Below, in pieces: positions 1 through 64,000 of a stretch of 64,000 bases of DNA. This stretch comes from an uncultured Armatimonadota bacterium (GTDB lineage Bacteria; Armatimonadota; Fimbriimonadia; Fimbriimonadales; Fimbriimonadaceae): NCBI GenBank assembly GCA_903927025.1, contig CAIYLG010000019.1, positions 61,795-125,794 on the forward strand, in the 5' to 3' direction. The notes under the pieces are model-generated. The model searched no databases. It had not been told where the DNA came from and was given only the letters and a program-made list of their open reading frames with translations. The position numbers were made by a program, and so were the translations under genes. Position 1 is the stretch's first letter. The number at the start of each line of letters is the position of its first letter.

Positions 1-1
1 T

Positions 2-559
2 ATTGCCAAGACTCGACCAGATGCGAGGATCGCTCTCAGCGTTACGGCGCCGTCGCTGCTGGAGGATGCCCTCACGAAGCATGGGGCGCACGTGATTCGA
101 ACCAAATCCGACACACGCAGCCTGATGAACAGCAGCCTAGAAGAGAACGTCATGTTCGCGGGTGACGAGAACGGCGGGTTCATCTTCCCTGCCCTTCACC
201 CGGGTTTTGATGCACCGTTCAGCTTCGGAATGCTTGTAACCATGCTTCAGGAGACGGGCCTCTCCGTCAGCGAAGTTTCTGGCGAGCTGCCTGTATTCAA
301 GCTGGCGTACGAGCAGGTTCGAGTGCCTTGGGAATCCAAGGGATCTGTGATGCGCAAAATCTCGGAGGAGAGCCGGCCCGGTTCTCACGTCGAGCTCCTG
401 GACGGAATCAAGATCTACGACAACGACTCGTGGGTGCTGGTCCTTCCTGACTCCCTAGAACCGGTGTTCCACGTCTATGCCGAGTCCCCGGAGGCTGATG
501 CCAGCCAGGCAATGGTGGAACACTATGTTAAGAAGATTGAGGGGCTAATCACTCCCTAG
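2..559 (+). CDS. Phosphomannomutase/phosphoglucomutase-type alpha-D-phosphohexomutase, C-terminal part
   Basis: The frame is open from the first bases of the window, so this is the C-terminal ~185 residues of a longer gene; the listed ATG at 92 is internal. The motif GDENGGFIFP matches the sugar-binding loop of alpha-D-phosphohexomutases. The last domain carries LPDSLEPVFHVYAE where most family members have RPSGTEP for phosphate binding. That variant resembles the mutase half of mannose-1-phosphate guanylyltransferase/phosphomannomutase fusion proteins. The family interconverts hexose 6- and 1-phosphates in the cytoplasm for nucleotide-sugar and surface polysaccharide synthesis. An N-terminal nucleotidyltransferase domain may lie upstream but cannot be seen. 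The gene ends 4 bases into the stop of the convergent DUF4015 gene. Confidence 0.8.
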   Translation: MAKTRPDARIALSVTAPSLLEDALTKHGAHVIRTKSDTRSLMNSSLEENVMFAGDENGGFIFPALHPGFDAPFSFGMLVTMLQETGLSVSEVSGELPVFKLAYEQVRVPWESKGSVMRKISEESRPGSHVELLDGIKIYDNDSWVLVLPDSLEPVFHVYAESPEADASQAMVEHYVKKIEGLITP

Positions 560-1761
560 TGGACGTACTGCTCTTGGGCTGGTTTCGGCCCAAGAGACTC
601 GACGGCATAGGGATACCGGTTTTGGGCATTCCAGATCAGAAATCCTTGGTAGCCAACGTCCCGAGTCGCCTTGATCTGCGCCTTGAGCTCTTTGGCGGAA
701 TACTTCATCATGCCGCCGAGATTGAACGCCTGAAGCCATGGGCGAATCACCGTCTTGGGCAACCGTTTTTTATAGTCGTCCAATGACTTCTTGATGATCT
801 GATACGGCGCCTCATTGGGGTTCTTGATGCCGTACTCACCCTTCGCAAAGTGAGAGGGGTAGATCATCGGAGAGAGGACGTCAAACGAGGCGCTTACCTT
901 CTCCAGTTGCTGACCAATTCCTTCGTCACCCTTCGTGGAAGAGATGATGCCGAAGATGTCTACCGAGAACACCCCGTGTCGCTTATGGACTCGGTCACCA
1001 ATGAACTTCGTAAAGTCGGCGATAACGTCTGCATTCAGCCCATTTGCTCCGGATGGATAATCCTTCTTTGCAGGGAAGAACTGAGTTGCTGCCTTACCTT
1101 CACTTGGGAATCGCACGTAATCCAGCTGGATCTCCGGGAAGCCCATGTCGAGGGCAAAATCCACACAGGCGGCCAGGTATTCCCAGTTCTTCTTGTTGTA
1201 GGGGTCCAGCCAGTGGTTTCGCTTCCGGTCACTCCACACGCGATGATCGGGGAACTGGATCGCAAGCTCTGGGTGCTTCACCGTCACAAAGTTGTCTCGA
1301 AAACAGGCAATTCTGGCGATTGGCCAGACCTTGTGATCTTCAAACATTTTCATCATCGCGGCAGGCTTGGCGACTGCGATGTGGTTGGCACCCGAATCAT
1401 CGGCAAGGGGGATGCCAGTCTTGAAGTACATCTGGCCCTCATCCCGAACGTCCACGACTGCCGCATTGATCTCCGTTTTGTCTGTGATCGCCATCAATCG
1501 CGCGGTGCCAGTCTTGCTGCCCGCAACCCAGGCGGTCCAGTAAAGTCCCTTCACGTGGGCTGGCCGGTCAAAGTGGTAAGTGGGTAGGCCAGGTTTGGAC
1601 GGAGTGATGCCTGGTTTTGGCTTGGCGGCTGCCGGCCGAGATTTGGAAATCTTTCCGCCAGAATTCGATTCTTTATCAGAATTTGGCCGACCTGCGCAAG
1701 AATAGATACACGTCAAAGAAAGCAGCGCTAGGACTGCGCTGGATATCCGCACGGAGAGCAT
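556..1761 (-). CDS. Lipoprotein-like glycosyl hydrolase, DUF4015 family
   Basis: The body of this ~401-residue protein matches the putative glycosyl hydrolase family DUF4015, a TIM-barrel family related to the GH13-like domains of PgaB and PelA. Recognisable segments are the VKGLYWTAWVAG strand, VVDVRDEGQMYF, and the barrel strand MGFPEIQLDYVRFPSEG near residue 215, followed by VDIFG and DVLSPMIYPSHF. The N-terminus has a hydrophobic signal followed by IYSCAG, a poor lipobox. The ORF track starts at 1782; ATG at 1761 gives the better signal peptide and shares the CATATG palindrome with the divergent deacetylase gene. Neither start has a convincing Shine-Dalgarno sequence. The neighbouring deacetylases suggest work on an exported polysaccharide. 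The exact substrate is unknown. Confidence 0.75.
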   Translation of the reverse strand: MLSVRISSAVLALLSLTCIYSCAGRPNSDKESNSGGKISKSRPAAAKPKPGITPSKPGLPTYHFDRPAHVKGLYWTAWVAGSKTGTARLMAITDKTEINAAVVDVRDEGQMYFKTGIPLADDSGANHIAVAKPAAMMKMFEDHKVWPIARIACFRDNFVTVKHPELAIQFPDHRVWSDRKRNHWLDPYNKKNWEYLAACVDFALDMGFPEIQLDYVRFPSEGKAATQFFPAKKDYPSGANGLNADVIADFTKFIGDRVHKRHGVFSVDIFGIISSTKGDEGIGQQLEKVSASFDVLSPMIYPSHFAKGEYGIKNPNEAPYQIIKKSLDDYKKRLPKTVIRPWLQAFNLGGMMKYSAKELKAQIKATRDVGYQGFLIWNAQNRYPYAVESLGPKPAQEQYVH

Positions 1762-2673
1762 ATGAAAGTTAGAGCCAGCCATTGTCGGCGAGTCATTGTA
1801 CTAGGAATTCTTACAGCGACTCTGTCTTATTTATCTACAAGCGCAGAGGCTACTCTGCGAACCGTCGCGATAGGCACACAGCAGCGGGTGACGAACCGTC
1901 CAGCGAACCCAAACGGAGCTGTCTTCGTTGCTGAATACCACCACATTCGCAGCGGGAAGAACGACATGTTCCGCTCAGCGGATAACTTCCGACGCGACCT
2001 GGAGCAGTTTTACGCAATGGGCTTTCGGCCCGTTCTCGCCAGCGAATACCTGGCCAACCGAATCAACATCCCCTCTGGAGCTCTGCCACTCGTGATGACC
2101 TTTGATGACGCGGTACCAAGTCAGCTGCAATTGACCCCAACCGGACAGCCGACCCCTGACTGTGCCATCGGCATCTGGCAGGATTTTGCACGGCGCCACC
2201 CTGACTTTCCCGTTCGCGCCACCTTGTTCGTACTTCCAGATTCCATGTGGGGCCCCAAGAGGGACGTAAAGAGAAAGATCGACCTACTCAAGCGGCTTGG
2301 CTGTGAACTTGAGAATCACACCATCACCCATCCAAAGCTCAAGAAACTGACCGACGACAAAGTGATGGAAGAGTTGGGCAAAGCCGAGGATCGTTTGGCC
2401 TCCAATGGGCAGTCTGGCCCACATTCTCTGGCACTTCCATACGGCATCAGCCCCAAGAATGCCAACATCCTCAAGGGCTTCGACTGGCATGGCAACCGGA
2501 TTACATTTACTGGAGTTTTTCTGGTCGGAGCGAATCCTGCGCCGTCTCCAAACAGTCCGAAATTCAATCGCTACCGTGTTCCAAGAATCATGGCTATTTC
2601 AGGTCCATACGGGATTGATTTCTGGCTCAAGAAGCTCTCCCAAGGCCAGGTTAAGCCTTACGTCCAGCCGTAG
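1762..2673 (+). CDS. Secreted polysaccharide deacetylase (NodB homology)
   Basis: A 303-residue protein with an N-terminal signal (basic start, then VIVLGILTATLSYLS and a cleavable AEA). The catalytic core shows MTFDDAVP, which holds the Asp-Asp metal and base residues, and ENHTITHP, the H-x3-H metal motif of NodB-type carbohydrate esterase family 4. Such enzymes remove N- or O-acetyl groups from surface polysaccharides outside the cytoplasmic membrane. GGAGAG lies about 5 bases upstream of ATG 1762. It is followed 21 bases later by a paralogue of the same architecture, so the two form a tandem duplication and probably one transcript. The divergent DUF4015 gene suggests a shared polysaccharide substrate. 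Confidence 0.85.
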   Translation: MKVRASHCRRVIVLGILTATLSYLSTSAEATLRTVAIGTQQRVTNRPANPNGAVFVAEYHHIRSGKNDMFRSADNFRRDLEQFYAMGFRPVLASEYLANRINIPSGALPLVMTFDDAVPSQLQLTPTGQPTPDCAIGIWQDFARRHPDFPVRATLFVLPDSMWGPKRDVKRKIDLLKRLGCELENHTITHPKLKKLTDDKVMEELGKAEDRLASNGQSGPHSLALPYGISPKNANILKGFDWHGNRITFTGVFLVGANPAPSPNSPKFNRYRVPRIMAISGPYGIDFWLKKLSQGQVKPYVQP

Positions 2674-2694
2674 CCGCGACCGAATCCTAAGCCG

Positions 2695-3639
2695 ATGAAA
2701 CTAGCACTCCTCAAGCTCGCCTCTTCGCTAGGGCGTACTTCTTCCCTCTCTCCTGTGTTGTTCGCATGCGCGACGGGTTGTGGTTCCCACCAGACGACCA
2801 AGGCTCCTGCCGTCAAAGCCGTCCCCAAACAAGAAGACACCGCTCCCAAGCGTGTTTCCAATCGCCCTGCCAATCTCATGGGTAGGGTTTATGTGGCCGA
2901 GTATCACCATATCCGCGCGGGTAGAGGGCCAATGTTCAGAACCCCGAAGCAGTTTCGGGCAGACCTGAATCTGTACTACAAGATGGGCTTTCGGCCGGTG
3001 TTGGCAAGCGAATACCTTGCCAATAAGATGCCGCTGGCACCCGGTGCCTCGCCCGTGGTGATGACATTTGACGACTCTAACCCCAGCCAGATTCAACTCA
3101 CCAAAACCGGTGAAGTCGATCCGAGGTCTGCAGTGGGCATCTGGATGGAGTTCGCAAAGACCCACCCGGACTTCCCAGTTCACGGGACATTCTTTGTGCT
3201 GCCGGGAAGCCTCTGGGGCAAAAAGAAACAGGCGAAGGAGAAGGTCAAGCTGCTCCTTTCAATGGGCTCAGAACTTGCGAATCACACAATGTCCCACCCG
3301 TTCCTCAACCATTGCTCAGACGCCAAGGTGAAATACGAAGTTGCCACCTGCAACTTCCGCCTTGATGCACTCGGTCAACCAGGCCCGCACACTTTGGCGG
3401 TGCCGTACGGCGAGTTCCCTCGGCACAGCTCGATCCTCAAAGGGTTCACCTACAAGGGTAAGCAAGTAGAGTTCAGCGGCGTCTTCATGGCCTGGGGCGG
3501 CCCCGCCCGGTCTCCCAATGACCCCAAGCTCAATCGCTACAAAATCCCCCGCATGATGGCCGTCAACGAAGAGGACAGCATCGAGAACTACATCAAGACA
3601 ATCAAGAAGGGCCACTACAAGCCCTACGTCCAGCCGTGA
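2695..3639 (+). CDS. Polysaccharide deacetylase lipoprotein, tandem paralogue
   Basis: A 314-residue paralogue of the preceding gene, colinear over almost its whole length: VAEYHHIR, MGFRPVLASEYLAN, then MTFDDSNPSQIQLT and ANHTMSHP for the NodB metal centre. Both proteins end in KPYVQP. The N-terminus has a hydrophobic stretch ending FACATGCGS, a good lipobox, so this copy is probably a lipoprotein while the first looks secreted. The two could therefore act on the same polymer at different places, membrane-anchored and free. The gene starts 21 bases after the first deacetylase and is followed by a hairpin-rich repeat. Confidence 0.85.
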   Translation: MKLALLKLASSLGRTSSLSPVLFACATGCGSHQTTKAPAVKAVPKQEDTAPKRVSNRPANLMGRVYVAEYHHIRAGRGPMFRTPKQFRADLNLYYKMGFRPVLASEYLANKMPLAPGASPVVMTFDDSNPSQIQLTKTGEVDPRSAVGIWMEFAKTHPDFPVHGTFFVLPGSLWGKKKQAKEKVKLLLSMGSELANHTMSHPFLNHCSDAKVKYEVATCNFRLDALGQPGPHTLAVPYGEFPRHSSILKGFTYKGKQVEFSGVFMAWGGPARSPNDPKLNRYKIPRMMAVNEEDSIENYIKTIKKGHYKPYVQP

Positions 3640-3679
3640 GCATGCTGTTGCTCATGTCGGGACGAAGGGCTTGCCGGGT

Positions 3680-3737
3680 GGGCGCGCGGACATTTATTCC
3701 GCATCAAGAAAGGGGTTTCAACCCCGTCGTTGTAGGT
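3680..3737 (+). repeat. Dispersed structured repeat, copy 1
   Basis: Starts with GGGCGCGCGGA, then a hairpin GCGGA-catttat-TCCGC and a second hairpin GGGGTT-tc-AACCCC, ending with GTTGTAGGT. The same order of elements recurs at 26479-26536, and the first hairpin recurs on the minus strand at 46319. It lies in the 236 bases between the second deacetylase and the convergent MBL gene. No gene is supported in that gap. Confidence 0.7.
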
Positions 3738-3875
3738 TCCTGGAGGTTCCTCCACGCGCTCCAACTGTGTCAGTTAGAGATGAACGGCGGCGGGGGTATG
3801 GCCGTCCTGGCCATGGGTTGCGCCCGCCAATCCGTTGGCATGGGTTAAGACGCAAACGTTGAGTGGAAAGCACCT

Positions 3876-4682
3876 TCAAATTTCGATGAGCATCCCATCG
3901 AAACCAGGCTCAATTCCGTGTGGCTGCAGGGTCTGCTCGAGGTCACAGTGGCGAGCATTGCCATGGTGGCTGTGGTGAGTGGTGACGACCTTGGAGGACG
4001 CTGTGAGCACACCAGTGGCTCTTAGGCGAGAAATCACGCTGAGGACGCCTTCAATGTTGAGATGCCCTTTGTAGGTTGACTCCACAAACCCGTCTGAGCA
4101 CTCGATAATCAGCAGATCCAGTGGATAGCGCTTCAAGAATTCAAACGTCTCTTCAGGCCAAATCCCTGTGTCGGTGGCGTACAGCAGGGTTTTGCCATCC
4201 GCCTGGACGATCAGGTTGTGGCAGTCCTCATCTTCGATATGGGTCGCCCGGATCGGCGTAATCAGGTACCGACCATGCTGAAACGACTCGAAGCTCTTGG
4301 TCTCCATGATCTCCAGCGGCCAATCTGGATATCGATCCAAAATCTCCCGGGAAACAACAGCGTTCGCGTAGATCGTGTAGGGCAGGTGATCTAGTTCAGT
4401 GAACGGATACAGCGCGTACTGCAGCTCGTTGACGGCGATATGGTCGTCGTCGCTGTGCGTGAACACGAGACCGGTCCAATCCCGAGCATCAAGTCCGGCC
4501 TGCTGAAGCTGGACGATGGTCTCGGGCGGCAGGTCAATCTTGAGACCGTCGTCAATAATCGCCGCCGTTCGACTTCGAACATCTTTCCCCCCGTTGGCAC
4601 GGGCATACCGGCTCACCATGTCGTCTCCGAAGAAACCGGGAATTCCGTCTGCCGCGCCTGTGCCAAGGAGTCGAATGTTCAT
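3876..4682 (-). CDS. MBL-fold metallo-hydrolase (PhnP-like)
   Basis: A 268-residue metallo-beta-lactamase fold protein. It begins with the family's first strand MNIRLLGTGAADGIPGF and has FTHSDDDHIAVNE near residue 75, a variant of the THxHxDH metal-binding motif with Asp in place of the middle His. ATHIEDEDCHN, LLYATDTGIWPEE and VTTHHSHHGNARHCD supply further probable ligands. Members related to PhnP and RNase Z hydrolyse phosphodiesters, but the substrate cannot be read from the sequence. The next gene in the same direction (DUF1015) ends only 7 bases upstream, so the two are probably co-transcribed. Confidence 0.75.
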   Translation of the reverse strand: MNIRLLGTGAADGIPGFFGDDMVSRYARANGGKDVRSRTAAIIDDGLKIDLPPETIVQLQQAGLDARDWTGLVFTHSDDDHIAVNELQYALYPFTELDHLPYTIYANAVVSREILDRYPDWPLEIMETKSFESFQHGRYLITPIRATHIEDEDCHNLIVQADGKTLLYATDTGIWPEETFEFLKRYPLDLLIIECSDGFVESTYKGHLNIEGVLSVISRLRATGVLTASSKVVTTHHSHHGNARHCDLEQTLQPHGIEPGFDGMLIEI

Positions 4683-4689
4683 GGCTCTG

Positions 4690-5967
4690 TCAAAAGTCGT
4701 TCAAGCTCCAGATTATGAGGCCGCTCAGGATTTTCGGATAATAGTAGGTACTTTTCTGGGGCATCTTTTCCCCACATTGAGCAATTTCCTGCATATCTGC
4801 CACCGACGGAGGGTTCATCAGGAACGCTGCAGCAGAACCAGAGTCCGGTGCGGCGACCGCTTCTTCCGCATCGCGGGTGTAGGCGATCTGCTCCAATCCC
4901 TTAATGCCCAGCAGCTTCTCGAGGATAACGCGATGAAGAACCGTCACGTCCAGGGCCTTTAGCGCGTCGCCCTCTTCTGCATCATTCATGGCGACGGCCG
5001 TACCTGGCACCTTTTCCACAAGGACATACCCCTTGTTTCCTGGGAGAGCAAGGCCAAACGCGCGAGAGCCAGAAGCGTGAATCTTCTCGATCTCCGCCAT
5101 GAGGCTTTCCCCAGAAACTTCCCTGAGGTCGTACACCGTTGAAAGCCGCTGGATCAGTTCATCTGGCCCAAACGGCAGAGTTTTCAGAATTCGATGGGTC
5201 GGCAGCAGGACGAGCCCAGGGTCCGAGATGGAGCAGAGCGCCATCATCAGATAGTCCTCAGGGATCAGGTCCGACTTCTCGCCCTGCGACTGTCGATACG
5301 CCAAAGCCGTTTCATATCGATGATGGCCGTCTGCGATCCAGACCTTTCGATCCGCGAGCAGGTCTACCAAAGCTTTGACGGCAGTTTCGTCGGTAATCGG
5401 CTCCAGTTCGTGATCGACTCCTTCATCGGAGTGGGTATCCACCTTCTCTGTCACAGGCGCGGCCAGAATCGCTTTCAGGACGTCGCTGTTGGCATCCTCA
5501 TAGAGGCCAAAGATGCACTCCAAGTGCGATCTCGTTGCCTCAAGGATGCGCATTCGATCCTCTTTGTGCTTCGGGAATGTCTGCTCGTGCGGCAACACGA
5601 TCCCCTTGTCGTACGGCTCTACTTTGATCAGTGCAATCATCGCCGTCCGCGAGAAAGCATCCGGGATTCCCGGAAGATGAAAGTGCTGGGTGTATCGATA
5701 GATGGCTGGCTTTGCCTCTGGCGATAGAGCTCCTTCCTGTCTCCATGCGGTCAGGAGGGCCGCGCTGCGTGCGTACTTGATGTACTTGCTGCGATCGTCT
5801 TCCTTCTGTTCAGGGAGCGTCAGGTGAACGACGTTGTGAGGGTTGCGGGCAGCATACTCGTCACGCTGAGCAGCCGAGAGAACATCGTACGGCGGCGCCG
5901 TAAGCGAATCAATGGGGCCAGCCCCAGAAGAAAACCGAAGCCCCTTAAAGGGCCGAATCGACGCCAT
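4690..5967 (-). CDS. DUF1015 family protein
   Basis: From ATG 5967 the protein has 425 residues, the normal size for DUF1015, and begins MASIRPFKGLRF, the typical family start. TAPPYDVLS, NPHNVVHLTLPE, VWIADGHHRYETAL and FLMNPPSVADM are family hallmarks. The ORF track extends the frame to 6348, but that part overlaps the divergent prenyltransferase gene and should be discarded. AGAGG sits just upstream of ATG 5967. The function of DUF1015 proteins is not established; the conserved GHHRYETA segment suggests an enzyme. It is 51 bases from the divergent GTG of the polyprenyl synthase. Confidence 0.85.
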   Translation of the reverse strand: MASIRPFKGLRFSSGAGPIDSLTAPPYDVLSAAQRDEYAARNPHNVVHLTLPEQKEDDRSKYIKYARSAALLTAWRQEGALSPEAKPAIYRYTQHFHLPGIPDAFSRTAMIALIKVEPYDKGIVLPHEQTFPKHKEDRMRILEATRSHLECIFGLYEDANSDVLKAILAAPVTEKVDTHSDEGVDHELEPITDETAVKALVDLLADRKVWIADGHHRYETALAYRQSQGEKSDLIPEDYLMMALCSISDPGLVLLPTHRILKTLPFGPDELIQRLSTVYDLREVSGESLMAEIEKIHASGSRAFGLALPGNKGYVLVEKVPGTAVAMNDAEEGDALKALDVTVLHRVILEKLLGIKGLEQIAYTRDAEEAVAAPDSGSAAAFLMNPPSVADMQEIAQCGEKMPQKSTYYYPKILSGLIIWSLNDF

Positions 5968-6017
5968 AGCCTCTGAGTCTACCAGCGCCTTCCCTTCACG
6001 ACGGTAGACTCGGACGC

Positions 6018-6893
6018 GTGGGGTTCGATACACATCTAAAGGCCTATGCTGAGCTCGTTGACGGGCGCATGGCTCAGCTTCTTCCATCGGCAGATGCGGT
6101 GCCTCAAAAGCTTCACGAGGCGATGCGCTACAGCTGTCTGGCGCCTGGCAAGCGGATGCGTCCAGCCCTGGCGATGGCCTCGGCCGTAGCGTTCGGTAAA
6201 GACGCCGACTTTGTGGTTGACGCTGGATGCGCCATTGAGTTCGTTCATTGCTTCTCGCTGATCCACGACGACTTACCGGCCATCGACAACGATGACTTGC
6301 GACGCGGGGTACCCACTTGTCACGTAAAGTTCGGCGAAGCGGTCGCAATTCTTGCCGGGGACGGCCTTTTTGCCCTCGCCTTTGACACCCTTGCCAACGG
6401 CCCGTGGCCGGCAGAGGCCCGCATCCGAGCGGTTGCCTCGCTCACGAAAGCCACCGGCTCAGACGGGCTGGTAGGTGGTGAAACTCTCGACATCCTCTCC
6501 GAGGGGCAGGAGATCAGCTTCGAGACGCTTCAGATCATCCACCGCCGCAAGACTGGCTCCCTGATTGCCGCATCCTGCGAGATAGGCGCTCTCCTTGCTG
6601 GGGCCACCCCAGAGCAGTCTTGCCGGATGTACGAATACGGTGCCGCTGTCGGCCTCGCCTTCCAGATTGCGGACGACCTTCTTAACGAAACGTCAACGCC
6701 CGAGAAGCTGGGCAAGGCGGCAGGGTCCGATCGGGAGAGAGGCAAGGCGACCTATCCCGCGATGATAGGACTGGAAGCAAGCCGCAAGGCAGCCGAAGAT
6801 GCGGTTCAGCACGGCATCTGTTGCCTTGAAGGACTCGAAAACACCGAATTCCTGGTGGATATCGCGAAGTACTCCATTCACCGGCTCTACTAG
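6018..6893 (+). CDS. ispA: Short-chain polyprenyl diphosphate synthase (farnesyl/geranylgeranyl type)
   Basis: A 291-residue all-helical prenyltransferase. The first Asp-rich motif is DDLPAIDNDDLRRG near residue 83, the bacterial IspA form with two extra residues inside the motif. It is preceded by GKRMRPAL for diphosphate binding. The second motif is degenerate: FQIADDLLNE instead of DDxxD, followed by the usual KLGKAAGSD and GKATYPAM. The enzyme condenses isopentenyl diphosphate with allylic diphosphates to C15 or C20 products for quinones, carotenoids and undecaprenyl phosphate. The start is GTG at 6018. The product chain length is not certain. Confidence 0.85.
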   Translation: MGFDTHLKAYAELVDGRMAQLLPSADAVPQKLHEAMRYSCLAPGKRMRPALAMASAVAFGKDADFVVDAGCAIEFVHCFSLIHDDLPAIDNDDLRRGVPTCHVKFGEAVAILAGDGLFALAFDTLANGPWPAEARIRAVASLTKATGSDGLVGGETLDILSEGQEISFETLQIIHRRKTGSLIAASCEIGALLAGATPEQSCRMYEYGAAVGLAFQIADDLLNETSTPEKLGKAAGSDRERGKATYPAMIGLEASRKAAEDAVQHGICCLEGLENTEFLVDIAKYSIHRLY

Positions 6894-6927
6894 ACCCAGG
6901 TCGCTCAGCGGTAATCTTGGCGACAAT

Positions 6928-7866
6928 ATGGCGACCTGGAGCCTCGACTCGACTCGTGAAACTGTTCATGGCCACTTCAGCCGTGATCTCAAGCCGATCC
7001 TAACCATCGATTCTGGAGACCGTGTCGATTTCAGGACGCTGGACGCACGATGGTACACCGAGCCTCACGCGTCCCCATCCGCACCGCAGCCACCCAGAAT
7101 TGAGCCGAGGGATCCGGTTCTCGATGCGGGGCACTGCCTGGTCGGCCCCGTCTACATCAACGGTGCTCAGCCGGGCATGACGCTGGAAGTGCAGATTCAT
7201 GAGATCGAAATTGGCTCCTGGGGCTGGACCGTCGCCGGCTTTCCCAGCAGGGCCAACGACCGACTCGAAGTCGGGGATAAGTTCACCTACCACCTGTGGT
7301 CGCTCGACAGTGCCCAGCAGACCGCCCAAAACCAGTTCGGCACCGAGATCTCCCTGAACCCGTTCATGGGAGTGATGGGGATGCCCACGGACGAAGAGGG
7401 CGTACTCTCCACCGCACCTCCGCGCTTTACCGGCGGCAATATGGACTGTAAGGAGCTTCTCGCAGGCACGACGCTGTATCTTCCAATCGCGGTCCCAGGG
7501 GGGCTGTTCTCAGTGGGAGACGGCCACGCCGCCCAAGGCGACGGCGAAGTCTGCGGGACTGCTATCGAGTGCCCAATGGAACGTGTCAGCCTAACTTTCC
7601 GAGTCCACCCAGAGATGTCACTCACGACCCCGCGCATCCGGACCAGCGACTCCTGGATGTGCCTAGGTTTCCACGAGGATCTCCACGAAGCGACGATGAT
7701 CGCCCTAAGCGACATGATGGACCTGATGAGCGTCGAATACGGCATCAGCCGATCTGACGCTATCGCCCTCGCCAGCCTCGTCGTCGATATGCGAGTCACC
7801 CAGATCGCCAACGGGGTGAATGGCGTTCACGCAGTCCTCAAGGACTCCGCCATCCGAAAGGTCTAA
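6928..7866 (+). CDS. Acetamidase/formamidase family protein
   Basis: From ATG 6928 the protein has 312 residues and matches the FmdA/AmdA family: VDFRTLDARW near the start, GHCLVGPVYINGAQPGMTLEV, FMGVMGMPTDEEG, RFTGGNMDCKEL, LPIAVPGGLFSVGDGHAAQGDGEVCGTAIE and the SRSDAIALASLVVDMRVTQ tail. These enzymes hydrolyse short amides such as formamide or acetamide to ammonia and the acid in the cytoplasm, using a zinc centre. The listed ORF start at 6799 runs back into the end of ispA and is not used. The stop overlaps the stop of the convergent oxidoreductase gene by 4 bases. Confidence 0.88.
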   Translation: MATWSLDSTRETVHGHFSRDLKPILTIDSGDRVDFRTLDARWYTEPHASPSAPQPPRIEPRDPVLDAGHCLVGPVYINGAQPGMTLEVQIHEIEIGSWGWTVAGFPSRANDRLEVGDKFTYHLWSLDSAQQTAQNQFGTEISLNPFMGVMGMPTDEEGVLSTAPPRFTGGNMDCKELLAGTTLYLPIAVPGGLFSVGDGHAAQGDGEVCGTAIECPMERVSLTFRVHPEMSLTTPRIRTSDSWMCLGFHEDLHEATMIALSDMMDLMSVEYGISRSDAIALASLVVDMRVTQIANGVNGVHAVLKDSAIRKV

Positions 7867-8870
7867 GCAACTCGGATAACGATTTTCCCGAAGTGGGCGG
7901 CCGACTCAAGGAGTCGAAGTGCCTTCGGCGCCTCTTCGAACCCAAAGACTTCGCCAATTACGGGTTGAATGTTGTTCGTTGAGATAGCTCGATTCATCGC
8001 CGCGAACATCTCTACCGAGCCAACATAAATGCCCCGCATCTCGATCGCCTTGTGGAGAATCATGGTCGTGGGCACCTCTGCCTTCACACCTGAGAGCACC
8101 CCGATCACCTCTACTCGGCCGCCAAATCGAACCGCATCGAGCGATTGAGCAAGGGTCTCCGCTCCCCCGACTTCTATCACACGGTCAACCCCACCTCCTG
8201 TGAGGTTTCGCACATCTTTGCCCCAGTGGGGATGAAGTCGGTAATTCACGCCAGAGGCGGCACCGAGGGAGATCGCTCGGGCCAGCTTTTCATCGCTGCT
8301 GGAGGTCACCACAACGCTGGCACCGGCTGCCACTGCAAATTGAAGCGCGAAGATGGACACACCACCGGTTCCCTGCACCAGCACGCTCTCTCCCGGCTGG
8401 AGGGGATCCTTTGCGAACAGGGCGTTCCAAGCAGTTACCCCTGCGCACGGAAGGGTCGCCGCCTCCTCAAATGTCAGGTGCTCCGGGATAGGCACGGCCG
8501 CTTCGGCCCGAAGGACCATTTGCTCCGCCAAGGTGCCGGGAAGGGGGCCACCCAAGGCTCCTCGAGCCTTTTCGTGACTGTATCGGCCGCAAATCCAGGA
8601 TTGAAAGAACGCACCAGCGACCCGGTCCCCAACTTTGAGTCCTGTGACCCCTTCTCCCAACTTCGAAACCACTCCGGCTCCATCTGAAAGCGGGATCAGA
8701 GGCAGCGGCATTCGGCCGTCATAGAGTCCTTCCACCATCAGCAGATCCCGATAGTTGAGCGACGCGGCCTTCAGATCCACCAGAACCTCGCCATAACCTG
8801 GCTCCGGTGCTGGAACCTCGGCCATGCGCAAACCGTCTTGACCAAACTCCTGAATTTGAAATGCCTTCAT
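7863..8870 (-). CDS. Quinone oxidoreductase-like zinc-free MDR family protein
   Basis: A ~335-residue medium-chain dehydrogenase/reductase. The N-terminal GroES-like domain contains AASLNYRDLLMVEG and SDGAGVVSKLGEGVTGLKVGDRV, then the Rossmann motif GTGGVSIFALQFAVAAGA near residue 170. The catalytic and structural zinc cysteines of alcohol dehydrogenases are absent, which places it with NADPH:quinone oxidoreductases. It probably reduces quinones or alpha,beta-unsaturated carbonyls using NADPH. ATG 8870 directly follows AGGTGAGG; the track start at 8876 is a GTG two codons upstream and equally possible. Confidence 0.82.
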   Translation of the reverse strand: MKAFQIQEFGQDGLRMAEVPAPEPGYGEVLVDLKAASLNYRDLLMVEGLYDGRMPLPLIPLSDGAGVVSKLGEGVTGLKVGDRVAGAFFQSWICGRYSHEKARGALGGPLPGTLAEQMVLRAEAAVPIPEHLTFEEAATLPCAGVTAWNALFAKDPLQPGESVLVQGTGGVSIFALQFAVAAGASVVVTSSSDEKLARAISLGAASGVNYRLHPHWGKDVRNLTGGGVDRVIEVGGAETLAQSLDAVRFGGRVEVIGVLSGVKAEVPTTMILHKAIEMRGIYVGSVEMFAAMNRAISTNNIQPVIGEVFGFEEAPKALRLLESAAHFGKIVIRVA

Positions 8871-8958
8871 CCTCACCTGAACCTACGACTGGGGATCATC
8901 CCATGTCACCCGGGGCGTAGTAAAGCGATACACTAGCCTCCAAGCTTCCACCAACCTT

Positions 8959-9879
8959 ATGAACTCCATCCAACTTAAACGCAATGCCAAGCTGCTTGGC
9001 GCGATTGCCCTGCTGTTTTCTGCGGCGGCATTCTCATCGGCACAGGCTCCCAAAGCGGCCGTCGCCACCAAGAAGTGCCTGTTCTGGAAAGCAGTTTCCG
9101 GAACAAACGTCGTCTATCTGCTGGGTAGCATCCACCTGGCATCCAACGCCGTCTATCCGCTCCCAAAACCGATTGACGACGCATTTGCCGCTTCAAAGTC
9201 GATGGTCGTGGAAGTAGACGTCAATAAGCTGGATCCAGCTTCAGTGACGCAGTATTTGGCCAAGGGCGCCTACACCGATGGAGACACGCTTTGGAAGCAC
9301 CTAAAGCCTGAGACCACTGCGAAAGTGAAGAAGTTCCTCGCCGCGCAGGACATGCCTGCGGACTTTGTGGGGAGCCTTAAGCCATGGTTGGCTGGTGTCA
9401 TGTTGCCCCTCATCCCAATGATGAAAGCGGGCGCCAACAACGACAACGGCATCGACAAGCACTTCCTGGACCTTGCCCAGGGCAAGAAGAAGATTGAGCA
9501 GGCAGAGACGGCAGAATTCCAGTTCAAGCTGCTCTCCTCCGTTCCAGATAGCCTAGGCGACATCTATGTGAACTACTGTGTTGGCGAGACCGAGAAGGGC
9601 AAAACGGAAGACCTCAAGCTCGAAAAGCTTTGGCTCTCGGGCGATGACGAAATGCTCCAGAAGGTGATGTCTCAATACCCCAAGGAGTTGGAGCCGTTGA
9701 TGAACTCGCTTCTGCGAGATCGAAACCCGCATATGGCGGACGTGGCCGAGAAATATCTCAAGACCGGCGGCGGCCCCTGCTTCTTTGTCGTAGGAGCCGC
9801 ACACCTCGTTGGGCCAACTGGCGTTGTCGCGATTCTTCAGAAGCGCGGCTACACCATCACCCGAGTGCAGCCAAACTAG
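8959..9879 (+). CDS. TraB/GumN family protein with signal peptide
   Basis: A 306-residue protein with a signal peptide ([19 protein letters not shown]). The mature part begins with [23 protein letters not shown], the hallmark of TraB/GumN proteins, and includes [11 protein letters not shown] and the C-terminal [22 protein letters not shown]. The paired GSIH and GAAH motifs are thought to form a metal-dependent hydrolase or protease-like site in this family, acting outside the cytoplasm. A specific substrate is not known. The stop codon shares a CTAG palindrome with the stop of the convergent araA. Confidence 0.85.
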
Positions 9880-11378
9880 CTGCCGATCGCTGGGGCGAGA
9901 TGATAGTACAGCTCGTTCCAGCGCAGTTCATTGCGGTACGTGTCCAAATTGGTGTTTTTGTCGATCACCACGATTTCGATGCCGGCAATCTCGGCAAAGT
10001 CCCGCATGTGCGCCGTCGTCACCGAGTAGCTGTAACCGGTATGGTGCGCTCCGCCTGAATAGATCCACGCCGCCAAGGCAGTCTTAAAGCTCGGCTCGCA
10101 CTCCCACAGCGCACGCGCAACAGGCAACTTGGGCAGAGGCTGAGTTGGGGCTACCGCGTTGACCTCATTGATGATCAATCGGAACCGGTTGCCCAAATCG
10201 ACCAGTGATGCGTTGATGGCCGGCCCTGTTTGGGCATCGAACACGAGGCGGACAGGATCAGACTTGCCGCCAATTCCCAGAGGATGAATCTCCAGCTTTG
10301 GCTTGTGGCTGGCGATGGTTGGGCAGATCTCCAGCATGTGAGCACCCAGTACCTGCGGGTGGGCTGGGTCCATGTGATAGGTGTAGTCCTCCATAAAGGA
10401 CGTGCCGCCGCCAATGCCCTCTCCCACCTGCTTCATAAAGCGCAGGAGAGCCGCCGTCTTCCAGTCACCTTCCGCACCAAATCCATACCCCTTCGCCATT
10501 AGCCGCTGGGAAGCGAGACCGGGAAGCTGGTCGAGACCGTGGAGGTCTTCAAACGTGGTGGTGAAGCCCTTGAATCCACCCGATTTAAGGAACGACTCAA
10601 TGCCGAGCTCCTGTCTAGCGCCGTAGCGTAGCGCCTCATGCCGTGCGCCTCCTTTACGGAGTTCGGGAGACACATCGTAAATCTCTTCGTACTCGGCGGA
10701 CAACGCGTCGATATCGGCATCGGAGACACCGTTGAGTACCTTCACGAGGTCGCCGACACCGTAGCCGTTGACGGAGAACCCGAACTTGATCTCTGCGGAA
10801 ACTTTGTTGCCTTCGGTAACGGAAACCTCGCGCATGTTGTCTCCGAAGCGGCAGAAACGTCCGCCCTGGAGGTCATGCCATGCGCGGACCACACGGGTCC
10901 ATGCCCCGAGACTCGCAAGGGTTTCTGAGTCCGACCAGTGACCCACCACGACCTTTCGAGGCAGCCGCAGGCGGGTGTGCAGGAACCCGGCCTCTCGGTC
11001 TCCATGGGCAGCCTGGTTGAGGTTCATGAAGTCCATATCGATCTCCGACCAGGGCAGATCGCGATTGAACTGGGTATGGAGGTGCGCCACCGGTTTTTTC
11101 AGTGAGGTAAGGCCGCCGATCCACATCTTGGCGGGGGAGAAGGTGTGCATCCAAAGGATGAGGCCCGCGCAGTTGGGTGAAGAGTTTGCCTCGATGCAAA
11201 GGCTGCGCACGGCGGCAGGATCCGTGAGCACCGGCTTGAATACGACCTTAAGCGGAATCTCAGGCGCGGCATCCAGCGCTGCCGCAATCTTTTGCGAGTT
11301 GACAGCGACCTGCCGAAGAGTCTCGTCTCCGTAGAGATGCTGACTGCCAGTGACAAACCAAACTTCGATGCATTCCAT
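9876..11378 (-). CDS. araA: L-arabinose isomerase
   Basis: From ATG 11378 the protein is 500 residues, the same length as E. coli AraA. It begins [17 protein letters not shown], a family signature. The metal-binding and catalytic segments are present in order: [13 protein letters not shown] near residue 303, FMEDYTYH near 330, a His in [10 protein letters not shown] and [10 protein letters not shown] near 446. The enzyme converts L-arabinose to L-ribulose in the cytoplasm with Mn2+. AGGAGC precedes ATG 11378, so the track start at 11405 is rejected. No araB or araD is adjacent. The GH51 gene and sugar ABC operon near 36-40 kb are likely sources of its substrate. Confidence 0.95.
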
Positions 11379-11416
11379 GTGTGCTCCTGAGATCGTCCGC
11401 AGCAAGCGTGCCGGGC

Positions 11417-11438
11417 TATATTCCCTTCACGGAATATA
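11417..11438 (-). promoter_or_regulatory. Perfect inverted repeat upstream of araA (candidate operator)
   Basis: TATATTCC and GGAATATA form a perfect 8+8 bp inverted repeat with a 6-base spacer, 39 bases upstream of the araA start in an otherwise GC-rich gap. The size and position suit a dimeric repressor site overlapping the promoter. The regulator is not identified, and I did not find the same palindrome upstream of the GH51 operon. Confidence 0.55.
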
Positions 11439-11469
11439 CTTGATTGCGGGTGTCATCTGCCTTGTTTAC

Positions 11470-13158
11470 CTAACCAAACAGCGAGCTGGGCATCGCTGGC
11501 CCACCTAGCATTTCTCTCGCGTTCGAGAGCGCGCTCTCGGTGATCACATCCCCGGCGACCATGCGGGCGATCTCTTCCACTCGCTCGTCGTAGGAGAGCT
11601 GGCGGACTCGGGTGAGCACGCGGCCGGCGGATTCCACCTTTTCAATACGGAAATGCGTGGTCGCCCTGCTTGCGAGCTGAGGCAGGTGGCTGATGACAAG
11701 GATTTGATAGTGTTGGGCCAGTTCTTCGAGCTTTTTCGCCACAGTTGCTGCCGCCCGGCCTCCGAGCCCGGTGTCCACTTCATCAAAGATCAGCGTAGGA
11801 ACGCCTGCTTTGCCTGCCAGCGCGGTCTTGATCGCCAGCATCACCCGGCTGATTTCGCCGCCGCTGGCGATCTTGCCGAGTGGTCGTGGCACCTCTCCAG
11901 CGTTGGCAGAGAAGAAAAACTCCACGGTATCGCACCCGTCCGCATCGGCAGGCTTCTGCTTGAAGTCGACTTCGAATAGGGCGCGATCCATTGCCAGATC
12001 CCGGAGCTGCTCCTGGACCAGACCGCTGAACTCGGCTGCCCTTCCCTTTCGCAGATCGGATAGCTTCTTGGCCGCTTTCTCCAACTCTGATTCTGCCTTT
12101 GAGACGCCGGCGGCGAGTTCTTCTTCGCTTGCTTCAGAGTCTTCGAGGAGATCCAGTTCGGACTTGGCTGTGTGCAGGTACGCGAGGATGGCGACTTCGT
12201 CCTCACCATATTTGCGCCGGAGCCGCTTGATCGCGTCAATTCGGTCTGCGACCAGGTCCAGCTGGCCCGGGTCCGCCTCAAGACCCTCCGCGTACTGGCG
12301 AAGGCCATGGACGCCATCTTCGGCAAGAATCAGCGCTTCGCGAAGGGGAGCCAGGCGCTCTTCCAGCGTCGCGTCGAAGCGGACGCAGTCCTCCAGCGCC
12401 TTCACCGCGGTTCCCAACAGATCGATGGCGCAGTTCTCTTGGTCGCTCACCGCTTCAAGGGCGCCGAAGGATGCGGTCGCCAGCTTCTCCATGTGCTTGA
12501 GGCGAGAGAGCTGCGTTTCGAGTTCCTCAAGTTCTCCCGGCAACGGGTTGACCGACTCAATTTCGTTGACCTGGAACCGCAGAAGGTCGAGACGATGCTC
12601 TCGATCTCTCATCCCGGCACGCAGCGCCAGAAGCTTCTTCCGTGCCTGCTCCGCCTCAAGGTGGCGGGCGGCAACCTCTACCTTGAGCAGATCGACTGGC
12701 TCGCCAATCCAAAGATCCAAATAGTTGATATGGCGGAAGGAATCCAGAAGGCTCTGATGGTCGTGCTGACCGTGCAGATCCACGAGAACCTGACCAAGCT
12801 GTTTTAGGGCAGAGACCGGGATCATCTTGCTGTTGACCCGGCACTGTGAGCGCCCCTCCGCGAATACTTCCCGCTGGATATAGAGGAGGCCGTCTTCCAA
12901 AACGATGCCGAGTTCGGCGCACTTATCGGCTGCTGTCTTCTCGGTGGAAAGGTCAAGAACCACGTTGACGGACGCCCGGGGTGCACCGGTACGAACGAGT
13001 TCCGCGTCTGCACGCTCGCCGAGGGCAAGCTCGATCGCATCAATGAGCAGCGACTTGCCCGCGCCAGTCTCACCCGTGAGCACGGTGAAACCGGGTCCGA
13101 GCTGGATGTTGGCGCGCTCGATGATGGCGAGCTGTTCGACGGTCAGTTCAACAATCAT
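11470..13158 (-). CDS. recN: DNA repair ATPase RecN
   Basis: A 562-residue SMC-like ATPase of normal RecN length. It starts MIVELTVEQLAIIERA and carries the Walker A motif TGETGAGKSLLIDAIELALGERA near residue 30. A Glu-rich coiled coil occupies the middle. The ABC signature IASGGEISRVMLAIK lies near residue 430 and Walker B TLIFDEVDTGLGGRAA near 456, followed by VISHLPQLAS. RecN holds broken DNA ends together and assists recombinational repair in the cytoplasm. It lies downstream of the rpmG-rpmF pair, separated by a terminator, so it probably has its own promoter in that gap. Confidence 0.95.
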   Translation of the reverse strand: MIVELTVEQLAIIERANIQLGPGFTVLTGETGAGKSLLIDAIELALGERADAELVRTGAPRASVNVVLDLSTEKTAADKCAELGIVLEDGLLYIQREVFAEGRSQCRVNSKMIPVSALKQLGQVLVDLHGQHDHQSLLDSFRHINYLDLWIGEPVDLLKVEVAARHLEAEQARKKLLALRAGMRDREHRLDLLRFQVNEIESVNPLPGELEELETQLSRLKHMEKLATASFGALEAVSDQENCAIDLLGTAVKALEDCVRFDATLEERLAPLREALILAEDGVHGLRQYAEGLEADPGQLDLVADRIDAIKRLRRKYGEDEVAILAYLHTAKSELDLLEDSEASEEELAAGVSKAESELEKAAKKLSDLRKGRAAEFSGLVQEQLRDLAMDRALFEVDFKQKPADADGCDTVEFFFSANAGEVPRPLGKIASGGEISRVMLAIKTALAGKAGVPTLIFDEVDTGLGGRAAATVAKKLEELAQHYQILVISHLPQLASRATTHFRIEKVESAGRVLTRVRQLSYDERVEEIARMVAGDVITESALSNAREMLGGPAMPSSLFG

Positions 13159-13185
13159 AGTTGGCAGAGAGGGGGTGAGGACGCC

Positions 13186-13222
13186 AAAGAAAAAGGTCGC
13201 TCATCCTTTAGGACGAGCGACC
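13186..13222 (-). terminator. Rho-independent terminator of rpmG-rpmF
   Basis: On the minus strand, GGTCGCTCGTCC and GGATGAGCGACC form a 12-position stem with one mismatch and a TAAA loop, followed directly by CTTTTTCTTT. It lies about 30 bases after the rpmF stop and before recN. Confidence 0.85.
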
Positions 13223-13252
13223 CCGTTGGAAGGAACCTTGAAGGTTCTTTCG

Positions 13253-13435
13253 TTAATCTTTGAAGCCTGGCAGTCGGCGACCCTTATAGTAGCCGTCTGG
13301 AGTGGCGCATCCACGAAGCACGTATGGCTCGCCGCCAATCTGCTTGTTGACCTGAATCTCAGGCAGGATGGCAACGTAATTGGTGCGTCGGAGAGCGGTT
13401 CGCTGGTGACTGTGTCGTCGTTTTGGATTAGGCAT
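13253..13435 (-). CDS. rpmF: 50S ribosomal protein bL32
   Basis: A 60-residue basic protein beginning [20 protein letters not shown], a clear bL32 start, and ending GYYKGRRLPGFKD, with the conserved GYYKGR. Only one Cys remains, so the usual zinc ribbon is missing and this is the zinc-free form. It is a structural protein of the large ribosomal subunit. The ATG overlaps the rpmG stop in TAATG, so the two are translationally coupled. The track start at 13561 runs through rpmG and is wrong. Confidence 0.9.
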   Translation of the reverse strand: MPNPKRRHSHQRTALRRTNYVAILPEIQVNKQIGGEPYVLRGCATPDGYYKGRRLPGFKD

Positions 13436-13602
13436 TACTTCTTCTCCCGGTGCAGCGTGTGCTTGCGCAGTCGCGGGTTGTACTTCATGATCTCCAAGCG
13501 CTCGGTGGTGTTTCGCTTGTTCTTGGTCGTCGTGTAGTAATTCTTGCCGTCGACGGTGCACACGACTCTAATAATTTCTCTGGCTTCGGCTTTCTTGGCC
13601 AT
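13435..13602 (-). CDS. rpmG: 50S ribosomal protein bL33
   Basis: A 55-residue protein absent from the ORF track because of its size. It reads [19 protein letters not shown], then [35 protein letters not shown]. The TTKN, KYNP and KHTLHRE segments are characteristic of bL33. The zinc-binding CxxC pairs are absent, as in the C-minus type. AGAGGA lies 8 bases before ATG 13602. It is the first gene of a two-gene ribosomal operon with rpmF, ending at a terminator before recN. Confidence 0.92.
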
Positions 13603-13656
13603 GTTCTTGGTCCTCTTCCGCCGTCATACTGGCGATAACCGCCGGACAGCCTGAGA

Positions 13657-13686
13657 ATTATGACCAACTCCCCTGCCCTTTTGCAA
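13657..13686 (-). promoter_or_regulatory. Candidate sigma-70-type promoter for rpmG-rpmF
   Basis: On the minus strand TTGCAA (13681-13686) and CATAAT (13657-13662) are separated by 18 bases, about 55 bases upstream of the rpmG ATG. Each hexamer matches the consensus at four or five positions. Confidence 0.5.
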
Positions 13687-13733
13687 CGGCAGCCGAGTGG
13701 TAATGGCGAAAGAGACCTCATTCCGCCCCCGTG

Positions 13734-14651
13734 CTACCAAGCACGAGCCCGGTTGGAGCTCCAATTGAGCAGCCACCTTCTCGATGCGACGCGCATCGCG
13801 TTCTTTTCAACCGACTGAATTCTTGCTGGTTCTTCAAGGACGAACGGCTGGCCCATATGGCTTCTCTCAAACTTGATCCCTCGCCACCGCATCGGCCCGT
13901 CAAACTCTGCAACCGCGATCCAGCCATCCAGAACCGTTAGCGGGAGCTGTTTCACATCCATAACTGTCGTCTTTGCATTCCGATCTCGATACGTCTTTCC
14001 TGAAAACCGACTGAACACCGGCTCCTCCTTTGAGCTCAAACCGATCTCATTAATGTTCGACAATTTGAACGTGATGCTGTCCCTTCGCCGAATGGCCACC
14101 GTTTCCTTGGGTCCCGCCATCACGCAGATCCAGGCCGGGGATACGTCGACAAAGCTTGGCGGATGCGATAGGGTCAGCACGAGGTTGGTGCTTCCCCGCA
14201 TAAAGACCTTAGATGGATACGTGTCTGCCGCCGACCAGGCGCAAATCAGATCCTTCGATTGGTAAAGCCTTACATTGAGCGGTGTCACTTGACCAGGAAA
14301 GGTTGCCCGGAACGCCTTCTCTGCCTCGCTACCGTAGATTGGGGCCCCGTTGCGAACGCCCGAGATGAGTTGAGGGCTTAGATCCTGCTTCAAATGCATT
14401 TGCAGGTCAACACGGAACACGCCGCTGCCCTTGGCATGCGTATCCACCCAGATCCCGTTCGCGAAGGCGACATTGGGCGTAAAGAACGTCTCTTCCACCT
14501 GATAGAGCGACTTCGCGACGCTTTCCACCGGCATATCCACCGTCCCGATGTGCCCCCAGAACTTGAGAAGCCAAAGGTTCATGAGAGGTACGGCGATCAT
14601 CGTTGCGATTCTCTTTGGCAGATTGCCTCTCCAAGTGTAATGAATTGGCAC
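13734..14651 (-). CDS. Hypothetical protein with possible N-terminal membrane segment
   Basis: A 305-residue protein I do not recognise. The N-terminus is MPIHYTWRGNLPKRIATM followed by a short hydrophobic stretch (IAVPLMNLWLLKFWG) that could anchor it or serve as a signal. The rest looks soluble with many beta-prone segments (VFRVDLQMHL, NLVLTLSHPPSFVDV, SITFKLSNI). No catalytic motif is evident. It lies between the rpmG promoter and the tRNA-Leu gene, and is transcribed toward rpmG with only a short gap, so some read-through is possible. Confidence 0.6.
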   Translation of the reverse strand: MPIHYTWRGNLPKRIATMIAVPLMNLWLLKFWGHIGTVDMPVESVAKSLYQVEETFFTPNVAFANGIWVDTHAKGSGVFRVDLQMHLKQDLSPQLISGVRNGAPIYGSEAEKAFRATFPGQVTPLNVRLYQSKDLICAWSAADTYPSKVFMRGSTNLVLTLSHPPSFVDVSPAWICVMAGPKETVAIRRRDSITFKLSNINEIGLSSKEEPVFSRFSGKTYRDRNAKTTVMDVKQLPLTVLDGWIAVAEFDGPMRWRGIKFERSHMGQPFVLEEPARIQSVEKNAMRVASRRWLLNWSSNRARAW

Positions 14652-14710
14652 AAAAAGCGTGCGTTCAATCTGAATCTCAACCGCCGCAACCGTGCCCCTA
14701 GCCCCATCGG

Positions 14711-14716
14711 TATAAT
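14711..14716 (+). promoter_or_regulatory. Probable -10 element of the tRNA-Leu gene
   Basis: A perfect TATAAT lies 10 bases before the 5' end of tRNA-Leu. No clear -35 hexamer is visible at the usual spacing. Confidence 0.5.
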
Positions 14717-14726
14717 TTCACCGCCT

Positions 14727-14812
14727 GCCCGGGTGGTGGAATGGTAGACACAGGGGACTTAAAATCCCTTGATCGTAAGATCGTGTGGGTTCGAATCCCA
14801 TCCCGGGTACCA
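14727..14812 (+). tRNA. tRNA-Leu (anticodon UAA)
   Basis: An 86-nt class II tRNA. The acceptor stem GCCCGGG pairs with CCCGGGT (one G-U at the end). The anticodon stem GGGGA/TCCCT encloses the loop CTTAAAA with anticodon TAA. A long variable arm (GATCGTAAGATC) is typical of Leu. The T arm is GTGGGTTCGAATCCCAT, and the CCA end is encoded. No other tRNA was seen in the window. Confidence 0.96.
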
Positions 14813-14999
14813 GATAGCCTGATTCGCCAAAGGCGGGTCAGGCAATCTGGCATTCGGGGTCGGTGAGAAACGCACTTGTGGGCTGAGCGGAGCGAAGTGC
14901 CGCCGAATCCAGTGAGGAAAATTCGCAAAGAGAAATGGCAATCTCACCTGGAAAACAAAGCCGACATCCTGCGGCAGCCCCGTGGTATACCTGGCTCCC

Positions 15000-15578
15000 A
15001 TGGAAGACCAGAACGAAGTGGATCCGGAGTCGACCGCCAACCCTGACTTCGAGCGGCTGGAGGATGAGCTCCAGGTATTCGAGCTCATGATCGCGGGTTA
15101 TGTTGGAAGCATCTTGCGGGCAGCAAGGTTGATCCCTGAGGACAAGTGGAACTGGAGCTTTTCTGAACGCACCCCCACCGCGCGCGAGGTTTGCGAGCAT
15201 ACGTTTGTGTGGCTGTGGTGCGATCGCCAGCAGCTGACGGTGGCGGATCGCCGGCTTCACAAACCAACCCCCAATCTCCCGGCCGATCGTGAGTCCATGA
15301 TCCGAATACTGGAGCAGGAGAGCCTCGCCTGGCGGCGATTGGTCAGGTCCCTAAAGCCCGACGAACTGAACCAAGAGCGAGAGCCTTGGGAGGGCGAGCA
15401 GCGACTCGTAAGGTCGTTCCTGTTCCATATGGGGCAGCACGTGATCTACAAGGCTGGGCAGATTTGGATGCTTGCCTTCGACCTCGACCCGGATAGCCCA
15501 GGTGCGTACGACGCTCCCTATCCGAACCGACTCTACGGCTTCTCCGATGCTGCGCCATGGCCAGCACCCAGAGCCTAG
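15000..15578 (+). CDS. DinB-like four-helix protein
   Basis: From ATG 15000 the protein has 192 residues. It is mostly helical, with IAGYVGSILRAARLIPEDKWNWS near the start, an EVCEHTFVWLWCDRQQL segment and FLFHMGQHVIYKAGQIWML near the end. The three regions each supply a His in the positions expected for the metal-binding bundle of the DinB/YfiT superfamily. Members include thiol S-transferases and proteins of unknown role; no substrate can be given. A GTG at 14982 is an alternative start. A perfect hairpin follows the stop. Confidence 0.6.
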   Translation: MEDQNEVDPESTANPDFERLEDELQVFELMIAGYVGSILRAARLIPEDKWNWSFSERTPTAREVCEHTFVWLWCDRQQLTVADRRLHKPTPNLPADRESMIRILEQESLAWRRLVRSLKPDELNQEREPWEGEQRLVRSFLFHMGQHVIYKAGQIWMLAFDLDPDSPGAYDAPYPNRLYGFSDAAPWPAPRA

Positions 15579-15597
15579 AGTTCGTTTCAAATTTGCA

Positions 15598-15627
15598 AAG
15601 ATCCTGCGGAGCCATCCGCAGGATCTT
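15598..15627. terminator. Perfect 12-bp hairpin after the DinB-like gene
   Basis: AAGATCCTGCGG pairs perfectly with CCGCAGGATCTT around a 6-base loop, 20 bases after the stop. No T-tract follows on the plus strand, so it may be a weak or factor-dependent terminator. Confidence 0.55.
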
Positions 15628-15717
15628 ATTGACGCCCGAGCCGCATTTCGACGGGGTAGAAGCACGCAAGATCCTCCGTGGGTGATGACCCCAACGGTCG
15701 CCTTCATACAAACCCGC

Positions 15718-17652
15718 TCATGCCTTCGGTTGAGAGCTTGGACTACTTTCGGTCAAGCCGCGAATGGCTGCCTCGCGCTTTTGAAGATCAACCGGATTCG
15801 GCTTCAGTTCGGCATTCGAAGCCGTCTGGAGAGCCTTTTCAGCTCCTGCGCGGTCTTTTAAACCGACCTTCGCATCAACCATATCCAGCCAGGCGTAACC
15901 GTTGACCGGATACAGGGCCAGCGCGTGTTCGAGCAACCTTGAGGCATCCGCATATTCGTGATCGATGAGGCGCTGGTGGGCAAGGGCTAGGCCGCAGAGA
16001 TAGTAGTCAGGGTTGAGGCGAAGGGCGACCTCCCAATGGCGGATAGCTTGCACACGGTCCGTCTTCAGAATCAGACGGCCGTAATAATAGTTGAGCCAAT
16101 AATCGGACGGGGATAAAATCAGGGCATCCCGAGCAACGACCGTCGCCTCCGGATATCGCTTAGCCTGGCCAAGTGAAAAGGCGTTTGCACCCATAAAGTT
16201 TCCGAGATTCTGCAAGTCAGCCCTCGTTTCTTCCAAACGTAGCCCCACGCCGGGTGTGATGGCATCCTTCTGCTTTTGATCCAACAGCTGCGCCCACTGC
16301 GGTGAGTCAAATATGTAGGTCAAGGATTTCGACGTAACTTCGACTGACTCGTCATATAGCCCTTTGTCATCCAAGCTATGAGCGTAGAATTGCGCTCCCT
16401 CTAAAAAGTGCGGATCATCGCGGTAGACCTCCTGCCAAAAGTCGAACGGCAGGTGCCAATGCTGGGTTGCCTCCCAGGTGACGGCAAAACTAAGGATGAA
16501 ATTCAGCCCCAACGGCAGAGCGAGGATAACCCGCCTGTGGGCAGCGGCAAATGCTCCCGCCATACCCAATATGCAGGCGACTGGCAAGCCAACGATCGCG
16601 CATCGATAAGGAGCAGCGATTAGGGTGCCGACAAGAGTGAAGTTGGAGACGGGTACATATCCAAGCACCGCCGCAAGACCAAACCAAAACAGGATCGGGC
16701 TTCTCTTCCAAGCCAACCTAAGTGCCCATACTGATCCAGTTACGACCAGCGCACCGAGGGGGATGAAGACGAAGTTGCTGACGTCGCCCAACGTGAAAGT
16801 AAAAACAGAGGATCGAGTGGGCACGATGAATCCCATCGCATAGTGGGAAACGGTTCGCAGCATCAGCACCACCGTCTCACTGAGACCGTGGGTCGTCGCG
16901 TGAATGGAGGGGTGTCCGATCATCCACAGCCCGGCATAGACCACTAAAATGAATGCATAAGGAGCGCTCACCTTAAGGGCGCCTTTGAAATTACTAGATC
17001 CAAAGGTGAAGGCGGAAAGGGGCACAAGCGGCCAAAACGCCAGAGCCTGTTCTTTGGTTAGTGCGGCGAGCAGGAGGAGAACGGGGCCGATAACGAGCCA
17101 CCGCCCCTTCTGTGAGTCGTGATACATCACAAGCGCGATGAGAAAGAGCACTAGGAAGAGAAGCGACAGCACATCAGGCCGTCCGCCAATCCAGGCAGCC
17201 GCACCAACCTGGGCGGGCTGAACCGCAAAGAAAATGCCAGCCAAAACTCCTGCAATTCGTCGACGGGTGACAAGGAGCACCAAAAATGCCACCAGCACCG
17301 CGGTAACGGCATGTAGAAGCAGATTCGTGAGGTGATAGTAAAACGGGATGCCCTTAAAAATCCCGTTTTCAATGACGAACGAAAGAGACGTCAAAGGGCG
17401 AAAATAGTTCCCGAACAGAGGATGGGTGAACGCAGTCTTGACGTCACTAATTCCAAAGGTCGCTTTGAGCGTCAAAAGCTGATGATCGTCCCAAATCGCC
17501 CACCCTTGCAGAACGGGAAAATACAGGGCAACGGCCAGCAAGAAAATCGAAGTGAGGGCAAAGCGCCAGTTGAATAAGAATCGAGGAGCGATCCCCGAAG
17601 ACTTTTCTGGAATTGAATCTCCTCGGGGAGTCACTTCTTGCGGTTGGGACAT
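15718..17652 (-). CDS. GT-C fold membrane protein with C-terminal TPR repeats
   Basis: A 644-residue protein with about ten to twelve membrane segments. After the first helix comes WAIWDDHQLL, an acidic loop motif of GT-C glycosyltransferases that use polyprenyl-phosphate sugars. NYFRPLTSLSF and YYHLTNLLLHAV follow, as in TMTC/PMT-like proteins. Residues from about 430 to the end form several tetratricopeptide units (ANAFSLGQAKRYPEATVVARDAL, LALAHQRLIDHEYADASRLLEHAL). It probably transfers a sugar to exported proteins or lipids across the membrane. The acceptor is unknown. It stands alone between convergent and divergent neighbours. Confidence 0.75.
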   Translation of the reverse strand: MSQPQEVTPRGDSIPEKSSGIAPRFLFNWRFALTSIFLLAVALYFPVLQGWAIWDDHQLLTLKATFGISDVKTAFTHPLFGNYFRPLTSLSFVIENGIFKGIPFYYHLTNLLLHAVTAVLVAFLVLLVTRRRIAGVLAGIFFAVQPAQVGAAAWIGGRPDVLSLLFLVLFLIALVMYHDSQKGRWLVIGPVLLLLAALTKEQALAFWPLVPLSAFTFGSSNFKGALKVSAPYAFILVVYAGLWMIGHPSIHATTHGLSETVVLMLRTVSHYAMGFIVPTRSSVFTFTLGDVSNFVFIPLGALVVTGSVWALRLAWKRSPILFWFGLAAVLGYVPVSNFTLVGTLIAAPYRCAIVGLPVACILGMAGAFAAAHRRVILALPLGLNFILSFAVTWEATQHWHLPFDFWQEVYRDDPHFLEGAQFYAHSLDDKGLYDESVEVTSKSLTYIFDSPQWAQLLDQKQKDAITPGVGLRLEETRADLQNLGNFMGANAFSLGQAKRYPEATVVARDALILSPSDYWLNYYYGRLILKTDRVQAIRHWEVALRLNPDYYLCGLALAHQRLIDHEYADASRLLEHALALYPVNGYAWLDMVDAKVGLKDRAGAEKALQTASNAELKPNPVDLQKREAAIRGLTESSPSSQPKA

Positions 17653-17767
17653 CTCTGCACTCTTACCCGTTTTGCGGTAAGAGATAACAAAGTTGGATTA
17701 GAACGGCCTGGAAGGTCGTCCCCAAGTTCGAGAACGATGTGCCGCAGTGCCGAGACAGAATCAGACC

Positions 17768-18478
17768 ATGACACCACAAATTGATCGCCATCCGAGAGAG
17801 ACTCTGGACCGACTGCTAGGCGTCCTTGCCGCAGATCCTGCGGTCAAAAGCGTTCACATCGGTGGATCGTTGGCGAGAGGTGAAGATGACGCCTACAGCG
17901 ACCTAGATCTCTGGGTCGAAGGCGAGAAATGGAACCCGGAATGCCTCGGCGGTCAGTTCCTCGTCGCGACGAAATCTGAGATCGCGGGGATGCCGTTCAT
18001 TCACGGTGTTGCGGTTGGCGGGACGATCATCGATCTGATTCACAGTGCCCCAAAGTGGGAAGGATGCGCCCGTCTCGACCTACCTGCCCCAACTCCGATG
18101 CCTCCCGCGCCGCTGCCGGGCTGCGGCCTCGTCGACGAGTTCTGGGCACTTTCCCTAAAGCACCGAAAGAACTTCATGCGCGGATACGAAAAACTCGTCC
18201 CGTTTGGCCTGGATTTCGATCGAAGACTTCTCTTCCGGGCTTGGGCAATGTCCGAGACGGGCTCGGACCCAGGCCCAAATGCTTTCAACCTATTTACGCT
18301 GAAGTCTCTGCACGATGCGGTACTTACTCCACGTCGAATGGCTCTGCTGGGGATGCCACTTCGCACTCGAGAGGAGATCCTTGCAGCCGTGGAGGCCTAT
18401 CGCGAAGAGATGACTCGACTCTATCCAGTGCCGAGTGCCTTAGAACTCACCGTGAGGGCGCTTGGGCTGGCGAATTAG
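17768..18478 (+). CDS. Nucleotidyltransferase-fold protein (aminoglycoside adenylyltransferase-like)
   Basis: A ~236-residue protein with VHIGGSLARGEDDAYSDLDLWVEG near the start. This is the GSxxRGxxxxxSDxD motif of the nucleotidyltransferase superfamily, with the two metal-binding Asp residues. The C-terminal helical region (HRKNFMRGYEKL, FRAWAMSETGS) resembles proteins annotated as aminoglycoside nucleotidyltransferases or minimal nucleotidyltransferases. It probably transfers a nucleotide to a small molecule or protein, but resistance is not shown. The track begins at GTG 17747; ATG 17768 is preferred and gives the compact domain. Confidence 0.65.
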   Translation: MTPQIDRHPRETLDRLLGVLAADPAVKSVHIGGSLARGEDDAYSDLDLWVEGEKWNPECLGGQFLVATKSEIAGMPFIHGVAVGGTIIDLIHSAPKWEGCARLDLPAPTPMPPAPLPGCGLVDEFWALSLKHRKNFMRGYEKLVPFGLDFDRRLLFRAWAMSETGSDPGPNAFNLFTLKSLHDAVLTPRRMALLGMPLRTREEILAAVEAYREEMTRLYPVPSALELTVRALGLAN

Positions 18479-18511
18479 GTCGCTAGCCCGTACACCAAAC
18501 CGACAGCAGCC

Positions 18512-19792
18512 CTATTCGCGAGTCGTGCCGAAGCGCTCGAACGCTTCGCGCTCCAGCGCCTCGCGATGATCTGGATGGGCGATGTCGATCATGGCTCGGG
18601 CGCGTTGGCGAAGGCTCTTGCCGTGGAGGTTGACAGAGCCGTACTCAGTGACCACATAGTGGACGTGCGCTCGAGTCGTGACAACTCCCGCACCCTGTTT
18701 CAACATGCCGGCGATGCGCGATTCTCCTCGCTTGGTCTGAGATGGCAGAGCGATGATCGGCTTGCCACCTTCTGAAAGAGACGCGCCACGGATGTAGTCG
18801 ATCTGACCACCGACGCCGGAGTACAGCTTGCTGCCGATGGAGTCGGCGCAGACCTGACCGGTGAGGTCCACTTCGATCGCGCTGTTGATCGCAGTCATCT
18901 TTGGATTACGGCGGATAACAGTTGGGTCGTTGACGTAACCGATATCGAGGGCGGCGATCAGAGGGTTGTCGTCCACGAAGTCGTAAAGCCTTCGGCTGCC
19001 GATGATGAACGCCACCACGATCTTGCCGGGGTGAATCTTCTTGAGGCGGCCATTGATCACACCCGACTCCACCAGGTCAATGATGCCGTCCGACACCATC
19101 TCGCTGTGCACGCCAAGGTCCTTATGGCTCTTCAAGCTAGCAAGGACGGCATTCGGGATCGCACCGATTCCCATCTGCAGGGTCGCGCCATCTTCAATCA
19201 GTTCCGCACAGTGGGCACCAATTCTCGCCTCGACATCGGTTGGCACTTTCGCCATGACCTCGGGAAGCGGCTCATCGTGTCGAACGAAGGCGTGGATGTT
19301 GTCGATGTGAATCAGGCCGTCCCCGTGAGTCCGCGGCATGTACTTGTTCACCTGTGCGATGACGTACTTGGCAGAGACCACCGCTGAACGCGTGGCTTCC
19401 ACGGAGACGCCAAGGGAGCAGTAGCCGTGTCGGTCTGGTAGGGACACCTGGATCAGCGCGACATCGATCGGCATTGCCCCGCTTCGAAACAGCGCCGGAA
19501 CTTCGCTGAGGAAGATGGGTGTGTAGTCGGCTCGACCCTCCTGAACGGCCTGGCGGACGTTGGCACCGATGAACAGGGCGTTCACTCGGAAGCTTTCCGC
19601 CATCTCAGGAGCAGCATAGGGAGCAGGACCTTCGGTGTGGAGTTGGACAACTTCGACGCCACGGAGCTGATGGGCTCGGGCGGTCATCGCCTTAACGAGT
19701 TCAACAGGCGCCGCCGCCATTCCGTGGATGTACACGCGCTGGTGGCTTTTAATGATTTCGACAGCTTCGGAGGGAGTGCAGGGAACGTTCAC
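18512..19792 (-). CDS. Acetyl-CoA hydrolase / 4-hydroxybutyrate CoA-transferase family protein
   Basis: A 426-residue class I CoA-transferase. Segments such as RVYIHGMAAAPVELVKAM, PIDVALIQVSLPDRHGYCSLG, ATLQMGIGAIPNAVL and LGVHSEMVSDGIIDLVESGVI match the butyrate/4-hydroxybutyrate CoA-transferase branch. The Glu of HSEM near residue 228 is the expected catalytic residue that forms the glutamyl-CoA thioester. GGQIDYIRGASLSEGGKPIIAL is the CoA-binding part. It moves CoA between acetyl-CoA and a short carboxylic acid. The start codon is GTG. No pathway partner is adjacent, so the acid substrate is unknown. Confidence 0.85.
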   Translation of the reverse strand: MNVPCTPSEAVEIIKSHQRVYIHGMAAAPVELVKAMTARAHQLRGVEVVQLHTEGPAPYAAPEMAESFRVNALFIGANVRQAVQEGRADYTPIFLSEVPALFRSGAMPIDVALIQVSLPDRHGYCSLGVSVEATRSAVVSAKYVIAQVNKYMPRTHGDGLIHIDNIHAFVRHDEPLPEVMAKVPTDVEARIGAHCAELIEDGATLQMGIGAIPNAVLASLKSHKDLGVHSEMVSDGIIDLVESGVINGRLKKIHPGKIVVAFIIGSRRLYDFVDDNPLIAALDIGYVNDPTVIRRNPKMTAINSAIEVDLTGQVCADSIGSKLYSGVGGQIDYIRGASLSEGGKPIIALPSQTKRGESRIAGMLKQGAGVVTTRAHVHYVVTEYGSVNLHGKSLRQRARAMIDIAHPDHREALEREAFERFGTTRE

Positions 19793-19854
19793 TACTAGGA
19801 AGTAAGCACCGTTTCCAGGTTTCGTTTCAAGTCAAAGGATCACTGTCCCTAGAT

Positions 19855-20418
19855 TCACTGACTCTGATCATCGGCCTGATCGGGGGCCTCCAAGATCTCT
19901 AGAATTCTGCTCAGAGCCATCTGCTGATCGTCCAAAGCGATCTTGTCGGGCATCGGAATGTGCAGAAATCCGACGTGCTTATCCGGAAATCGCTGAAGCG
20001 CCCGGAACGAGATGTAGTTGCACAGATAGCTGCCGGCATCCATGCTCGCACGGGCATGAGGGACTTCCATCAGAACGCGCGCGGATCGATCTGGAGTCCA
20101 GAGCGTCGCCGACAGCAATAAGGGCGCTTCCTTATCGATTTGACCGAAAGGCGCATAGCCACGCACGTCTGGGGTTTTGCCGATGATGTTGCGGGCAAAC
20201 AACTCGAGGCTCATGTGATCTCGCCCCGCCGCAACCCCAATCATCAACAGTCGATCAAAAGTGGAGGCTTCTAGGCTGGCAAGGAAGTCGTCAACCGCGC
20301 GGTAGGAGACTTCGAGCGTCTGATGCCTTCGCGCCGACGCTTCTGCGAGTGTTTCGGACGGATTTTGCCCGACTTTGAGGAACGCCTTGAACCCGGTAAC
20401 GAACGTGCGGTCGGACAT
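19855..20418 (-). CDS. pcp: Pyroglutamyl-peptidase I-like cysteine peptidase (family C15)
   Basis: A 187-residue protein, slightly shorter than typical C15 enzymes. FVTGFKAFLKVGQNPSETL corresponds to the TGFxPFxxxxxNPS start. The three catalytic residues can be assigned: Glu in MSLELFARN near residue 71, Cys in SYLCNYISF near 134 and His in FLHIPMPDK near 152. These enzymes remove N-terminal pyroglutamate from peptides in the cytoplasm. The normally conserved GQAGGR loop is altered to GVAAGRD, so specificity may differ. The downstream gene on the same strand is the CoA-transferase, about 60 bases away. Confidence 0.8.
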   Translation of the reverse strand: MSDRTFVTGFKAFLKVGQNPSETLAEASARRHQTLEVSYRAVDDFLASLEASTFDRLLMIGVAAGRDHMSLELFARNIIGKTPDVRGYAPFGQIDKEAPLLLSATLWTPDRSARVLMEVPHARASMDAGSYLCNYISFRALQRFPDKHVGFLHIPMPDKIALDDQQMALSRILEILEAPDQADDQSQ

Positions 20419-20467
20419 AGGGATGCGATAGTTCTACCCTGCTTGCAGGGAAAGGTAAAACAACTGG

Positions 20468-21316
20468 GTGTCTTCCCCCAAAGTTTGGTTTGTCACCGGC
20501 TGCTCCTCCGGGTTCGGCCGCGGTCTCGTCGAGGAGCTTCTTGCCGCTGGGTATCGCGTGTGTGGAACGCTTCGAAAGCCTGAGGCTCTTGCCGATCTAG
20601 CGGCCAAGTTTCCAGAGACTTTGATCACTCCTTCCGTGGATGTCACCCAGTCGGATCAAATTCGGGCGGCCGTTGACGAGACGATTGCGAAATGGGGACG
20701 AATCGATGTTCTCGCCAATAATGCCGGCTATGGCTTGGGCGGCATGATTGAGGACACCCCTGTCGAGCAGATACGAGACGTGTTTGAGACCAACGTCTTC
20801 GGAGCCCTCACCGTCATTCGAGCCGTTCTGCCCACGATGCGAAACCAAAACTCGGGAGTTATCCTGAACCTCAGCAGCATCGTCGGCCTTGTTTCCTACC
20901 GAGGGGGCGGGTTCTACGCGGCCACCAAGCACGCTTTGGAAGCGATTTCCGAAAGCCTTTCTATTGAGGTTGCCGGCTGGGGAATCAAGGTCATCTCCGT
21001 TGAACCTGGCCCCTTCCGCACCGACTTTGCGGGCAGATCCTTTGTCTGGCCAACGACGCGGATGCCTGAGTACGATGCTCTTTACAAAACCACGTTTGAC
21101 ATCTACGAGAACATGAATGGCAACCAGGCGGGCGATCCTGTGCGTGCGGTGAAGCTGATGATTGAGGCGGCCGAGCACCCTGAACCGCCGCTCCACCTCC
21201 CGATGGGACAGTTTGCCCTTGAAGAAGTTGAGCTGCTTATCGACACTCTAACCAAAGAGAAGGAAGCCTGGCGGGAGAAGATCCTAGCCACCGATTATCC
21301 AGGAGGCACCGAGTGA
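20468..21316 (+). CDS. Short-chain dehydrogenase/reductase
   Basis: A 282-residue classical SDR. FVTGCSSGFGRGL is the TGxxxGxG NAD(P)-binding motif, DVLANNAGYG the NNAG motif, VILNLSSIVGLVSYRG supplies the catalytic Ser, and FYAATKHALEA the Tyr-x3-Lys pair. The PGPFRTDF loop follows. It should oxidise an alcohol or reduce a carbonyl in the cytoplasm; the substrate is not predictable. The start is GTG at 20468. Its stop overlaps the GTG of the downstream acetyltransferase in GTGA with AGGAGG nearby, so the two are translationally coupled. Confidence 0.85.
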   Translation: MSSPKVWFVTGCSSGFGRGLVEELLAAGYRVCGTLRKPEALADLAAKFPETLITPSVDVTQSDQIRAAVDETIAKWGRIDVLANNAGYGLGGMIEDTPVEQIRDVFETNVFGALTVIRAVLPTMRNQNSGVILNLSSIVGLVSYRGGGFYAATKHALEAISESLSIEVAGWGIKVISVEPGPFRTDFAGRSFVWPTTRMPEYDALYKTTFDIYENMNGNQAGDPVRAVKLMIEAAEHPEPPLHLPMGQFALEEVELLIDTLTKEKEAWREKILATDYPGGTE

Positions 21317-22068
21317 AATTCATCGCGAGCACCACCGACGCCGCTGGAGTCCGCCCATTTAAAGACTTGTACCGCCAGCAGGCGAACTGCCAGGTCATTC
21401 ACTTCACCAGCATCGACCGCGGATTCACCCAGCCGTACCTGTTGGAAACCGGCGGTCGCTTGGCTGGTTATGGGGCGATGTTCACCAAACACTATGACCC
21501 CCGCGTCATGGAGTTCTATCTGTTCCCAGAGTTCGAGTCTTTCGCGTCGGACGCCTTCAGGGCTCTCCTTGAGACCAGCGGCGCGGTTGAGATAGAGGCT
21601 CAAACGAATATGCCTCTCGCGAACAGGATGTTGGAGGAGTTTTCGGTGGAAATCCAAGAGGAGGCTCGCCTATTTGCGGTAGGCCAAACCACCTCCATTG
21701 AAATTCCAGAGGCAATTTTTCGTAAACGGAAGCCCGAAGACCGCCTCGAAAACCATGGTGAACCGGAAGGAGACTGGGTGTTGGAGTGGGACGGACGAGT
21801 TGTAGCGAACGGCGGATTCCTTACCCACTACAACCCTCCGTATGGCGACATCTACATGGAAACGGCAGAGCCCTACCGTGGACGCGGTTTTGGAAAGTAT
21901 CTCGTGCAAGAACTCAAACGAGTCTGCTATGAGGCTGGCAAGCTTCCTGCGGCACGTTGCAATCCAGACAACGAAGCGTCCCGCCGAACCATTCTCAGCG
22001 CTGGGTTCCAGGAAGTTGGATTTCTGCGATGCGGAAAGGTGAACCCTAAAGCATTGAACGTAAGATAG
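21313..22068 (+). CDS. GNAT family N-acetyltransferase
   Basis: A 251-residue protein whose C-terminal half is a GNAT domain: IYMETAEPYRGRGFGKYLVQELK near residue 180 is motif A with the R/Q-x-x-G-x-G acetyl-CoA pyrophosphate loop, and CNPDNEASRRTILSAGF is the following motif B. The N-terminal ~120 residues look like a second, degenerate GNAT-like fold. It acetylates an amine using acetyl-CoA, with the target unknown. GTG 21313 is preceded by CAGGAGG and overlaps the SDR stop. The 3' end overlaps the convergent aminotransferase by 23 bases. Confidence 0.75.
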   Translation: MKFIASTTDAAGVRPFKDLYRQQANCQVIHFTSIDRGFTQPYLLETGGRLAGYGAMFTKHYDPRVMEFYLFPEFESFASDAFRALLETSGAVEIEAQTNMPLANRMLEEFSVEIQEEARLFAVGQTTSIEIPEAIFRKRKPEDRLENHGEPEGDWVLEWDGRVVANGGFLTHYNPPYGDIYMETAEPYRGRGFGKYLVQELKRVCYEAGKLPAARCNPDNEASRRTILSAGFQEVGFLRCGKVNPKALNVR

Positions 22069-23101
22069 CCAGGACCCTGTCCTCATGATCGGGTGCGGTC
22101 AAGCCGATGCGAATGAACCGATCTCCGAGGACCTCTCCCATGCCGTCTGGTGTTCGGACAATGAGGCCAGCATTGGAAAGCTCAGACGCCCAGCTGTGCG
22201 CCGTCTTTTCTGGTGGCACGCCAATCAGGATCGCGGGAATCTCTCCAAACCAGACGTCCAACCCCATTGAAGAGACCTGTGCGGCAAGACGCTGAGTCCT
22301 GCAATTGGAATCTCGCCAAACCCTGATATAGGAGGTTTCGTTCTGAACGGCGGCCACCGCCGCCGCCATCGCGGAGGTCCCGACGATCCACGGTGGCGTG
22401 TGGGCGCGAATCCCACAGGCAGTTTCTGGGTGGGCCACCAGGTACGCGGCACGTATCCCGCTGAGCGCATAAGCCTTGGAGAGCGACTTGAGGACAACAA
22501 GCCCCGGTGTCACCGCCGCATCTGCCTCTACCGTGGTCTTTGTTCCGCAATAGTCCACGTAGGCCTCATCGACCCATAGGATCGTTCTCTGATCGAGTTG
22601 AGCCCTAAGCTCAAGCACTTCTCGGCGAGTCAGGCTCCTGCCGGTTGGGTTGTTCGGATTCACCAGAATGAGCATCGAGCATCCAGCGGCCGCGCTCACC
22701 AGAGCATCCAAGTGGAGTTGGAATCCGTCATTTGGGTTCAGCCGGATTGAAACCACATCGCATCGATCCCGACTCAGGACGTGGAGATATTCCGAGTAGC
22801 CGGGATCGACCACCGCAACTGGCCCACTCCCGGCCATACGAGGGAGCACCCGATGAATGATCTCGCTAGATCCAGATCCAAGTGAGAGCGAGTCAAAGGG
22901 CACCTCTCTGGCCGATGAGATTGCACAAAGAAGAGGCTTGCCTTGCACATCCGGACTGATCCGCATGTTGTCGGGGTTCTGCGTAAAAGCCTCCAGCGCC
23001 TCAGCACACGGCGGAAACCAGGCGTCCAGCACATCTGCACAGATCGCTCCCTTTCGGTGAGCGCTGTCGTAACCCAGTCCATGGACCGCGGCCTGAATCA
23101 T
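22046..23101 (-). CDS. Class I/II PLP aminotransferase, histidinol-phosphate type
   Basis: A 351-residue fold-type I PLP enzyme. LGSGSSEIIHRVL and LILVNPNNPTGRSLTRRE contain the Asn-Pro-Thr-Gly phosphate and cofactor loop, ILWVDEAYVDYCG the Asp that pairs with the pyridine nitrogen, and VVLKSLSKAYALSGIRAAYLV the Schiff-base Lys near residue 208. The pattern is that of the HisC/CobD group, which transaminates histidinol phosphate or decarboxylates threonine phosphate. No histidine or cobalamin genes are adjacent, so the substrate stays open. Confidence 0.8.
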   Translation of the reverse strand: MIQAAVHGLGYDSAHRKGAICADVLDAWFPPCAEALEAFTQNPDNMRISPDVQGKPLLCAISSAREVPFDSLSLGSGSSEIIHRVLPRMAGSGPVAVVDPGYSEYLHVLSRDRCDVVSIRLNPNDGFQLHLDALVSAAAGCSMLILVNPNNPTGRSLTRREVLELRAQLDQRTILWVDEAYVDYCGTKTTVEADAAVTPGLVVLKSLSKAYALSGIRAAYLVAHPETACGIRAHTPPWIVGTSAMAAAVAAVQNETSYIRVWRDSNCRTQRLAAQVSSMGLDVWFGEIPAILIGVPPEKTAHSWASELSNAGLIVRTPDGMGEVLGDRFIRIGLTAPDHEDRVLAILRSML

Positions 23102-23186
23102 GTTGCCATGTTACAACTGTGAGCATTTTCCCGGAGACTGAGTTTCGTAGGACTAGAAGCTCGAAAATTCGGAGCTGCGGGCTCTC

Positions 23187-23624
23187 TTATCGGGAGTTAG
23201 CCACGAGGAATTGATCGAAGACGTAATGATCGTCTCCATCCATCACAAGCGTCTCTTCATAAATCTTGCCTCTCCGCTTCACCGTGAGATACACCAACGC
23301 TGGCGTTGGGCCTATTTCTTGGGCAACCGAATCGACATGGAATGCTTCCACTTTGCCGAGCCGCGCTGCCTGATCCGCCATCTGAACTCGGACTCTCTCA
23401 CTCAGACATGCTGTCACTGTGAGTGGCGAGCCAACCTCCTGCGCGTACACATCTGACGCAAGCTGCTTTGCAAACCTCGCCGCCGTGTCATTCCCTCCGC
23501 ACGTGAGTCCAACAAGGAATCCGATTCCAACAAGCAATCCAATTTTCGCAGCCATCTTCAGCCACCCAGCTACCGATATAGGTTTGGGATCGAAGTTGTC
23601 CGGTGGAACAGACCCTTGAATCAC
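23187..23624 (-). CDS. Small single-TM protein, unknown function
   Basis: If translation begins at GTG 23624, which overlaps the upstream gene's TGA in GTGA, the protein has 145 residues. The track start at 23717 lies well inside the previous gene and is less likely. It contains one membrane helix (KIGLLVGIGFLVGLTCG) near residue 25 and an extracytoplasmic domain with VEAFHVDSVAQEIGPTPALVYLTV and a YEETLVMDGDDHYVFDQF tail. No family is recognised. It is coupled to the hypothetical gene just upstream and probably partners it. Confidence 0.55.
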   Translation of the reverse strand: MIQGSVPPDNFDPKPISVAGWLKMAAKIGLLVGIGFLVGLTCGGNDTAARFAKQLASDVYAQEVGSPLTVTACLSERVRVQMADQAARLGKVEAFHVDSVAQEIGPTPALVYLTVKRRGKIYEETLVMDGDDHYVFDQFLVANSR

Positions 23625-24397
23625 TTCGCATCCACCCTTTGCTTTAGCCAACTGCAAAACTGAGCGACCCTTTTCAACTCGGGAAGACTCATGTGCGTGG
23701 TGGAGAGAACCAGCCATTCATCTTTCAGTCGAACGCAATATCCGGTCGTCTTTCGGGCTGGATTAAACTCGAAGCCGGACGTGATGAGTTTCGCCGAGAA
23801 CCCTGAATAGCCAAGCGATTTCTCCATCTGCGCACGTTTGCTCAGTCGGAACTGCTTTACGGCGATTCCGTTGCCAAACGCTGAGCTGCAAAGCCAATTC
23901 GGGGCAAGTTCTAACGTACAACCCAGTTTTTCATCGAGCCAAAACCAGTCAGAAGGAAGTGAAATGACTTTCCCGCTAAGAAGCTTCAGCTCAGAATTGT
24001 CGACGCGATACAGGATGTTGCGGTTGGATATTTTTGCGAGAGAGGCGACAGCTTGATCCGGAAATGTTTCCAAACTCTTCCGCCAATCACTCTGCTTGAA
24101 CTCGCCAGTAGCCCAAGTACGACCGACAAATCCGCAAAGGAGTGTTGAATTGGTAGACGTAGTGCGGAGACAGACGTTGCTATCGATATCGCTCAACAGC
24201 ACCGCTTTGGGAAAGATCGAACAGTATCGACCCAGTCTGCGCAACATGTCTCGCTTGAGGAGCCTTGGAGGTTGCTTTGACACGGCAACTTGGTCTCCAA
24301 ATGAGTTCTGCCAGATGCCCAAGTCGGTCAACTTCCAACCCGAACAGACCGAAAGGGCACACAAAAGGGACGCTACCATCTCACCATTGCCTTCCAT
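23621..24397 (-). CDS. Hypothetical exported protein
   Basis: A 258-residue protein that I cannot assign. The N-terminus MEGNGEMVASLLCALSVCSG is weakly signal-like. The remainder looks soluble, with recurring beta-prone segments such as SELKLLSGKVISLPSDWFW and LGCTLELAPNWLCSS, and KDEWLVLSTTHMSLPELKRV near the end. No catalytic motif stands out. The stop codon overlaps the start of the next gene in GTGA, indicating a two-gene unit. About 210 bases with no feature separate it from the receiver-like gene region. Confidence 0.5.
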   Translation of the reverse strand: MEGNGEMVASLLCALSVCSGWKLTDLGIWQNSFGDQVAVSKQPPRLLKRDMLRRLGRYCSIFPKAVLLSDIDSNVCLRTTSTNSTLLCGFVGRTWATGEFKQSDWRKSLETFPDQAVASLAKISNRNILYRVDNSELKLLSGKVISLPSDWFWLDEKLGCTLELAPNWLCSSAFGNGIAVKQFRLSKRAQMEKSLGYSGFSAKLITSGFEFNPARKTTGYCVRLKDEWLVLSTTHMSLPELKRVAQFCSWLKQRVDAK

Positions 24398-24605
24398 ATG
24401 CTTATTCGCCGCATGGATGCCACTTGGACCATGTTACGACAGACAACACTTCGGGTTGCCATTAGTTGGTGCCGAGAATTCTTCAGAAGCCGTGGTCACC
24501 TCCCCGGCTCTTTTTGTTCGGGTGCAAGGCACGGAACGTGGCGTCGAGTGATCCCAAGCCCAAAGGGGTTGTCTACCCTGCTATTGTCAGAGTCCTTGTT
24601 AACTC

Positions 24606-25409
24606 TCACCATCCGCCCCCATGTGGCTCGTACCAAGTGAGCTCGTACTTGGACTTCCAATCCATTTTCGCCAATACTCCAACTCTCACAAAAGACGCCT
24701 GACCGCGGGTGCGAAACCAGGCGAGGATTTCCTGACCGCTCAACTCTGGCAACTTCTCATCGATGATGACAATGTCCACTCTGGACTTGGGATTCCCGTC
24801 GATCTTCTCCAGTACCGAAATGGCTCCCGAAGTGTCTCTCGCCGTTGTCACTTGATGCCCCTCACGCGTATGGATCACCTCTAGCAGGCGGCAAACGTGT
24901 CGCTCCGTTGCACAAATCAAAATGCGCCTCGGCGACTTGCCGACATCGGCGCGAACCAGGAGTTTGTAGTCCTTCGGGTCCTCTGCTTGATCTCCAAAAC
25001 CCTGATCCTGGCTGAGGATAGACCCTGCGGCCCTAGGGAACATCGACCCGATGAACAGGATCGCGAAGCTGGTAAGCCATAGGTCGATCGTGATCCGAAT
25101 ATCCGGTTGCTGGCCCGGAATCATCTCTAAAAACTGAAGTACGAATATCGCCAGTCCTATCTGTGAGAGCGCTACCGCCTCAACCAAAAAAACAAAGAGC
25201 CTCGATACTCGGGGCAGGAAGCTCATCACTGCGGAAGTGACAAACAGCACGTCCAGAAAAGCGATGAACCAACCGATTGGAAACTTCATCTGGGACCGGA
25301 CGGCAGACAGCCCCTCAATAAGGCCCTCAAATCGAAAGATCTGGAAAAGGAGAATCAGATGCGCGCAAAGGAAAACGCCAATTGCTGCAGCTAATATCCC
25401 CCTCTTCAT
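24606..25409 (-). CDS. Membrane protein with C-terminal degenerate receiver domain
   Basis: A 267-residue protein with about four membrane helices in residues 1-130, then a response-regulator-like domain from about residue 160 to the end. The domain keeps the phospho-acceptor-like Asp in VDIVIIDEKLPELSG. The acidic pair after the first strand is lost: ILICATERHVCRLLE replaces the usual ILIVDDE form. The Lys/Thr region near VGVLAKMD is also altered. It may therefore be a phosphorylation-independent pseudo-receiver at the membrane. No output domain follows. It is the last gene of a minus-strand run of small membrane proteins, 9 bases after the 59-residue gene. Confidence 0.65.
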   Translation of the reverse strand: MKRGILAAAIGVFLCAHLILLFQIFRFEGLIEGLSAVRSQMKFPIGWFIAFLDVLFVTSAVMSFLPRVSRLFVFLVEAVALSQIGLAIFVLQFLEMIPGQQPDIRITIDLWLTSFAILFIGSMFPRAAGSILSQDQGFGDQAEDPKDYKLLVRADVGKSPRRILICATERHVCRLLEVIHTREGHQVTTARDTSGAISVLEKIDGNPKSRVDIVIIDEKLPELSGQEILAWFRTRGQASFVRVGVLAKMDWKSKYELTWYEPHGGGW

Positions 25410-25418
25410 TTGTTCTCT

Positions 25419-25598
25419 CTAAACGTTTTGAAACGGGATGGGAAGGAAGATCGATAGGAATACGAACATCAAGAACGAGAGAATAATCTCCCTGAATGTA
25501 GCCTTGTACTTCGATTTAACGCGGACAGCGATGGACAGCAGATACAGAGTCACTGCCACGGCCAACGCGAAGTCAGTAGGACGGTCGAACTTAACCAT
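25419..25598 (-). CDS. 59-residue two-helix membrane protein
   Basis: This ORF falls just below the track cutoff. It reads MVKFDRPTDFALAVAVTLYL, then a short basic loop (RVKSKYKATFRE), then IILSFLMFVFLSIFLPI, which makes two membrane segments. Its stop lies 9 bases before the ATG of the membrane receiver-like gene, with AGAGAG between them, which suggests co-transcription. The function is unknown. Confidence 0.55.
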   Translation of the reverse strand: MVKFDRPTDFALAVAVTLYLLSIAVRVKSKYKATFREIILSFLMFVFLSIFLPIPFQNV

Positions 25599-25700
25599 GC
25601 TGATCTCTGCTCAGTCTTAATCTTAACCCGACTCAACAGTTTTAACCAAAAATCCATTCAATGACATTTAGCAACTGGTGCCCTTGATTCGCCAGCCCCT

Positions 25701-26069
25701 TCAATCGTCTTCGAAATACCGACTCAAAACCTGCATCCCTAAGCCGATGGTTGCTTCAGGCCCCCCCACTAGAACCATCCCAAACCCAATGGTCTCGACC
25801 ACGGTGTCCGTGAATTTCCCAATATGGAGAAAGAAAAGGCTGACCAAGGCGAGCGGCCAACTCGAGGCAAGGCTGATAAGCCCACTCCCAACCCACCCCA
25901 CGATGAGCCAGCCGTTCTCTCGACGTGCAGCACCATAGGTGACGATGACAAACATCGGAACTCCGACAGCCAAAGCTTCTGAGCCAGGGAAGCTGAATAC
26001 CCCGCTCAAGATAAGTCCTGTGTGGAGAATAGCTAGCCCAGCGAGCCAGGCAAGTCGCGTTATGGACAT
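25701..26069 (-). CDS. Small polytopic membrane protein
   Basis: About 122 residues from ATG 26069; the track uses GTG 26096, which overlaps the upstream stop. Three or four hydrophobic segments are visible (LAWLAGLAILHTGLILSG, ALAVGVPMFVIVTYGA, WPLALVSLFFLHIG, TIGFGMVLVGG). No family is recognised. It lies directly after another small membrane gene and before the two-helix and receiver-like genes, so the four probably form one envelope-associated operon. Confidence 0.5.
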   Translation of the reverse strand: MSITRLAWLAGLAILHTGLILSGVFSFPGSEALAVGVPMFVIVTYGAARRENGWLIVGWVGSGLISLASSWPLALVSLFFLHIGKFTDTVVETIGFGMVLVGGPEATIGLGMQVLSRYFEDD

Positions 26070-26082
26070 TTCATCAGTCTCG

Positions 26083-26415
26083 TCAGCGATCCTCACCCAA
26101 AGCGCGAGCCTGGAAGAACTCGTGGCTCAGTGAGTCCAATCCAACGAGCAAGACGGCGCCGCACGATCCGATCCACACCCCGAAGAGGACAAAGATCACG
26201 AAGGAACTTGAGCGTCCCCTCGGAGTTCGGCATTTCTGAGCCAACCGAAACCGTGTGTTCAGAAAGATCAATATCGCCAAACTGAGGATAGCAATCGCAC
26301 CCTTAACGCTCTCGTTGGGATGCCACATAGACAGAGCCCATCGAACGCCGAAGTAACTTCCGAGCGCAAGAAGGATCGACACCACCCAGCCGATTGGGTT
26401 CCAAATTAATCTCAC
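26083..26415 (-). CDS. Small membrane protein, unknown
   Basis: A 110-residue protein starting at GTG 26415, with three predicted membrane helices: IGWVVSILLALGSYFGVRWAL, SVKGAIAILSLAILIFLN and SFVIFVLFGVWIGSCGAVLLVGL. A basic loop (RFRLAQKCRTPRGRSSS) lies between helices two and three. It is the first gene of the membrane-protein run 26415 to 24606. No known family is recognised. Confidence 0.5.
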   Translation of the reverse strand: MRLIWNPIGWVVSILLALGSYFGVRWALSMWHPNESVKGAIAILSLAILIFLNTRFRLAQKCRTPRGRSSSFVIFVLFGVWIGSCGAVLLVGLDSLSHEFFQARALGEDR

Positions 26416-26478
26416 ATCAGCGCTAGAGTATCAGACTAGCGACTATTGGGCCAGATAGAGCGGTGGCATGGGGCCAAT

Positions 26479-26536
26479 GGGCGCGCGGTCATTTAGACCG
26501 CTTTTCAAAATGGGTTTCAACCCTGTTGTTGTAGGT
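26479..26536 (+). repeat. Dispersed structured repeat, copy 2
   Basis: Same order as copy 1: GGGCGCGCGGTC, hairpin GCGGTC-attta-GACCGC, hairpin GGGTT-tc-AACCC, then GTTGTAGGT. Against the minus-strand copy (GCGGAC/GTCCGC) the first stem differs by a paired change that keeps base pairing. A third hairpin (CACGCTGTGC...GCACAGCGTG) follows at about 26551-26582. It lies in the 196-base gap between the membrane-protein run and the pilin-like gene. Confidence 0.7.
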
Positions 26537-26611
26537 CTCCACAGGTTCAAGCACGCTGTGCCGACTTGTCAGCACAGCGTGGCGGAGGGCTGAGGCCATG
26601 AGGCTAGGGTG

Positions 26612-27199
26612 TTACGGCTTGGAGAAGAACTGCTTCACGGACCCATCGGCCATGAGCTGGTTGCTCACACCCCTCTTCAAGCCTGTGTGCCTTGGGGGCA
26701 TGGGCAGGTCCGGCGCACTTGAGTGGGCGTTTCGCTCAAGGTGAGCAGAGTCGGTAACCATCCATACAAATGCGTTGGCGCCAGACTGCTTTTTGCCACT
26801 CAGCGCATCATTGAAAGCGTAGCCGGACGAATCGACATTCTTCAGGCGCACGACCGGACACTGCAGGATGCGAGGAGATCGAAGATGGCCCTGGATTTCG
26901 TCCATCCACTTCGAGGCCAACGGCAACTTGCCGTCATTCTCGGTGGCGTACATGGACATGGCGGAACCGATACGCTGGAGGTTGTTCAGACAGCTCGTCT
27001 CACGACGCATCGTTAGCATCTGCCCGCGGTACTTGAGAAACACGGGGCCAATGAGGCCCCCAAAAATGAGGACAACCAAACATCCACCGCCTCCCAAGAT
27101 CATCAGGATAGTGGTCAGAGTGAGCTTTTGCTTTTCCTGCTTAAAGGAGCTCGACGGCCCCTCCATCGGTGGCGTCATCCGTGGAGGGGTGTCGGACAT
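26612..27199 (-). CDS. Pilin-like protein with DUF1559-type C-terminus
   Basis: A 195-residue protein. A Pro-rich cytoplasmic N-terminus is followed by one helix (ILMILGGGGCLVVLIFGGLIGPVFL). SCLNNLQRIGSAMSMYATENDGKLP follows the helix, exactly as in prepilins of the DUF1559/H-X9-DG group, and NQLMADGSVKQFF matches the group's C-terminal DG motif. The FTLIELLVV prepilin cleavage signal is absent, so it may be a fixed membrane protein with a pseudopilin ectodomain. It begins one base after the stop of the response regulator gene, so the two share a transcript. Confidence 0.65.
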   Translation of the reverse strand: MSDTPPRMTPPMEGPSSSFKQEKQKLTLTTILMILGGGGCLVVLIFGGLIGPVFLKYRGQMLTMRRETSCLNNLQRIGSAMSMYATENDGKLPLASKWMDEIQGHLRSPRILQCPVVRLKNVDSSGYAFNDALSGKKQSGANAFVWMVTDSAHLERNAHSSAPDLPMPPRHTGLKRGVSNQLMADGSVKQFFSKP

Positions 27200-27200
27200 T

Positions 27201-27863
27201 TCAGCCCTTTTCGCCCAGGCGTGACTTCACTGCCTTCATGGCGGCTTCGGTTCGGCTGTTCACCTGAAGGGCTTTCAGGATGTTGCTGACATGGTTCTTC
27301 ACCGTCTTTTCGGCGATGCAGAGTCGGGAGGCGATCTCTTTGTTTCGAAGCCCCATGGCGACGAGGTCAAGGATCTCTTGCTCGCGATCGCTGAGAACAA
27401 ACATCTCGCTATCGTCGATTTCATCCTCTTCCTTCACTCGGCGGAAATCTTCAAGGACCTTGGTGGCGATACGAGGAGTGATCTTGGCCTCGCCTTTGTC
27501 GGCAAGTCGGATGCTTTCGATCACGTCCTGAGGAGTCGAGGTCTTCAGAAGGTAGCCAAGGGCACCGGCGCGGAAAGCCTCATATACCGTGTCGTCGTCC
27601 TCTTTGACCGTGAGAATCACGATCTTGACCGCTTTCTCCTTCTTCAAGAGCTTGCGAGTGAGCTCTATTCCGCTCACGCGAGGCATGTTGATGTCGGTCA
27701 GCAAAACGTCAGGTGGATCGGAGAGGCAGGCGTCCAAACCCTCTTGACCATCCTTACAAACGGCAATCACTTCACAATCGGCCATCAACGAGAGGGTCTT
27801 CTCGAGCGCTTTGCGGTACGAGGCCTCGTCGTCTACTACGACAACGCGGATCTTCTTAGGCAT
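27201..27863 (-). CDS. NarL/LuxR-type response regulator
   Basis: From ATG 27863 the protein has 220 residues. The receiver domain has VVVDDEAS, the phospho-acceptor Asp in LLTDINMPRVSG near residue 56 and ILTVKEDDD for the Thr/Lys switch. A GerE/LuxR helix-turn-helix follows: LSDREQEILDLVAMGLRNKEIASRL and TVKNHVSNILKAL near residues 150-200. It is a DNA-binding transcription factor controlled by phosphorylation; no histidine kinase is adjacent. The track start at 27935 adds residues without a better ribosome site. Just upstream is a TATACT that could drive a leaderless transcript. Confidence 0.88.
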   Translation of the reverse strand: MPKKIRVVVVDDEASYRKALEKTLSLMADCEVIAVCKDGQEGLDACLSDPPDVLLTDINMPRVSGIELTRKLLKKEKAVKIVILTVKEDDDTVYEAFRAGALGYLLKTSTPQDVIESIRLADKGEAKITPRIATKVLEDFRRVKEEDEIDDSEMFVLSDREQEILDLVAMGLRNKEIASRLCIAEKTVKNHVSNILKALQVNSRTEAAMKAVKSRLGEKG

Positions 27864-27870
27864 GGGGGCG

Positions 27871-27876
27871 AGTATA
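27871..27876 (-). promoter_or_regulatory. Candidate -10 element for a leaderless response-regulator mRNA
   Basis: TATACT on the minus strand ends 7 bases before ATG 27863, and no Shine-Dalgarno sequence precedes that ATG. The spacing fits transcription starting at the A of the start codon. No strong -35 is seen. Confidence 0.3.
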
Positions 27877-28101
27877 TCAGGGTTCATATCGTAGCCATCG
27901 GCTTTGGGTCCATCAGCAAGACTTTGGACATACAAACCGGCTTTTGTGTTCTTGTGGCTAGACCGTTTGCCCTACGCTTCACTCTTGGTTCCGTACGGCA
28001 CCTTTGCCGCTTATGATGTAACGACGAACCGGCGCAAGTGTTCGGTGGATGATTGTTGAAGTCAAAGAATTCCCATTCAAGAGGGGTACGCTCACACCGC
28101 G

Positions 28102-29094
28102 ATGGCGATTCTTGAAGTTCGTGATCTAGAAGTTTCGTTTGGCGCGATCAAGATCCTCAACGGCGTTTCTTTTGACCTCGAGCAGGGAGAAACCCTTGGT
28201 GTCGTTGGTGAGTCGGGTTGTGGCAAGTCGATGACCGGCTTCGCGATCATGGGCATGCTCCAGCCGCCCGGACGCATCTCAAAGGGATCGATTAAGCTTG
28301 GCGACCGGGAACTCGTAGGTCTGAAGGAAAAAGAACTCCGAAACATACGTGGCGACAAGATCGCCCTGGTGATGCAGGATCCCTTCACCAGCCTCAACCC
28401 AATGATGCGAATTGGCGACCAGATTGGAGAAGCGTTCCTGCTCCACCAAGGCATGCGCCGGAGAGAAGCCTTCGATAAAGCTATCGAGATGTTGGAGAAG
28501 GTTGGCGTTCCCGATCCCAAAGGTGCCGCCCACAAGTATCCGCACCAAATGAGCGGCGGCCAGCGGCAGCGCGTGGTGATTGCGATTGCGTTCGCTTGTA
28601 AGCCCGACGTGCTTATCGCCGACGAGCCCACCACCGCTCTCGACGTCACCACCCAAGCCCAAATTTTGCGGCTGATCCGAGATATGCAGGAGACCAACGG
28701 CACCGCCGTGATGCTGATCTCGCACGACGTGGGTGCCATCGCAAGTATCTCCGAGCGGATCGCCGTTTTCTATGGCGGGCAAATCGTAGAGTACGGACCT
28801 GCTGAGAAGGTGTTGCGCCATCCCGCAATGCCATACACCCGAGCCCTTCTCAACGCCCTGCCCCATGCAGGAATGACGCGCCTGGAGGCGATTGGCGGAT
28901 ACCCGCCCGATTTCAGCAACATGCCGCAGGGCTGTGCCTTTTCCCCGCGTTGCCCCCTGAAGATCGACAAGTGTCTGCAGGCTCCGAGGCTCTCACCGGT
29001 TGAAACCGGGCATGATGCAGCGTGCTGGCGATCGGCCGAAGTAGCCGCGATGCGGGAAGGTCGCCTGCTGTCCGAAGAACAAGCCAGCAGCTAG
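28102..29094 (+). CDS. Oligopeptide/dipeptide ABC transporter ATP-binding protein (DppD/OppD type)
   Basis: A 330-residue ABC ATPase. Walker A is GVVGESGCGKSMTG near residue 37, the Q-loop VMQDPFTSLNPMM, the signature MSGGQRQRV near residue 151, Walker B DVLIADEPTTALD near 172 and the H-loop LISHDVG. The C-terminal oligopeptide-transporter domain has GCAFSPRCPLKIDKC, with the conserved cysteines of OppD/DppD. It powers import of peptides or oligosaccharides. The partner ATPase, permeases and binding protein are not adjacent, so it is an orphan subunit. The beta-mannosidase gene begins 40 bases downstream and may be co-expressed. Confidence 0.88.
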   Translation: MAILEVRDLEVSFGAIKILNGVSFDLEQGETLGVVGESGCGKSMTGFAIMGMLQPPGRISKGSIKLGDRELVGLKEKELRNIRGDKIALVMQDPFTSLNPMMRIGDQIGEAFLLHQGMRRREAFDKAIEMLEKVGVPDPKGAAHKYPHQMSGGQRQRVVIAIAFACKPDVLIADEPTTALDVTTQAQILRLIRDMQETNGTAVMLISHDVGAIASISERIAVFYGGQIVEYGPAEKVLRHPAMPYTRALLNALPHAGMTRLEAIGGYPPDFSNMPQGCAFSPRCPLKIDKCLQAPRLSPVETGHDAACWRSAEVAAMREGRLLSEEQASS

Positions 29095-29134
29095 ACGGTT
29101 AAAACACTCCCCGCAGCCACGCGAGGAGCCTGGC

Positions 29135-31648
29135 ATGGCTAGTAGACTCAGGCCAATGCTTCATACGACTTACCTCCACTCCGGATGGGAATTTGCCGAG
29201 AAATCTTGGCCAGGCGGCAAAGTTGCCACCGTCGAAACCGGTTGGCTGCCCGCGATTGTTCCCGGCCACGTCCACCTCGACCTCATCGAGAACGGCATCA
29301 TCGCCCACCCGTTTGAGCGGATGAATGAGTTGGGATGCCAATGGGTCGACCAAAAGGACTGGAGCTACCGGACATCGTTCGAGTGGGAAGCAAAGGACGG
29401 ATTGCCGAATCGAGTCCTGAAATTCGAGGGCCTCGACACGATCTGCGACATCTTCCTGAACGATGAAAAGATCGGCAGCCACGACAATATGTTCGTGTCG
29501 CTGGAAATCGACGTCACCGAGCATCTGAAAGAGGGTGAGAACACGGTTCGAATCGACTTCAAGAGCGCCATTCAAGTCGGTCTTGAGCGAAAGGCCGCCT
29601 ACTTTGCCCAGGAGGGTCTCCCGCCCGAAACGATTTACTTCGACGAGCGATCTTTCGTGCGAAAGGCACAATACATGTACGGCTGGGATTGGGGTCCCCG
29701 TCTCGTGTCGTGCGGCATTTGGCGACCGGTAAGCCTCGTTGAGTTCTCCGGCCGAATTGTGGATGTGCACGTCATCCAGAAGCATCTGGAAGACGGAACC
29801 GTGTCCGTCACCGTCAACATCGATCAAGAGGGAGACGGCGAGTTCTACGCGGTCCACGGATTCTCGCCAGATGGCGAATTTATCGAATCGTTCTCCGAAA
29901 CCGAGCCCGGTGAGCCAGTGATCGTTTCCAACCCGATTCTGTGGGACCCAAGAGATCCTCAACTCTACGAAATTACGGTCTCTCTCGGAGGCTCGTCGAT
30001 CGATCCTGAGACCAACGACCAGATCATCGCGCTCAGGGATATCAAGACGATCAAGGTGGGCCTGGTGGAAACCAAGCTCCTAAGGGAGCCGGACGAGTAC
30101 GGCGAGTCGTTTGAATTTGAAGTCAACGGTACGAAGCTGTGGGCTCGCGGCGCCAACTGGATTCCAGACCATTCCTTCCCAAGCGTCGTGACGCGGGCTC
30201 AGTATCGGGACCGACTTGAGAAGGCCAAAGACATGGGCTTCAACATGTTGCGAGTGTGGGGCGGCGGACTTTACGAGACGGACGAGTTCTACGAGCTTTG
30301 CGACGAAATGGGGATTCTGGTCTGGCAAGACTTCCCCTTCGCCTGTGCCTACTACCCAGACGACGAAGCGTGGCAGGCTGTGATCCAAGCCGAGGCGGGA
30401 GCCAACATTCGCCGTCTCCGCAACCACCCTTCCCTTGCCCTCTGGTGCGGCAACAACGAGAACCTGGAGATGAACATCAACACCTGGGGCGGCCCAGAGA
30501 AGCATCCCAGCCGCTACTACGGTGCAAACCACTACGACAAGGTGCTTCCTGCCATCGTCTCGGAACTGGATCCACAGACCTCCTACATTGCGACCTCCCC
30601 AATTGGAGAAAATCCAGTCAACGACGGCAAGTCCGAAAAGCAGAAGGGACCCAACTCAGGCGGCTTTGGCGACCAACACTGTTGGGATGTTTGGCATGGA
30701 CGGGGCGACTGGAAGTATTACGCTGACTCCACCGGCCGGTTCTCCAGCGAGTACGGCTTTGCATCTTCCTGCAGCACCGCACTTTGGGCCAAGACTTTGG
30801 ACGAAGCCGATTGGGATCCACATTCCGCCGTCGTTCAGTGGCATGACCGCACGGGCAAGGGGCATGACACGTTCCACGGCTATGTCAAGCTCCACTATCC
30901 AGAGCCTGTCACCCTGGAAGACTGGGTGTACTACAGCCAGCTCAATCAGCGTGATGCGCTTCGGTTCGGGGTTGAGCACTATCGACGGTCCGTGTTCTGC
31001 CGCGGCTCGCTCATCTGGCAGCTCAACGACTGCTGGCCAGTGCAGAGCTGGGCGATATTGGACAGCGAAGGAGACTACAAGGCCCTCGCCTACGATCTTC
31101 GCCGCCTCTACGCCGACAACCTCGTGAGCATCGCCCGTGATGCCGATCAGATCAGCATCTGGGCTATGAACGACGGCACAGAGGCTTGGTCAACCGGTAT
31201 CGTCCTCTCCGCGAGCAGCGTCTCCACCGGCGAGGTCTTTGCCGAGTGGCAGGACCAGATCGAGTTGGAGCCGAACTCACGCGGAGTGGTTCTGGAAGCC
31301 TCCATCCACGGCCTGAGCGTGCCTGACACGATGCTTTCGGTCTGGGATGAAGACGGAGAGCTCTTGGCATGGCAGCTTCTGTCTGAGCCAAAGGCAGCAC
31401 GTCTTGCCGAGCCGGCAACCCTGACGGTGTCCACCGCTGAAGAAGGCGTTCTCACGATTGAGACCACCGCGCCGGTCATCGACCTCATGTTCACCGAAGA
31501 CGGCAGTCCTTCACCGTTCCTGGACAACTTCATCACCCAGACCGAAGCAGGAGTCTTCGCCATTCGAGTGAATCGAGTTCCAGACGTGATCGAAGCGCGA
31601 TCCCTTTCTGGAGAGCACCGAGTCAAGATCACCCGTTCGCCCCTTTAA
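29135..31648 (+). CDS. Beta-mannosidase, GH2
   Basis: An 837-residue GH2 enzyme with an N-terminal jelly-roll (WLPAIVPGHVHLDLIENG, WSYRTSFEW), an immunoglobulin-like part and a TIM barrel (WARGANWIPDHSFPS). The general acid/base is the Glu of LWCGNNENLEMN near residue 438 and the nucleophile the Glu of SSEYGFASS near residue 537. WQDFPFACAYYP is a beta-mannosidase hallmark. It removes terminal beta-mannose from manno-oligosaccharides. No signal peptide is seen, so it acts in the cytoplasm. AGGAG lies 6 bases before ATG 29135. A hairpin with TTT follows the stop. Confidence 0.92.
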   Translation: MASRLRPMLHTTYLHSGWEFAEKSWPGGKVATVETGWLPAIVPGHVHLDLIENGIIAHPFERMNELGCQWVDQKDWSYRTSFEWEAKDGLPNRVLKFEGLDTICDIFLNDEKIGSHDNMFVSLEIDVTEHLKEGENTVRIDFKSAIQVGLERKAAYFAQEGLPPETIYFDERSFVRKAQYMYGWDWGPRLVSCGIWRPVSLVEFSGRIVDVHVIQKHLEDGTVSVTVNIDQEGDGEFYAVHGFSPDGEFIESFSETEPGEPVIVSNPILWDPRDPQLYEITVSLGGSSIDPETNDQIIALRDIKTIKVGLVETKLLREPDEYGESFEFEVNGTKLWARGANWIPDHSFPSVVTRAQYRDRLEKAKDMGFNMLRVWGGGLYETDEFYELCDEMGILVWQDFPFACAYYPDDEAWQAVIQAEAGANIRRLRNHPSLALWCGNNENLEMNINTWGGPEKHPSRYYGANHYDKVLPAIVSELDPQTSYIATSPIGENPVNDGKSEKQKGPNSGGFGDQHCWDVWHGRGDWKYYADSTGRFSSEYGFASSCSTALWAKTLDEADWDPHSAVVQWHDRTGKGHDTFHGYVKLHYPEPVTLEDWVYYSQLNQRDALRFGVEHYRRSVFCRGSLIWQLNDCWPVQSWAILDSEGDYKALAYDLRRLYADNLVSIARDADQISIWAMNDGTEAWSTGIVLSASSVSTGEVFAEWQDQIELEPNSRGVVLEASIHGLSVPDTMLSVWDEDGELLAWQLLSEPKAARLAEPATLTVSTAEEGVLTIETTAPVIDLMFTEDGSPSPFLDNFITQTEAGVFAIRVNRVPDVIEARSLSGEHRVKITRSPL

Positions 31649-31680
31649 CCCAGCGCCTCTCCGGATGGAGCGCTGGGTTT
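31649..31680 (+). terminator. Terminator hairpin after the beta-mannosidase gene
   Basis: CCCAGCGC pairs with GCGCTGGG directly after the stop codon, with a partly paired interior and a following TTT. A second GC-rich inverted region (about 31683-31730) follows. No gene is seen in 31681-31791. Confidence 0.6.
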
Positions 31681-31791
31681 ACCCGGCCCGCGGCGTGTTG
31701 CTTCAGCGCACGCTCCGTGGCCCGGGAATCTCAAATGCCTTTCTTGCAGGCTGAAGCTCTGCTTGGCATGCCGGGTGAATCCAGCGCTCCA

Positions 31792-33285
31792 TCATTCTCC
31801 TTCTGGACATCCCCTGGACCTTAGGAGGTCCTGGACTTGGGGGCTTCCCCAGACTCGGGTTGGCATGATGCCTCCGTTGTCGAGCAGCGTCTCAACCACA
31901 TCGACGTAATCCTGCGGACGAAGCCAGCCGTGCTGGGTTGAGCCGTGACAGGCGAAGCCGATAGCGTGGCCGTTGTGCGCGCGCTCGATGATGGTAGGGT
32001 CCGCGTGAAACTCGAGGAGCATCCGAACGGTTCGAATTCCGCCTCGAAGCGAGGCTTCAATCAATGGCGTCCAGCCGTTCTCATCCTGCGCGTTCACATT
32101 CGCACCGAGTTCAAGGAGAGCGCGTAGCGGACCGTCATACCCGTTGGCGGCCCAGATGCAGACCTGCGGTGCGCGCTCGCTATCGAGTTGCCGGATAGCC
32201 TCCGGATCCACTTCCTCTCGACTCACCTTTTCGCCGGCGATGAGCTTTTGAATCAGTTGATCGGCGGGAGAGAGCGTCAAATCCGCCCTGTTCAGCTCTA
32301 GCAGGCTCGCCACATCCTTGCGGCCCATCCGAATCGCCGCCTGGAATGGAGTCAACCCGCCGGTAGCCGGAGAACTGATATCGGCGCCGGATTCGATCAA
32401 GATGCGAATCATGCTCGCGCTCCTTCCCCGCCGCAGGGCATGCGGGATGATCACGGGAAGCGTCTTCACATCCTCACACTGTTCCAGCACCACGGTTAGG
32501 AAGTCAGGTCGCTCAAAGTCGAATAGACGCGCGAAGGCATTGCGTACTTTCCCAACGTCCCCTCCGTGGGTCAGGAGCACCTTGAGGCAGTCTGGAGTCG
32601 GCAGCTCCATGGCATGGTAGAGGCACTCGTCGTCATTCGGGTTGGCTCCAGCGTCCAGCAGAACCTCTGCCAATTCGGGACAGTTGTTCACTCCGATGGC
32701 CCCATAGAGGCAGGTAGCGGAATACCCATCCGTTTTCCAGTCGGCGTTGCTGTCTGCTCCGGCCGCCAACAAACGCTTGGCGGTATCGATCAGGCTCTGC
32801 ACGTACTCAGGCCGCCGGAGCAGCCTTGAATAGCAAACATAGAGTAGGGGCGTCCAGTCCCGCGGGCCAGTGGCTTCTGCCACGAGACTTGGATTCTTCG
32901 CCAGCAGCGTTCCAACCACTGCTGAGTTGCCAGTGACACAGGCGGCGGCAAGGCTGGCAGCTGCCAAACCGGGGTTTTCGTTCAAGCCAGAAACGGCGGT
33001 CTGAAAAGAATCGGTCAGCAACTGACGGATCATCTCATCGGACTGCTCTTTAAGAGCCGACTGACGCTCCATCAACAGCACGTGAGCCCGTAATTTGGGC
33101 CAGCTCTCAAAGCCATATTCTCGTGCAAGCACGAGTTGGGCGTCGGACAAGGTTGGGATCGACTTGTCAGGAAAGACCCGATGAATTCGATCAACATTGA
33201 CACCGTTTCGGTAGTCAGAAAGAAGTTCCTTGGCCTTGGACTTCAAATGTTCCAGGTTGGGGCGTTGCGGCAGCTGAGCAGACAT
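31792..33285 (-). CDS. Ankyrin repeat protein
   Basis: From ATG 33285, preceded by GGAGG, the protein has 497 residues. The N-terminal ~90 residues include LEHLKSKAKELLSDYRNG and AREYGFESWPKLRAHV, a pattern common in bacterial ankyrin proteins. From there to the end are ankyrin repeats: ATGPRDWTPLLYVCYS, DGYSATCLYGAIGVNNCPEL, AEVLLDAGANPND, GLTPFQAAIRMGRKDVASLL and ENGWTPLIEASLRGGIRTVRMLL. It is probably a cytoplasmic protein-protein interaction scaffold. The partner is unknown. The track start at 33321 lacks a ribosome site. Confidence 0.85.
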   Translation of the reverse strand: MSAQLPQRPNLEHLKSKAKELLSDYRNGVNVDRIHRVFPDKSIPTLSDAQLVLAREYGFESWPKLRAHVLLMERQSALKEQSDEMIRQLLTDSFQTAVSGLNENPGLAAASLAAACVTGNSAVVGTLLAKNPSLVAEATGPRDWTPLLYVCYSRLLRRPEYVQSLIDTAKRLLAAGADSNADWKTDGYSATCLYGAIGVNNCPELAEVLLDAGANPNDDECLYHAMELPTPDCLKVLLTHGGDVGKVRNAFARLFDFERPDFLTVVLEQCEDVKTLPVIIPHALRRGRSASMIRILIESGADISSPATGGLTPFQAAIRMGRKDVASLLELNRADLTLSPADQLIQKLIAGEKVSREEVDPEAIRQLDSERAPQVCIWAANGYDGPLRALLELGANVNAQDENGWTPLIEASLRGGIRTVRMLLEFHADPTIIERAHNGHAIGFACHGSTQHGWLRPQDYVDVVETLLDNGGIMPTRVWGSPQVQDLLRSRGCPEGE

Positions 33286-33462
33286 AAAACCTCCATGCGT
33301 TGGCTTGCAGTCCGCAGACAAGCAGCATAAAGGTTGCTGTCACAAGGCATTCAAAGCTGAGAGGTGGGTTCAACCCTTTCCGCGGACCCGGATGCACCCT
33401 CGTGGCGCAGGGATATTTTACAGGAGATGACCGCCCAAGGCAACACGCTGGCTCAAAGAAAA

Positions 33463-33491
33463 GGGGGCTCGGCAAGAATTGCCGAGCCCCC
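33463..33491 (-). terminator. Strong rho-independent terminator
   Basis: GGGGGCTCGGCAA and TTGCCGAGCCCCC form a perfect 13-bp stem with a 3-base loop. On the minus strand it is followed by TTTTCTTT. It ends the transcript of the gene at 33513-34043. Confidence 0.9.
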
Positions 33492-33512
33492 TAAACATGA
33501 GTTCACTAACCG

Positions 33513-34043
33513 TTAGAAGCGCTCACCGATGGAGAAGAAGATCGGCGGTGTGCTGGGGCCAAGCAGAATTCCAGCTTCGACAAACGCATTCTGAGGAAGG
33601 CTGATTCCCCCAACAAGCTTAAGCCCAAATCCGCTGCGGCGATCTCCATTGTCATCCGTGAAGTAGAAGGACGGACCGTAGCCAAAGTAGCTCATGGCGA
33701 CTGTCTGAATTCCCAAGATTGAGAAAGCGTTGCCGCGACGGTTCTTTCCAAAGTTCCCCGGCTCACCCCAAACTTCGCCATCCACGCGAAGCGCTGGCAA
33801 CGGAATGACGGGCACATTGAACGTCACATCGACGCCGCCGTCAATCATGAAGCTGTTCCACTGACCGCCGCCAATGCGGAGGCCAACCTTAGGAACCGGG
33901 AACGAGAGTACGTTGCCTTCTACCGCAACCGACTTCGATGCAGCCACATCGGCTGGGGCGACCTTCAAAGCATCGGTATCGGCGAAGGCCGAAACGGCGA
34001 CGGCACCCAACGCGCAGAGCGCAAAACACTTGTTCAGATTCAC
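33513..34043 (-). CDS. Secreted or outer-membrane beta-rich protein
   Basis: A ~176-residue protein with a signal peptide (NLNKCFALCALGAVAVSAFA). The mature part is rich in alternating beta segments, for example VGLRIGGGQWNSFMIDGGVDVTFNV, YFGYGPSFYFT and FGLKLVGGISLPQNAFVEAGILLG, and ends in Phe (IGERF), as many outer-membrane barrel proteins do. I cannot name a family. GTG 34043 has GGGAGG just upstream and is preferred to the track start at 34088; ATG 34055 is another option. It forms its own transcription unit with a strong terminator. Confidence 0.6.
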   Translation of the reverse strand: MNLNKCFALCALGAVAVSAFADTDALKVAPADVAASKSVAVEGNVLSFPVPKVGLRIGGGQWNSFMIDGGVDVTFNVPVIPLPALRVDGEVWGEPGNFGKNRRGNAFSILGIQTVAMSYFGYGPSFYFTDDNGDRRSGFGLKLVGGISLPQNAFVEAGILLGPSTPPIFFSIGERF

Positions 34044-34149
34044 AATTCCTCCCATTCCCGCGGAAGCACTCCCGCGCACAGTAAACATTACGGATATGGG
34101 GAGCCGAAACGACTCCCCAATTTTGCATTTATGGGACTCTTATGGCCCC

Positions 34150-35637
34150 TTACTGCCCTTGTCCAAGCGAGAATCCTGGCTTGCCGTCGAAGAGGCACAG
34201 CGTTTCCGCCTTGATGAAGTCCAATCCCGCGCCGTAAATTCCTGCAATCAACGCGATGACCAAATCCGGTGAAACCGGCGCCATCGGCTCACTGAGGAAC
34301 CGACATCGCCAGTGGTCGGTGTGAAACGTCTCGGGAAAGCCATTTGGCCAAACCTTGACGCCACGGTTGGTAATCATCTGCAGGTCGAGTCCGGGGCACG
34401 AGGCACGCTTTAGCTTTACGGCGAGCTCGTCCACCGCTCCCGTCCACTGCACGAAGATATCGATCCCCACCAGTTCCTTCGCCTCTGCCTTATGAGCGTG
34501 AAGGTCTAGCGTCGGAAGCGCCTCCACATGTTGCGTATAGGCGACTGGAGTTAGGACAAGCGGAAGGAGCCCCAATCGGTCTCGCACGGCCTGAGCAAAC
34601 TCGCGCGTGCCCACAAGTTTCTCAGACCTCCCTGGTGTGTAGATATCGGCGGTGTGAATGCCGTCTTCCACCGTTCTCAGCCAGGCGTTATGAATCTTGG
34701 ATGCCACCTCGGGCTGGCCAATGTGGACCAGCATCATCACTGCGGCAAGAAGCAATCCTGATGGATTTGCCACATTTTGCCCGGCAATGTCCGGTGCGCT
34801 GCCGTGGATCGCCTCAAACATCGCACAGTGCGGTCCGATGTTGCTGGAAGGCGCGATGCCTACCGAGCCCGCGACCTCCGCCGTCACGTCGGAAAGGATG
34901 TCTCCGTAAAGATTTGGAGCCACGATGACGTCGAATGCTTCCGGCTGAGTGGCGGCCTTGGCCATTCCGATGTCAATGATCTTGTGATCCGCCTGAATTT
35001 GCGGGTAGTCCGCCGCGACCTCGTTGAACACCTGGTGAAACAGACCGTCGGTCAGTTTCATGATGTTGTCCTTGGTCATGCAGGTGACCTTCTTTCGGCC
35101 ATGGGCTACCGCATACTCGAACGCGTACCGGCAAATTCGCTCACAGCCCGGACGAGTGATCAGCTTGAGGCATTGATACACTTGATCTGTCTGTCGATGT
35201 TCAATGCCCGCATACAGATCTTCCTCGTTCTCCCGAATCACGACGATGTCCATTTCTGGGTGGGCCGTCGCAATGAAGGGGGCGTAGGTGGGACACGGCC
35301 GGATGTTGGCGTACAGCCCCAGCGACTTTCGGATGGTGACGTTAAGGCTCTTGTATCCGCCGCCCTGTGGAGTTGTGATTGGGGCCTTGAGGAACGCCTT
35401 TGTGTTGCGGATAATGTCCCAAGAGTCGGGCTCGATGCCGGACGAGAACCCCGCCTTGTAGACCGATTCTCCAATTTCAACCGGATAGAGTTCCAGCTTG
35501 GCACCGGCTTCCACCATTGTCGTCAATACTGCTGTCATGATTTCAGGGCCGATGCCATCGCCGAATGCAATCGACACAGGGGTCCCGCCAGCAGCAGAAA
35601 GTGAGTGAATTTCGGGTTTCGTTAGAACGCTTTCCAT
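34150..35637 (-). CDS. icd: NADP-type isocitrate dehydrogenase, long Thermus-like form
   Basis: A 495-residue beta-decarboxylating dehydrogenase. AFGDGIGPEIM starts the fold, YKSLNVTIRKSLGLYANIRPCP contains the isocitrate-contacting Ser/Asn/Arg residues, and VVIRENEEDLYAGIEH follows. MTKDNIMKLTDGLF supplies the catalytic Lys and NLYGDILSDVTAEVAG the metal Asp residues. FEAIHGSAPDIAGQNVANPSG is the cofactor loop. The extra ~140-residue C-terminal part is as in Thermus isocitrate dehydrogenase. It makes 2-oxoglutarate and CO2 in the citric acid cycle. A small winged-helix regulator lies divergently 26 bases away. Confidence 0.88.
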   Translation of the reverse strand: MESVLTKPEIHSLSAAGGTPVSIAFGDGIGPEIMTAVLTTMVEAGAKLELYPVEIGESVYKAGFSSGIEPDSWDIIRNTKAFLKAPITTPQGGGYKSLNVTIRKSLGLYANIRPCPTYAPFIATAHPEMDIVVIRENEEDLYAGIEHRQTDQVYQCLKLITRPGCERICRYAFEYAVAHGRKKVTCMTKDNIMKLTDGLFHQVFNEVAADYPQIQADHKIIDIGMAKAATQPEAFDVIVAPNLYGDILSDVTAEVAGSVGIAPSSNIGPHCAMFEAIHGSAPDIAGQNVANPSGLLLAAVMMLVHIGQPEVASKIHNAWLRTVEDGIHTADIYTPGRSEKLVGTREFAQAVRDRLGLLPLVLTPVAYTQHVEALPTLDLHAHKAEAKELVGIDIFVQWTGAVDELAVKLKRASCPGLDLQMITNRGVKVWPNGFPETFHTDHWRCRFLSEPMAPVSPDLVIALIAGIYGAGLDFIKAETLCLFDGKPGFSLGQGQ

Positions 35638-35663
35638 TTCACGATAAATAATACACGAAAACT
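35638..35663. promoter_or_regulatory. Very short AT-rich divergent gap between icd and the winged-helix gene
   Basis: Only 26 bases separate the two starts. The sequence around it holds ATACACGA and TCGTATAT, an imperfect inverted repeat that runs into the regulator's first codons. It may be a shared operator, with at least one promoter inside coding sequence. Confidence 0.35.
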
Positions 35664-35999
35664 ATGTCGTATATTGATTCACAGAAAGATTCTTCAGAAT
35701 CTGTCGATCAAAGTTGGACGTACCTCACCAACCACTCCCATGTACTGGTATGCGTCTGGCGGAATCCCCAACTGACGGCGAGGGAGATTTCCAATCTTGT
35801 CGGAATCACGGAGCGATCCGTTCAGCGCATCATTCGCGAACTTACCGCCGATGGCGTGCTTAAGGTGGAGAAAGATGGGCGCAAGAATCGGTATCAGGTT
35901 GATCCAACTCGGATGCTGAGGCATCCGCTCGAAAACCACTGCTCGGTTGCCGATCTGTTGCGACTGGTCGTCCAATTAGAAGACACCCCCTCAGCCTAG
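35664..35999 (+). CDS. Small winged-helix transcriptional regulator
   Basis: A 111-residue protein with one helix-turn-helix: VLVCVWRNPQLTAREISNLVGITERSVQRIIRELTADGVLKVEKDGRKNRYQVD. This is a MarR/ArsR-like winged helix with the wing at GRKNRYQV. There is no effector domain. A DNA-binding repressor or activator is likely. The divergent layout with icd, 26 bases apart, suggests it controls icd or itself. No good ribosome site precedes ATG 35664, so a leaderless or weakly translated mRNA is possible. A hairpin follows the stop. Confidence 0.75.
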   Translation: MSYIDSQKDSSESVDQSWTYLTNHSHVLVCVWRNPQLTAREISNLVGITERSVQRIIRELTADGVLKVEKDGRKNRYQVDPTRMLRHPLENHCSVADLLRLVVQLEDTPSA

Positions 36000-36009
36000 G
36001 CACAAAAAG

Positions 36010-36038
36010 ACCCCCTCGATGCTGATGATCGAGGGGGT
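36010..36038 (-). terminator. Rho-independent terminator of the GH51 operon
   Basis: ACCCCCTCGAT pairs perfectly with ATCGAGGGGGT around a 7-base loop. On the minus strand it is followed by CTTTTTG, just after the GH51 stop. It may also stop the convergent winged-helix gene. Confidence 0.85.
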
Positions 36039-36046
36039 ATGAAACC

Positions 36047-37543
36047 CTACTTTGCGATTTCGAGAGTGCCGGCGTAAACCGACATCGGCGGAAGGCTGAT
36101 CGTAGCAACTCCACCTTCAATCGAGATGTCCTCGTAGGATTGGCTTCGAACCAAATTTGGACAGTCGTAAGAGTTGGCGGCGCGTGGGTCTTTGCCCGTA
36201 ACCACTTCCGCATCCAGGAGCTTGACCACGCTGGCATCGCCGATCTTGATCTTCACTTCCATCGGCTTGTTCAGGTCGCGATTGACCAAGAACACGCTGA
36301 GACGGTTGCCGTCCAGGATTGCGCTGGCGTCCACGTAGTCAACTTCACCGTACTGCTTGGAGGTGTATCGGGGACCGTCCAGTCGGAGCTGAAGCGAAGT
36401 CCCCTCTCGTCGCTTGCTGTACATTTCGATTGGATAGAAGATCGACTGGATCAGCATCTCGTCGCCCTTCGTGAGAATCGGTGCGATCACATTGACGATC
36501 TGGGCCAGATTCGCGATCTTCACGCTGTCTGCGTGGCGGATGAAGCTGTTGAGGAAGCCGGCGGCCACGAGTGCGTCCTCGAGGTTGTACACCTCCTCAA
36601 GCAGAGGCGGTGCGAACTTGCCACGCCCGTCCACATGCTCACCCGTTCGAGCTCGGTACCAGACGTTCCACTCGTCAAAGCTCAGATACACTCGGCGGCG
36701 CGTCTTTCGCGTGTGGTGAACGGCTCGGCACACGGAGTCGGTCGCTTCAATCTGTCGGTCAATGCTGTTGGTTACGGCAAGGAAGTCTTCGGTGTCGTTG
36801 TCGGGATTCCCTACGTAGCGGTGAACGCTGAGATATTCGACCTCGTCACGGCAATGCTCCAGCACCTGGCGGTCCCACTCAAGGTAGGTGGGCAGTTCTG
36901 GCGCGCAGGATCCACAGACCACCAGTTCGATGCTGGGGTCGCACATCTTCATCATCCGCGCGGTCTGCTGGGCACTGATGGCGTACGTTTCAGCCGGGAC
37001 GTGGCCAATCTGCCATGGGCCATCCATCTCGTTGCCTAGGCACCAGAGCTTGATGTTGTGAGGCTTCTCGTACCCGTGTTCCCTTCGCAGGTTGGCATAG
37101 CGAGAACCGCCATCGATGTTGCAGTACTCCAGCCAGTTTCGCGCCTCTTCCGGCGTTCCCGTTCCCAGATTGACCGCCATCATCGGAGTCCAATCCATGC
37201 GCTCACTGAGTTGGACGAATTCATCGGGACCAAACTGGTTCGTCTCAAGGCTCTGCCACGCAAGGTCGCGGGTCAAGGGACGCTTATCTCGTGGCCCCAC
37301 CGCATCCTGCCAGTGATAGCCGCTGACGAAGTTGCCGCCGGGGTATCGCATGGCGGTAAATCGAAGACGCTTCAGTGCGTCGAGGACATCCGTTCGGCAG
37401 CCCAAGTCGTCCGCATGGATGCTTGCTGGATCGTAAACACCTTCGTATACGGCCCTACCCAAATGCTCTAGAAACCCGCCGAAGATTCGAGGATCTACTT
37501 TGTCGACGGTGAAGGCAGTGTGGAGGTGAATGGTTGTTGTCAT
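36047..37543 (-). CDS. abfA: Alpha-L-arabinofuranosidase, GH51
   Basis: A 498-residue GH51 enzyme of normal length. It begins with a short beta segment, then IFGGFLEHLGRAVYEGVYD and FTAMRYPGGNFVSGYHWQD. The general acid/base is the Glu of WCLGNEMDGPWQIGH near residue 170 and the nucleophile the Glu of YLSFDEWNVWY near residue 291. The beta-sandwich at the end carries ASAILDGNRLSVFLVNRD. It releases L-arabinofuranose from short arabinosides in the cytoplasm, with no signal peptide seen. It is the last gene of the binding protein-permease-permease operon, 13 bases after the second permease. AraA would process the released arabinose. Confidence 0.95.
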   Translation of the reverse strand: MTTTIHLHTAFTVDKVDPRIFGGFLEHLGRAVYEGVYDPASIHADDLGCRTDVLDALKRLRFTAMRYPGGNFVSGYHWQDAVGPRDKRPLTRDLAWQSLETNQFGPDEFVQLSERMDWTPMMAVNLGTGTPEEARNWLEYCNIDGGSRYANLRREHGYEKPHNIKLWCLGNEMDGPWQIGHVPAETYAISAQQTARMMKMCDPSIELVVCGSCAPELPTYLEWDRQVLEHCRDEVEYLSVHRYVGNPDNDTEDFLAVTNSIDRQIEATDSVCRAVHHTRKTRRRVYLSFDEWNVWYRARTGEHVDGRGKFAPPLLEEVYNLEDALVAAGFLNSFIRHADSVKIANLAQIVNVIAPILTKGDEMLIQSIFYPIEMYSKRREGTSLQLRLDGPRYTSKQYGEVDYVDASAILDGNRLSVFLVNRDLNKPMEVKIKIGDASVVKLLDAEVVTGKDPRAANSYDCPNLVRSQSYEDISIEGGVATISLPPMSVYAGTLEIAK

Positions 37544-37555
37544 GAGGTTAGTGGT

Positions 37556-38377
37556 TCAGTCCTTAAGACCGGTTGTGGCCATGCTGGAGATAATTCGCTT
37601 TTGAAAGATGCAGTAGACGATCACGAGAGGGGCAGTTCCCAGCACGCTGGTGGCGAGGGTCTTGCCGTACTCCGTGAAGTAGGAGGATTGGTAGAGGGCA
37701 ATTCCGACCGGCAGCGTGTAGTTGCGAACGGAGTCCATGAAGACGAGCGGCCCCAGGAAGTCATTCCAGGAGCCGATAAACGTGAAGATCCCCAGCGTTG
37801 CCATGGCAGGGGCGCATAGTGGCAGGCAGATTTGGGTGTAGACACCCCAAAGACTGCAGCCATCGATGAGCGCCGCTTCCTCAAGCGAGGGTGGAATCGT
37901 GCGCATGAATTGGGTGAGCATAAACACCCCAAACCCACCGGCCGTCGCGGGAATGATCAGGGCAAACGGGGTATCCAGCCAGTGGAACCAGCCCAGCATC
38001 AGATAGACAGGAATTAGGAAGAGCTGACCGGGGATCATCATCGAGGCGACGATCACGATCAGGATTTTCTCCCCGCCCTTGACCTTCAGCCGTGCGATGG
38101 CGAACGCACAGAGCGACGAAACGAACAGCACCAGGAACGTCACCGACGTGGAGATAAATAGGCTGTTGAGCAGCCACTGTGCAAAGGGTGCTTCCTCAGA
38201 GTACTTCAGGGTTCGGGCGAAGTTTTCAAGGGTCCAGACGTGAGGAATGGCGGAACTGGGATTCAGTACTTCGTCCGGCTTCTTGAACGAGGTCATCACC
38301 ATGAGCACCGCCGGTGCAAGAAACACGGCGGCGACCAAGAACATGAAGAAGGCAGCGACTCGGCCTTTTCGTTTCAA
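37556..38377 (-). CDS. Carbohydrate ABC transporter permease, MalG type
   Basis: About 273 residues with six membrane helices. The EAA loop EAALIDGCSLWGVYTQICLPLCAP near residue 190 contacts the ATPase. The track start is ATG 38401. TTG 38377 overlaps the upstream permease stop (TTGA) and is preceded by GAGGAGG at the right distance, so it may be the true start. It forms the membrane channel with the MalF-type protein upstream. No ATPase gene is in the operon, so it should share a general MsmK/UgpC-type ATPase encoded elsewhere. Confidence 0.88.
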   Translation of the reverse strand: MKRKGRVAAFFMFLVAAVFLAPAVLMVMTSFKKPDEVLNPSSAIPHVWTLENFARTLKYSEEAPFAQWLLNSLFISTSVTFLVLFVSSLCAFAIARLKVKGGEKILIVIVASMMIPGQLFLIPVYLMLGWFHWLDTPFALIIPATAGGFGVFMLTQFMRTIPPSLEEAALIDGCSLWGVYTQICLPLCAPAMATLGIFTFIGSWNDFLGPLVFMDSVRNYTLPVGIALYQSSYFTEYGKTLATSVLGTAPLVIVYCIFQKRIISSMATTGLKD

Positions 38378-39249
38378 TCTACGGCCCTCCTCAGCAACCA
38401 TGCCTGGATAAGCACCACGACGAGAATCATCCCGAATAGAAGCCAGCTCACTGCCGCCGCATATCCAAGCCGATACTTGTTGAACGCGGTGTCGTAGATG
38501 AGCTGAACGAGTCCAGTGGTCGATCTCTCCGGACCGCCGTTGGTCATCATGAAGGTCTGGCCGAACACTTGAAAGGCACCAATCGTGCTGGTCACCACGA
38601 TAAACAGAAGCACCGGTCGCATCTGCGGAATCGTGATGTTGGAAAGAAGTCGGCGCCCGTTCGCACCGTCCAGCATGGCCGCCTCATAAAGGTGAGTGGG
38701 AATCTGCTGAAGTGCGGCGAGGAGAATGATCGTCGCACCGCCAAGGCCCCACCAGAGACTCATGATCACCACGCTGGGCAGTGCAATGGTCTTTTCGCCT
38801 AGCCAGTGAATCGGCTGCATACCGACTCGCTTGAGAAGGTAGTTGAAGAAGCCGAACTCGCCGTCATAGAACCATCGCCAAATGATGGAGGCGACAACGA
38901 CGTTGAACATTCCGGGCAAGAAGATGAGCCCTCGTACGAAGTTGCGACCAAACGCCATCGCCTGAAGACCAAGGGCTAGGCCAAAGGCCAACACCACAAA
39001 GGCTGGAACGATCATCACTGAGTAGGTGACGGTCACCTTCATCGCTTGAATCACGTACGGGTCCTTCAGCGCCTCACGGAAATTGTCCAGCCCCACAAAG
39101 TGGAGATGCTCCTTTGAGGTGAGGTCAAGCTGAGTGAACGCCAGCGCTGCCGCAAAAATGATCGGGCATACGATGAACACCAAGAACGAGGTGCTGTACG
39201 GAAGGATGAACATCCGAGAGCGAAACTGCTGTGCGCGGATCGTCTTCAT
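38374..39249 (-). CDS. Carbohydrate ABC transporter permease, MalF type
   Basis: A 291-residue permease with six helices and the EAA motif YEAAMLDGANGRRLLSNITIPQMRP near residue 205. The N-terminal segment (MFILPYSTSFLVFIVCPIIFAAALAFTQLD) is typical of sugar permeases of this class. Its ATG overlaps the stop of the binding-protein gene in ATGA. It pairs with the downstream MalG-type permease. The GH51 gene in the same operon indicates arabino-oligosaccharides as the likely cargo. Confidence 0.88.
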   Translation of the reverse strand: MKTIRAQQFRSRMFILPYSTSFLVFIVCPIIFAAALAFTQLDLTSKEHLHFVGLDNFREALKDPYVIQAMKVTVTYSVMIVPAFVVLAFGLALGLQAMAFGRNFVRGLIFLPGMFNVVVASIIWRWFYDGEFGFFNYLLKRVGMQPIHWLGEKTIALPSVVIMSLWWGLGGATIILLAALQQIPTHLYEAAMLDGANGRRLLSNITIPQMRPVLLFIVVTSTIGAFQVFGQTFMMTNGGPERSTTGLVQLIYDTAFNKYRLGYAAAVSWLLFGMILVVVLIQAWLLRRAVD

Positions 39250-40544
39250 GATCCGTTCAACTCCTTGTCGTTCTCCAGTTTGTCGCGGTCTATCGCCTTG
39301 GCTACGTTGTCGTTAGCCACCTTCAGAGACTTCTCCGCGGTCATGTCTCCACGTAAAACCCGTTCTACAGCCTGATCGATCTCCTGGATCAGCTCGAACA
39401 GCAACGGTGTTCTTGGCGGATATTCCAGATACGGCAGCTGCTTTGCGAATGCAGACTGCACCTGAAGCTTCTGAAACTCTGGAGAATTTCGAATACTGAT
39501 TCGCGCCGGCACCTGCCCAGCCTTTGCCCATGCCAGACCGTGGTCAGATAAAAATGCAATGAACTTCTCCGCAGCCGCTCGCTGCTTCCCGGTAAGTCCG
39601 GTGCGAATGCAGAGGCAGTGGGAATCGCCTAGAGTCCCTGGCTTGGGGCCAATTTGCGGGATCGGAGCTCCCCAGTACCTAAAGTCGGTGAGGTTCTGGA
39701 GGTCGCCAATCATGTAGACGCCCTCAAAGAGCATCGCGACCTTCTTCTGCCGGTATCCGGTCCAACCTGCGTTGCTCTCGGCTGGCGGAGTCAGCTTCAG
39801 CTCATTCATCAGCTTGCCCATATAGGCAAGCGCGGCGATGTTTCCGGGGTTGGTGAGGTCGGCCTTGCCGTTTTCATCAAAGTAGCGGCCGCCAAATTGG
39901 GGCACCAGTGCCATGAAGTTGTTCCGCCAGAACGTCCAGGAGAATCCCCAAACATCGTGCTCGCCCTTGGCGTTCACGCGTTGCATGGACCTCATCGCTG
40001 CGATAAATTCTTCTCCGGTGGCGGGAGCGCGAGGGGTGCCATCGGGATTTTTATAGCCTGCCGCCACCAGCATGTCTGCATTGCAGAACATCCCCTGCGG
40101 GTGCACATCCAAGGGAACCGCCACCATCTTTTTGCCAAACTTGACCTGCTCAAGAACCTTGGCTTCGAAGTCCGCACGCAAAATTCCGGATTGAGGACCA
40201 TACAGGTCACTCACGTCGTCCAGATAGCCTGCCCGAACCATTCGGGGAAGAGTGCTGGCGTGAATGACAAAAACTTCCGGACCGCGACCGCTCATCGCGG
40301 CAACCATCAGCTTGTTGTAGTAGGTGTCCCACGCCATCCGCTGCATCGAAACTTCGATATCCGGGTTGGCCTCGTTGAACTCACGAATCACCTCCAGCAT
40401 GGCAACGCCATCTGGACCGGTCCAGCCGTTCCAAAAGCTGATTTCGGTCTTGGCGCGCGCAAGTGGGCCTCCCCCAGAAAAGAGCTTCACGAGCCCTAAT
40501 CCGAAGCAGATTAGAAATAGAACAGTTAGGAAGTGACCCCGCAT
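39246..40544 (-). CDS. Extracellular sugar-binding protein, ABC family 1
   Basis: A 432-residue solute-binding protein with an N-terminal signal or anchor (FLTVLFLICFGLGLVKLFSG). The mature protein begins with EISFWNGWTGPDGVAMLEVIREFNEANPDIEV, a family 1 hallmark, and contains PEVFVIHASTLPRMVRAGYLDDV, KKMVAVPLDVHPQGMFCN and KVAMLFEGVYMIGDL. It captures an oligosaccharide outside the membrane for the two permeases that follow. It is the first gene of the operon ending in GH51, with a 4-base overlap to the next gene. No lipobox is clear, so it may be held by its N-terminal helix. Confidence 0.88.
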   Translation of the reverse strand: MRGHFLTVLFLICFGLGLVKLFSGGGPLARAKTEISFWNGWTGPDGVAMLEVIREFNEANPDIEVSMQRMAWDTYYNKLMVAAMSGRGPEVFVIHASTLPRMVRAGYLDDVSDLYGPQSGILRADFEAKVLEQVKFGKKMVAVPLDVHPQGMFCNADMLVAAGYKNPDGTPRAPATGEEFIAAMRSMQRVNAKGEHDVWGFSWTFWRNNFMALVPQFGGRYFDENGKADLTNPGNIAALAYMGKLMNELKLTPPAESNAGWTGYRQKKVAMLFEGVYMIGDLQNLTDFRYWGAPIPQIGPKPGTLGDSHCLCIRTGLTGKQRAAAEKFIAFLSDHGLAWAKAGQVPARISIRNSPEFQKLQVQSAFAKQLPYLEYPPRTPLLFELIQEIDQAVERVLRGDMTAEKSLKVANDNVAKAIDRDKLENDKELNGS

Positions 40545-40627
40545 TGATATCCCCCGCCTCTGGCCAGATTCGGAGACACGACTCGCGTCATCCGTATTTC
40601 AGCCTGGCAGAGACTCAATCTTAGCGG

Positions 40628-40834
40628 TTACTTGGAGCCTTGTGGAGAGCCTGGGACGACTGGAGTTGAACCGTACGTCTTTTTCATTTCTTCGCGCTGC
40701 TTCATCATCTGCGCGCGACCCTCAACCATCTTGGAAGGCTTTTCAGCGCCATCGCACCCGGACATTCCGATAGCGACTGCGGCAGTGCAGAGAGAGGCGA
40801 CGATGAGTTTCTTAGTTGAGGAGAGGTTAAACAT
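40628..40834 (-). CDS. Small lipoprotein
   Basis: From ATG 40834 the protein has 68 residues. Signal KKLIVASLCTAAVAIGMSGC ends in the lipobox MSGC; the short mature part is charged (KMVEGRAQMMKQREEMKKTYG) with a Pro-rich end. The track start at 40906 is upstream without support. It follows the prepilin gene on the same strand beyond a hairpin. Its function is unknown. Confidence 0.65.
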   Translation of the reverse strand: MFNLSSTKKLIVASLCTAAVAIGMSGCDGAEKPSKMVEGRAQMMKQREEMKKTYGSTPVVPGSPQGSK

Positions 40835-40902
40835 GCTGAAAAGGGTCCCAATGGAGAGGTGAATGACTGTTACTCGAAAGGCGATTGTGCCTTGAGTATT
40901 CA

Positions 40903-40940
40903 ACATCTTCTGGGCCGGACAGGACCAGCCCAGAAGATGT
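40903..40940 (-). terminator. 13-bp hairpin after the prepilin gene
   Basis: ACATCTTCTGGGC pairs perfectly with GCCCAGAAGATGT around a 12-base loop, right after the prepilin stop. No T-tract follows on either strand, so it may be an mRNA-stabilising or processing hairpin rather than a classic terminator. Confidence 0.5.
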
Positions 40941-40949
40941 TCGTGACGA

Positions 40950-41810
40950 TCAGTTAATGGCCGTCAGGTCGCAAATGCCCCACGTCTGCCAGTAGCTGGG
41001 ATTGATACTGATATCCGTAAGACCCGTCGTATTGGGAACGGTTGAGCCGTTGTTGTGCCAGTCGTACACGTCGCTGCTGATGCCGAAGTCCTTGAACTTC
41101 ACCTGAGTGTGAACCTGGAACTTGGCATGGCCGTCGGCATAGGAGAAGTTGTCGCCGTTGCCGTGAGCCTCACCCATCCAGTTGATGTCGATACCGTTGC
41201 AGGCAGGGGTGCCGTTAACCGTGATCAGCGTGTTGTTGTTGGATGAGTTGACGTTGAAGATGGTTGGCTGCATGTAAGCGTCGACCGTCACGCCGTCTGA
41301 GCTCCAGAGGGTGATGGTGGAAGCTGGTGCGCTCATCGACGTCATCGGAGCGCCAACGACTGCACCATTGAGGGAGTAGTTGGTGTTTCCTGCGCCAGGA
41401 TAAGCGCTGAAGCCGTAAGGCACGCCGGTGATCTTCTGAACGGACGGGCAGATGAACAGGCCGAGGCTCTTTACGTATGGATAAAGCTCAGCGCCCCAGT
41501 TCTGAAATGCGCCGGTATCAAGGAAGCCCTGGTGGCAGACGCCGTAGGAGCAGTTCTCACTTGGATACCAAGCCCAGAATCCGCCGTTGTCGCCGGTGTA
41601 AACCAGTCGATCGTCGTTGTCGTTGGCATACATCGTGGTCGCCAGTCCAAGCTGCTTGAAGTTGGAGAGACAGGAAGTCTTCTTCGCTGCGGCTTTAGCC
41701 TGAGCGAAAACAGGGAAAAGAATAGCTGCGAGGATCGCAATGATAGCGATGACGACAAGCAGCTCGATGAGCGTGAAGGCCTTTGATGTGCGTGCGATGC
41801 GATTTTTCAT
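40950..41810 (-). CDS. Type IV prepilin-like protein, DUF1559 / H-X9-DG family
   Basis: From ATG 41810, preceded by GAGGAATTT, the protein has 286 residues. [35 protein letters not shown] is a textbook prepilin peptidase signal and helix, cleaved before Phe. [24 protein letters not shown] and [19 protein letters not shown] are the DUF1559 and H-X9-DG hallmarks. Such proteins are processed by PilD and placed in the envelope as pseudopilins. Their exact role is unknown. The track start at 41930 runs into upstream non-coding sequence. The ~240 bases upstream hold no gene. Confidence 0.9.
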
Positions 41811-42053
41811 AAATTCCTCTTCAGTGAGGGAAACAATGGACCAGCGGGGTCCGAGAATATTTCTTAACGAGCCGAAACCGGTCTGTTCCACGACGGACTC
41901 TGGGCCCATGCAGGACGACGGGATCTTCAAGAATCATCATACGACAATTCATAGCCATTTGGGAATATCCCATATACATTTCGAATAACCCCACCCAAAT
42001 TCGGCGATTTGGGCCCTCATTCGGCAATTTAAAGGGGGATGAGCCCCGAGTAG

Positions 42054-42998
42054 CTATACACCCTTGATGCGGCGAGGATCAGTTGTGTGTCGGATTCTCA
42101 GTACAAGGTCCAGCTCGTAGTTGCCAAACCCCTTTCCAAAAAGCGTGAATCCGCCCTGGTGGGCTGCATCTGGCTTTACACCGAGCCGGACCTTTGTTGC
42201 CTGCCAAGGCTTGATGTTAAGCTCATTAACCTTGATCGCCGAAAGCTCTACCCCGTCGATGGAGCTTCCCGAACCATCGACTCGCCAGACCTTCAGCAGG
42301 CCATGCTGATTCATATTGTCCGGCCACCATTGTGGGTTGAGCCGTCCGCGCGTTCCGCCAAAGTCACCTGGAGAGCACCATGTTCCAATCTCGATGTCGT
42401 TGACCCACATCGTGATGTCGGAAGGGTAATCATTCTCGTATCCTGGCGCCTCCGAACAGATCTCCATCGCGAGATCGATCGAGGTGACCACCGCCTGAAG
42501 GGGAATGGTGTTGGCGAATGCGTATTCGATAAATCCGGCTGAGGACCACAGCAGCTCTGCCTTTGCGCGCTCCGGCATAAAGAACGAGAGCGGGTTGTCG
42601 ATGAGGCCGATGAACTTTTCGCGAATAGCGAGTCCACAGGTCGGAAACGCCTCGACGTTCGTGAACATTCCAATTGGCACTTCGATTTCGGCGATACCCT
42701 CGTCGCTGTGGGCGGCTGGCGCCATCTCAACGATGAGGCGATCATGAACACGTCGACAGCGCTTCTGCATTCCCTGCGGCCCCGCAAGGTAGTCGCTGAC
42801 CACGAGGCCCGCCTCTTCAAGAATTCGAACGTGCTTCGTGACACTCGGCTGGGCAAGTCCCAGAGCCGTGCTCAACTCGTTGATGTTCATATCCCGCTCA
42901 GCCAGGAGTTCGATAATCCGCGCCCGCGATTCAGACGCGAGTGCCCTGAATATGGCCACGCTGTCCGATGCGGAAATCTCCTGAATGTGATGCGGCAT
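42054..42998 (-). CDS. ArsR-type winged-helix regulator with large C-terminal domain
   Basis: From ATG 42998 the protein has 314 residues. The first ~90 hold an ArsR-like winged helix: AIFRALASESRARIIELLAERDMNINELSTALGLAQPSVTKHVRILEEAGL. The remaining ~220 residues form a domain I do not know by name, with SDITMWVNDIEIGTWCSPGDFGG and WWPDNMNQHGLLKVWRVDGSG. It may sense a ligand. A perfect TAACGTTA palindrome lies 6 bases upstream of the start and could be an autoregulatory site. It might control the nearby arabinoside operon, but that is inference from position only. Confidence 0.75.
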   Translation of the reverse strand: MPHHIQEISASDSVAIFRALASESRARIIELLAERDMNINELSTALGLAQPSVTKHVRILEEAGLVVSDYLAGPQGMQKRCRRVHDRLIVEMAPAAHSDEGIAEIEVPIGMFTNVEAFPTCGLAIREKFIGLIDNPLSFFMPERAKAELLWSSAGFIEYAFANTIPLQAVVTSIDLAMEICSEAPGYENDYPSDITMWVNDIEIGTWCSPGDFGGTRGRLNPQWWPDNMNQHGLLKVWRVDGSGSSIDGVELSAIKVNELNIKPWQATKVRLGVKPDAAHQGGFTLFGKGFGNYELDLVLRIRHTTDPRRIKGV

Positions 42999-43058
42999 TG
43001 CTTTAACGTTAGTTTGGCTCAAAAGTGGACAATCGCCCACTTCTAGGGTCAATTACCA

Positions 43059-43391
43059 CTAGCCGGGAGGCCAGCCCATTGGGCGACCACCGAGAAGATG
43101 CACGTGGAGGTGGCTCACCGTCTGCCCGCCATCTTCCCCCTGGTTAAGCACAAGCCGGTATCCATTCACCAAGCCCTGCTGTTCGGCGATAATCTTCGCC
43201 GCGTTCAGGAGGTGCGTGTGATCACCATGCTCTGGAACCGATGCGGGCCCCTCAATCTCAGTTCGAGTCACAAGAATGATGTGGACGGGAGCGACGGGCG
43301 CAATGTCCCTAAACGCGACGACATGCTCATCTTCGTAAACGATGTCGCCCGGAATTTCGCGGTTGATGATCTTTGTAAAGAGGGTCGACAT
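43059..43391 (-). CDS. HIT family nucleotide hydrolase (HINT-like)
   Basis: A 110-residue histidine-triad protein of normal HINT length. It begins LFTKIINREIPGDIVYEDEHVVAFRDI and has the active site VSHLHVHLLGGRPMGWPPG with the H-x-H-x-H triad near residue 95. HINT proteins hydrolyse AMP from phosphoramidates such as AMP-lysine in the cytoplasm. It is 60 bases upstream of the ArsR-type gene on the same strand. Confidence 0.92.
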   Translation of the reverse strand: MSTLFTKIINREIPGDIVYEDEHVVAFRDIAPVAPVHIILVTRTEIEGPASVPEHGDHTHLLNAAKIIAEQQGLVNGYRLVLNQGEDGGQTVSHLHVHLLGGRPMGWPPG

Positions 43392-43446
43392 GACTCATTT
43401 TGACATGAGAGGCTTGGACGAAAGCGGGCTCCGGTAAGCTTGCCAA

Positions 43447-45495
43447 ATGCCGAAACGCCCCATCAGAGCCGATGATCTACTGAAGATCGTTACCGTTGGA
43501 GACCCTCAGATCAGCCCAGACGGGTCGAAGGTTCTCTTCACCAAGAAGACGATCAACGAGAAGAACAAGTCCATTTCCAACCTGATGAGTGTGGACATGG
43601 AAGGTCGATTGACTCAGTGGACCCAAGGCGACGGTGGCAATGGCGGCGGAAGATGGTCGCCAGATGGCGGCACCATTGCTTTCATCAGCGGACGCGAGAA
43701 GCACGCGCAGATCTTCCTGATTCCCACCTCGGGCGGAGAAGCCCATAAGTTGACCTCGCTTCCCCAGGGATCGATTGGGGCGATGAAGTGGTCGCCAGAT
43801 GGCAAGTGGATCGCCTTCACCTACCGCGAGCAGATGGCAGGATTTACCGACAAAGCCAAGAAAGAGCGCGAAGAATCCGGAATGAGCCAGCCGCCGATCG
43901 AGATCGACGATATCTGGTACCGCCTAGATGGCGATGGCTACTTCGCCGGCCAGCGGTTCAAGGTCTATGCCATTGAGGTGGCCACGGGCAAATACGCTTC
44001 CGCCTCGATTGATGGCGAATTCGCACCCCTTTACGAAGGCAGCCCCTTGGGTGCCTATGCGTTTGACTGGTCCCCGAACTCAAAGGAACTCGCAATCTCC
44101 CACACGGCATGCAAGCGACCGTTTGTGGAGCCTCCAAACGACCAGATCTACCGAGTCTCGATGGACGGGCAGGCATGGAAGGTAGAAGGTTTGCCGAAGG
44201 GAGAAAAGGGCAACGTGCTCTGGTCTCCCGATGGAACCAAACTGGCCTACGCGGGCGACGTTGACGAGTCGGACCCATGGGGTACGCGCAATACAAAGCT
44301 TTATGTCGTCTCCGCGGACGGAGGCACGCCAATCGACCTGACGGGTCACCAAGATTACGACCTCGATGTTGCCACCCTAAGCGACACCAAGGACGCCGGG
44401 TTTGGCGCAACCATGTTCTGGAAGCCAGACGGAAGCGGCCTGTTTGTTCAAATCGGCTGGCACGGTGAAGTTCAGCTCGGATTTGTGGGACTGGACAGCA
44501 AGGTCGAACTGATCACAGAAGGTCTACACAGCATCGGGGTCGGCAACCTCAGCCACGACGGCACCAAGATCGGAGCCACCTTTGGTCACGCGACGATGCT
44601 GCCGGAAGTCGCGGTTCTGGAACCCGAACTGGGCACCGGACGAATGGCTCCAAAGGTCCTGACTCACCTCAACGAGGAATTCCACAATGAGATCAAGCTC
44701 AGCGAGCCCGAGGAGTTCTGGGTGGAATCCACCGACGGCATTCAGGTTCACGGCTGGGTGATGAAGCCAATTGGCTATCTGCCACCCCGGCGCTATCCTG
44801 CCCTGCTGGAGATTCATGGTGGGCCTCACACACAGTACGGATGGGCCTTCTTCCACGAATTCCAGCTTCTGGCTGCGGCTGGCTATGTGGTGGTGTTCAC
44901 CAATCCGAGAGGTTCAAAGGGGTACGGCGAAGATTTCTGCGGAGCGATCCGTGGAGATTGGGGCAACAAGGACTGGGACGACGTGCAGGCCGTCACTCGA
45001 TGGATGCAGCATCAGCCCTACATCCACCCCGGCCAGATGGGCGTCCTCGGCGGCTCTTACGGCGGGTACATGACGAACTGGGTCATCGGCCATACCCATG
45101 AGTTCAGTGCCGCTGTCACCGATCGCTGCGTTTCAAACATGGTATCCATGGCTGGCAACAGCGATTTCCCATTCAACAAGAATGGCTATTTCAAGGGCGT
45201 CGCTTGGGGCTCGCTGGAAGAGATCAAAGAGCTTTGGCGACAGTCGCCGATTGCCTACTTTGAGAATGTAAAGACTCCAACCCTCGTGATCCACAGCGAA
45301 GGCGACCTCCGCTGCAACATCGAACAGAGTGAGCAGGTGTTCACCGCACTTCAGCAGCAGGGGATTGAGTCACGGTTTGTGCGATATCCCTCCTTTACCT
45401 CCCACGGTATGTCTCGATCTGGACCGGCGGATTTGCGGCTCCACCGCCTCAACGAAATCGTGACCTGGATGGATCGATTCCTTAAAGTGAAATGA
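43447..45495 (+). CDS. S9 family acylaminoacyl-peptidase-like serine peptidase
   Basis: A 682-residue prolyl oligopeptidase family protein. The N-terminal half is a beta-propeller with TolB-like blades (DPQISPDGSKVLFTK, GGRWSPDGGTIAFIS, GAMKWSPDGKWIAF, NVLWSPDGTKLAYAG). The C-terminal alpha/beta hydrolase has HGGPHTQYGWAF for the oxyanion region, the nucleophile Ser in GGSYGGYMTNW near residue 536, Asp in VIHSEGDLRCN and His in SFTSHGMSRSG near 653. It cleaves short, possibly N-acylated, peptides. No signal peptide is seen. The next gene begins in its stop (ATGA). Confidence 0.9.
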   Translation: MPKRPIRADDLLKIVTVGDPQISPDGSKVLFTKKTINEKNKSISNLMSVDMEGRLTQWTQGDGGNGGGRWSPDGGTIAFISGREKHAQIFLIPTSGGEAHKLTSLPQGSIGAMKWSPDGKWIAFTYREQMAGFTDKAKKEREESGMSQPPIEIDDIWYRLDGDGYFAGQRFKVYAIEVATGKYASASIDGEFAPLYEGSPLGAYAFDWSPNSKELAISHTACKRPFVEPPNDQIYRVSMDGQAWKVEGLPKGEKGNVLWSPDGTKLAYAGDVDESDPWGTRNTKLYVVSADGGTPIDLTGHQDYDLDVATLSDTKDAGFGATMFWKPDGSGLFVQIGWHGEVQLGFVGLDSKVELITEGLHSIGVGNLSHDGTKIGATFGHATMLPEVAVLEPELGTGRMAPKVLTHLNEEFHNEIKLSEPEEFWVESTDGIQVHGWVMKPIGYLPPRRYPALLEIHGGPHTQYGWAFFHEFQLLAAAGYVVVFTNPRGSKGYGEDFCGAIRGDWGNKDWDDVQAVTRWMQHQPYIHPGQMGVLGGSYGGYMTNWVIGHTHEFSAAVTDRCVSNMVSMAGNSDFPFNKNGYFKGVAWGSLEEIKELWRQSPIAYFENVKTPTLVIHSEGDLRCNIEQSEQVFTALQQQGIESRFVRYPSFTSHGMSRSGPADLRLHRLNEIVTWMDRFLKVK

Positions 45496-46319
45496 AGGCA
45501 CGTCTCAATCGCCTGATGGGGTCGGACGGCAAGTGCTTTGACGTCGCCATTGATCACGGCTTCTTCAACGAGCCGTCCTTCCTGGCGGGGATTGAGGACA
45601 TTCGCCCCGCCATTCAGACGGTTATTTCTGCGGCTCCCGACGCGATCCAGCTTCCGCCGGGAACCGCGCCCCTCCTTCAGGCACTGCCCGGAAAGTCGAA
45701 GCCTTCGCTCGTTCTAAGAACGGACGTGGCCAACGTCTACGGCAAAATGCTTCCCCGCCATCTCTTCAGCAGGATGATTGAGGATCCGGTGGGTCAGGCA
45801 GTCCGTCTCGACGCCGCATGCGTCGTGGTGAATCTCCTCCTGTTGCCGAATCAGCCTGATCTCCACGAGGCGTGTATCGACAATATCTGCCGCCTCAAAC
45901 CGCTGTGCAATCAGGCCGGGATGCCGCTGATGGTCGAGCCCCTCGTCATGCAGTCGAACGAGAAGGCGGGCGGCTACATGGTGGACGGTGATCTGAACAA
46001 GATCCTTCCCCTCGTTCGCCAGGCGGTCGAACTTGGAGCAGACGTCATCAAGGCCGACCCATGCGACGATGTGTCGCACTATCACAAAGTGATTGAGGTC
46101 GCCAGCGGAATCCCCGTCCTCGTGCGAGGCGGCGGCAAAGCCACCGACGAAGAGATTCTAAAGCGAACCTTCGACCTCATGAAGCAAGGTGCCAGCGGCA
46201 TCGTCTACGGCAGAAATGTCATCCAGCACCCATCGCCCGACCGAATGACCCGAGCCCTAATGGCCATCGTCCACGAGGAAGCCAGCGTCACCGAAGCCTG
46301 GTGCATCCTAAACGGCTAG
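45492..46319 (+). CDS. DeoC/FbaB/LsrF-like class I aldolase
   Basis: A 275-residue TIM-barrel aldolase. CFDVAIDHGFFNEPS resembles the start of DhnA-type class I aldolases. The Schiff-base Lys is in ELGADVIKADPCDDVS near residue 183, and VLVRGGGKATDEEIL plus ASGIVYGRNVIQHPSP form the phosphate site. It should make or split a carbon-carbon bond in a phosphorylated sugar, such as fructose 1,6-bisphosphate. The exact substrate is open. Its ATG overlaps the peptidase stop in ATGA, so the two are translationally coupled despite no metabolic link. Confidence 0.82.
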   Translation: MKARLNRLMGSDGKCFDVAIDHGFFNEPSFLAGIEDIRPAIQTVISAAPDAIQLPPGTAPLLQALPGKSKPSLVLRTDVANVYGKMLPRHLFSRMIEDPVGQAVRLDAACVVVNLLLLPNQPDLHEACIDNICRLKPLCNQAGMPLMVEPLVMQSNEKAGGYMVDGDLNKILPLVRQAVELGADVIKADPCDDVSHYHKVIEVASGIPVLVRGGGKATDEEILKRTFDLMKQGASGIVYGRNVIQHPSPDRMTRALMAIVHEEASVTEAWCILNG

Positions 46320-46341
46320 CGGACTAAATGTCCGCGCGCCC
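46319..46341 (-). repeat. Dispersed structured repeat, minus-strand copy (first hairpin)
   Basis: On the minus strand: GGGCGCGCGGACATTTAGTCC, with hairpin GCGGAC-attta-GTCCGC. It starts at the stop codon of the aldolase gene and lies in the 28-base gap to the convergent M48 gene. The second hairpin of the other copies is absent, so this is a short form that may act as a terminator. Confidence 0.7.
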
Positions 46342-46347
46342 GCATGT

Positions 46348-48159
46348 CTAAATCGGCAGGCCTCGCAACATCACGACCGCGGTGACGCACCCCGCGAGAA
46401 GCACCAGGTTGCCGATGACGGCCCACACGAAGTAATTCGAGTTCACCCGCTCGCCGGTATCCAGCACGTCGAAGTGGTGGATCTCGATGTAGGGAGCGTT
46501 GAATCGTCGATACCAGCCATAGACCCGTACCCTTTTGCCTACGTATCGGTCGGCGGTGGTGAGACCAAACCACAGCTTCATGATGCCAAGCGGAGTTCGG
46601 TAAAGGCATGCAAGGAACCCAGTATCGTCTTGAACGATGAAGTCGCTGGCCCATGCGATGCCCGGGGAAATCCGTCCCGTGAACGTCCCCTCGATTGCGG
46701 TCGGAATCGGATTCACGTGCGAAACCTCCACCTCGCCAAGCAAACGGATGACCTTGCTGGGTTTGAATTCTCCCATATAGCTGAAGATAAGCACGAAGAG
46801 TCGGCCCGCCGAAAACCCAGCGAGGGGCATGAAGATTTGTGAGAGGTCAAACCGCTTCTGGCTAAAGAAGAAGGATCCCGCTACGGCCCCGCCGATCACC
46901 GCACCCAACCAAGGAGAACTCACCAGAAGGAGGTCTCGAGCAAATCCGTTGTACTTCGCAGGCTTGATCTTACTGAAGTCGAAAGCGTCTGGCTGATTGA
47001 AGAGTCGGTTCAACTTTTGAAGGGCCTTGATTCTCAGTGCAGTCAGCGGGTGAGTCGAGAACACCTCGCCGATCTTTCCCCAAGGATTGAACAGTTCCCA
47101 CCTGGCGGCAGTAGTGAATGTGTCCGGGTTGGCCAGACCATCCGCGCCCGACCAGGCGACGGCGGCGCGCATCGACGACACGCCCATCACGCCAAACGCT
47201 CCAAGCTGAGCCGCCGAGAACGCTTCCTTCTTCTTGGGCTGCGGTTTGGTTGCAGCCGTCCCTGCAGCGCCTTTGGGAGCAATGGCACCTGCCGCAATCG
47301 CGTGGGCATTATCGTAGCGAGCGGATTCGAGCATCGCTCTCTGTTTCGCAACCGTGGCGTCGTCATAGGAGTACGGGCTCGCGTTTGCAGGCGGAGGAGC
47401 CTGAGTGGTCGGTCGCACCTGGCCCGATATTGGCACTGTTGCGCCCCCAACCGTTTGGGTCTTCGCCAAACCATAGGCGATCTTGACGAGGGCGTAGGAG
47501 AGATGGTTTGGGTTGCCAGTGATCTGTGCAGACGAGTAGTCCGCCATGTATTCCCGAATACGAGAAAGCAGCAGCGAAGCGTAATAGCTGGCCCAGTAGG
47601 CAACATAGGCGGCGAGCACGATGTACCAGTTGTTGTTGCGGCTGGACGTACGTGAGGTGTAGTAGAGCGTCCAGAGGAACAGCACGAGGGCTTGAACCAT
47701 CGTCATCACCACGAAGTCGCCGTTTCGGATATGCCCCAGCTCATGGGCTACGACCGCTCGGAGTTCGTCTTCCGAGAGCACTTCGATGAGCCCCCGCGTC
47801 ACCACAACCCTCGCGTCGTAGGCGCCATGACCGTAAGTAAAGGCGTTCGGAGCAGCCTCTTCGATGATTCCAATTCGCGGTTTGGCAATTTTGAACGTCC
47901 CGCAAGCATTCGAGAGCCACACATCCGACCCCGATCCAAGCTCTTCTGGAGAAGTCCACCGGACTTTCACGATGTGATCGATGATCATCGGGCCTAGGCA
48001 GTACTGCAGCACCACGACACCCACTGCAAGCCCACCGGTAAGGCCCATCGTGATGCCGACCGGTAGGTGAAGCTTCAGCAGTACCAAGAACCCAATCGCA
48101 AATACGAGCCCCAAAATGGAAACGATCACCAGCATCGAAGCTCCGAGAAGTTTCGTCAT
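46348..48159 (-). CDS. M48 family (HtpX-like) membrane metalloprotease with extra C-terminal domain
   Basis: A 603-residue protein. Two helices open it (residues 5-60), then the M48 zinc motif AVVAHELGHIRNGDFV near residue 138 and LSRIREYMADYSSAQITGN, whose Glu is the third ligand. A low-complexity insert follows (APPPANASPYSY, APKGAAGTAATKPQPKKK), then THPLTALRIKAL. More membrane helices lie near 430-470. The last ~130 residues are unusual for HtpX: FIVQDDTGFLACLYRTP and ADRYVGKRVRVYGWYRRFN look like an OB-fold-type beta domain, ahead of a final helix. HtpX enzymes degrade damaged membrane proteins. Confidence 0.85.
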   Translation of the reverse strand: MTKLLGASMLVIVSILGLVFAIGFLVLLKLHLPVGITMGLTGGLAVGVVVLQYCLGPMIIDHIVKVRWTSPEELGSGSDVWLSNACGTFKIAKPRIGIIEEAAPNAFTYGHGAYDARVVVTRGLIEVLSEDELRAVVAHELGHIRNGDFVVMTMVQALVLFLWTLYYTSRTSSRNNNWYIVLAAYVAYWASYYASLLLSRIREYMADYSSAQITGNPNHLSYALVKIAYGLAKTQTVGGATVPISGQVRPTTQAPPPANASPYSYDDATVAKQRAMLESARYDNAHAIAAGAIAPKGAAGTAATKPQPKKKEAFSAAQLGAFGVMGVSSMRAAVAWSGADGLANPDTFTTAARWELFNPWGKIGEVFSTHPLTALRIKALQKLNRLFNQPDAFDFSKIKPAKYNGFARDLLLVSSPWLGAVIGGAVAGSFFFSQKRFDLSQIFMPLAGFSAGRLFVLIFSYMGEFKPSKVIRLLGEVEVSHVNPIPTAIEGTFTGRISPGIAWASDFIVQDDTGFLACLYRTPLGIMKLWFGLTTADRYVGKRVRVYGWYRRFNAPYIEIHHFDVLDTGERVNSNYFVWAVIGNLVLLAGCVTAVVMLRGLPI

Positions 48160-48684
48160 GCCAATATCTTAATGCTACTTTCTACAAAAACCTAAGATGA
48201 TTTTTCTCCTTTAGCCAGGTTCTTAACGTATCGCACGAAAGATTTGGCGGCAGAATGCTGGCTTACGGTCTTCTCGTTCTATTCCTATCGTCTGTCCTGA
48301 GGGTTCTGCCTACGGGAGTGGGGTTTGTACGACGGGTGCCATCGAGCTTGAGATTCGAGGAAACCGAAACGCATGTTCATGGCTTGCCCCAAGCGGTTGG
48401 GTCGTCCAGCCAGTTGGCCAATCGAATTACTTTCAAGCGAGAAAACTGGTGGCATCGACTCCTTCTCCTGCCCGCGGAGGGAGAAGGTAGGTTGAGAGTG
48501 GAGCTGACAGGCATTCCCGACGAAGGCGGGGTCCGTTACAAGACGCCTTGCCGTGCTCAACTGAGCGTGGGATTCCAAACCAGGCGGCCGGCTAATTCTT
48601 TAACGGGATGGTCTTAGGCTAAATACCCGCGCGCCAACCGGCGCTCAGCCTGCAACGATTCGCGCTCAGAATCGTTCTTTAGGT
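48160..48684. other. 525-base gap with no supported gene
   Basis: The stretch holds a plus-strand ORF (48255-48617) with no recognisable domain or ribosome site, which I do not call. It contains GC-rich partial palindromes (CTCCTTCTCCTGCCCGCGGAGGGAGAAG) and, near 48613-48637 on the minus strand, GGCGCGCGGGTATTTAGCC, which resembles the first part of the dispersed structured repeat. It looks like degenerate repeat-bearing intergenic DNA. Confidence 0.5.
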
Positions 48685-48789
48685 ATGCGCCAAACCCTTA
48701 TCCCAAACGGAAAATCCGCAATCCCTGCCGCGGCAACGAAGTTTGCCCATCGGCGTGGGTGGCTGAACCTTGGGCTGGGGGTTGAGCTC

Positions 48790-49056
48790 ATGAAGGACCG
48801 CCGGATTTCGGTCTGGACGAAACTGGCCGCCGTGGGTGGCGGGGCGGCGGTTACTGCTATTTTGGTCGGGCTGGAAGTGCCGCTTGAGATGCTGATTGGC
48901 CTCTTGGTTCCCTTCTTGGGCGTCGCCGTGGACATTGCCTTCGATGGGCTTGAACTGGTGGTCTTCCCGGTGCTTCTCTCGCTCGTGCTGATTCGGTGGC
49001 TTGCTCCCAAACCGCTACTGGCGGAGTACCTGCTTCCTTCCGAAGCTAAGGGCTAA
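48790..49056 (+). CDS. Small membrane protein, weak YkvA resemblance
   Basis: From ATG 48790, preceded by GGGGGTTGAG, the protein has 88 residues: basic start MKDRRISVWTKLAAVGGGAA, then hydrophobic segments (VTAILVGLEVPLEMLIGLLVPFLG and LELVVFPVLLSLVLIRWL). The pattern of a KxxRxxxWxKL start followed by an acidic DGLE in a hydrophobic region is faintly like YkvA/DUF1232 proteins. The resemblance is weak. The ORF track begins at 48685 without a good ribosome site. The 3' end overlaps the convergent PIG-L gene by 11 bases. Confidence 0.45.
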   Translation: MKDRRISVWTKLAAVGGGAAVTAILVGLEVPLEMLIGLLVPFLGVAVDIAFDGLELVVFPVLLSLVLIRWLAPKPLLAEYLLPSEAKG

Positions 49057-49957
49057 TCTTCTCGCAGCGCAGCCCCTCTCCAAGCTCAACGCCGATGCGA
49101 GCTCCATCCTTCTCGGCGGACGCTTCGATCATGTTCTCAACACCTGCCAGGTGGCTTCCAAAGAACTGGCTCTTGTGAATCTGCAGCAGCTTCTTCTGGT
49201 CTTCCCATAGGTCAGAGATATCCACGACGTAGTTGGGAGCACAGGTCTGAAACAGCATCAGCCAACACGGAACATGCGCCTTCTGTGCCGCGATGCGAGC
49301 GGCATCCCCTGCCCGTCGATGGTCCTGATGGCTCACCCTCGAGGGTAGCTCCCCATCAAAGGTTAGGATGTACTCCGGTCGATACCGCTCAATCACGGCT
49401 TGAATCTGATAGACCACGTCCGGATTCGGATGCAGGAATCGATCGGGATAGCCGAGGAATTCGATGGTTTTGGCATGCCAGGCCCTTGCCGCGTCCAGCG
49501 CCTCTCGCTTGCGAACCACGCGATTCTTTGCGGCGTCGGTGAAAAAGTAATAGTAGCCCTTATCTCCATCGGTGCAGATCACTTGATGGAGCTCAGCCTT
49601 TGTTTTGGAAAGCTTGGAGAGTAGCCCTCCGATAAAGAACTCGGAGTCATCAGGGTGAGCCGTGACGATTAGGACCCGCGTTCCCCTCTCAAAGAGATGC
49701 TTTGAGTCTGGATCGATAAGCGGATTCGGATTTGGAATCTTGCGCGGAATCCAGTCAACTTCATACGGTTGATACCAAAGGGCCAGGTACAAGATCCCGA
49801 ACGTGGTGCCGTAAAACCACAGCCTTCCCCGTATCGCGCGCCTGCGCTTCGCCGCCAGCTCTTCTGGCGTGGGCACCGGCTTCGGCTCCGGAATGCCATC
49901 TGCAAACGGATCCTCCGTTTGCCGCTTAAAGCGTAAGGAAGTGAATCGCACTGGCAT
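49046..49957 (-). CDS. PIG-L/LmbE family deacetylase
   Basis: A 303-residue protein with an N-terminal basic segment and one helix (RGRLWFYGTTFGILYLALWY), then the LmbE domain. LIVTAHPDDSEFFIGGLL near residue 98 holds the HPDD zinc motif, and SRVSHQDHRRAGDAA near residue 205 the HxDH motif. The family removes acetyl groups from N-acetylglucosaminyl compounds or related sugars with a zinc centre. The substrate is unknown. Its start lies 32 bases inside the end of the upstream CocE gene, indicating one operon. Confidence 0.85.
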   Translation of the reverse strand: MPVRFTSLRFKRQTEDPFADGIPEPKPVPTPEELAAKRRRAIRGRLWFYGTTFGILYLALWYQPYEVDWIPRKIPNPNPLIDPDSKHLFERGTRVLIVTAHPDDSEFFIGGLLSKLSKTKAELHQVICTDGDKGYYYFFTDAAKNRVVRKREALDAARAWHAKTIEFLGYPDRFLHPNPDVVYQIQAVIERYRPEYILTFDGELPSRVSHQDHRRAGDAARIAAQKAHVPCWLMLFQTCAPNYVVDISDLWEDQKKLLQIHKSQFFGSHLAGVENMIEASAEKDGARIGVELGEGLRCEKISP

Positions 49958-51767
49958 GCTCCCCGCCTAAATAGACCCACTCGGTTGCGGACTGAAAGTC
50001 CTCCGGCTTGGCAAAGTAGATATGCTCAAACCGCTGGGGATTGAGGTCCGCGAGGGGAAACCAGGAAGACTGAACTTGGACCATGATGCGGTGACCCTTC
50101 TTAAACGTATGGAAGACGTCTCGTAGTTCAAACGGAACGTGAGTGATCCGACCCGGCACAAATGGCTCTGGCTTTTCTAAACTGTTGCGAAACTTTCCGC
50201 GCATGATTTCACCGCGCACCAGCATCTGGTAGCCAGCCATCCTCACCGGCGGCGTTACCTTGGCGTTGGGTGCCGCATCACTGGGATACTCGTCGATCAC
50301 CTTAACGACAAAGTCAGAGTCAGTCCCCGTCGTCGCCACCCAGAGGTCAGCCTGGATAGGCCCCGCAAACGTGGTGTCCTTGTCCAGCACCGGGGTTTCG
50401 TAGGAGAGAACGTCTGAACGGGACCAGGCAAATCTCTGGTCGCCAGTCATAAACGCAGGGCTCACCCCCGTGGTGACCTCGGCGGTGTACGGGACGGGTC
50501 GTCGCGGGTCGCTTACATACGTATCAACGGCGCTCTTTCCAGACTTTGGATTCAATACACCACTCGGTTGGAAATACAGTGTGCTCGGCTTAGCGGTCTT
50601 TGGCGGCCAGGCGTCAAAGGTCTTCCACACGTTTTCACCTGTCTGGAAAACAATCGCTTTCGGAAGGTTCGGCGACTTGCCGTCCTTCAGATAGTGGTTA
50701 AAGAATGGAAGTTCCACCTGGTCTCGAAGATAGGGGCTTGTCTTCTGGTCGAATTCGATGGCCCCCATCCGCTCGCCATCTCCCCCAGCCCAGCCACCAT
50801 GAGACCACGGCCCCATCACGAGCGTCGCGGGTTCCACGGCTTCTGTAGACGCAGACTTGCCCGTGTCAATCGACTTGAAGGTTTTGAGCGCCCCAAATAG
50901 ATCCTCTGCATCAAACCACCCTCCCACCACCAACGTGGCCGGCTTGACTGCCTTCAGGTGCTGCTCCATGCCTCTTGGCTTCCAATAGGCGTCGTAGGTG
51001 CCGTGAGACATGATCTGCTCCCAGAACATATTTCGATGCTTGAAGTAGGTTTGGAGGCGATCCAAAGGCTCGTTGTCGAGGAAGAATCGATACGAGTCCT
51101 GAATCGGCCACTTGAAGCCATGTCCGTACGTTTTGGATGGAATCGGATGAGGCCAGCCAAATCCCCAAAGGAACGAGAACCGCTGGGCAAGGAAGAATGC
51201 GCCGTTGTGGTGGTCATCGTCCCCCACAAACCGATCCGTCACCGGCGCCTGAGGCGAGGCGCACTTTAGGGCAGGGTGTGCGTTGACCAACGCATTGGAA
51301 GCATAAAATCCTGGTTGGGAGATGCCCCAGATTCCAGCCTTGCCATTGTTGTTCGGAACGTTCTTGAGGAGCCATTCTATGGTGTCGTAGGCATCGGTGG
51401 TTTCGTCCACATCTTTCGCCGTCCGCTTAATCGGGTTCACGGGGGGCGAAAACCGGTGATGCCCTTCCGACATATAGCGCCCCCGCACGTCCTGATTGAC
51501 AAAGATAAACCGCTCCTTCGGGAAGGCCGGCGTCGGCCCCAGACTGCGCGGATAGGCCGCCGGCCCGTACGGCGCACAGCTGTAAGGAGTGCGCTGAATC
51601 AAAAACGGCAACCGCTCCGCCGTGCGCTTTGGAGTGTAGATCGCCGTGTAAAGCCCCTCCCCATCCCGCATCGGCACCATCACTTCCCGCTTCGTATACT
51701 CCGCCCGGAGGTCAAACACAGGCTGCGCCTGGGCAACGGAGATAAGGAGAGCAAGGGCAAAAGGCAT
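49926..51767 (-). CDS. CocE/NonD family serine hydrolase, secreted
   Basis: A 613-residue alpha/beta hydrolase with a signal peptide (FALALLISVAQAQP). The N-terminal strand KREVMVPMRDGEGLYTAIYTPK is typical of X-Pro dipeptidyl-peptidase S15/CocE proteins. The nucleophile Ser is in AGIWGISQPGFYASNAL near residue 145, and VMGPWSHGGW near residue 315 supplies the His. The jelly-roll C-terminal domain (FAGPIQADLWVATTGTDSDFVVKVIDEYP) is family-specific. It hydrolyses acyl esters or amides of amino acids outside the cytoplasm, as in alpha-amino-acid ester hydrolases. The PIG-L gene overlaps its end. Confidence 0.88.
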   Translation of the reverse strand: MPFALALLISVAQAQPVFDLRAEYTKREVMVPMRDGEGLYTAIYTPKRTAERLPFLIQRTPYSCAPYGPAAYPRSLGPTPAFPKERFIFVNQDVRGRYMSEGHHRFSPPVNPIKRTAKDVDETTDAYDTIEWLLKNVPNNNGKAGIWGISQPGFYASNALVNAHPALKCASPQAPVTDRFVGDDDHHNGAFFLAQRFSFLWGFGWPHPIPSKTYGHGFKWPIQDSYRFFLDNEPLDRLQTYFKHRNMFWEQIMSHGTYDAYWKPRGMEQHLKAVKPATLVVGGWFDAEDLFGALKTFKSIDTGKSASTEAVEPATLVMGPWSHGGWAGGDGERMGAIEFDQKTSPYLRDQVELPFFNHYLKDGKSPNLPKAIVFQTGENVWKTFDAWPPKTAKPSTLYFQPSGVLNPKSGKSAVDTYVSDPRRPVPYTAEVTTGVSPAFMTGDQRFAWSRSDVLSYETPVLDKDTTFAGPIQADLWVATTGTDSDFVVKVIDEYPSDAAPNAKVTPPVRMAGYQMLVRGEIMRGKFRNSLEKPEPFVPGRITHVPFELRDVFHTFKKGHRIMVQVQSSWFPLADLNPQRFEHIYFAKPEDFQSATEWVYLGGEHASAIHFLTL

Positions 51768-51860
51768 TGGAGAAGGGGTATTTCGTCAAGAGGGTCCAGT
51801 TTTCCTGCCTGGGGCAGCGCGAGCATCACCCGTACAACCCTGACGGGGTTGACGAGATTG

Positions 51861-52144
51861 TCCAATTGCGATAGCTCATTCCCGGGTCACGGCCTTGCGG
51901 ATCGGCTCCCTCCACCGCCTCCTGTGGCGGTGGAGGGCTTGGGGAGGGGGTGGCGGACTCTGCGCGTTGCCGACGCAGTCGGCGTCCCTATTCGTCTGGA
52001 AATCGCGAGATTCCAATCAAGTCGGCAACAGGGGCGCGTGTGCCTTCGCCAATCTGTCCCTCAGCCGCCTAACCGCTGTTGTGTCGGATAGGCAATCCGG
52101 CCGCTTACCTTGGGTCGCAAGGACGTCCAACCGAATCAACCCCA
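51861..52144 (+). repeat. ~335 bp non-coding repeat, unit 1 (shorter)
   Basis: Begins TCCAATTGCGATAGCTCATT and runs through CCCTCCACCGCC...GGCGGTGGAGGG, GCCGACGCAGTCGGCGTC, GGAAATCGCGAGATTCC and TTGGGTCGCAAGGACGTCC. Several short perfect palindromes suggest a folded structure. It lacks an ~60-base segment present in units 2 and 3. The ORFs the track lists here are frame accidents, since they recur in different frames in each unit. Confidence 0.85.
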
Positions 52145-52163
52145 ACGCGGGTTGCCGAAAATG

Positions 52164-52497
52164 TCCAATTGCGATAGCTCATTCCCGGGTCACGGACTTG
52201 CGGATCGGCTCCCTCCACCGCCTCGTGTGGCGGGCTGGAGGGCTTGGGGAGGGGGTGGCGGACTCTCGGCGTTGCCGACGCAGTCGGCGTCCCTATCCGT
52301 CTGGAAATCGCGAGATTCCAATCAAGTCGGCAACAGGGGCGTGTGTGCTTTCGCCAATCTGTCCCTGAGCCGCCCACCCGCTGTTGTTTCGGATCGGTAT
52401 CGCCCCCAACCTCAAAGAAGTTGCCTCTGCATAGCCCAACGGTTAGGCGCTCCGGCGGCTTACCTTGGGTCGCCAGGGCGTCCAACCACCTCAACCT
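52164..52497 (+). repeat. ~335 bp non-coding repeat, unit 2
   Basis: Nearly identical to unit 3 and to unit 1 over the shared parts. It includes the extra segment ATCGCCCCCAACCTCAAAGA...TTGCCTCTGCATAGCCCAACGG that unit 1 lacks, then the common TTACCTTGGGTCGCC end. Direct orientation, 20 bases after unit 1. Confidence 0.9.
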
Positions 52498-52587
52498 CAG
52501 CGCGGGCTACCTCACCGGAAACCTTCTTCATGACCGCATATCCCGGAAGTCAACCCCTTCAGGGTTGGAAGGTTGGTTGCCTCCGAA

Positions 52588-52645
52588 CCCAAGGTAGCCC
52601 GCGCTTCACGCGTGCAACCGTTGGGCTATACAGAGGGAAGCCCTT
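52588..52645 (-). repeat. Inverted partial copy of the repeat's 3' end
   Basis: ACCCAAGGTAGCCCGCGC and CAACCGTTGGGCTATACAGAGG are the reverse complement of the TAGCCCAACGG...TACCTTGGGT end of units 2 and 3. Together with unit 2 it could form a long-range stem. Confidence 0.6.
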
Positions 52646-52715
52646 CAGGCTTGGGGCTGTCGGCTGTTGCATGGACTTCGCATGCTTCCAACCCCAACGC
52701 GGGTTGCCGAAAATG

Positions 52716-53052
52716 TCCAATTGCGATCGCTCATTCCCGGGTCACGGCCTCGCGGATCGGGTCCCTCCACCGCCTCGTGTGGCGGGCTGGAGGGCTTGGG
52801 GAGGGGGTGGCGGACTGTGAGCGTTGCCGACGCAGTCGGCGTCCCTATTCGTCTGGAAATCGCGAGATTCCAATCAAGTCGGCAACAGGGGCGCGTGTGC
52901 TTTCGCCAATTTGTCCCTGAGCCGCCCACCCGCTGTTGTTTCGGATCGGTATCGCCCCCAACCTCAAAGAGGTTGCCTCTGCATAGCCCAACGGTTAGGC
53001 GCTCCGGCGGCTTACCTTGGGTCGCAAGGACGTCCAGCCAAATCAACCCCAA
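52716..53052 (+). repeat. ~335 bp non-coding repeat, unit 3
   Basis: Full-length direct copy with TCCAATTGCGATCGCTCATT at the start and TTGGGTCGCAAGGACGTCC at the end. It differs from unit 2 by a few scattered substitutions. It abuts the first small membrane gene of the RHS island, so the repeat block marks the island boundary. Confidence 0.9.
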
Positions 53053-53074
53053 AGAGGGTTATCTCTCTGGCTAG

Positions 53075-53275
53075 CTAAAGCTCTATCTTTTGGCGCTTCT
53101 TTCTGACATCAAGATAGTAATAGACAGCTTCCAGGCCGATCGCGACCAAACACCCAAGGGCAGCCATACGGCGCAAGCTATTGAGATATCCAAAATCGGT
53201 GGCAAGAATGATCAGCAAGCTCACAAGAGTAATCAATGCAGGAACTTTCCGCCTCAGGTTTCTTCTAGGCGTCAT
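53075..53275 (-). CDS. 66-residue membrane protein of the RHS island
   Basis: From ATG 53275, which overlaps the upstream stop in ATGA, the protein has 66 residues: a basic start MTPRRNLRRKVPALI, two membrane helices (LITLVSLLIILATDFGYL and MAALGCLVAIGLEAVYYYL) and a basic tail. No family is recognised. Coupled to the preceding small membrane gene and lying 3' of the RHS A remnant, it is a candidate immunity-type partner. That role is inference. Confidence 0.55.
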   Translation of the reverse strand: MTPRRNLRRKVPALITLVSLLIILATDFGYLNSLRRMAALGCLVAIGLEAVYYYLDVRKKRQKIEL

Positions 53276-53553
53276 TTTGCGGCACGACCTACAATCTTGG
53301 CCATCCAAATCCAAGCCCATATGAGAATGCCTAGGCACGCGGCTGTGACAAGGATTGCTGAATGCGGCTGACTGGGGTGGTTCAAGTTAATGAGCCTAGT
53401 AATAAAGCTAAAAGCAAACAAGCCCATCGCCTTGCTAACGCCCTTGGCACCATCAGAGTTGAGCCCTGTATAAACAGCGAAGGCGAAGCAAGCGCCAAAA
53501 TAGACCCAGATGCACAGGAGAGAGAACTGCTGAATTGTTGGCACCATCAGCAT
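53272..53553 (-). CDS. 93-residue membrane protein following RHS remnant A
   Basis: Three hydrophobic segments: FSLLCIWVYFGACFAFAVYTGL, AMGLFAFSFITRLINL and AILVTAACLGILIWAWIW. ATG 53553 (or 53547) lies inside the last codons of the RHS A remnant frame, whose TGA is at 53547-53549. This start-in-stop overlap is the same arrangement seen at other RHS tails in the island. A membrane-bound immunity-like protein is a reasonable inference; nothing in the sequence proves it. Confidence 0.55.
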   Translation of the reverse strand: MLMVPTIQQFSLLCIWVYFGACFAFAVYTGLNSDGAKGVSKAMGLFAFSFITRLINLNHPSQPHSAILVTAACLGILIWAWIWMAKIVGRAAK

Positions 53554-54312
53554 CCCTCTTCCTCTTCCTCTTCCTTTTCCTTTTCTGCAGTCGAATTCAT
53601 GGAGCCATATGTATCATACAGCGGTCAGTTCGCTGACGTCGAGCCAGTTGAGTTCGACTTGCTCACACGCATTCCATCGGCACGGTAGACGTAGCTCGTT
53701 GTGTCTGAAGACGTGAACGAGGTCATTCGGTTGAGGATGTCGTTCGTGACCGTTGTTCCGCCAAGGCTCGTGGCACGGTTCAGATTGTCGGTTACCACGT
53801 CATTTCGGTTCCCCGCCGCATCGTAGCTCCAGGTTGGGCTTGCAGTGGCAAGACCATCTCCATAGGAGGCGGCAGTCAGGTAGTCGAGCTAGGCGTCATA
53901 GCCATAAGTATTCGTCTGGGAAGTTGTCCAGCTCGCCGAGCCTGCAGTTGTTGCCGTCTTGTAGAACAAATCGGTCTTCGCTCCAAAGGTTCAGGGCCGA
54001 ATACTCTTAATCGCACGCCTGGCCGACCATGGCCTGGCTTGTATAGGTGTTGCCGGATCCCAAGATGTCCCAGTAGTGGCCGAGCCAGGTCACCTGCCCT
54101 GCGGCGTCGTATTCGTAGCGAGCTCTCGCCCTCGTCTGAGCCTCGTAGCCATCATAGTATCCGCTGGAATCCGGCGTCAAGTTGGAGGGTGTTTGGGCGA
54201 AGGCCGCTTCGAAGAGTCTCCCTTGCCGGTCGTAGGCATAAAATGGAACTCATCCTGAGTCCTGTTGCCGCTGCTGTCCAGCTTGCAGAGCGTCAGGAAC
54301 GCGTGGGCGCAT
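53547..54312 (-). pseudogene. RHS/YD-repeat gene remnant A
   Basis: Reading the minus strand gives recognisable RHS repeat protein: SSGNRTQDEFH, DSSGYYDGYEA, YRADGMR, SNSTGSTSAN and YDTYGSM. It is broken by frameshifts, an internal TAG where RHS D reads DAQLDYLTAA, a TGA near the end, and two in-frame deletions relative to RHS C (about 48 nt joined at AGGATGTC, and about 135 nt joined between GTTGAACC and GTCGAGCC). The end is a Glu/Lys-rich stretch encoded by a GGAAGA microsatellite. It is no longer a functional gene. Confidence 0.85.
53554..53585 (-). repeat. Purine-rich (GGAAGA)n microsatellite
   Basis: On the minus strand GAAAAGGAAAAGGAAGAGGAAGAGGAAGAGGG, encoding Glu/Lys at the end of RHS remnant A, directly before the small membrane gene's start codon. 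It could change length by slippage and so alter the frame joining the two. Confidence 0.7.
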
Positions 54313-54480
54313 CAACATAACCTTGCCATCCATTTTAGTAACTGAAGTGGTTGACGCTCCTTCGCCCGGTTGGTCGTTTCTCTGACAGTTAATCGCAGGA
54401 TGAACACCTATCTGTCGAAAGCGGTCGACAAACCATTCATCGATAGTATTGAACCTAGGGTCTTCACCACTGGCTGGCAC
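54313..54480 (-). other. Possible protein fragment between a membrane gene and RHS A
   Basis: One minus-strand frame reads protein-like sequence (DPRFNTIDEWFVDRFRQIG, TTSVTKMDGKVML), the 3' part of the tracked ORF 54250-54624. The 5' part of that ORF is a shadow of the membrane gene 54464-54742. It may be a cut-off tail joined to RHS A. Its identity is unknown. Confidence 0.25.
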
Positions 54481-54742
54481 CGCTCTTGCTTGGCTTCGGG
54501 AGCCGCCATTTAGATCGGATGCCAAAATAGAAGAAGGGTATTCCCACAAATATCGCCCAGATCTCCCCAATGGCACAACACAGGATGGCAAATAGTATTG
54601 CGTGCGGGACAATAGAAATGGCAATGGCCCACATGAGCCTGCCCATCGCCGTCCTCCCTAAGGATTTAAGCGATCTCGCGTCTCTTACGACGAAGCCGAG
54701 AATGAAAAATATGATCGGCATAGCTATTGGCATAGCCAGCAT
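54464..54742 (-). CDS. 92-residue membrane protein following RHS remnant B
   Basis: Three hydrophobic segments: MPIAMPIIFFILGFVV, LMWAIAISIVPHAILFAILCCAIG and IWAIFVGIPFFYFGI. The ATG at 54742 lies a few bases after a short tail frame (ending IVRLAR and a stop) that continues from the RHS B junction. A candidate immunity-like partner for a lost RHS tail. No family is recognised. Confidence 0.5.
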   Translation of the reverse strand: MLAMPIAMPIIFFILGFVVRDARSLKSLGRTAMGRLMWAIAISIVPHAILFAILCCAIGEIWAIFVGIPFFYFGIRSKWRLPKPSKSGASQW

Positions 54743-54774
54743 CGTTATCTGTTTATCGAGCTAATCTGACAATA

Positions 54775-55563
54775 TTAATCTCCACTTGCGTCGTTTCGGT
54801 TGCGTGCCGCATCGTAGCTCCAGGTTGGGCTGGCGTTGGCGAGGCCATCTCCGTAGCTCGCCGCAGTCAGGTAGTCGAACTTCGGATCGTAGCCGCATGT
54901 GTCCGTCTGGGATGTGGTCCAGGATGCAGAGCCGGGCGTGCTCGCCGTCTTGTAGACCGAGTCCGTCTTCACCCCACGGCTGGGTGCTGTGGTTGATAGC
55001 TCACAGTCGCATGCCTGGCCAATGATGGCCCAGCTGGTGTAGGTGTTGCCGGTTCCCAAAGTGTCCCAATAGTGGCCGAGCCATGTCATGCGGCCGCCGG
55101 CGTCGTACTCGTAGTGTGCCCTCGCCCTAGTCGCAGCCTCATAGCCATCATAGTATCCGCTCGAATCGGGAGTCAAGTTTGATGGCGTCTGTGCGAATGT
55201 CGCTTCGAAAAGCCTTTCCTGCTGGTCGTAGGCGTAATGGAACTCCTCTCCGGTCCGATTTCCGCTTGCTTCGAGCTTACACAGCGTCTGGAACGCATGA
55301 GCGCTCTTGCTGTGGCTGCCGATGCTCAGGTAGTCGTAGTAGCCCCATGATGCGAGAAGGATTCCAGGTGAATCGGGACCCTGGTAGTACTTGGCGGCTA
55401 TCCGGTCTTCGCTTGGACCATAGAAGTAGTCGCAGGTGGTGTCGACAGTGCCGCCGCGGATCTCCTTGATGGAGAAGGGCTGACCGGCTCCTGATCCGGT
55501 CGCGCCGTTACAGCTGATATCCAGCTCCACGCCAGAGAGATTGTCGACAATGCTGGTGATCAT
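54775..55563 (-). pseudogene. RHS/YD-repeat gene remnant B
   Basis: 262 codons from ATG 55563, an internal Met of an RHS frame that extends a few codons upstream (ATVDNWS). It contains YD-repeat segments (DYFYGPSEDRIAAKYYQG, YYDGYEAATRARAHYEYDAGG, WLGHYWDTLGTGNTY) colinear with RHS C and D. It stops at NRNDASGD, just where the paralogues continue with NLNRATSLGG, so the core domain and tail are lost. After the junction comes unrelated sequence leading to the next small membrane gene. It is a truncated fragment, possibly produced by recombination. Confidence 0.85.
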
Positions 55564-55573
55564 GGACCAGTTG

Positions 55574-56131
55574 TCAACTGTTGCCTGAATGCGCGATCCT
55601 CGCGATTTCGCATTTGTTAAGCTTGATTAAATTGGCGCGACTCGATTGGAACAGAATTCGCGCTTCTGCCTGAGCAAGTTGATAATGCAACTTGTCCCAT
55701 CCATGAGCCTCTCCGTCACGTTCTATTGTCCTGTACAAAGCAAGAGAAAATTCCAGGTCATCCAGCGCATGACTCCAACATGCACCATAGTCCATCGTGG
55801 AATCTCTGATTACCTTCAAACTACGTTCGCAATTCTGCAGAACTACCGCAAATATGTCCACGGATCCGATCAGTCGATTTCCCAATGGCGTTCCGTCCCC
55901 AGAAGACATCGTCCGAAGAGATGTGCCAAATGGAGGAGGCTCAGTCAAGGAGCGCAACAGACAATCGACTGCTTTCCCTCTGTCTCCCGAGGAAAAGTAG
56001 AATTCCGACTTGGTAGCCTCAACAGTTGAGTGCGACCTGGCATTACTCGTCTTAACTACCCAAATTACGAGAAACACTCCGAGAAGAACAGACAAAAACC
56101 AGAGGCTCGCTCCTAATGTTAGTACTGCCAT
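55574..56131 (-). CDS. Single-TM protein overlapping an orphan RHS tail
   Basis: From ATG 56131 the protein has 185 residues: an N-terminal helix (LGASLWFLSVLLGVFLVIWVV) and a soluble, mostly helical domain (SGDRGKAVDCLLRSLTEPP, WSHALDDLEFSLALYRTIE, LAQAEARILFQSSRANLI). The track start at 56215 is upstream. ATG 56131 lies 13 bases inside the end of an orphan RHS C-terminal frame, so translation of the two is coupled. This suggests a toxin tail/immunity pair. The function is inferred from layout, not from a known domain. Confidence 0.6.
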   Translation of the reverse strand: MAVLTLGASLWFLSVLLGVFLVIWVVKTSNARSHSTVEATKSEFYFSSGDRGKAVDCLLRSLTEPPPFGTSLRTMSSGDGTPLGNRLIGSVDIFAVVLQNCERSLKVIRDSTMDYGACWSHALDDLEFSLALYRTIERDGEAHGWDKLHYQLAQAEARILFQSSRANLIKLNKCEIARIAHSGNS

Positions 56132-56350
56132 AGACCTAGATACATACCCATACCGTTCAACATTTCTGCATAGCCCATGATCTCCGCGATACATCTTCCA
56201 GCGATGCCAGAGCACGCCGATTGCATCCCCTCCGTATTACCAATTGCCTTCCATGCGTTCTTGAATTGTGAACCATCTAGGATGCCGTTTCCGAATGCCG
56301 TTTTGGCGTTCCGTCAGGGGTAGTTGGCTGCCTCTTTGGTCAACAGTCTC
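56119..56350 (-). pseudogene. Orphan RHS-type C-terminal tail 1
   Basis: A minus-strand frame with no start codon reads LLTKEAANYP, then an in-frame TGA, then NAKTAFGNGILDGSQFKNAW and GMQSACSGIAGRCIAEIMGY to a TAA at 56119. Its Ala/Gly-rich helical composition resembles the tails of RHS proteins. It overlaps the start of the single-TM protein by 13 bases. With no RHS core attached, it looks like a displaced toxin tail. Too short for the ORF track. Confidence 0.5.
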
Positions 56351-56626
56351 CTAGAGCTTCTGTCTTTTCTTAACACTGTTACTAGGTTGTGTTACAAAGA
56401 GGCAACCGTACGTTATCCCATTCGCTATGACTAGCACCCCAAGTATCCAGTTGAATCCAATAGTGGATGTGTTCAGACCAATAACTGTTGGCACTACGAG
56501 AGCCACAGTAAGAACTGCACGTTGTTTAATTCCGAATTTTAAGCGTCGAGAGAGCGTAATGGTAGCTACGGCAAAACTCAAGCAGCATACCTGCCACAGA
56601 AACATCATAAAAAAGGTATTGATCAT
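56351..56626 (-). CDS. 91-residue membrane protein following RHS C
   Basis: Three helices: FFMMFLWQVCCLSFAVATITL, AVLTVALVVPTVIGL and WILGVLVIANGITYGCLF, and a basic C-terminus (VKKRQKL). It starts 150 bases after the RHS C stop, and that gap holds no gene. Base composition is lower in GC than the chromosome to the left, like the other small ORFs of the island. It is a candidate immunity partner for the hydrophobic RHS C tail. Confidence 0.5.
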   Translation of the reverse strand: MINTFFMMFLWQVCCLSFAVATITLSRRLKFGIKQRAVLTVALVVPTVIGLNTSTIGFNWILGVLVIANGITYGCLFVTQPSNSVKKRQKL

Positions 56627-56775
56627 TTCGAGATAGGAACATCAACTAGACGATTGAGATTTAGCCATTCATTAGCTCTGCAGTATTTGATAACCAACCT
56701 AAAACCCAAACACAGTGGGTATTTTCCAAGCATTCTGGCATCATTATTTTCACAACATCTATTCATCAACACTTT

Positions 56776-58317
56776 CTAAGTCGTCATTAGCAAACAGAGC
56801 CTTTCCGTGGCGTATACGCTCGTTCCGATGATTGCCGACTGTGCAAGTCCGCCACACTCTTGCGCCGTCATTGCTCCATTAAGTATAGACTTAAAAGTAT
56901 TAAGATACCCGGTGCAGGTGAGTGCCATTGCCGATAATCCAAATCCGCTAAAGCAAAAACCTACATTAAGGTTGCTGAGAAATGCCCCTGATCCATTCTC
57001 GATGAAACCGCCCAGCAACTGAATTGATAGTCCAATAATCTGGCCAACCCTTCCTGAGGACGCGACCATTAGCACAATACCAATTAGTACGAGACACCAG
57101 CCACCTATCAAGACCGCGACCCCGGATAACTGCTGATTATTTGGTGTTGTGTCCTTGCCAGTTGATTCAATGTTGTCTACCGGATTATCGTTTGCGTATT
57201 CAAACAAATTCATTCCAGACATTGCCGGGTCCTCTGAAACGAACCGCCCGCTAACCGCCTCATGGAACCGGGCTCTCATGTAGACCAGCCCTGACTCCTC
57301 GACCTGCTTGTGCCCTAGGCTTGCATAAAAGCGTCCTTTCGGATCGCTTGCCTGAGCTCCCCGTCGAATCGAGCCCCAAGCGTCGAACGTGCGCAGTGCG
57401 GAAGAGGCGAATCCGCCAGTCCCCGGCTTCGTCAGGGTCGAAATCATGTTCCCGTGAGCATCGTAAATCGGATAATTTGCCGAAGTTGAACCATTCTGCG
57501 TGACGAATACCACATCGATATCACGTGGACCAATTCCGTAGTCGGTGACCCTAGAGACAGTTCCATTGGAGGCAAAATCGATATCCTCCATCCCCATCTG
57601 CCCGTCGTACCGGTAGCTGGTCGAGCCCGTCGAGTTCGACTTGCTCACACGCATGCCGTCGGCACGGTAGACATAGCTCGTTGTGCCTGACGACGTGAAC
57701 GACGTCAACCGGTTGAGGATGTCCCAGCCATAGGAGGCGGTTCCCTTCGTGAGACGGTTCCCCAGGATGTCGCTTGTAACCGTACTTCCTCCGAGGCTCG
57801 TGGCACGATTCAGATTGTCACGTACAGCGTCGTTTCGGTTCCCCTCCGCATCGTAGTTCCAGGTTGGGCTCGCATTGGCAAGGCCGTCGCCGTAGCTGGC
57901 GGCGGTCAGGTAAGCGAGGCTAGCGTCATAGCCGTACGTATCTGTCTGGGAGGTCGACCAGGCCGCCGAACCCGGAGTCGTTGCCGTCTTGTAGATCGCG
58001 TCCGTTCTAACACCACGGTTCGTGCCTGTAGTCTCATAGGCGCACGCCTGGCCGACGATGGCCTGGCTGGTGTATGTGTTGCCGGTTCCCAAGGTGTCCC
58101 AATAGTGGCCGAGCCACGTCAGTCGCCCCGCGCCGTCGTACTCGTAGTGAGTTCGCGCTCTGGTCTGAGCCTCGTACCCATCATAGTATCCGCTCGAATC
58201 TGGCGTCAAGTTGGAGTGCATAGGGGAACTATGGTGGGCAATACCCAAATTCCCCTCTACGGAGGGGTGGACGGCGAAGCCGGACGGGGTGGTCTCCGGA
58301 AAGTTGGAGGTTTCCAC
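56776..58317 (-). CDS. RHS repeat-associated core protein C with hydrophobic C-terminal tail
   Basis: The least damaged RHS gene of the array. From about 58216 it reads [20 protein letters not shown], then YD repeats (YDGQMGMEDIDFASNG, YDAHGNMIST) and the RHS core YMRARFHEAVSGRFVSEDP with MNLFEYANDNPVDN. A variable tail of ~125 residues follows the core, starting KDTTPNNQQLSG and carrying about three hydrophobic segments. In RHS proteins such tails are toxins released from a beta-cage. The first ~35 codons of the tracked ORF come from an inserted repeat, so the N-terminal export region is missing and the gene is a 5'-truncated cassette. Confidence 0.8.
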   Translation of the reverse strand: METSNFPETTPSGFAVHPSVEGNLGIAHHSSPMHSNLTPDSSGYYDGYEAQTRARTHYEYDGAGRLTWLGHYWDTLGTGNTYTSQAIVGQACAYETTGTNRGVRTDAIYKTATTPGSAAWSTSQTDTYGYDASLAYLTAASYGDGLANASPTWNYDAEGNRNDAVRDNLNRATSLGGSTVTSDILGNRLTKGTASYGWDILNRLTSFTSSGTTSYVYRADGMRVSKSNSTGSTSYRYDGQMGMEDIDFASNGTVSRVTDYGIGPRDIDVVFVTQNGSTSANYPIYDAHGNMISTLTKPGTGGFASSALRTFDAWGSIRRGAQASDPKGRFYASLGHKQVEESGLVYMRARFHEAVSGRFVSEDPAMSGMNLFEYANDNPVDNIESTGKDTTPNNQQLSGVAVLIGGWCLVLIGIVLMVASSGRVGQIIGLSIQLLGGFIENGSGAFLSNLNVGFCFSGFGLSAMALTCTGYLNTFKSILNGAMTAQECGGLAQSAIIGTSVYATERLCLLMTT

Positions 58318-58440
58318 AAGCTACAGGTACCCGGAGACCACCCCGCCTGAGAGGGAAATTGTGGCTGACGGGATTCCGCGCGAAGCCGGACGTGGCGGTC
58401 CCTCGAAACTGGGAATCTCCCACCGCTCACCATTAGCCAG
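58218..58440. repeat. GC-rich palindromic repeat interrupting RHS C
   Basis: Contains CCCCTCTACGGAGGGG, two copies of GCGAAGCCGGACG in similar settings, and GGTGGTCTCCGG opposed by CCGGAGACCACC. It replaces the 5' part of RHS C and the 3' part of the neighbouring small gene 58321-58611. It looks like a paired REP-type element inserted or recombined into the array. Confidence 0.6.
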
Positions 58441-58611
58441 AGACCAGCCGGACCTAAGAGATTGTTGAAGATCGCGCCCCGTTCCCATCATGCGTCTCAT
58501 TTCGACCATCTCAATGACATAGATCGGAATCAAAAGGAACAGGCTATAAAACCGAGGAAGCTTAAGACCACTCCTCACCCAAATGGCGATATTCACGATT
58601 TGCGCGGGCAA
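58321..58611 (-). CDS. Small membrane protein truncated by the palindromic repeat
   Basis: The tracked 96 residues begin at TTG 58611. Residues 1-70 hold one hydrophobic helix (FYSLFLLIPIYVIEMV) and a charged stretch (RRMMGTGRDLQQSLRSGW). The last ~25 residues are encoded by the palindromic repeat and are unlikely to be original. A short tail-like frame ending SRKVMT and a stop overlaps the region just upstream of its start. It is probably a broken immunity-like gene. Confidence 0.35.
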   Translation of the reverse strand: MPAQIVNIAIWVRSGLKLPRFYSLFLLIPIYVIEMVEMRRMMGTGRDLQQSLRSGWSLANGERWEIPSFEGPPRPASRGIPSATISLSGGVVSGYL

Positions 58612-58679
58612 AAGAAAGGCCTAAGTCATGACTTTTCTTGAGTTTATTCGCCTTGGCCCGGATGCCACGTCCCGCCAGT

Positions 58680-59159
58680 CTATTGAGTCTCTTTGGTACT
58701 CCGGCGATGATTGATCTTCCAGAAGCCGAAGCCATATAGGACGCCCATTGCGAGGAAGAACAATGTCAGGCAAACGAGTGCAACAGCGTTGCCTCGGAGG
58801 TAGTCGATATCCAACGTTGACGTCGTCGGATCCGTCTTGCTGAAAGTCACTGCAACGGTAGCCCCAGTCGTATTCAAACCGTGATAGTGGTTGCCCTGCT
58901 CAACTCCACCGTATTTCCTCCGTCCCCAGGCGAATTCATACCGCAAGTGCTGTCCTCGTTGGCCGGGCCGCTCAGCCTCGACAATCCTGCCAAGCACATT
59001 TCCTCTGTTCTCGCTGATCGTTATCCACCTGATGGTTCCATCGATTGCATGTTCTCCGGCAAGGCACACGAGCACCGCAAACCCGCCAATTACGACGACC
59101 GCATGAACGAGTCTGCTGTTGATGCGATTACTGTCCCTCATGTTGTTGCTAGTGATCAT
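58680..59159 (-). CDS. DUF3592-like two-helix membrane protein overlapping an orphan RHS tail
   Basis: A 159-residue protein with helices near residues 17-40 (LVHAVVVIGGFAVLVCLAG) and 125-150 (AVALVCLTLFFLAMGVLYGFGFW), separated by a beta-rich extracytoplasmic part (NVLGRIVEAERPGQRG, YEFAWGRRKYGGVEQG, VAVTFSKTDPTTSTLD). This arrangement matches DUF3592-type membrane proteins. ATG 59159 lies 11 bases inside the end of the Gly-rich orphan tail; ATG 59141 is an alternative. The overlap suggests coupled expression, as for an immunity protein. Confidence 0.6.
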   Translation of the reverse strand: MITSNNMRDSNRINSRLVHAVVVIGGFAVLVCLAGEHAIDGTIRWITISENRGNVLGRIVEAERPGQRGQHLRYEFAWGRRKYGGVEQGNHYHGLNTTGATVAVTFSKTDPTTSTLDIDYLRGNAVALVCLTLFFLAMGVLYGFGFWKINHRRSTKETQ

Positions 59160-59512
59160 TTATAGACTGACCCAACACTGGTGCCGAGCCCAGAAAGAAT
59201 CCCAGTGCACCAACAGCTCCTGGTCCACTCATTGACACTCCGCCGCCGACTCCACCGGCCATAAAGCTAACACAGAGATCTCCAAAAGTCGTGTCGTCGC
59301 CAGTGATCTCGTTGATGATCCATGATGCCGCTCCATTTGCAAAAGCACCAGTTGTCATATTGCATAGCGTCGCTCCGCTCGCCGTCATGGCTACACCAAG
59401 TACAGCTTCCGCAGCATCGCTAGTTGCTGCGGCCGCCGTTGAGATCCTGGGCAGGCATTGTGTAGCTGGCGCTGGAGAGGTTGGCCTGAGTGAAACGACA
59501 ACTTTGAGCCCT
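59149..59512 (-). pseudogene. Orphan RHS-type Gly-rich C-terminal tail 2
   Basis: The track lists only the last 79 codons (from 59388), but the frame is open to about 59512. It reads TSDAAEAVLGVAMTASGATL and then the glycine-zipper stretch CVSFMAGGVGGGVSMSGPGA, ending SINDH. Such Gly-rich hydrophobic pieces precede toxin domains in RHS and other polymorphic toxins. A second frame (FTQANLSSASYTMPAQDLNG) upstream may be joined by a frameshift. No RHS core is attached. The end overlaps the start of the DUF3592-like gene. Confidence 0.5.
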
Positions 59513-59518
59513 CAATCG

Positions 59519-59941
59519 TCACCAGTGGTCCAAGCCGTGAATGACTGGCAGGGAACCAAAGAAGAGAAGAGGCAAGTATCCAACCAAATTCATCAGGATC
59601 AGATTGATTGCCCTCCAAGTGCGCAAGCAGGTGTCAGATCGTACAACCACGCCGTAAAACATGATCAACCTAGTCATGGCGACACTGAGCAAAGACAAGA
59701 GATATGGATAGATTCCCAGGCCCGTGTAGTAGTAAATCCAGGTTAGGAAGCAGCTATCGAGGAGAATCTGGGGAACTGGATTATTCCAATGTAGCTCGTC
59801 TGCACCAGTCATCGAAGTTTGCCCCATCCATCCAGATGAGTAGAATTTTCGATATGCTAGATTTGTCAGTCGATCCGAAATTAGAATATGCCCGAAAATT
59901 GACCCAGCGAGCCAAGCCAAATCTGCAACATTAGTGACCAC
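59519..59941 (-). CDS. Polytopic membrane protein overlapping an orphan RHS tail
   Basis: About 140 residues from GTG 59941 (track start GTG 59959). Hydrophobic segments are DLAWLAGSIFGHILI, SCFLTWIYYYTGLGIYPYLLSLLSVAM, RLIMFYGVVV and LILMNLVGYLPLLFFGSLPVI. The GTG at 59941 lies 11 bases inside the end of the orphan tail 59931-60140, with the tail's stop at 59931. No family is recognised. It is the third example in the island of a membrane gene starting within a tail's end. Confidence 0.55.
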   Translation of the reverse strand: MVTNVADLAWLAGSIFGHILISDRLTNLAYRKFYSSGWMGQTSMTGADELHWNNPVPQILLDSCFLTWIYYYTGLGIYPYLLSLLSVAMTRLIMFYGVVVRSDTCLRTWRAINLILMNLVGYLPLLFFGSLPVIHGLDHW

Positions 59942-60140
59942 CCGAACCTCCACTTCCACCCGTCACAGTTTCAAGAATATCCAGACCGGTCCCTACTAAG
60001 TCAATATCAATGATCAGGGCAACGAGTATCATCATATACCCGACAAGTTTGGATACTCCCACGCCCAACCTATAGCTTCTTTGCGCTAGCTTAAGGTCTG
60101 CCAGGTTTGCGCCTACAAAGAAGAGCCGAGCTGTCGAGAC
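59931..60140 (-). pseudogene. Orphan RHS-type C-terminal tail 3
   Basis: An open frame of 69 codons without a start: LFFVGANLADLKLAQRSYRL, then a membrane segment (YMMILVALIIDIDLVGTGL) and a Gly/Ser end (GGSGGSGGH). It is preceded by a TAG and has no attached RHS core. It overlaps the membrane gene at 59519-59941 at its 3' end. It is absent from the ORF track. It resembles a displaced tail whose RHS donor has been lost. Confidence 0.45.
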
Positions 60141-60201
60141 CTAGCGGCTATGCGCTGCCGAAGGGTCATCAGCGGTCACTGCATTCATGGCCGGACTATC
60201 A

Positions 60202-60522
60202 TCAACCTCGCGTAGCTTCCTCGAGTTCAGAGTATCTCCCCTTGAAGTAATGGAGTGCTCTCTCATAGACCTGCACAGGATTTGGGTCTCGCTTGAACTG
60301 CATCTCAAGATATTTCATACTCATCATGTCTGCAATCTTGGCGCTGACTTCCGCGTTATCCGCAGCTTTTGCCAGGGCAGATCGAAGCATCTCAGCATCC
60401 ACGTGCTGAACCTTCGACATTGTATGTCCGCGCAACTCGGTCAACTCATCCAATTCCGCTACAAGCTCTTCGAGGGCACCCCTAAACCATCGTATAAATG
60501 CGGCGTACTCTGCTACCTCCAT
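60202..60522 (-). CDS. Soluble acidic protein downstream of RHS D tail
   Basis: A 106-residue, highly helical, acidic protein (ALEELVAELDELTELRGH, MLRSALAKAADNAEVSAKI, YLEMQFKRDPNPVQVYERALHYF). It begins 19 bases after the stop of the RHS D tail, in the position expected for a cognate immunity protein. Unlike the other small genes it has no membrane helix, which fits a tail acting in the cytoplasm. No known family is recognised. Confidence 0.6.
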   Translation of the reverse strand: MEVAEYAAFIRWFRGALEELVAELDELTELRGHTMSKVQHVDAEMLRSALAKAADNAEVSAKIADMMSMKYLEMQFKRDPNPVQVYERALHYFKGRYSELEEATRG

Positions 60523-60541
60523 CTGTGTCTCTTTTTACTCA

Positions 60542-62078
60542 TTACTCACCCAGTGCTATGTCAGACAGCCAAAGCTCTTCAGACATAGTTCTGAGTTGCA
60601 GCCTACCTAGCGCTCCACATTCTACGAAATTTGCGGTCGCCATCATTGCCGCCCCTTCGGCTATATCTGCAGCTTCTTGGGCGGCAAGTTTAAATGGGCC
60701 ATCAGGAAGACTGTCGGCAGCTTGTTGATTTTGCTCCCATAGTTTATTTTGCCGAGCTGCTTCCTCTCCATTGCCAGCTTGATATTCCAAGATAAGCTTT
60801 TCCACGTCTTCTTCCAAGAAGTCAAGGGCCATTGCTATCGAACCACCTGGCAACGTCGAAAGGAGCTGAGCCTCCGCGAAAAGTGTCTGCAAGTCCACAG
60901 ATAACTGAGCCACTGTGAAATCCCATCCACTTCCGTCAACCAACCCAGTAGGGCAATTGCCGCAATAGCCAAACAGATTTTTGCCACCACGAGCTGAATC
61001 TTGACTAATGAATCTGTCTGACCCAGGTTCATTAGTATCTGGCCTTCATATAGATGAAACCAGATTCGTCGTCCTGCTTATGCCCAAGACTGGCACAATA
61101 GCGCCCCTTGGGATCTCCGGTTGCAGAGCCACGGCGAATGACACCCCATGCATCAAACGTCCGGACCGCTGCATACCCAAACCCACCTGTTCCCTGCCTG
61201 GTCAGAGTGGAAATCATATTTCCGTGAGCGTCGTAAAGCGGATAGCTGGCTGACATTGTCCCGCTCTGGGTCACGAACATGGCGTCGATGCCTCTTGGCC
61301 CAATACCGTAATCGGTTACCTTCGAACCTGTGCCGTTAGAGGCGAAGTCGATGTCCTCCATCCCCATCTGTCCATCGTATCGATACGACGTCGATCCGCT
61401 GGAATTCGACTTGGTGACCCGCATTCCGTCGGCACGGTAAATGTAGTTCGTGACTCCCGATGACGACGTGGACGACGTCATACGGTTGAGGATGTCCCAG
61501 CCGCAGGTCGTGGAACCCTTGGTGATCCTGTTCCCAAGGATGTCGTTCGTCACCGTTGCACCGCCGAGGCTTGTGGCGCGATTGAGATTATCGGTCACGG
61601 CGTCGTTTCGGTTTCCAGCCGCATCGTAGCTCCAGGTTGGGCTGGCGCCCGCGAGGCCGTCTCCGTAGCTGGCGGCGGTCAAATAGTCGAGCTGGGCGTC
61701 GTAGGCATACGTGTCCGTCTGGGGGGTAGTCCAAGACGCCGATCCGGGTGTAGTTGCGGTCTTGTATACCGAGTCGGACTTAACGCCACGGTTCAAGACC
61801 GAAACTTCATAATCGCACGACTGGCCAATGATCGCCTGACTCGAATAGGTGTTGCCGGTTCCCAAGGTGTCCCAATAGTGGCCGAGCCACGTCAATCGGC
61901 CCGTGCCGTCGTCCTCGTAGTGAGCTCGCGCCCTCGTCTGAGCCTCGTACCCATCACAGTATCCGCTAGAATCTGGCGTCAAGTTGGAGGGAGTCTGGGC
62001 GAATGTCGCCTCGTAGAGGCGTCCCTGCTGGTCGTTTGCGGAATGGAACTCCTACTGCGTCCTGTTGCCACTATTGCA
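60542..62078 (-). pseudogene. RHS/YD-repeat gene D with core and tail, frameshifted
   Basis: YD-repeat sequence runs from about 62078 (NSGNRTQ, then a TAG, then [15 protein letters not shown]) to a stop at 61032 after ESGFIYMKARY. In another frame the core continues directly: NEPGSDRFISQDSARGGKNL and FGYCGNCPTGLVDGSGWDF, then a helical tail to 60542. The lost bases (TAC-TAC reduced to TAC-T) explain the shift. The tracked ORF 60542-60943 is therefore this protein's C-terminal tail, not an independent gene. The 5' end is cut at the IS21 remnant. The soluble partner gene lies 19 bases downstream. Confidence 0.85.
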
Positions 62079-62326
62079 ACTGGGGCATCGCGCCTCTTTA
62101 CCCACCCACCAGAAGGGATCTTCTCGAAGTCCTGGACGACCGATATCTGAAGAAGTCAACGCTCATCGCCGCGCAATTGCCGCTCGAAAACTGGCACGCC
62201 TGGATCGACGATCCTACGCTCGCAGATGCCATCCTCGACTGCCTCATTCACACTGCTTACAGGCTTGAACTTAAAGGAGAATCCCAAAGAAAAGCAAGAG
62301 GGATTCCAAAGACCGAACTCCGGTAA
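62073..62326 (+). mobile_element. istB: IS21-family istB fragment (C-terminal part)
   Basis: The plus-strand frame reads [23 protein letters not shown], ending [28 protein letters not shown]. This is the conserved C-terminal part of IstB, the ATPase helper of IS21 transposition, with typical segments [25 protein letters not shown] and DPTLADAIL. The ATPase core and all of IstA are missing. The left edge coincides with the 5' break of RHS D. The tracked start at 62003 lies in RHS sequence and is spurious. Confidence 0.88.
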
Positions 62327-62364
62327 CCTCGACCACAAGAACCAACCGACAAGCCCGCAAGAAA

Positions 62365-62420
62365 CTGATCAGTTTTGACAGTTGGACTGATCACTTTGAA
62401 GCGGCAGCGTGATCACTTAG
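62365..62420 (+). mobile_element. IS21-type terminal region with three 22-bp-spaced repeats
   Basis: CTGATCAGTTTT (62365), CTGATCACTTT (62387) and GTGATCACTTA (62409) lie exactly 22 bases apart, 39 bases after the istB stop. Multiple TGATCA-containing end repeats are known at IS21-family termini, where they are expected to bind IstA. The element's right edge is therefore near 62,385-62,430. Confidence 0.7.
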
Positions 62421-62918
62421 CGCCGGTAGGATTAAAGCGGAATTTGGCATCATCGCCTTTAATTCGCTTAACAGGTTTGGAAGTTGAGGAAAACTGCCAA
62501 AAAGCGATGAGGACGTGGGGACAAGGTACATGGAACCATCTGAACTCTCAAAGACAAGTGCTTGGCTAAAATAGGACGTCCTCAGCGGGTAGCGCCGAAG
62601 TCTGATCGCCCGTACATTATCTGAATTGACGGTCCACAATGTCTTCCCCCTCCGCACCAACTCGAGGCGATCACGATGCAACACTAGTTCCGAATTCATG
62701 ATGTTGTATCGCAACACAAACACATAGACTTCGAACAAGCCAATGCCAGTAATCAAAACTGCAACGAATCCCTTGTCCGCGAGAATATCTGCACTTTTGA
62801 GCCCGTGGTCCCTGCACAGCACAACCAAAAGAACGGTCATGGCAATGGGCACAAAGAAGCCCAATGCAACACTCGTCCCTTGCCTCCGGCTTACCAAAGG
62901 ATACAGCTTAGCGTGCAT
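62391..62918 (-). CDS. Membrane protein with PH-like domain, 3' end altered by IS21
   Basis: A 175-residue protein with two helices (SVALGFFVPIAMTVLLVVLC, FVAVLITGIGLFEVYVFVL), then a beta-rich domain: NSELVLHRDRLELVRRGKTLWTV, VRAIRLRRYPL and ALVFESSDGSMYLVPTSS. This resembles bacterial PH-like domains of small membrane proteins. The last ~10 codons and the stop (SDHAAASK) lie in the IS21 end repeats, so the original C-terminus was replaced. It may be an immunity-type or unrelated host gene; I cannot tell. Confidence 0.5.
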   Translation of the reverse strand: MHAKLYPLVSRRQGTSVALGFFVPIAMTVLLVVLCRDHGLKSADILADKGFVAVLITGIGLFEVYVFVLRYNIMNSELVLHRDRLELVRRGKTLWTVNSDNVRAIRLRRYPLRTSYFSQALVFESSDGSMYLVPTSSSLFGSFPQLPNLLSELKAMMPNSALILPALSDHAAASK

Positions 62919-63063
62919 GATTTGAATCCAAACTCTTTACCCAGAGGAATATACTTTTAGTTGCCATCATCACTAGCAAGCATTTGAATTTGAAGGTTAT
63001 GAACTTCAAGACTCAACACTGCCCCACCAATTCCCCAATGACACCCTGCTAGGAACTTCATTA

Positions 63064-63873
63064 CTAAACGAAGAACGAAAGACGTTCTATAGATCGCCAG
63101 ATAGTCCGATTCAACTCGACCAAATCTTCGTGACTTATCACCACAGCGAACCTATCAGACCAACGAACTGCTGTAAATTGAAATGTTCGTTGCGCCCGGC
63201 CTTCTTGAGAATTTCCTTCACTCGAATAGAATTCCTCTACAGATATCCTCAGATTCCCAAGACACTTAAATATCGAAGTGCTTCGTCGATGTTCAATTAC
63301 CCCGAAATAATTCGAATGATTGTCAATGTGACGCCTAGCCTGATCCCGTGACAGGCATTTCATCTCCTCAGCTAATTCAAGCAACTGCACTAATGTTTTT
63401 GTGTTGCGCTCACAAAGCACAGAAGCGGACATATTCGTACTATCCACTAAATGGAATTTCAAGTACCCACCACGCTCAAAGATTGAGAATTGAGCTAACT
63501 GCGGACCAAGTTGTCGCTTAGGTAGACCTGTTTTACTGAATCGATGTTCAATACAGAAGGTTTCCATCGATTGATCTTGGAACAACGTATCTTCATTCGC
63601 TTTTTCGATTGAGTGAATCTGAGTGATAGGCCTGCAACTAATTTCTGCTAAAAGAACTTCATCTATTATCGGGCCAACAATTGAATCAACAAGACTGATT
63701 TTCGCGGTGGAAATTCGAATTGCGGAATTGCCAACGACACTAGACTCTTGAACCACTAACGACTCGATATGACACTCAAAGAAATGACTAAACCGCAGGC
63801 GACAGCAAAACAAAAGTGTTTCGAGGATATTGCTTTCAGCAAAAGTGTGACTAGTCCCCGGATTCTGACCCAC
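63064..63873 (-). CDS. Hypothetical protein with 5' end in an IS3 element
   Basis: The tracked 269 residues start at a GTG directly after the IS3 transposase stop, and the first ~12 residues (MGQNPGTSHTFA) come from the IS end. The real gene probably began upstream and was cut by the insertion. The remaining protein is soluble, with segments such as LVDSIVGPIIDEVLLAEI, FSIFERGGYLKFHLVDS and HSNYFGVIEHRRSTSIFKCLGN. No family is recognised. Low GC and position tie it to the accessory island. The 145 bases between it and 62918 hold no gene that I can see. Confidence 0.45.
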   Translation of the reverse strand: MGQNPGTSHTFAESNILETLLFCCRLRFSHFFECHIESLVVQESSVVGNSAIRISTAKISLVDSIVGPIIDEVLLAEISCRPITQIHSIEKANEDTLFQDQSMETFCIEHRFSKTGLPKRQLGPQLAQFSIFERGGYLKFHLVDSTNMSASVLCERNTKTLVQLLELAEEMKCLSRDQARRHIDNHSNYFGVIEHRRSTSIFKCLGNLRISVEEFYSSEGNSQEGRAQRTFQFTAVRWSDRFAVVISHEDLVELNRTIWRSIERLSFFV

Positions 63874-64000
63874 CTAGAGTGTTAGTGCCTCTGCCTCCAT
63901 TTTAGTCTTTAGATTTGCCTTGTATGTCGCGGGAGATAGCCCTCCGAGTGCCGAGTGAGGACGACGGTTGTTGTAGAACTCCGAGAAGTCGTCCAGGTGA
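63874..64000 (-). mobile_element. IS3-family transposase OrfB, C-terminal end
   Basis: The minus strand from the window edge reads HLDDFSEFYNNRRPHSALGG then LSPATYKAN to a TAG at 63874. FYNNRRPHSALGGLSPATY is the signature C-terminus of the rve integrase domain in IS3-type OrfB transposases. The rest of the element lies beyond the window. A terminal inverted repeat probably lies within about 63845-63872 (GGGTCAGAATCCGGGGAC). Confidence 0.88.

Follow-up and report, generated by a model that had tools for sequence, protein, structure and literature searches.

A dispersed mosaic element with REP-like hairpin ends, probably of RAYT type, in a genome of the Fimbriimonadaceae (Armatimonadota)

The hairpin at position 26479 is the 5' end of a non-coding mosaic element of about 155 bp. 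Copies of this element are present in the window (the whole 64-kb stretch of DNA analyzed, which is part of contig C19) and elsewhere in the same genome, a 5.25-Mb assembly of 66 contigs and 98.4% completeness whose host belongs to the Fimbriimonadaceae (Armatimonadota). This placement comes from adenylate kinase, with best hits of 87% and 77% to MAGs of the Armatimonadetes. The feature is probably the left terminus of a non-autonomous element of the RAYT type, similar to BIMEs and REPINs, and the element most likely represents a new family within a kind of bacterial repeat that is already known.

An exact-match scan of the window found GGGCGCGCGG three times, at 3680 (+), 26479 (+) and 46341-46332 (-), against 0.30 matches expected, and three or more matches were obtained in 1 of 100 shuffles. 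The scan bore out the preliminary description, in which this sequence leads into a hairpin at three sites, although the minus-strand copy begins at 46341 and the 46319 given for it is its far end. The stem change affecting both arms was recovered between GCGGTC/GACCGC (26485-26501) and GCGGAC/GTCCGC (46335-46319); however, the 3680 copy carries GCGGAC/TTCCGC, which is uncompensated. The second hairpin (H2), described as kept, was found at 3712-3725 and, with one pair fewer, at 26512-26523, but is missing from the 46341 copy. Copy 1 (Table 1) lies between the 3' ends of the convergent genes 2695-3639 (+) and 3876-4682 (-), the gene 26612-27199 (-) has its 3' end 11 bp beyond the end of copy 2, and copy 3 takes up most of the 28 bp that separate the stop codons of two convergent genes, 45492-46319 (+) and 46348-48159 (-).

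Table 1. Element copies in the window, consensus parts of the family, and RAYT genes of the host genome.
Feature	Position	Strand	Description
Copy 1	3677..3762	+	5' REP, H2 and conserved GTAGGTT box; decayed past the box
Copy 1, 5' REP	3680..3702	+	stem GCGGAC/TTCCGC, innermost pair C/T broken
Copy 1, H2	3712..3725	+	GGGGTTTCAACCCC
Copy 2 (mosaic element)	26476..26600	+	5' REP, H2, H3 and degenerate H4; without 3' REP
Copy 2, 5' REP	26479..26501	+	GGGCGC, then stem GCGGTC, loop ATTTA, stem GACCGC
Copy 2, H2	26512..26523	+	GGGTTTCAACCC; T/T in place of the outermost G-C pair seen in the family
Copy 2, H3	26552..26581	+	CACGCTGTGCCGACTTGTCAGCACAGCGTG; long hairpin
Copy 3 (solo 5' REP)	46319..46341	-	GGGCGCGCGGACATTTAGTCCGC; without H2
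Consensus 5' REP			RATGGGCGCGCGGGC-ATTTA-GCCCGC
Consensus H2			GGGGTTTCAACCCC
Conserved box after H2			GTTGTTGTAGGTTCCCGCAGGTT
Consensus H3			CACGCGATCCCGACAAGTCGGGACGGCGTG
Consensus H4			GGCGCAGGGCTGAAGCCCTGGCC
Inverted 3' REP			GCAGACTGAAGTTCTGCGCTCCA; other strand TGGAGCGCAGAACTTCAGTCTGC
RAYT 1	C58:4403-5092	-	above the NF047646 cut-off
RAYT 2	C66:26623-27189		above the NF047646 cut-off

The full unit shows five hairpins in the order 5' REP, H2, H3, H4 and inverted 3' REP, with a spacer of about 105 bp between the REPs that holds the three inner hairpins; the two REPs of one unit differ in sequence. A search of the genome for the 21-nt hairpin pattern, allowing up to 3 mismatches, gave 26 matches, whereas the reversed control gave 1; judged by their flanks, five of these matches are apparently noise. 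The consensus of the aligned copies gave 31 blast matches below an E-value of 1e-6. The covariance model built from collected genome copies, as the preliminary description had proposed, spans 70 positions and gave 35 matches at E≤0.01, all in the host genome; since some elements are matched at both ends, separate insertions are slightly fewer. The inverted 3' REP is kept in about ten copies. Many others are truncated and lack the 3' REP or the spacer hairpins, and solo ends are common. When a full-length copy was folded as single-stranded DNA its two ends paired (z = -2.45), and in the copy at C32:37073-37229 the inverted ends are nearly identical. Neither the covariance model nor blastn found a match in 40 relatives, 19 of them of the same genus, and scans of GTDB and viral contigs for exact matches to a pattern of the core also gave none; outside homologues of the full element were therefore not available for comparison.

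The structure of the element is kept, and the strongest compensation is in H3, a hairpin that did not figure in the preliminary description. Double changes were found at 6 of its 13 pairs, in several different copies, with 10 double-change cells against 3.6 in shuffles and 82.5% of cells paired against 75.2%; in copy 2, several H3 pairs are compensated in relation to the family consensus. H2 shows no double changes. In the hairpin of the 5' REP (H1), all nine double changes fall on one pair (columns 14/23, which among 24 copies read G-C in 13, A-T in seven and T-A in two), a count reached in 0 of 500 shuffles, and each of the other five pairs is broken in 1-5 of the 24 copies and never compensated. 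G-U replacements account for about a fifth of the one-sided changes in H1 (5 of 23), so there is no sign of selection at the RNA level.

This pattern bears on the earlier proposal that the paired changes reflect selection for structure, which is reasonable and which H3 makes much better, although the H1 swap could equally come from a few amplified subfamilies. Uncompensated stem mutations, named at the outset as evidence against that proposal, do occur in H1, the 3680 copy included; in H3 the changes are compensated at six pairs. A purely mutational origin of the covariation, by template switching at quasi-palindromes or by amplification of a few master copies, is on balance doubtful. In its favor, the H1 double changes are confined to a single pair that takes three states, a pattern that a few amplified subfamilies would be expected to produce, and uncompensated mismatches are frequent in the same stem; however, subfamily structure alone explains poorly the double changes at six H3 pairs in several copies, and template switching could be their source. 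Such an origin concerns the cause of the covariation and not the identity of the element, and is compatible with a RAYT-type repeat.

The host genome contains four genes with a Y1_Tnp domain (one in C41, two in C58 and one in C66), and two of them pass the NCBIfam NF047646 cut-off for REP-associated tyrosine transposases, with scores of 82.1 and 92.7 against a cut-off of 80 (Table 1). Both RAYT genes are bordered by inverted REPs with an architecture similar to that of the window 5' REP. The C58 gene lies between inverted arms, AACCAAAGGAGTGCGGGATTTATCACGC..., and the hairpin of these arms is also dispersed (27 copies against 0 in controls), and the C66 gene sits among inverted GGGAACGCTGGCTTCAGCC units. 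At C58, L062:4237-5154 forms a complete REPtron-like unit in which the RAYT gene, given there as 4400-5092 (-), stands between 52-nt inverted arms with the hairpin GGAGTGCGGGATTTATCACGC. The protein L062:5165-5983, with a pilin-like N-terminal signal, adjoins this unit; the gene 26612-27199 (-) beside copy 2, which has a weak, sub-threshold match to DUF1559 (SBP_bac_10), may be of the same class. At C66, L063:6273-7342 shows palindromic units of about 125 bp with GGGAACGCTGGCTTCAGCC ends, two upstream and one downstream of the RAYT gene, in a REPIN-RAYT arrangement. The other two Y1_Tnp genes (C41 and C58:14261) were rejected as RAYTs since the ordinary IS200 model outscores the RAYT model, and their flanks show no resemblance to the window 5' REP. 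The gene at C41 (L061:3440-4918) is of IS200 type and lies amid near-identical repeats of about 100 bp with CTACCCCGGCAGGGGTTGTGCAAACTAGCCACGCGGTTGGCGCC in both orientations; L062:14046-14819 in C58 is an IS200-like element whose transposase gene is bordered by 60-nt and 29-nt inverted repeats.

Inverted flanking repeats were found at 16 of the 21 RAYT loci with full flanks in the host and its genus, the threshold being the highest score among 120 mismatched-locus controls. The flanking repeats in the genus include CGGAGCGCGGACGTCCCGTCCGC (L106) and TGGGAGCGCCGGCATCTTGCCGGC (G009 L107), the latter locus falling below the threshold because the matched gene region covers part of its repeat. At L106 of a sister species (G007:C1:31781), the two RAYT-flanking REPs differ by a compensated stem change, GCGGACGTCCCGTCCGC and GCGGGCGTCTCGCCCGC. 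The 5' REP of the window family resembles several RAYT-flanking REPs beyond palindrome-preserving shuffles, with modest p-values of 0.0005-0.0125 that are indicative only, since the sequences compared (about 24 nt) were picked after inspection. No RAYT flanked by exactly the window-family REP was found among the four Y1_Tnp loci of the 98.4% complete assembly or among the genus RAYT loci examined. The matching RAYT may have been lost from an ageing family or may lie in an assembly gap; alternatively, this REP may be acted on by one of the two RAYTs of the genome.

A length of about 155 bp, imperfect terminal inverted repeats and the lack of coding capacity, together with the nearly identical inverted ends of the C32 copy, would also suit a MITE, that is, a deletion derivative of a DDE transposon with terminal inverted repeats of about 23 bp that duplicates its target. 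This identity is unlikely: the ends are themselves the hairpins, as in substrates of Y1 transposases, solo ends are common, an autonomous element with these ends was not found, and the same genome holds RAYT-flanking REPs of the same design. Furthermore, no target-site duplication was seen at the inferred boundaries of L027 and L028, the two full copies whose boundaries could both be reliably placed (few copies are full; L029, L033, L039 and L049, whose automatically assigned boundaries were wrong, and L032, whose boundaries were uncertain, were left out of this check).

The distribution of the copies was analyzed in relation to genes predicted from codon usage by a gene finder that had been trained on the window. 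Thirty-two of 33 copies are intergenic, and the remaining one overlaps the 3' end of a gene. The 30 intergenic copies that could be classified comprise 14 between convergent genes, 12 between co-directional genes and four between divergent genes. Convergent sites are thus enriched (14/30 copies in relation to 9/68 baseline gaps of at least 20 bp; Fisher p = 0.0006), and the clustering at gene 3' ends that the preliminary description had put forward as a check was observed. REPs likewise favor unidirectional and convergent gaps (Di Nocera et al. 2013, PMC3733652). The bias may come from purifying selection against insertions elsewhere, and retention of copies as terminators would also predict it. 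It is quite improbable that the element is a host-useful RNA structure, either a bidirectional intrinsic terminator or a stabilizer of mRNA 3' ends at convergent genes. The strong convergent bias, the covariation of the hairpins and TTTT after H1 in 9 of 24 copies speak for it, as does the H2 of copy 1, terminator-like on the minus strand only (3725-3712, followed by TTTCT, TTTCTTGATG). Nevertheless, most copies lack TTTT after H1, neither the 26479 copy nor the 46341 copy has a terminator-like site, some copies have divergent genes on either side, and G-U replacements are few among the one-sided H1 changes. In addition, the element is missing from all 40 relatives, which argues against a conserved host function. 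The earlier suggestion of a terminator therefore holds as a possibility for the minority of copies with TTTT and not as a general role; at some copies, terminator activity may arise secondarily. A small RNA was also proposed at first, and compensatory changes in several conserved hairpins, together with the conservation of a GTTGTTGTAGGTTCCCGCAGG box, would suit a family of riboswitch-like leaders or small regulatory RNAs. Such a family is most improbable, given that a tRNA was the only Rfam match at or above the gathering score in the whole window, no promoter-like site lies beside the window copies, G-U intermediates are not in excess, and the copies are variously truncated, joined to other repeats and located less in leaders than at the 3' ends of genes.

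The third identity first proposed, a REP-type element, agrees with the dispersed and intergenic copies, the convergent-end bias, the inverted doublets and the RAYT genes flanked by look-alike REPs. The family shows the features by which REPs and REPINs or BIMEs are broadly defined: a dispersed palindrome, inverted REPs with a hairpin spacer, and flanks of the same class at RAYT genes. The heads of its 5' REPs are mostly ATGGG; GTGG appears in about 7 of 24 copies, several nucleotides away from the 6-bp stem, and GT[AG]G at the stem foot or within 2 nt of it, by which the canonical GTAG superfamily is defined, was not found. The TIRtron motif GGGGWSAS is also absent from the 5' REP consensus. 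As the broad features of RAYT-associated REPs and BIMEs are present but these two motifs are not, the family is classified as an atypical RAYT-type repeat family.

Among described systems, the closest are the REPINs and BIMEs mobilized by RAYT/TnpA_REP (P. fluorescens SBW25, PMC3116915, and the BIMEs of E. coli), which share with the present family inverted pairs of short hairpin REPs, intergenic dispersal, solo REPs that are likely to be remnants, spacer hairpins with compensatory changes and REP-flanked RAYT genes in the same genome. In REPINs, compensatory changes are described as common in the spacers, and REP singlets are regarded as remnants (PMC3116915). The present family differs in its longer spacer (about 105 bp) with three conserved hairpins, its unlike REPs within one unit, its low copy number (about 35), its head (mostly ATGGG[CA]GC instead of GT[AG]G) and the exactly matching RAYT not having been found. 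TIRtrons (TIRYT, PMC3733652) and atypical RAYT-linked repeats (PMC6006769) are similarly non-GTAG. In these systems, tyrosine (Y1) transposase genes lie between long inverted repeats that lack GTAG, some of which are self-complementary and dispersed as small families (PMC3733652, and PMC6006769 for atypical subclasses). The TIR consensus GGGGWSAS is missing here from the 5' REP consensus; other TIRs are noted to be without it as well (PMC3733652). Closer at hand, the REPs of the C58 and C66 RAYTs and of sister-species RAYTs (such as TGGGAGCGCCGGCATCTTGCCGGC) show, as here, a G-rich head and a short GC-rich stem-loop, with heads GGAGTGC, GGGAACGC and TGGGAGCG. They are inverted around the gene, and the C58 REP is also dispersed in the genome; however, the letters of stem and loop differ from those of the window family, and the C58 REP has an internal stem mismatch where the window-family REP shows a perfect 6-bp stem in most copies.

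A second dispersed family was found in the same genome, with a palindromic core of about 190 bp, TAATGCCATCCAGTTTGAGA...TCTCAAACTGGATGGCATTA (33 matches against 0 in controls). At its loci (L225, G000:C7:45395-45584; L222; L217-L228) several different REP-like end hairpins cap the core. The window-family 5' REP and other REP-like ends, among them that of the C66 RAYT (GAACGCTGGCTTCAGCC), are joined to this unrelated core, and several of the 33 matches form inverted pairs 130-190 bp apart. The same hairpins with TGGG[AC]GC heads appear to cap at least two unrelated structured cores, the H2/H3 core of about 105 bp and the palindromic core of about 190 bp. The segment formed by H4 and the 3' REP is also found separate from the rest of the element. 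This mosaic joining of REP ends is a BIME-like behavior, and P. putida and P. fluorescens are described as containing similar mosaics, in which degenerate REPs are combined with unrelated stem-loops (PMC3733652).

According to the mechanism we propose, the two end hairpins with their G-rich 5' heads would fold when the DNA becomes single-stranded, and the folded ends would be cut and rejoined in trans by a chromosomal Y1/HuH transposase of the RAYT class. Copies would in this way spread to intergenic sites without target-site duplication, and insertions would persist mainly where they are harmless, at gene 3' ends. Action of a RAYT on single-stranded REPs has been shown biochemically for other REPs (PMC8266576). 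On this best reading, the element would be kept because its single-stranded hairpins are the substrate of the transposase.

The paired base changes of the window thus sit in the hairpins of a probable mobile repeat, and such changes alone are no evidence for a regulatory RNA. The two RAYT surveys consulted (PMC3733652, PMC6006769) do not mention the Armatimonadota, and none of the papers found reports this repeat family from the phylum; the family described here extends repeats of the REP-RAYT type to it. We suggest, tentatively, that the Fimbriimonadaceae hold a non-GTAG branch of the REP-RAYT system whose REP termini serve as interchangeable ends and yield species-specific mosaic repeats. 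If the ends are interchangeable between cores, the transposase would mobilize anything that lies between two end hairpins, and the apparent swapping of end hairpins makes the substrate requirements of RAYTs testable.
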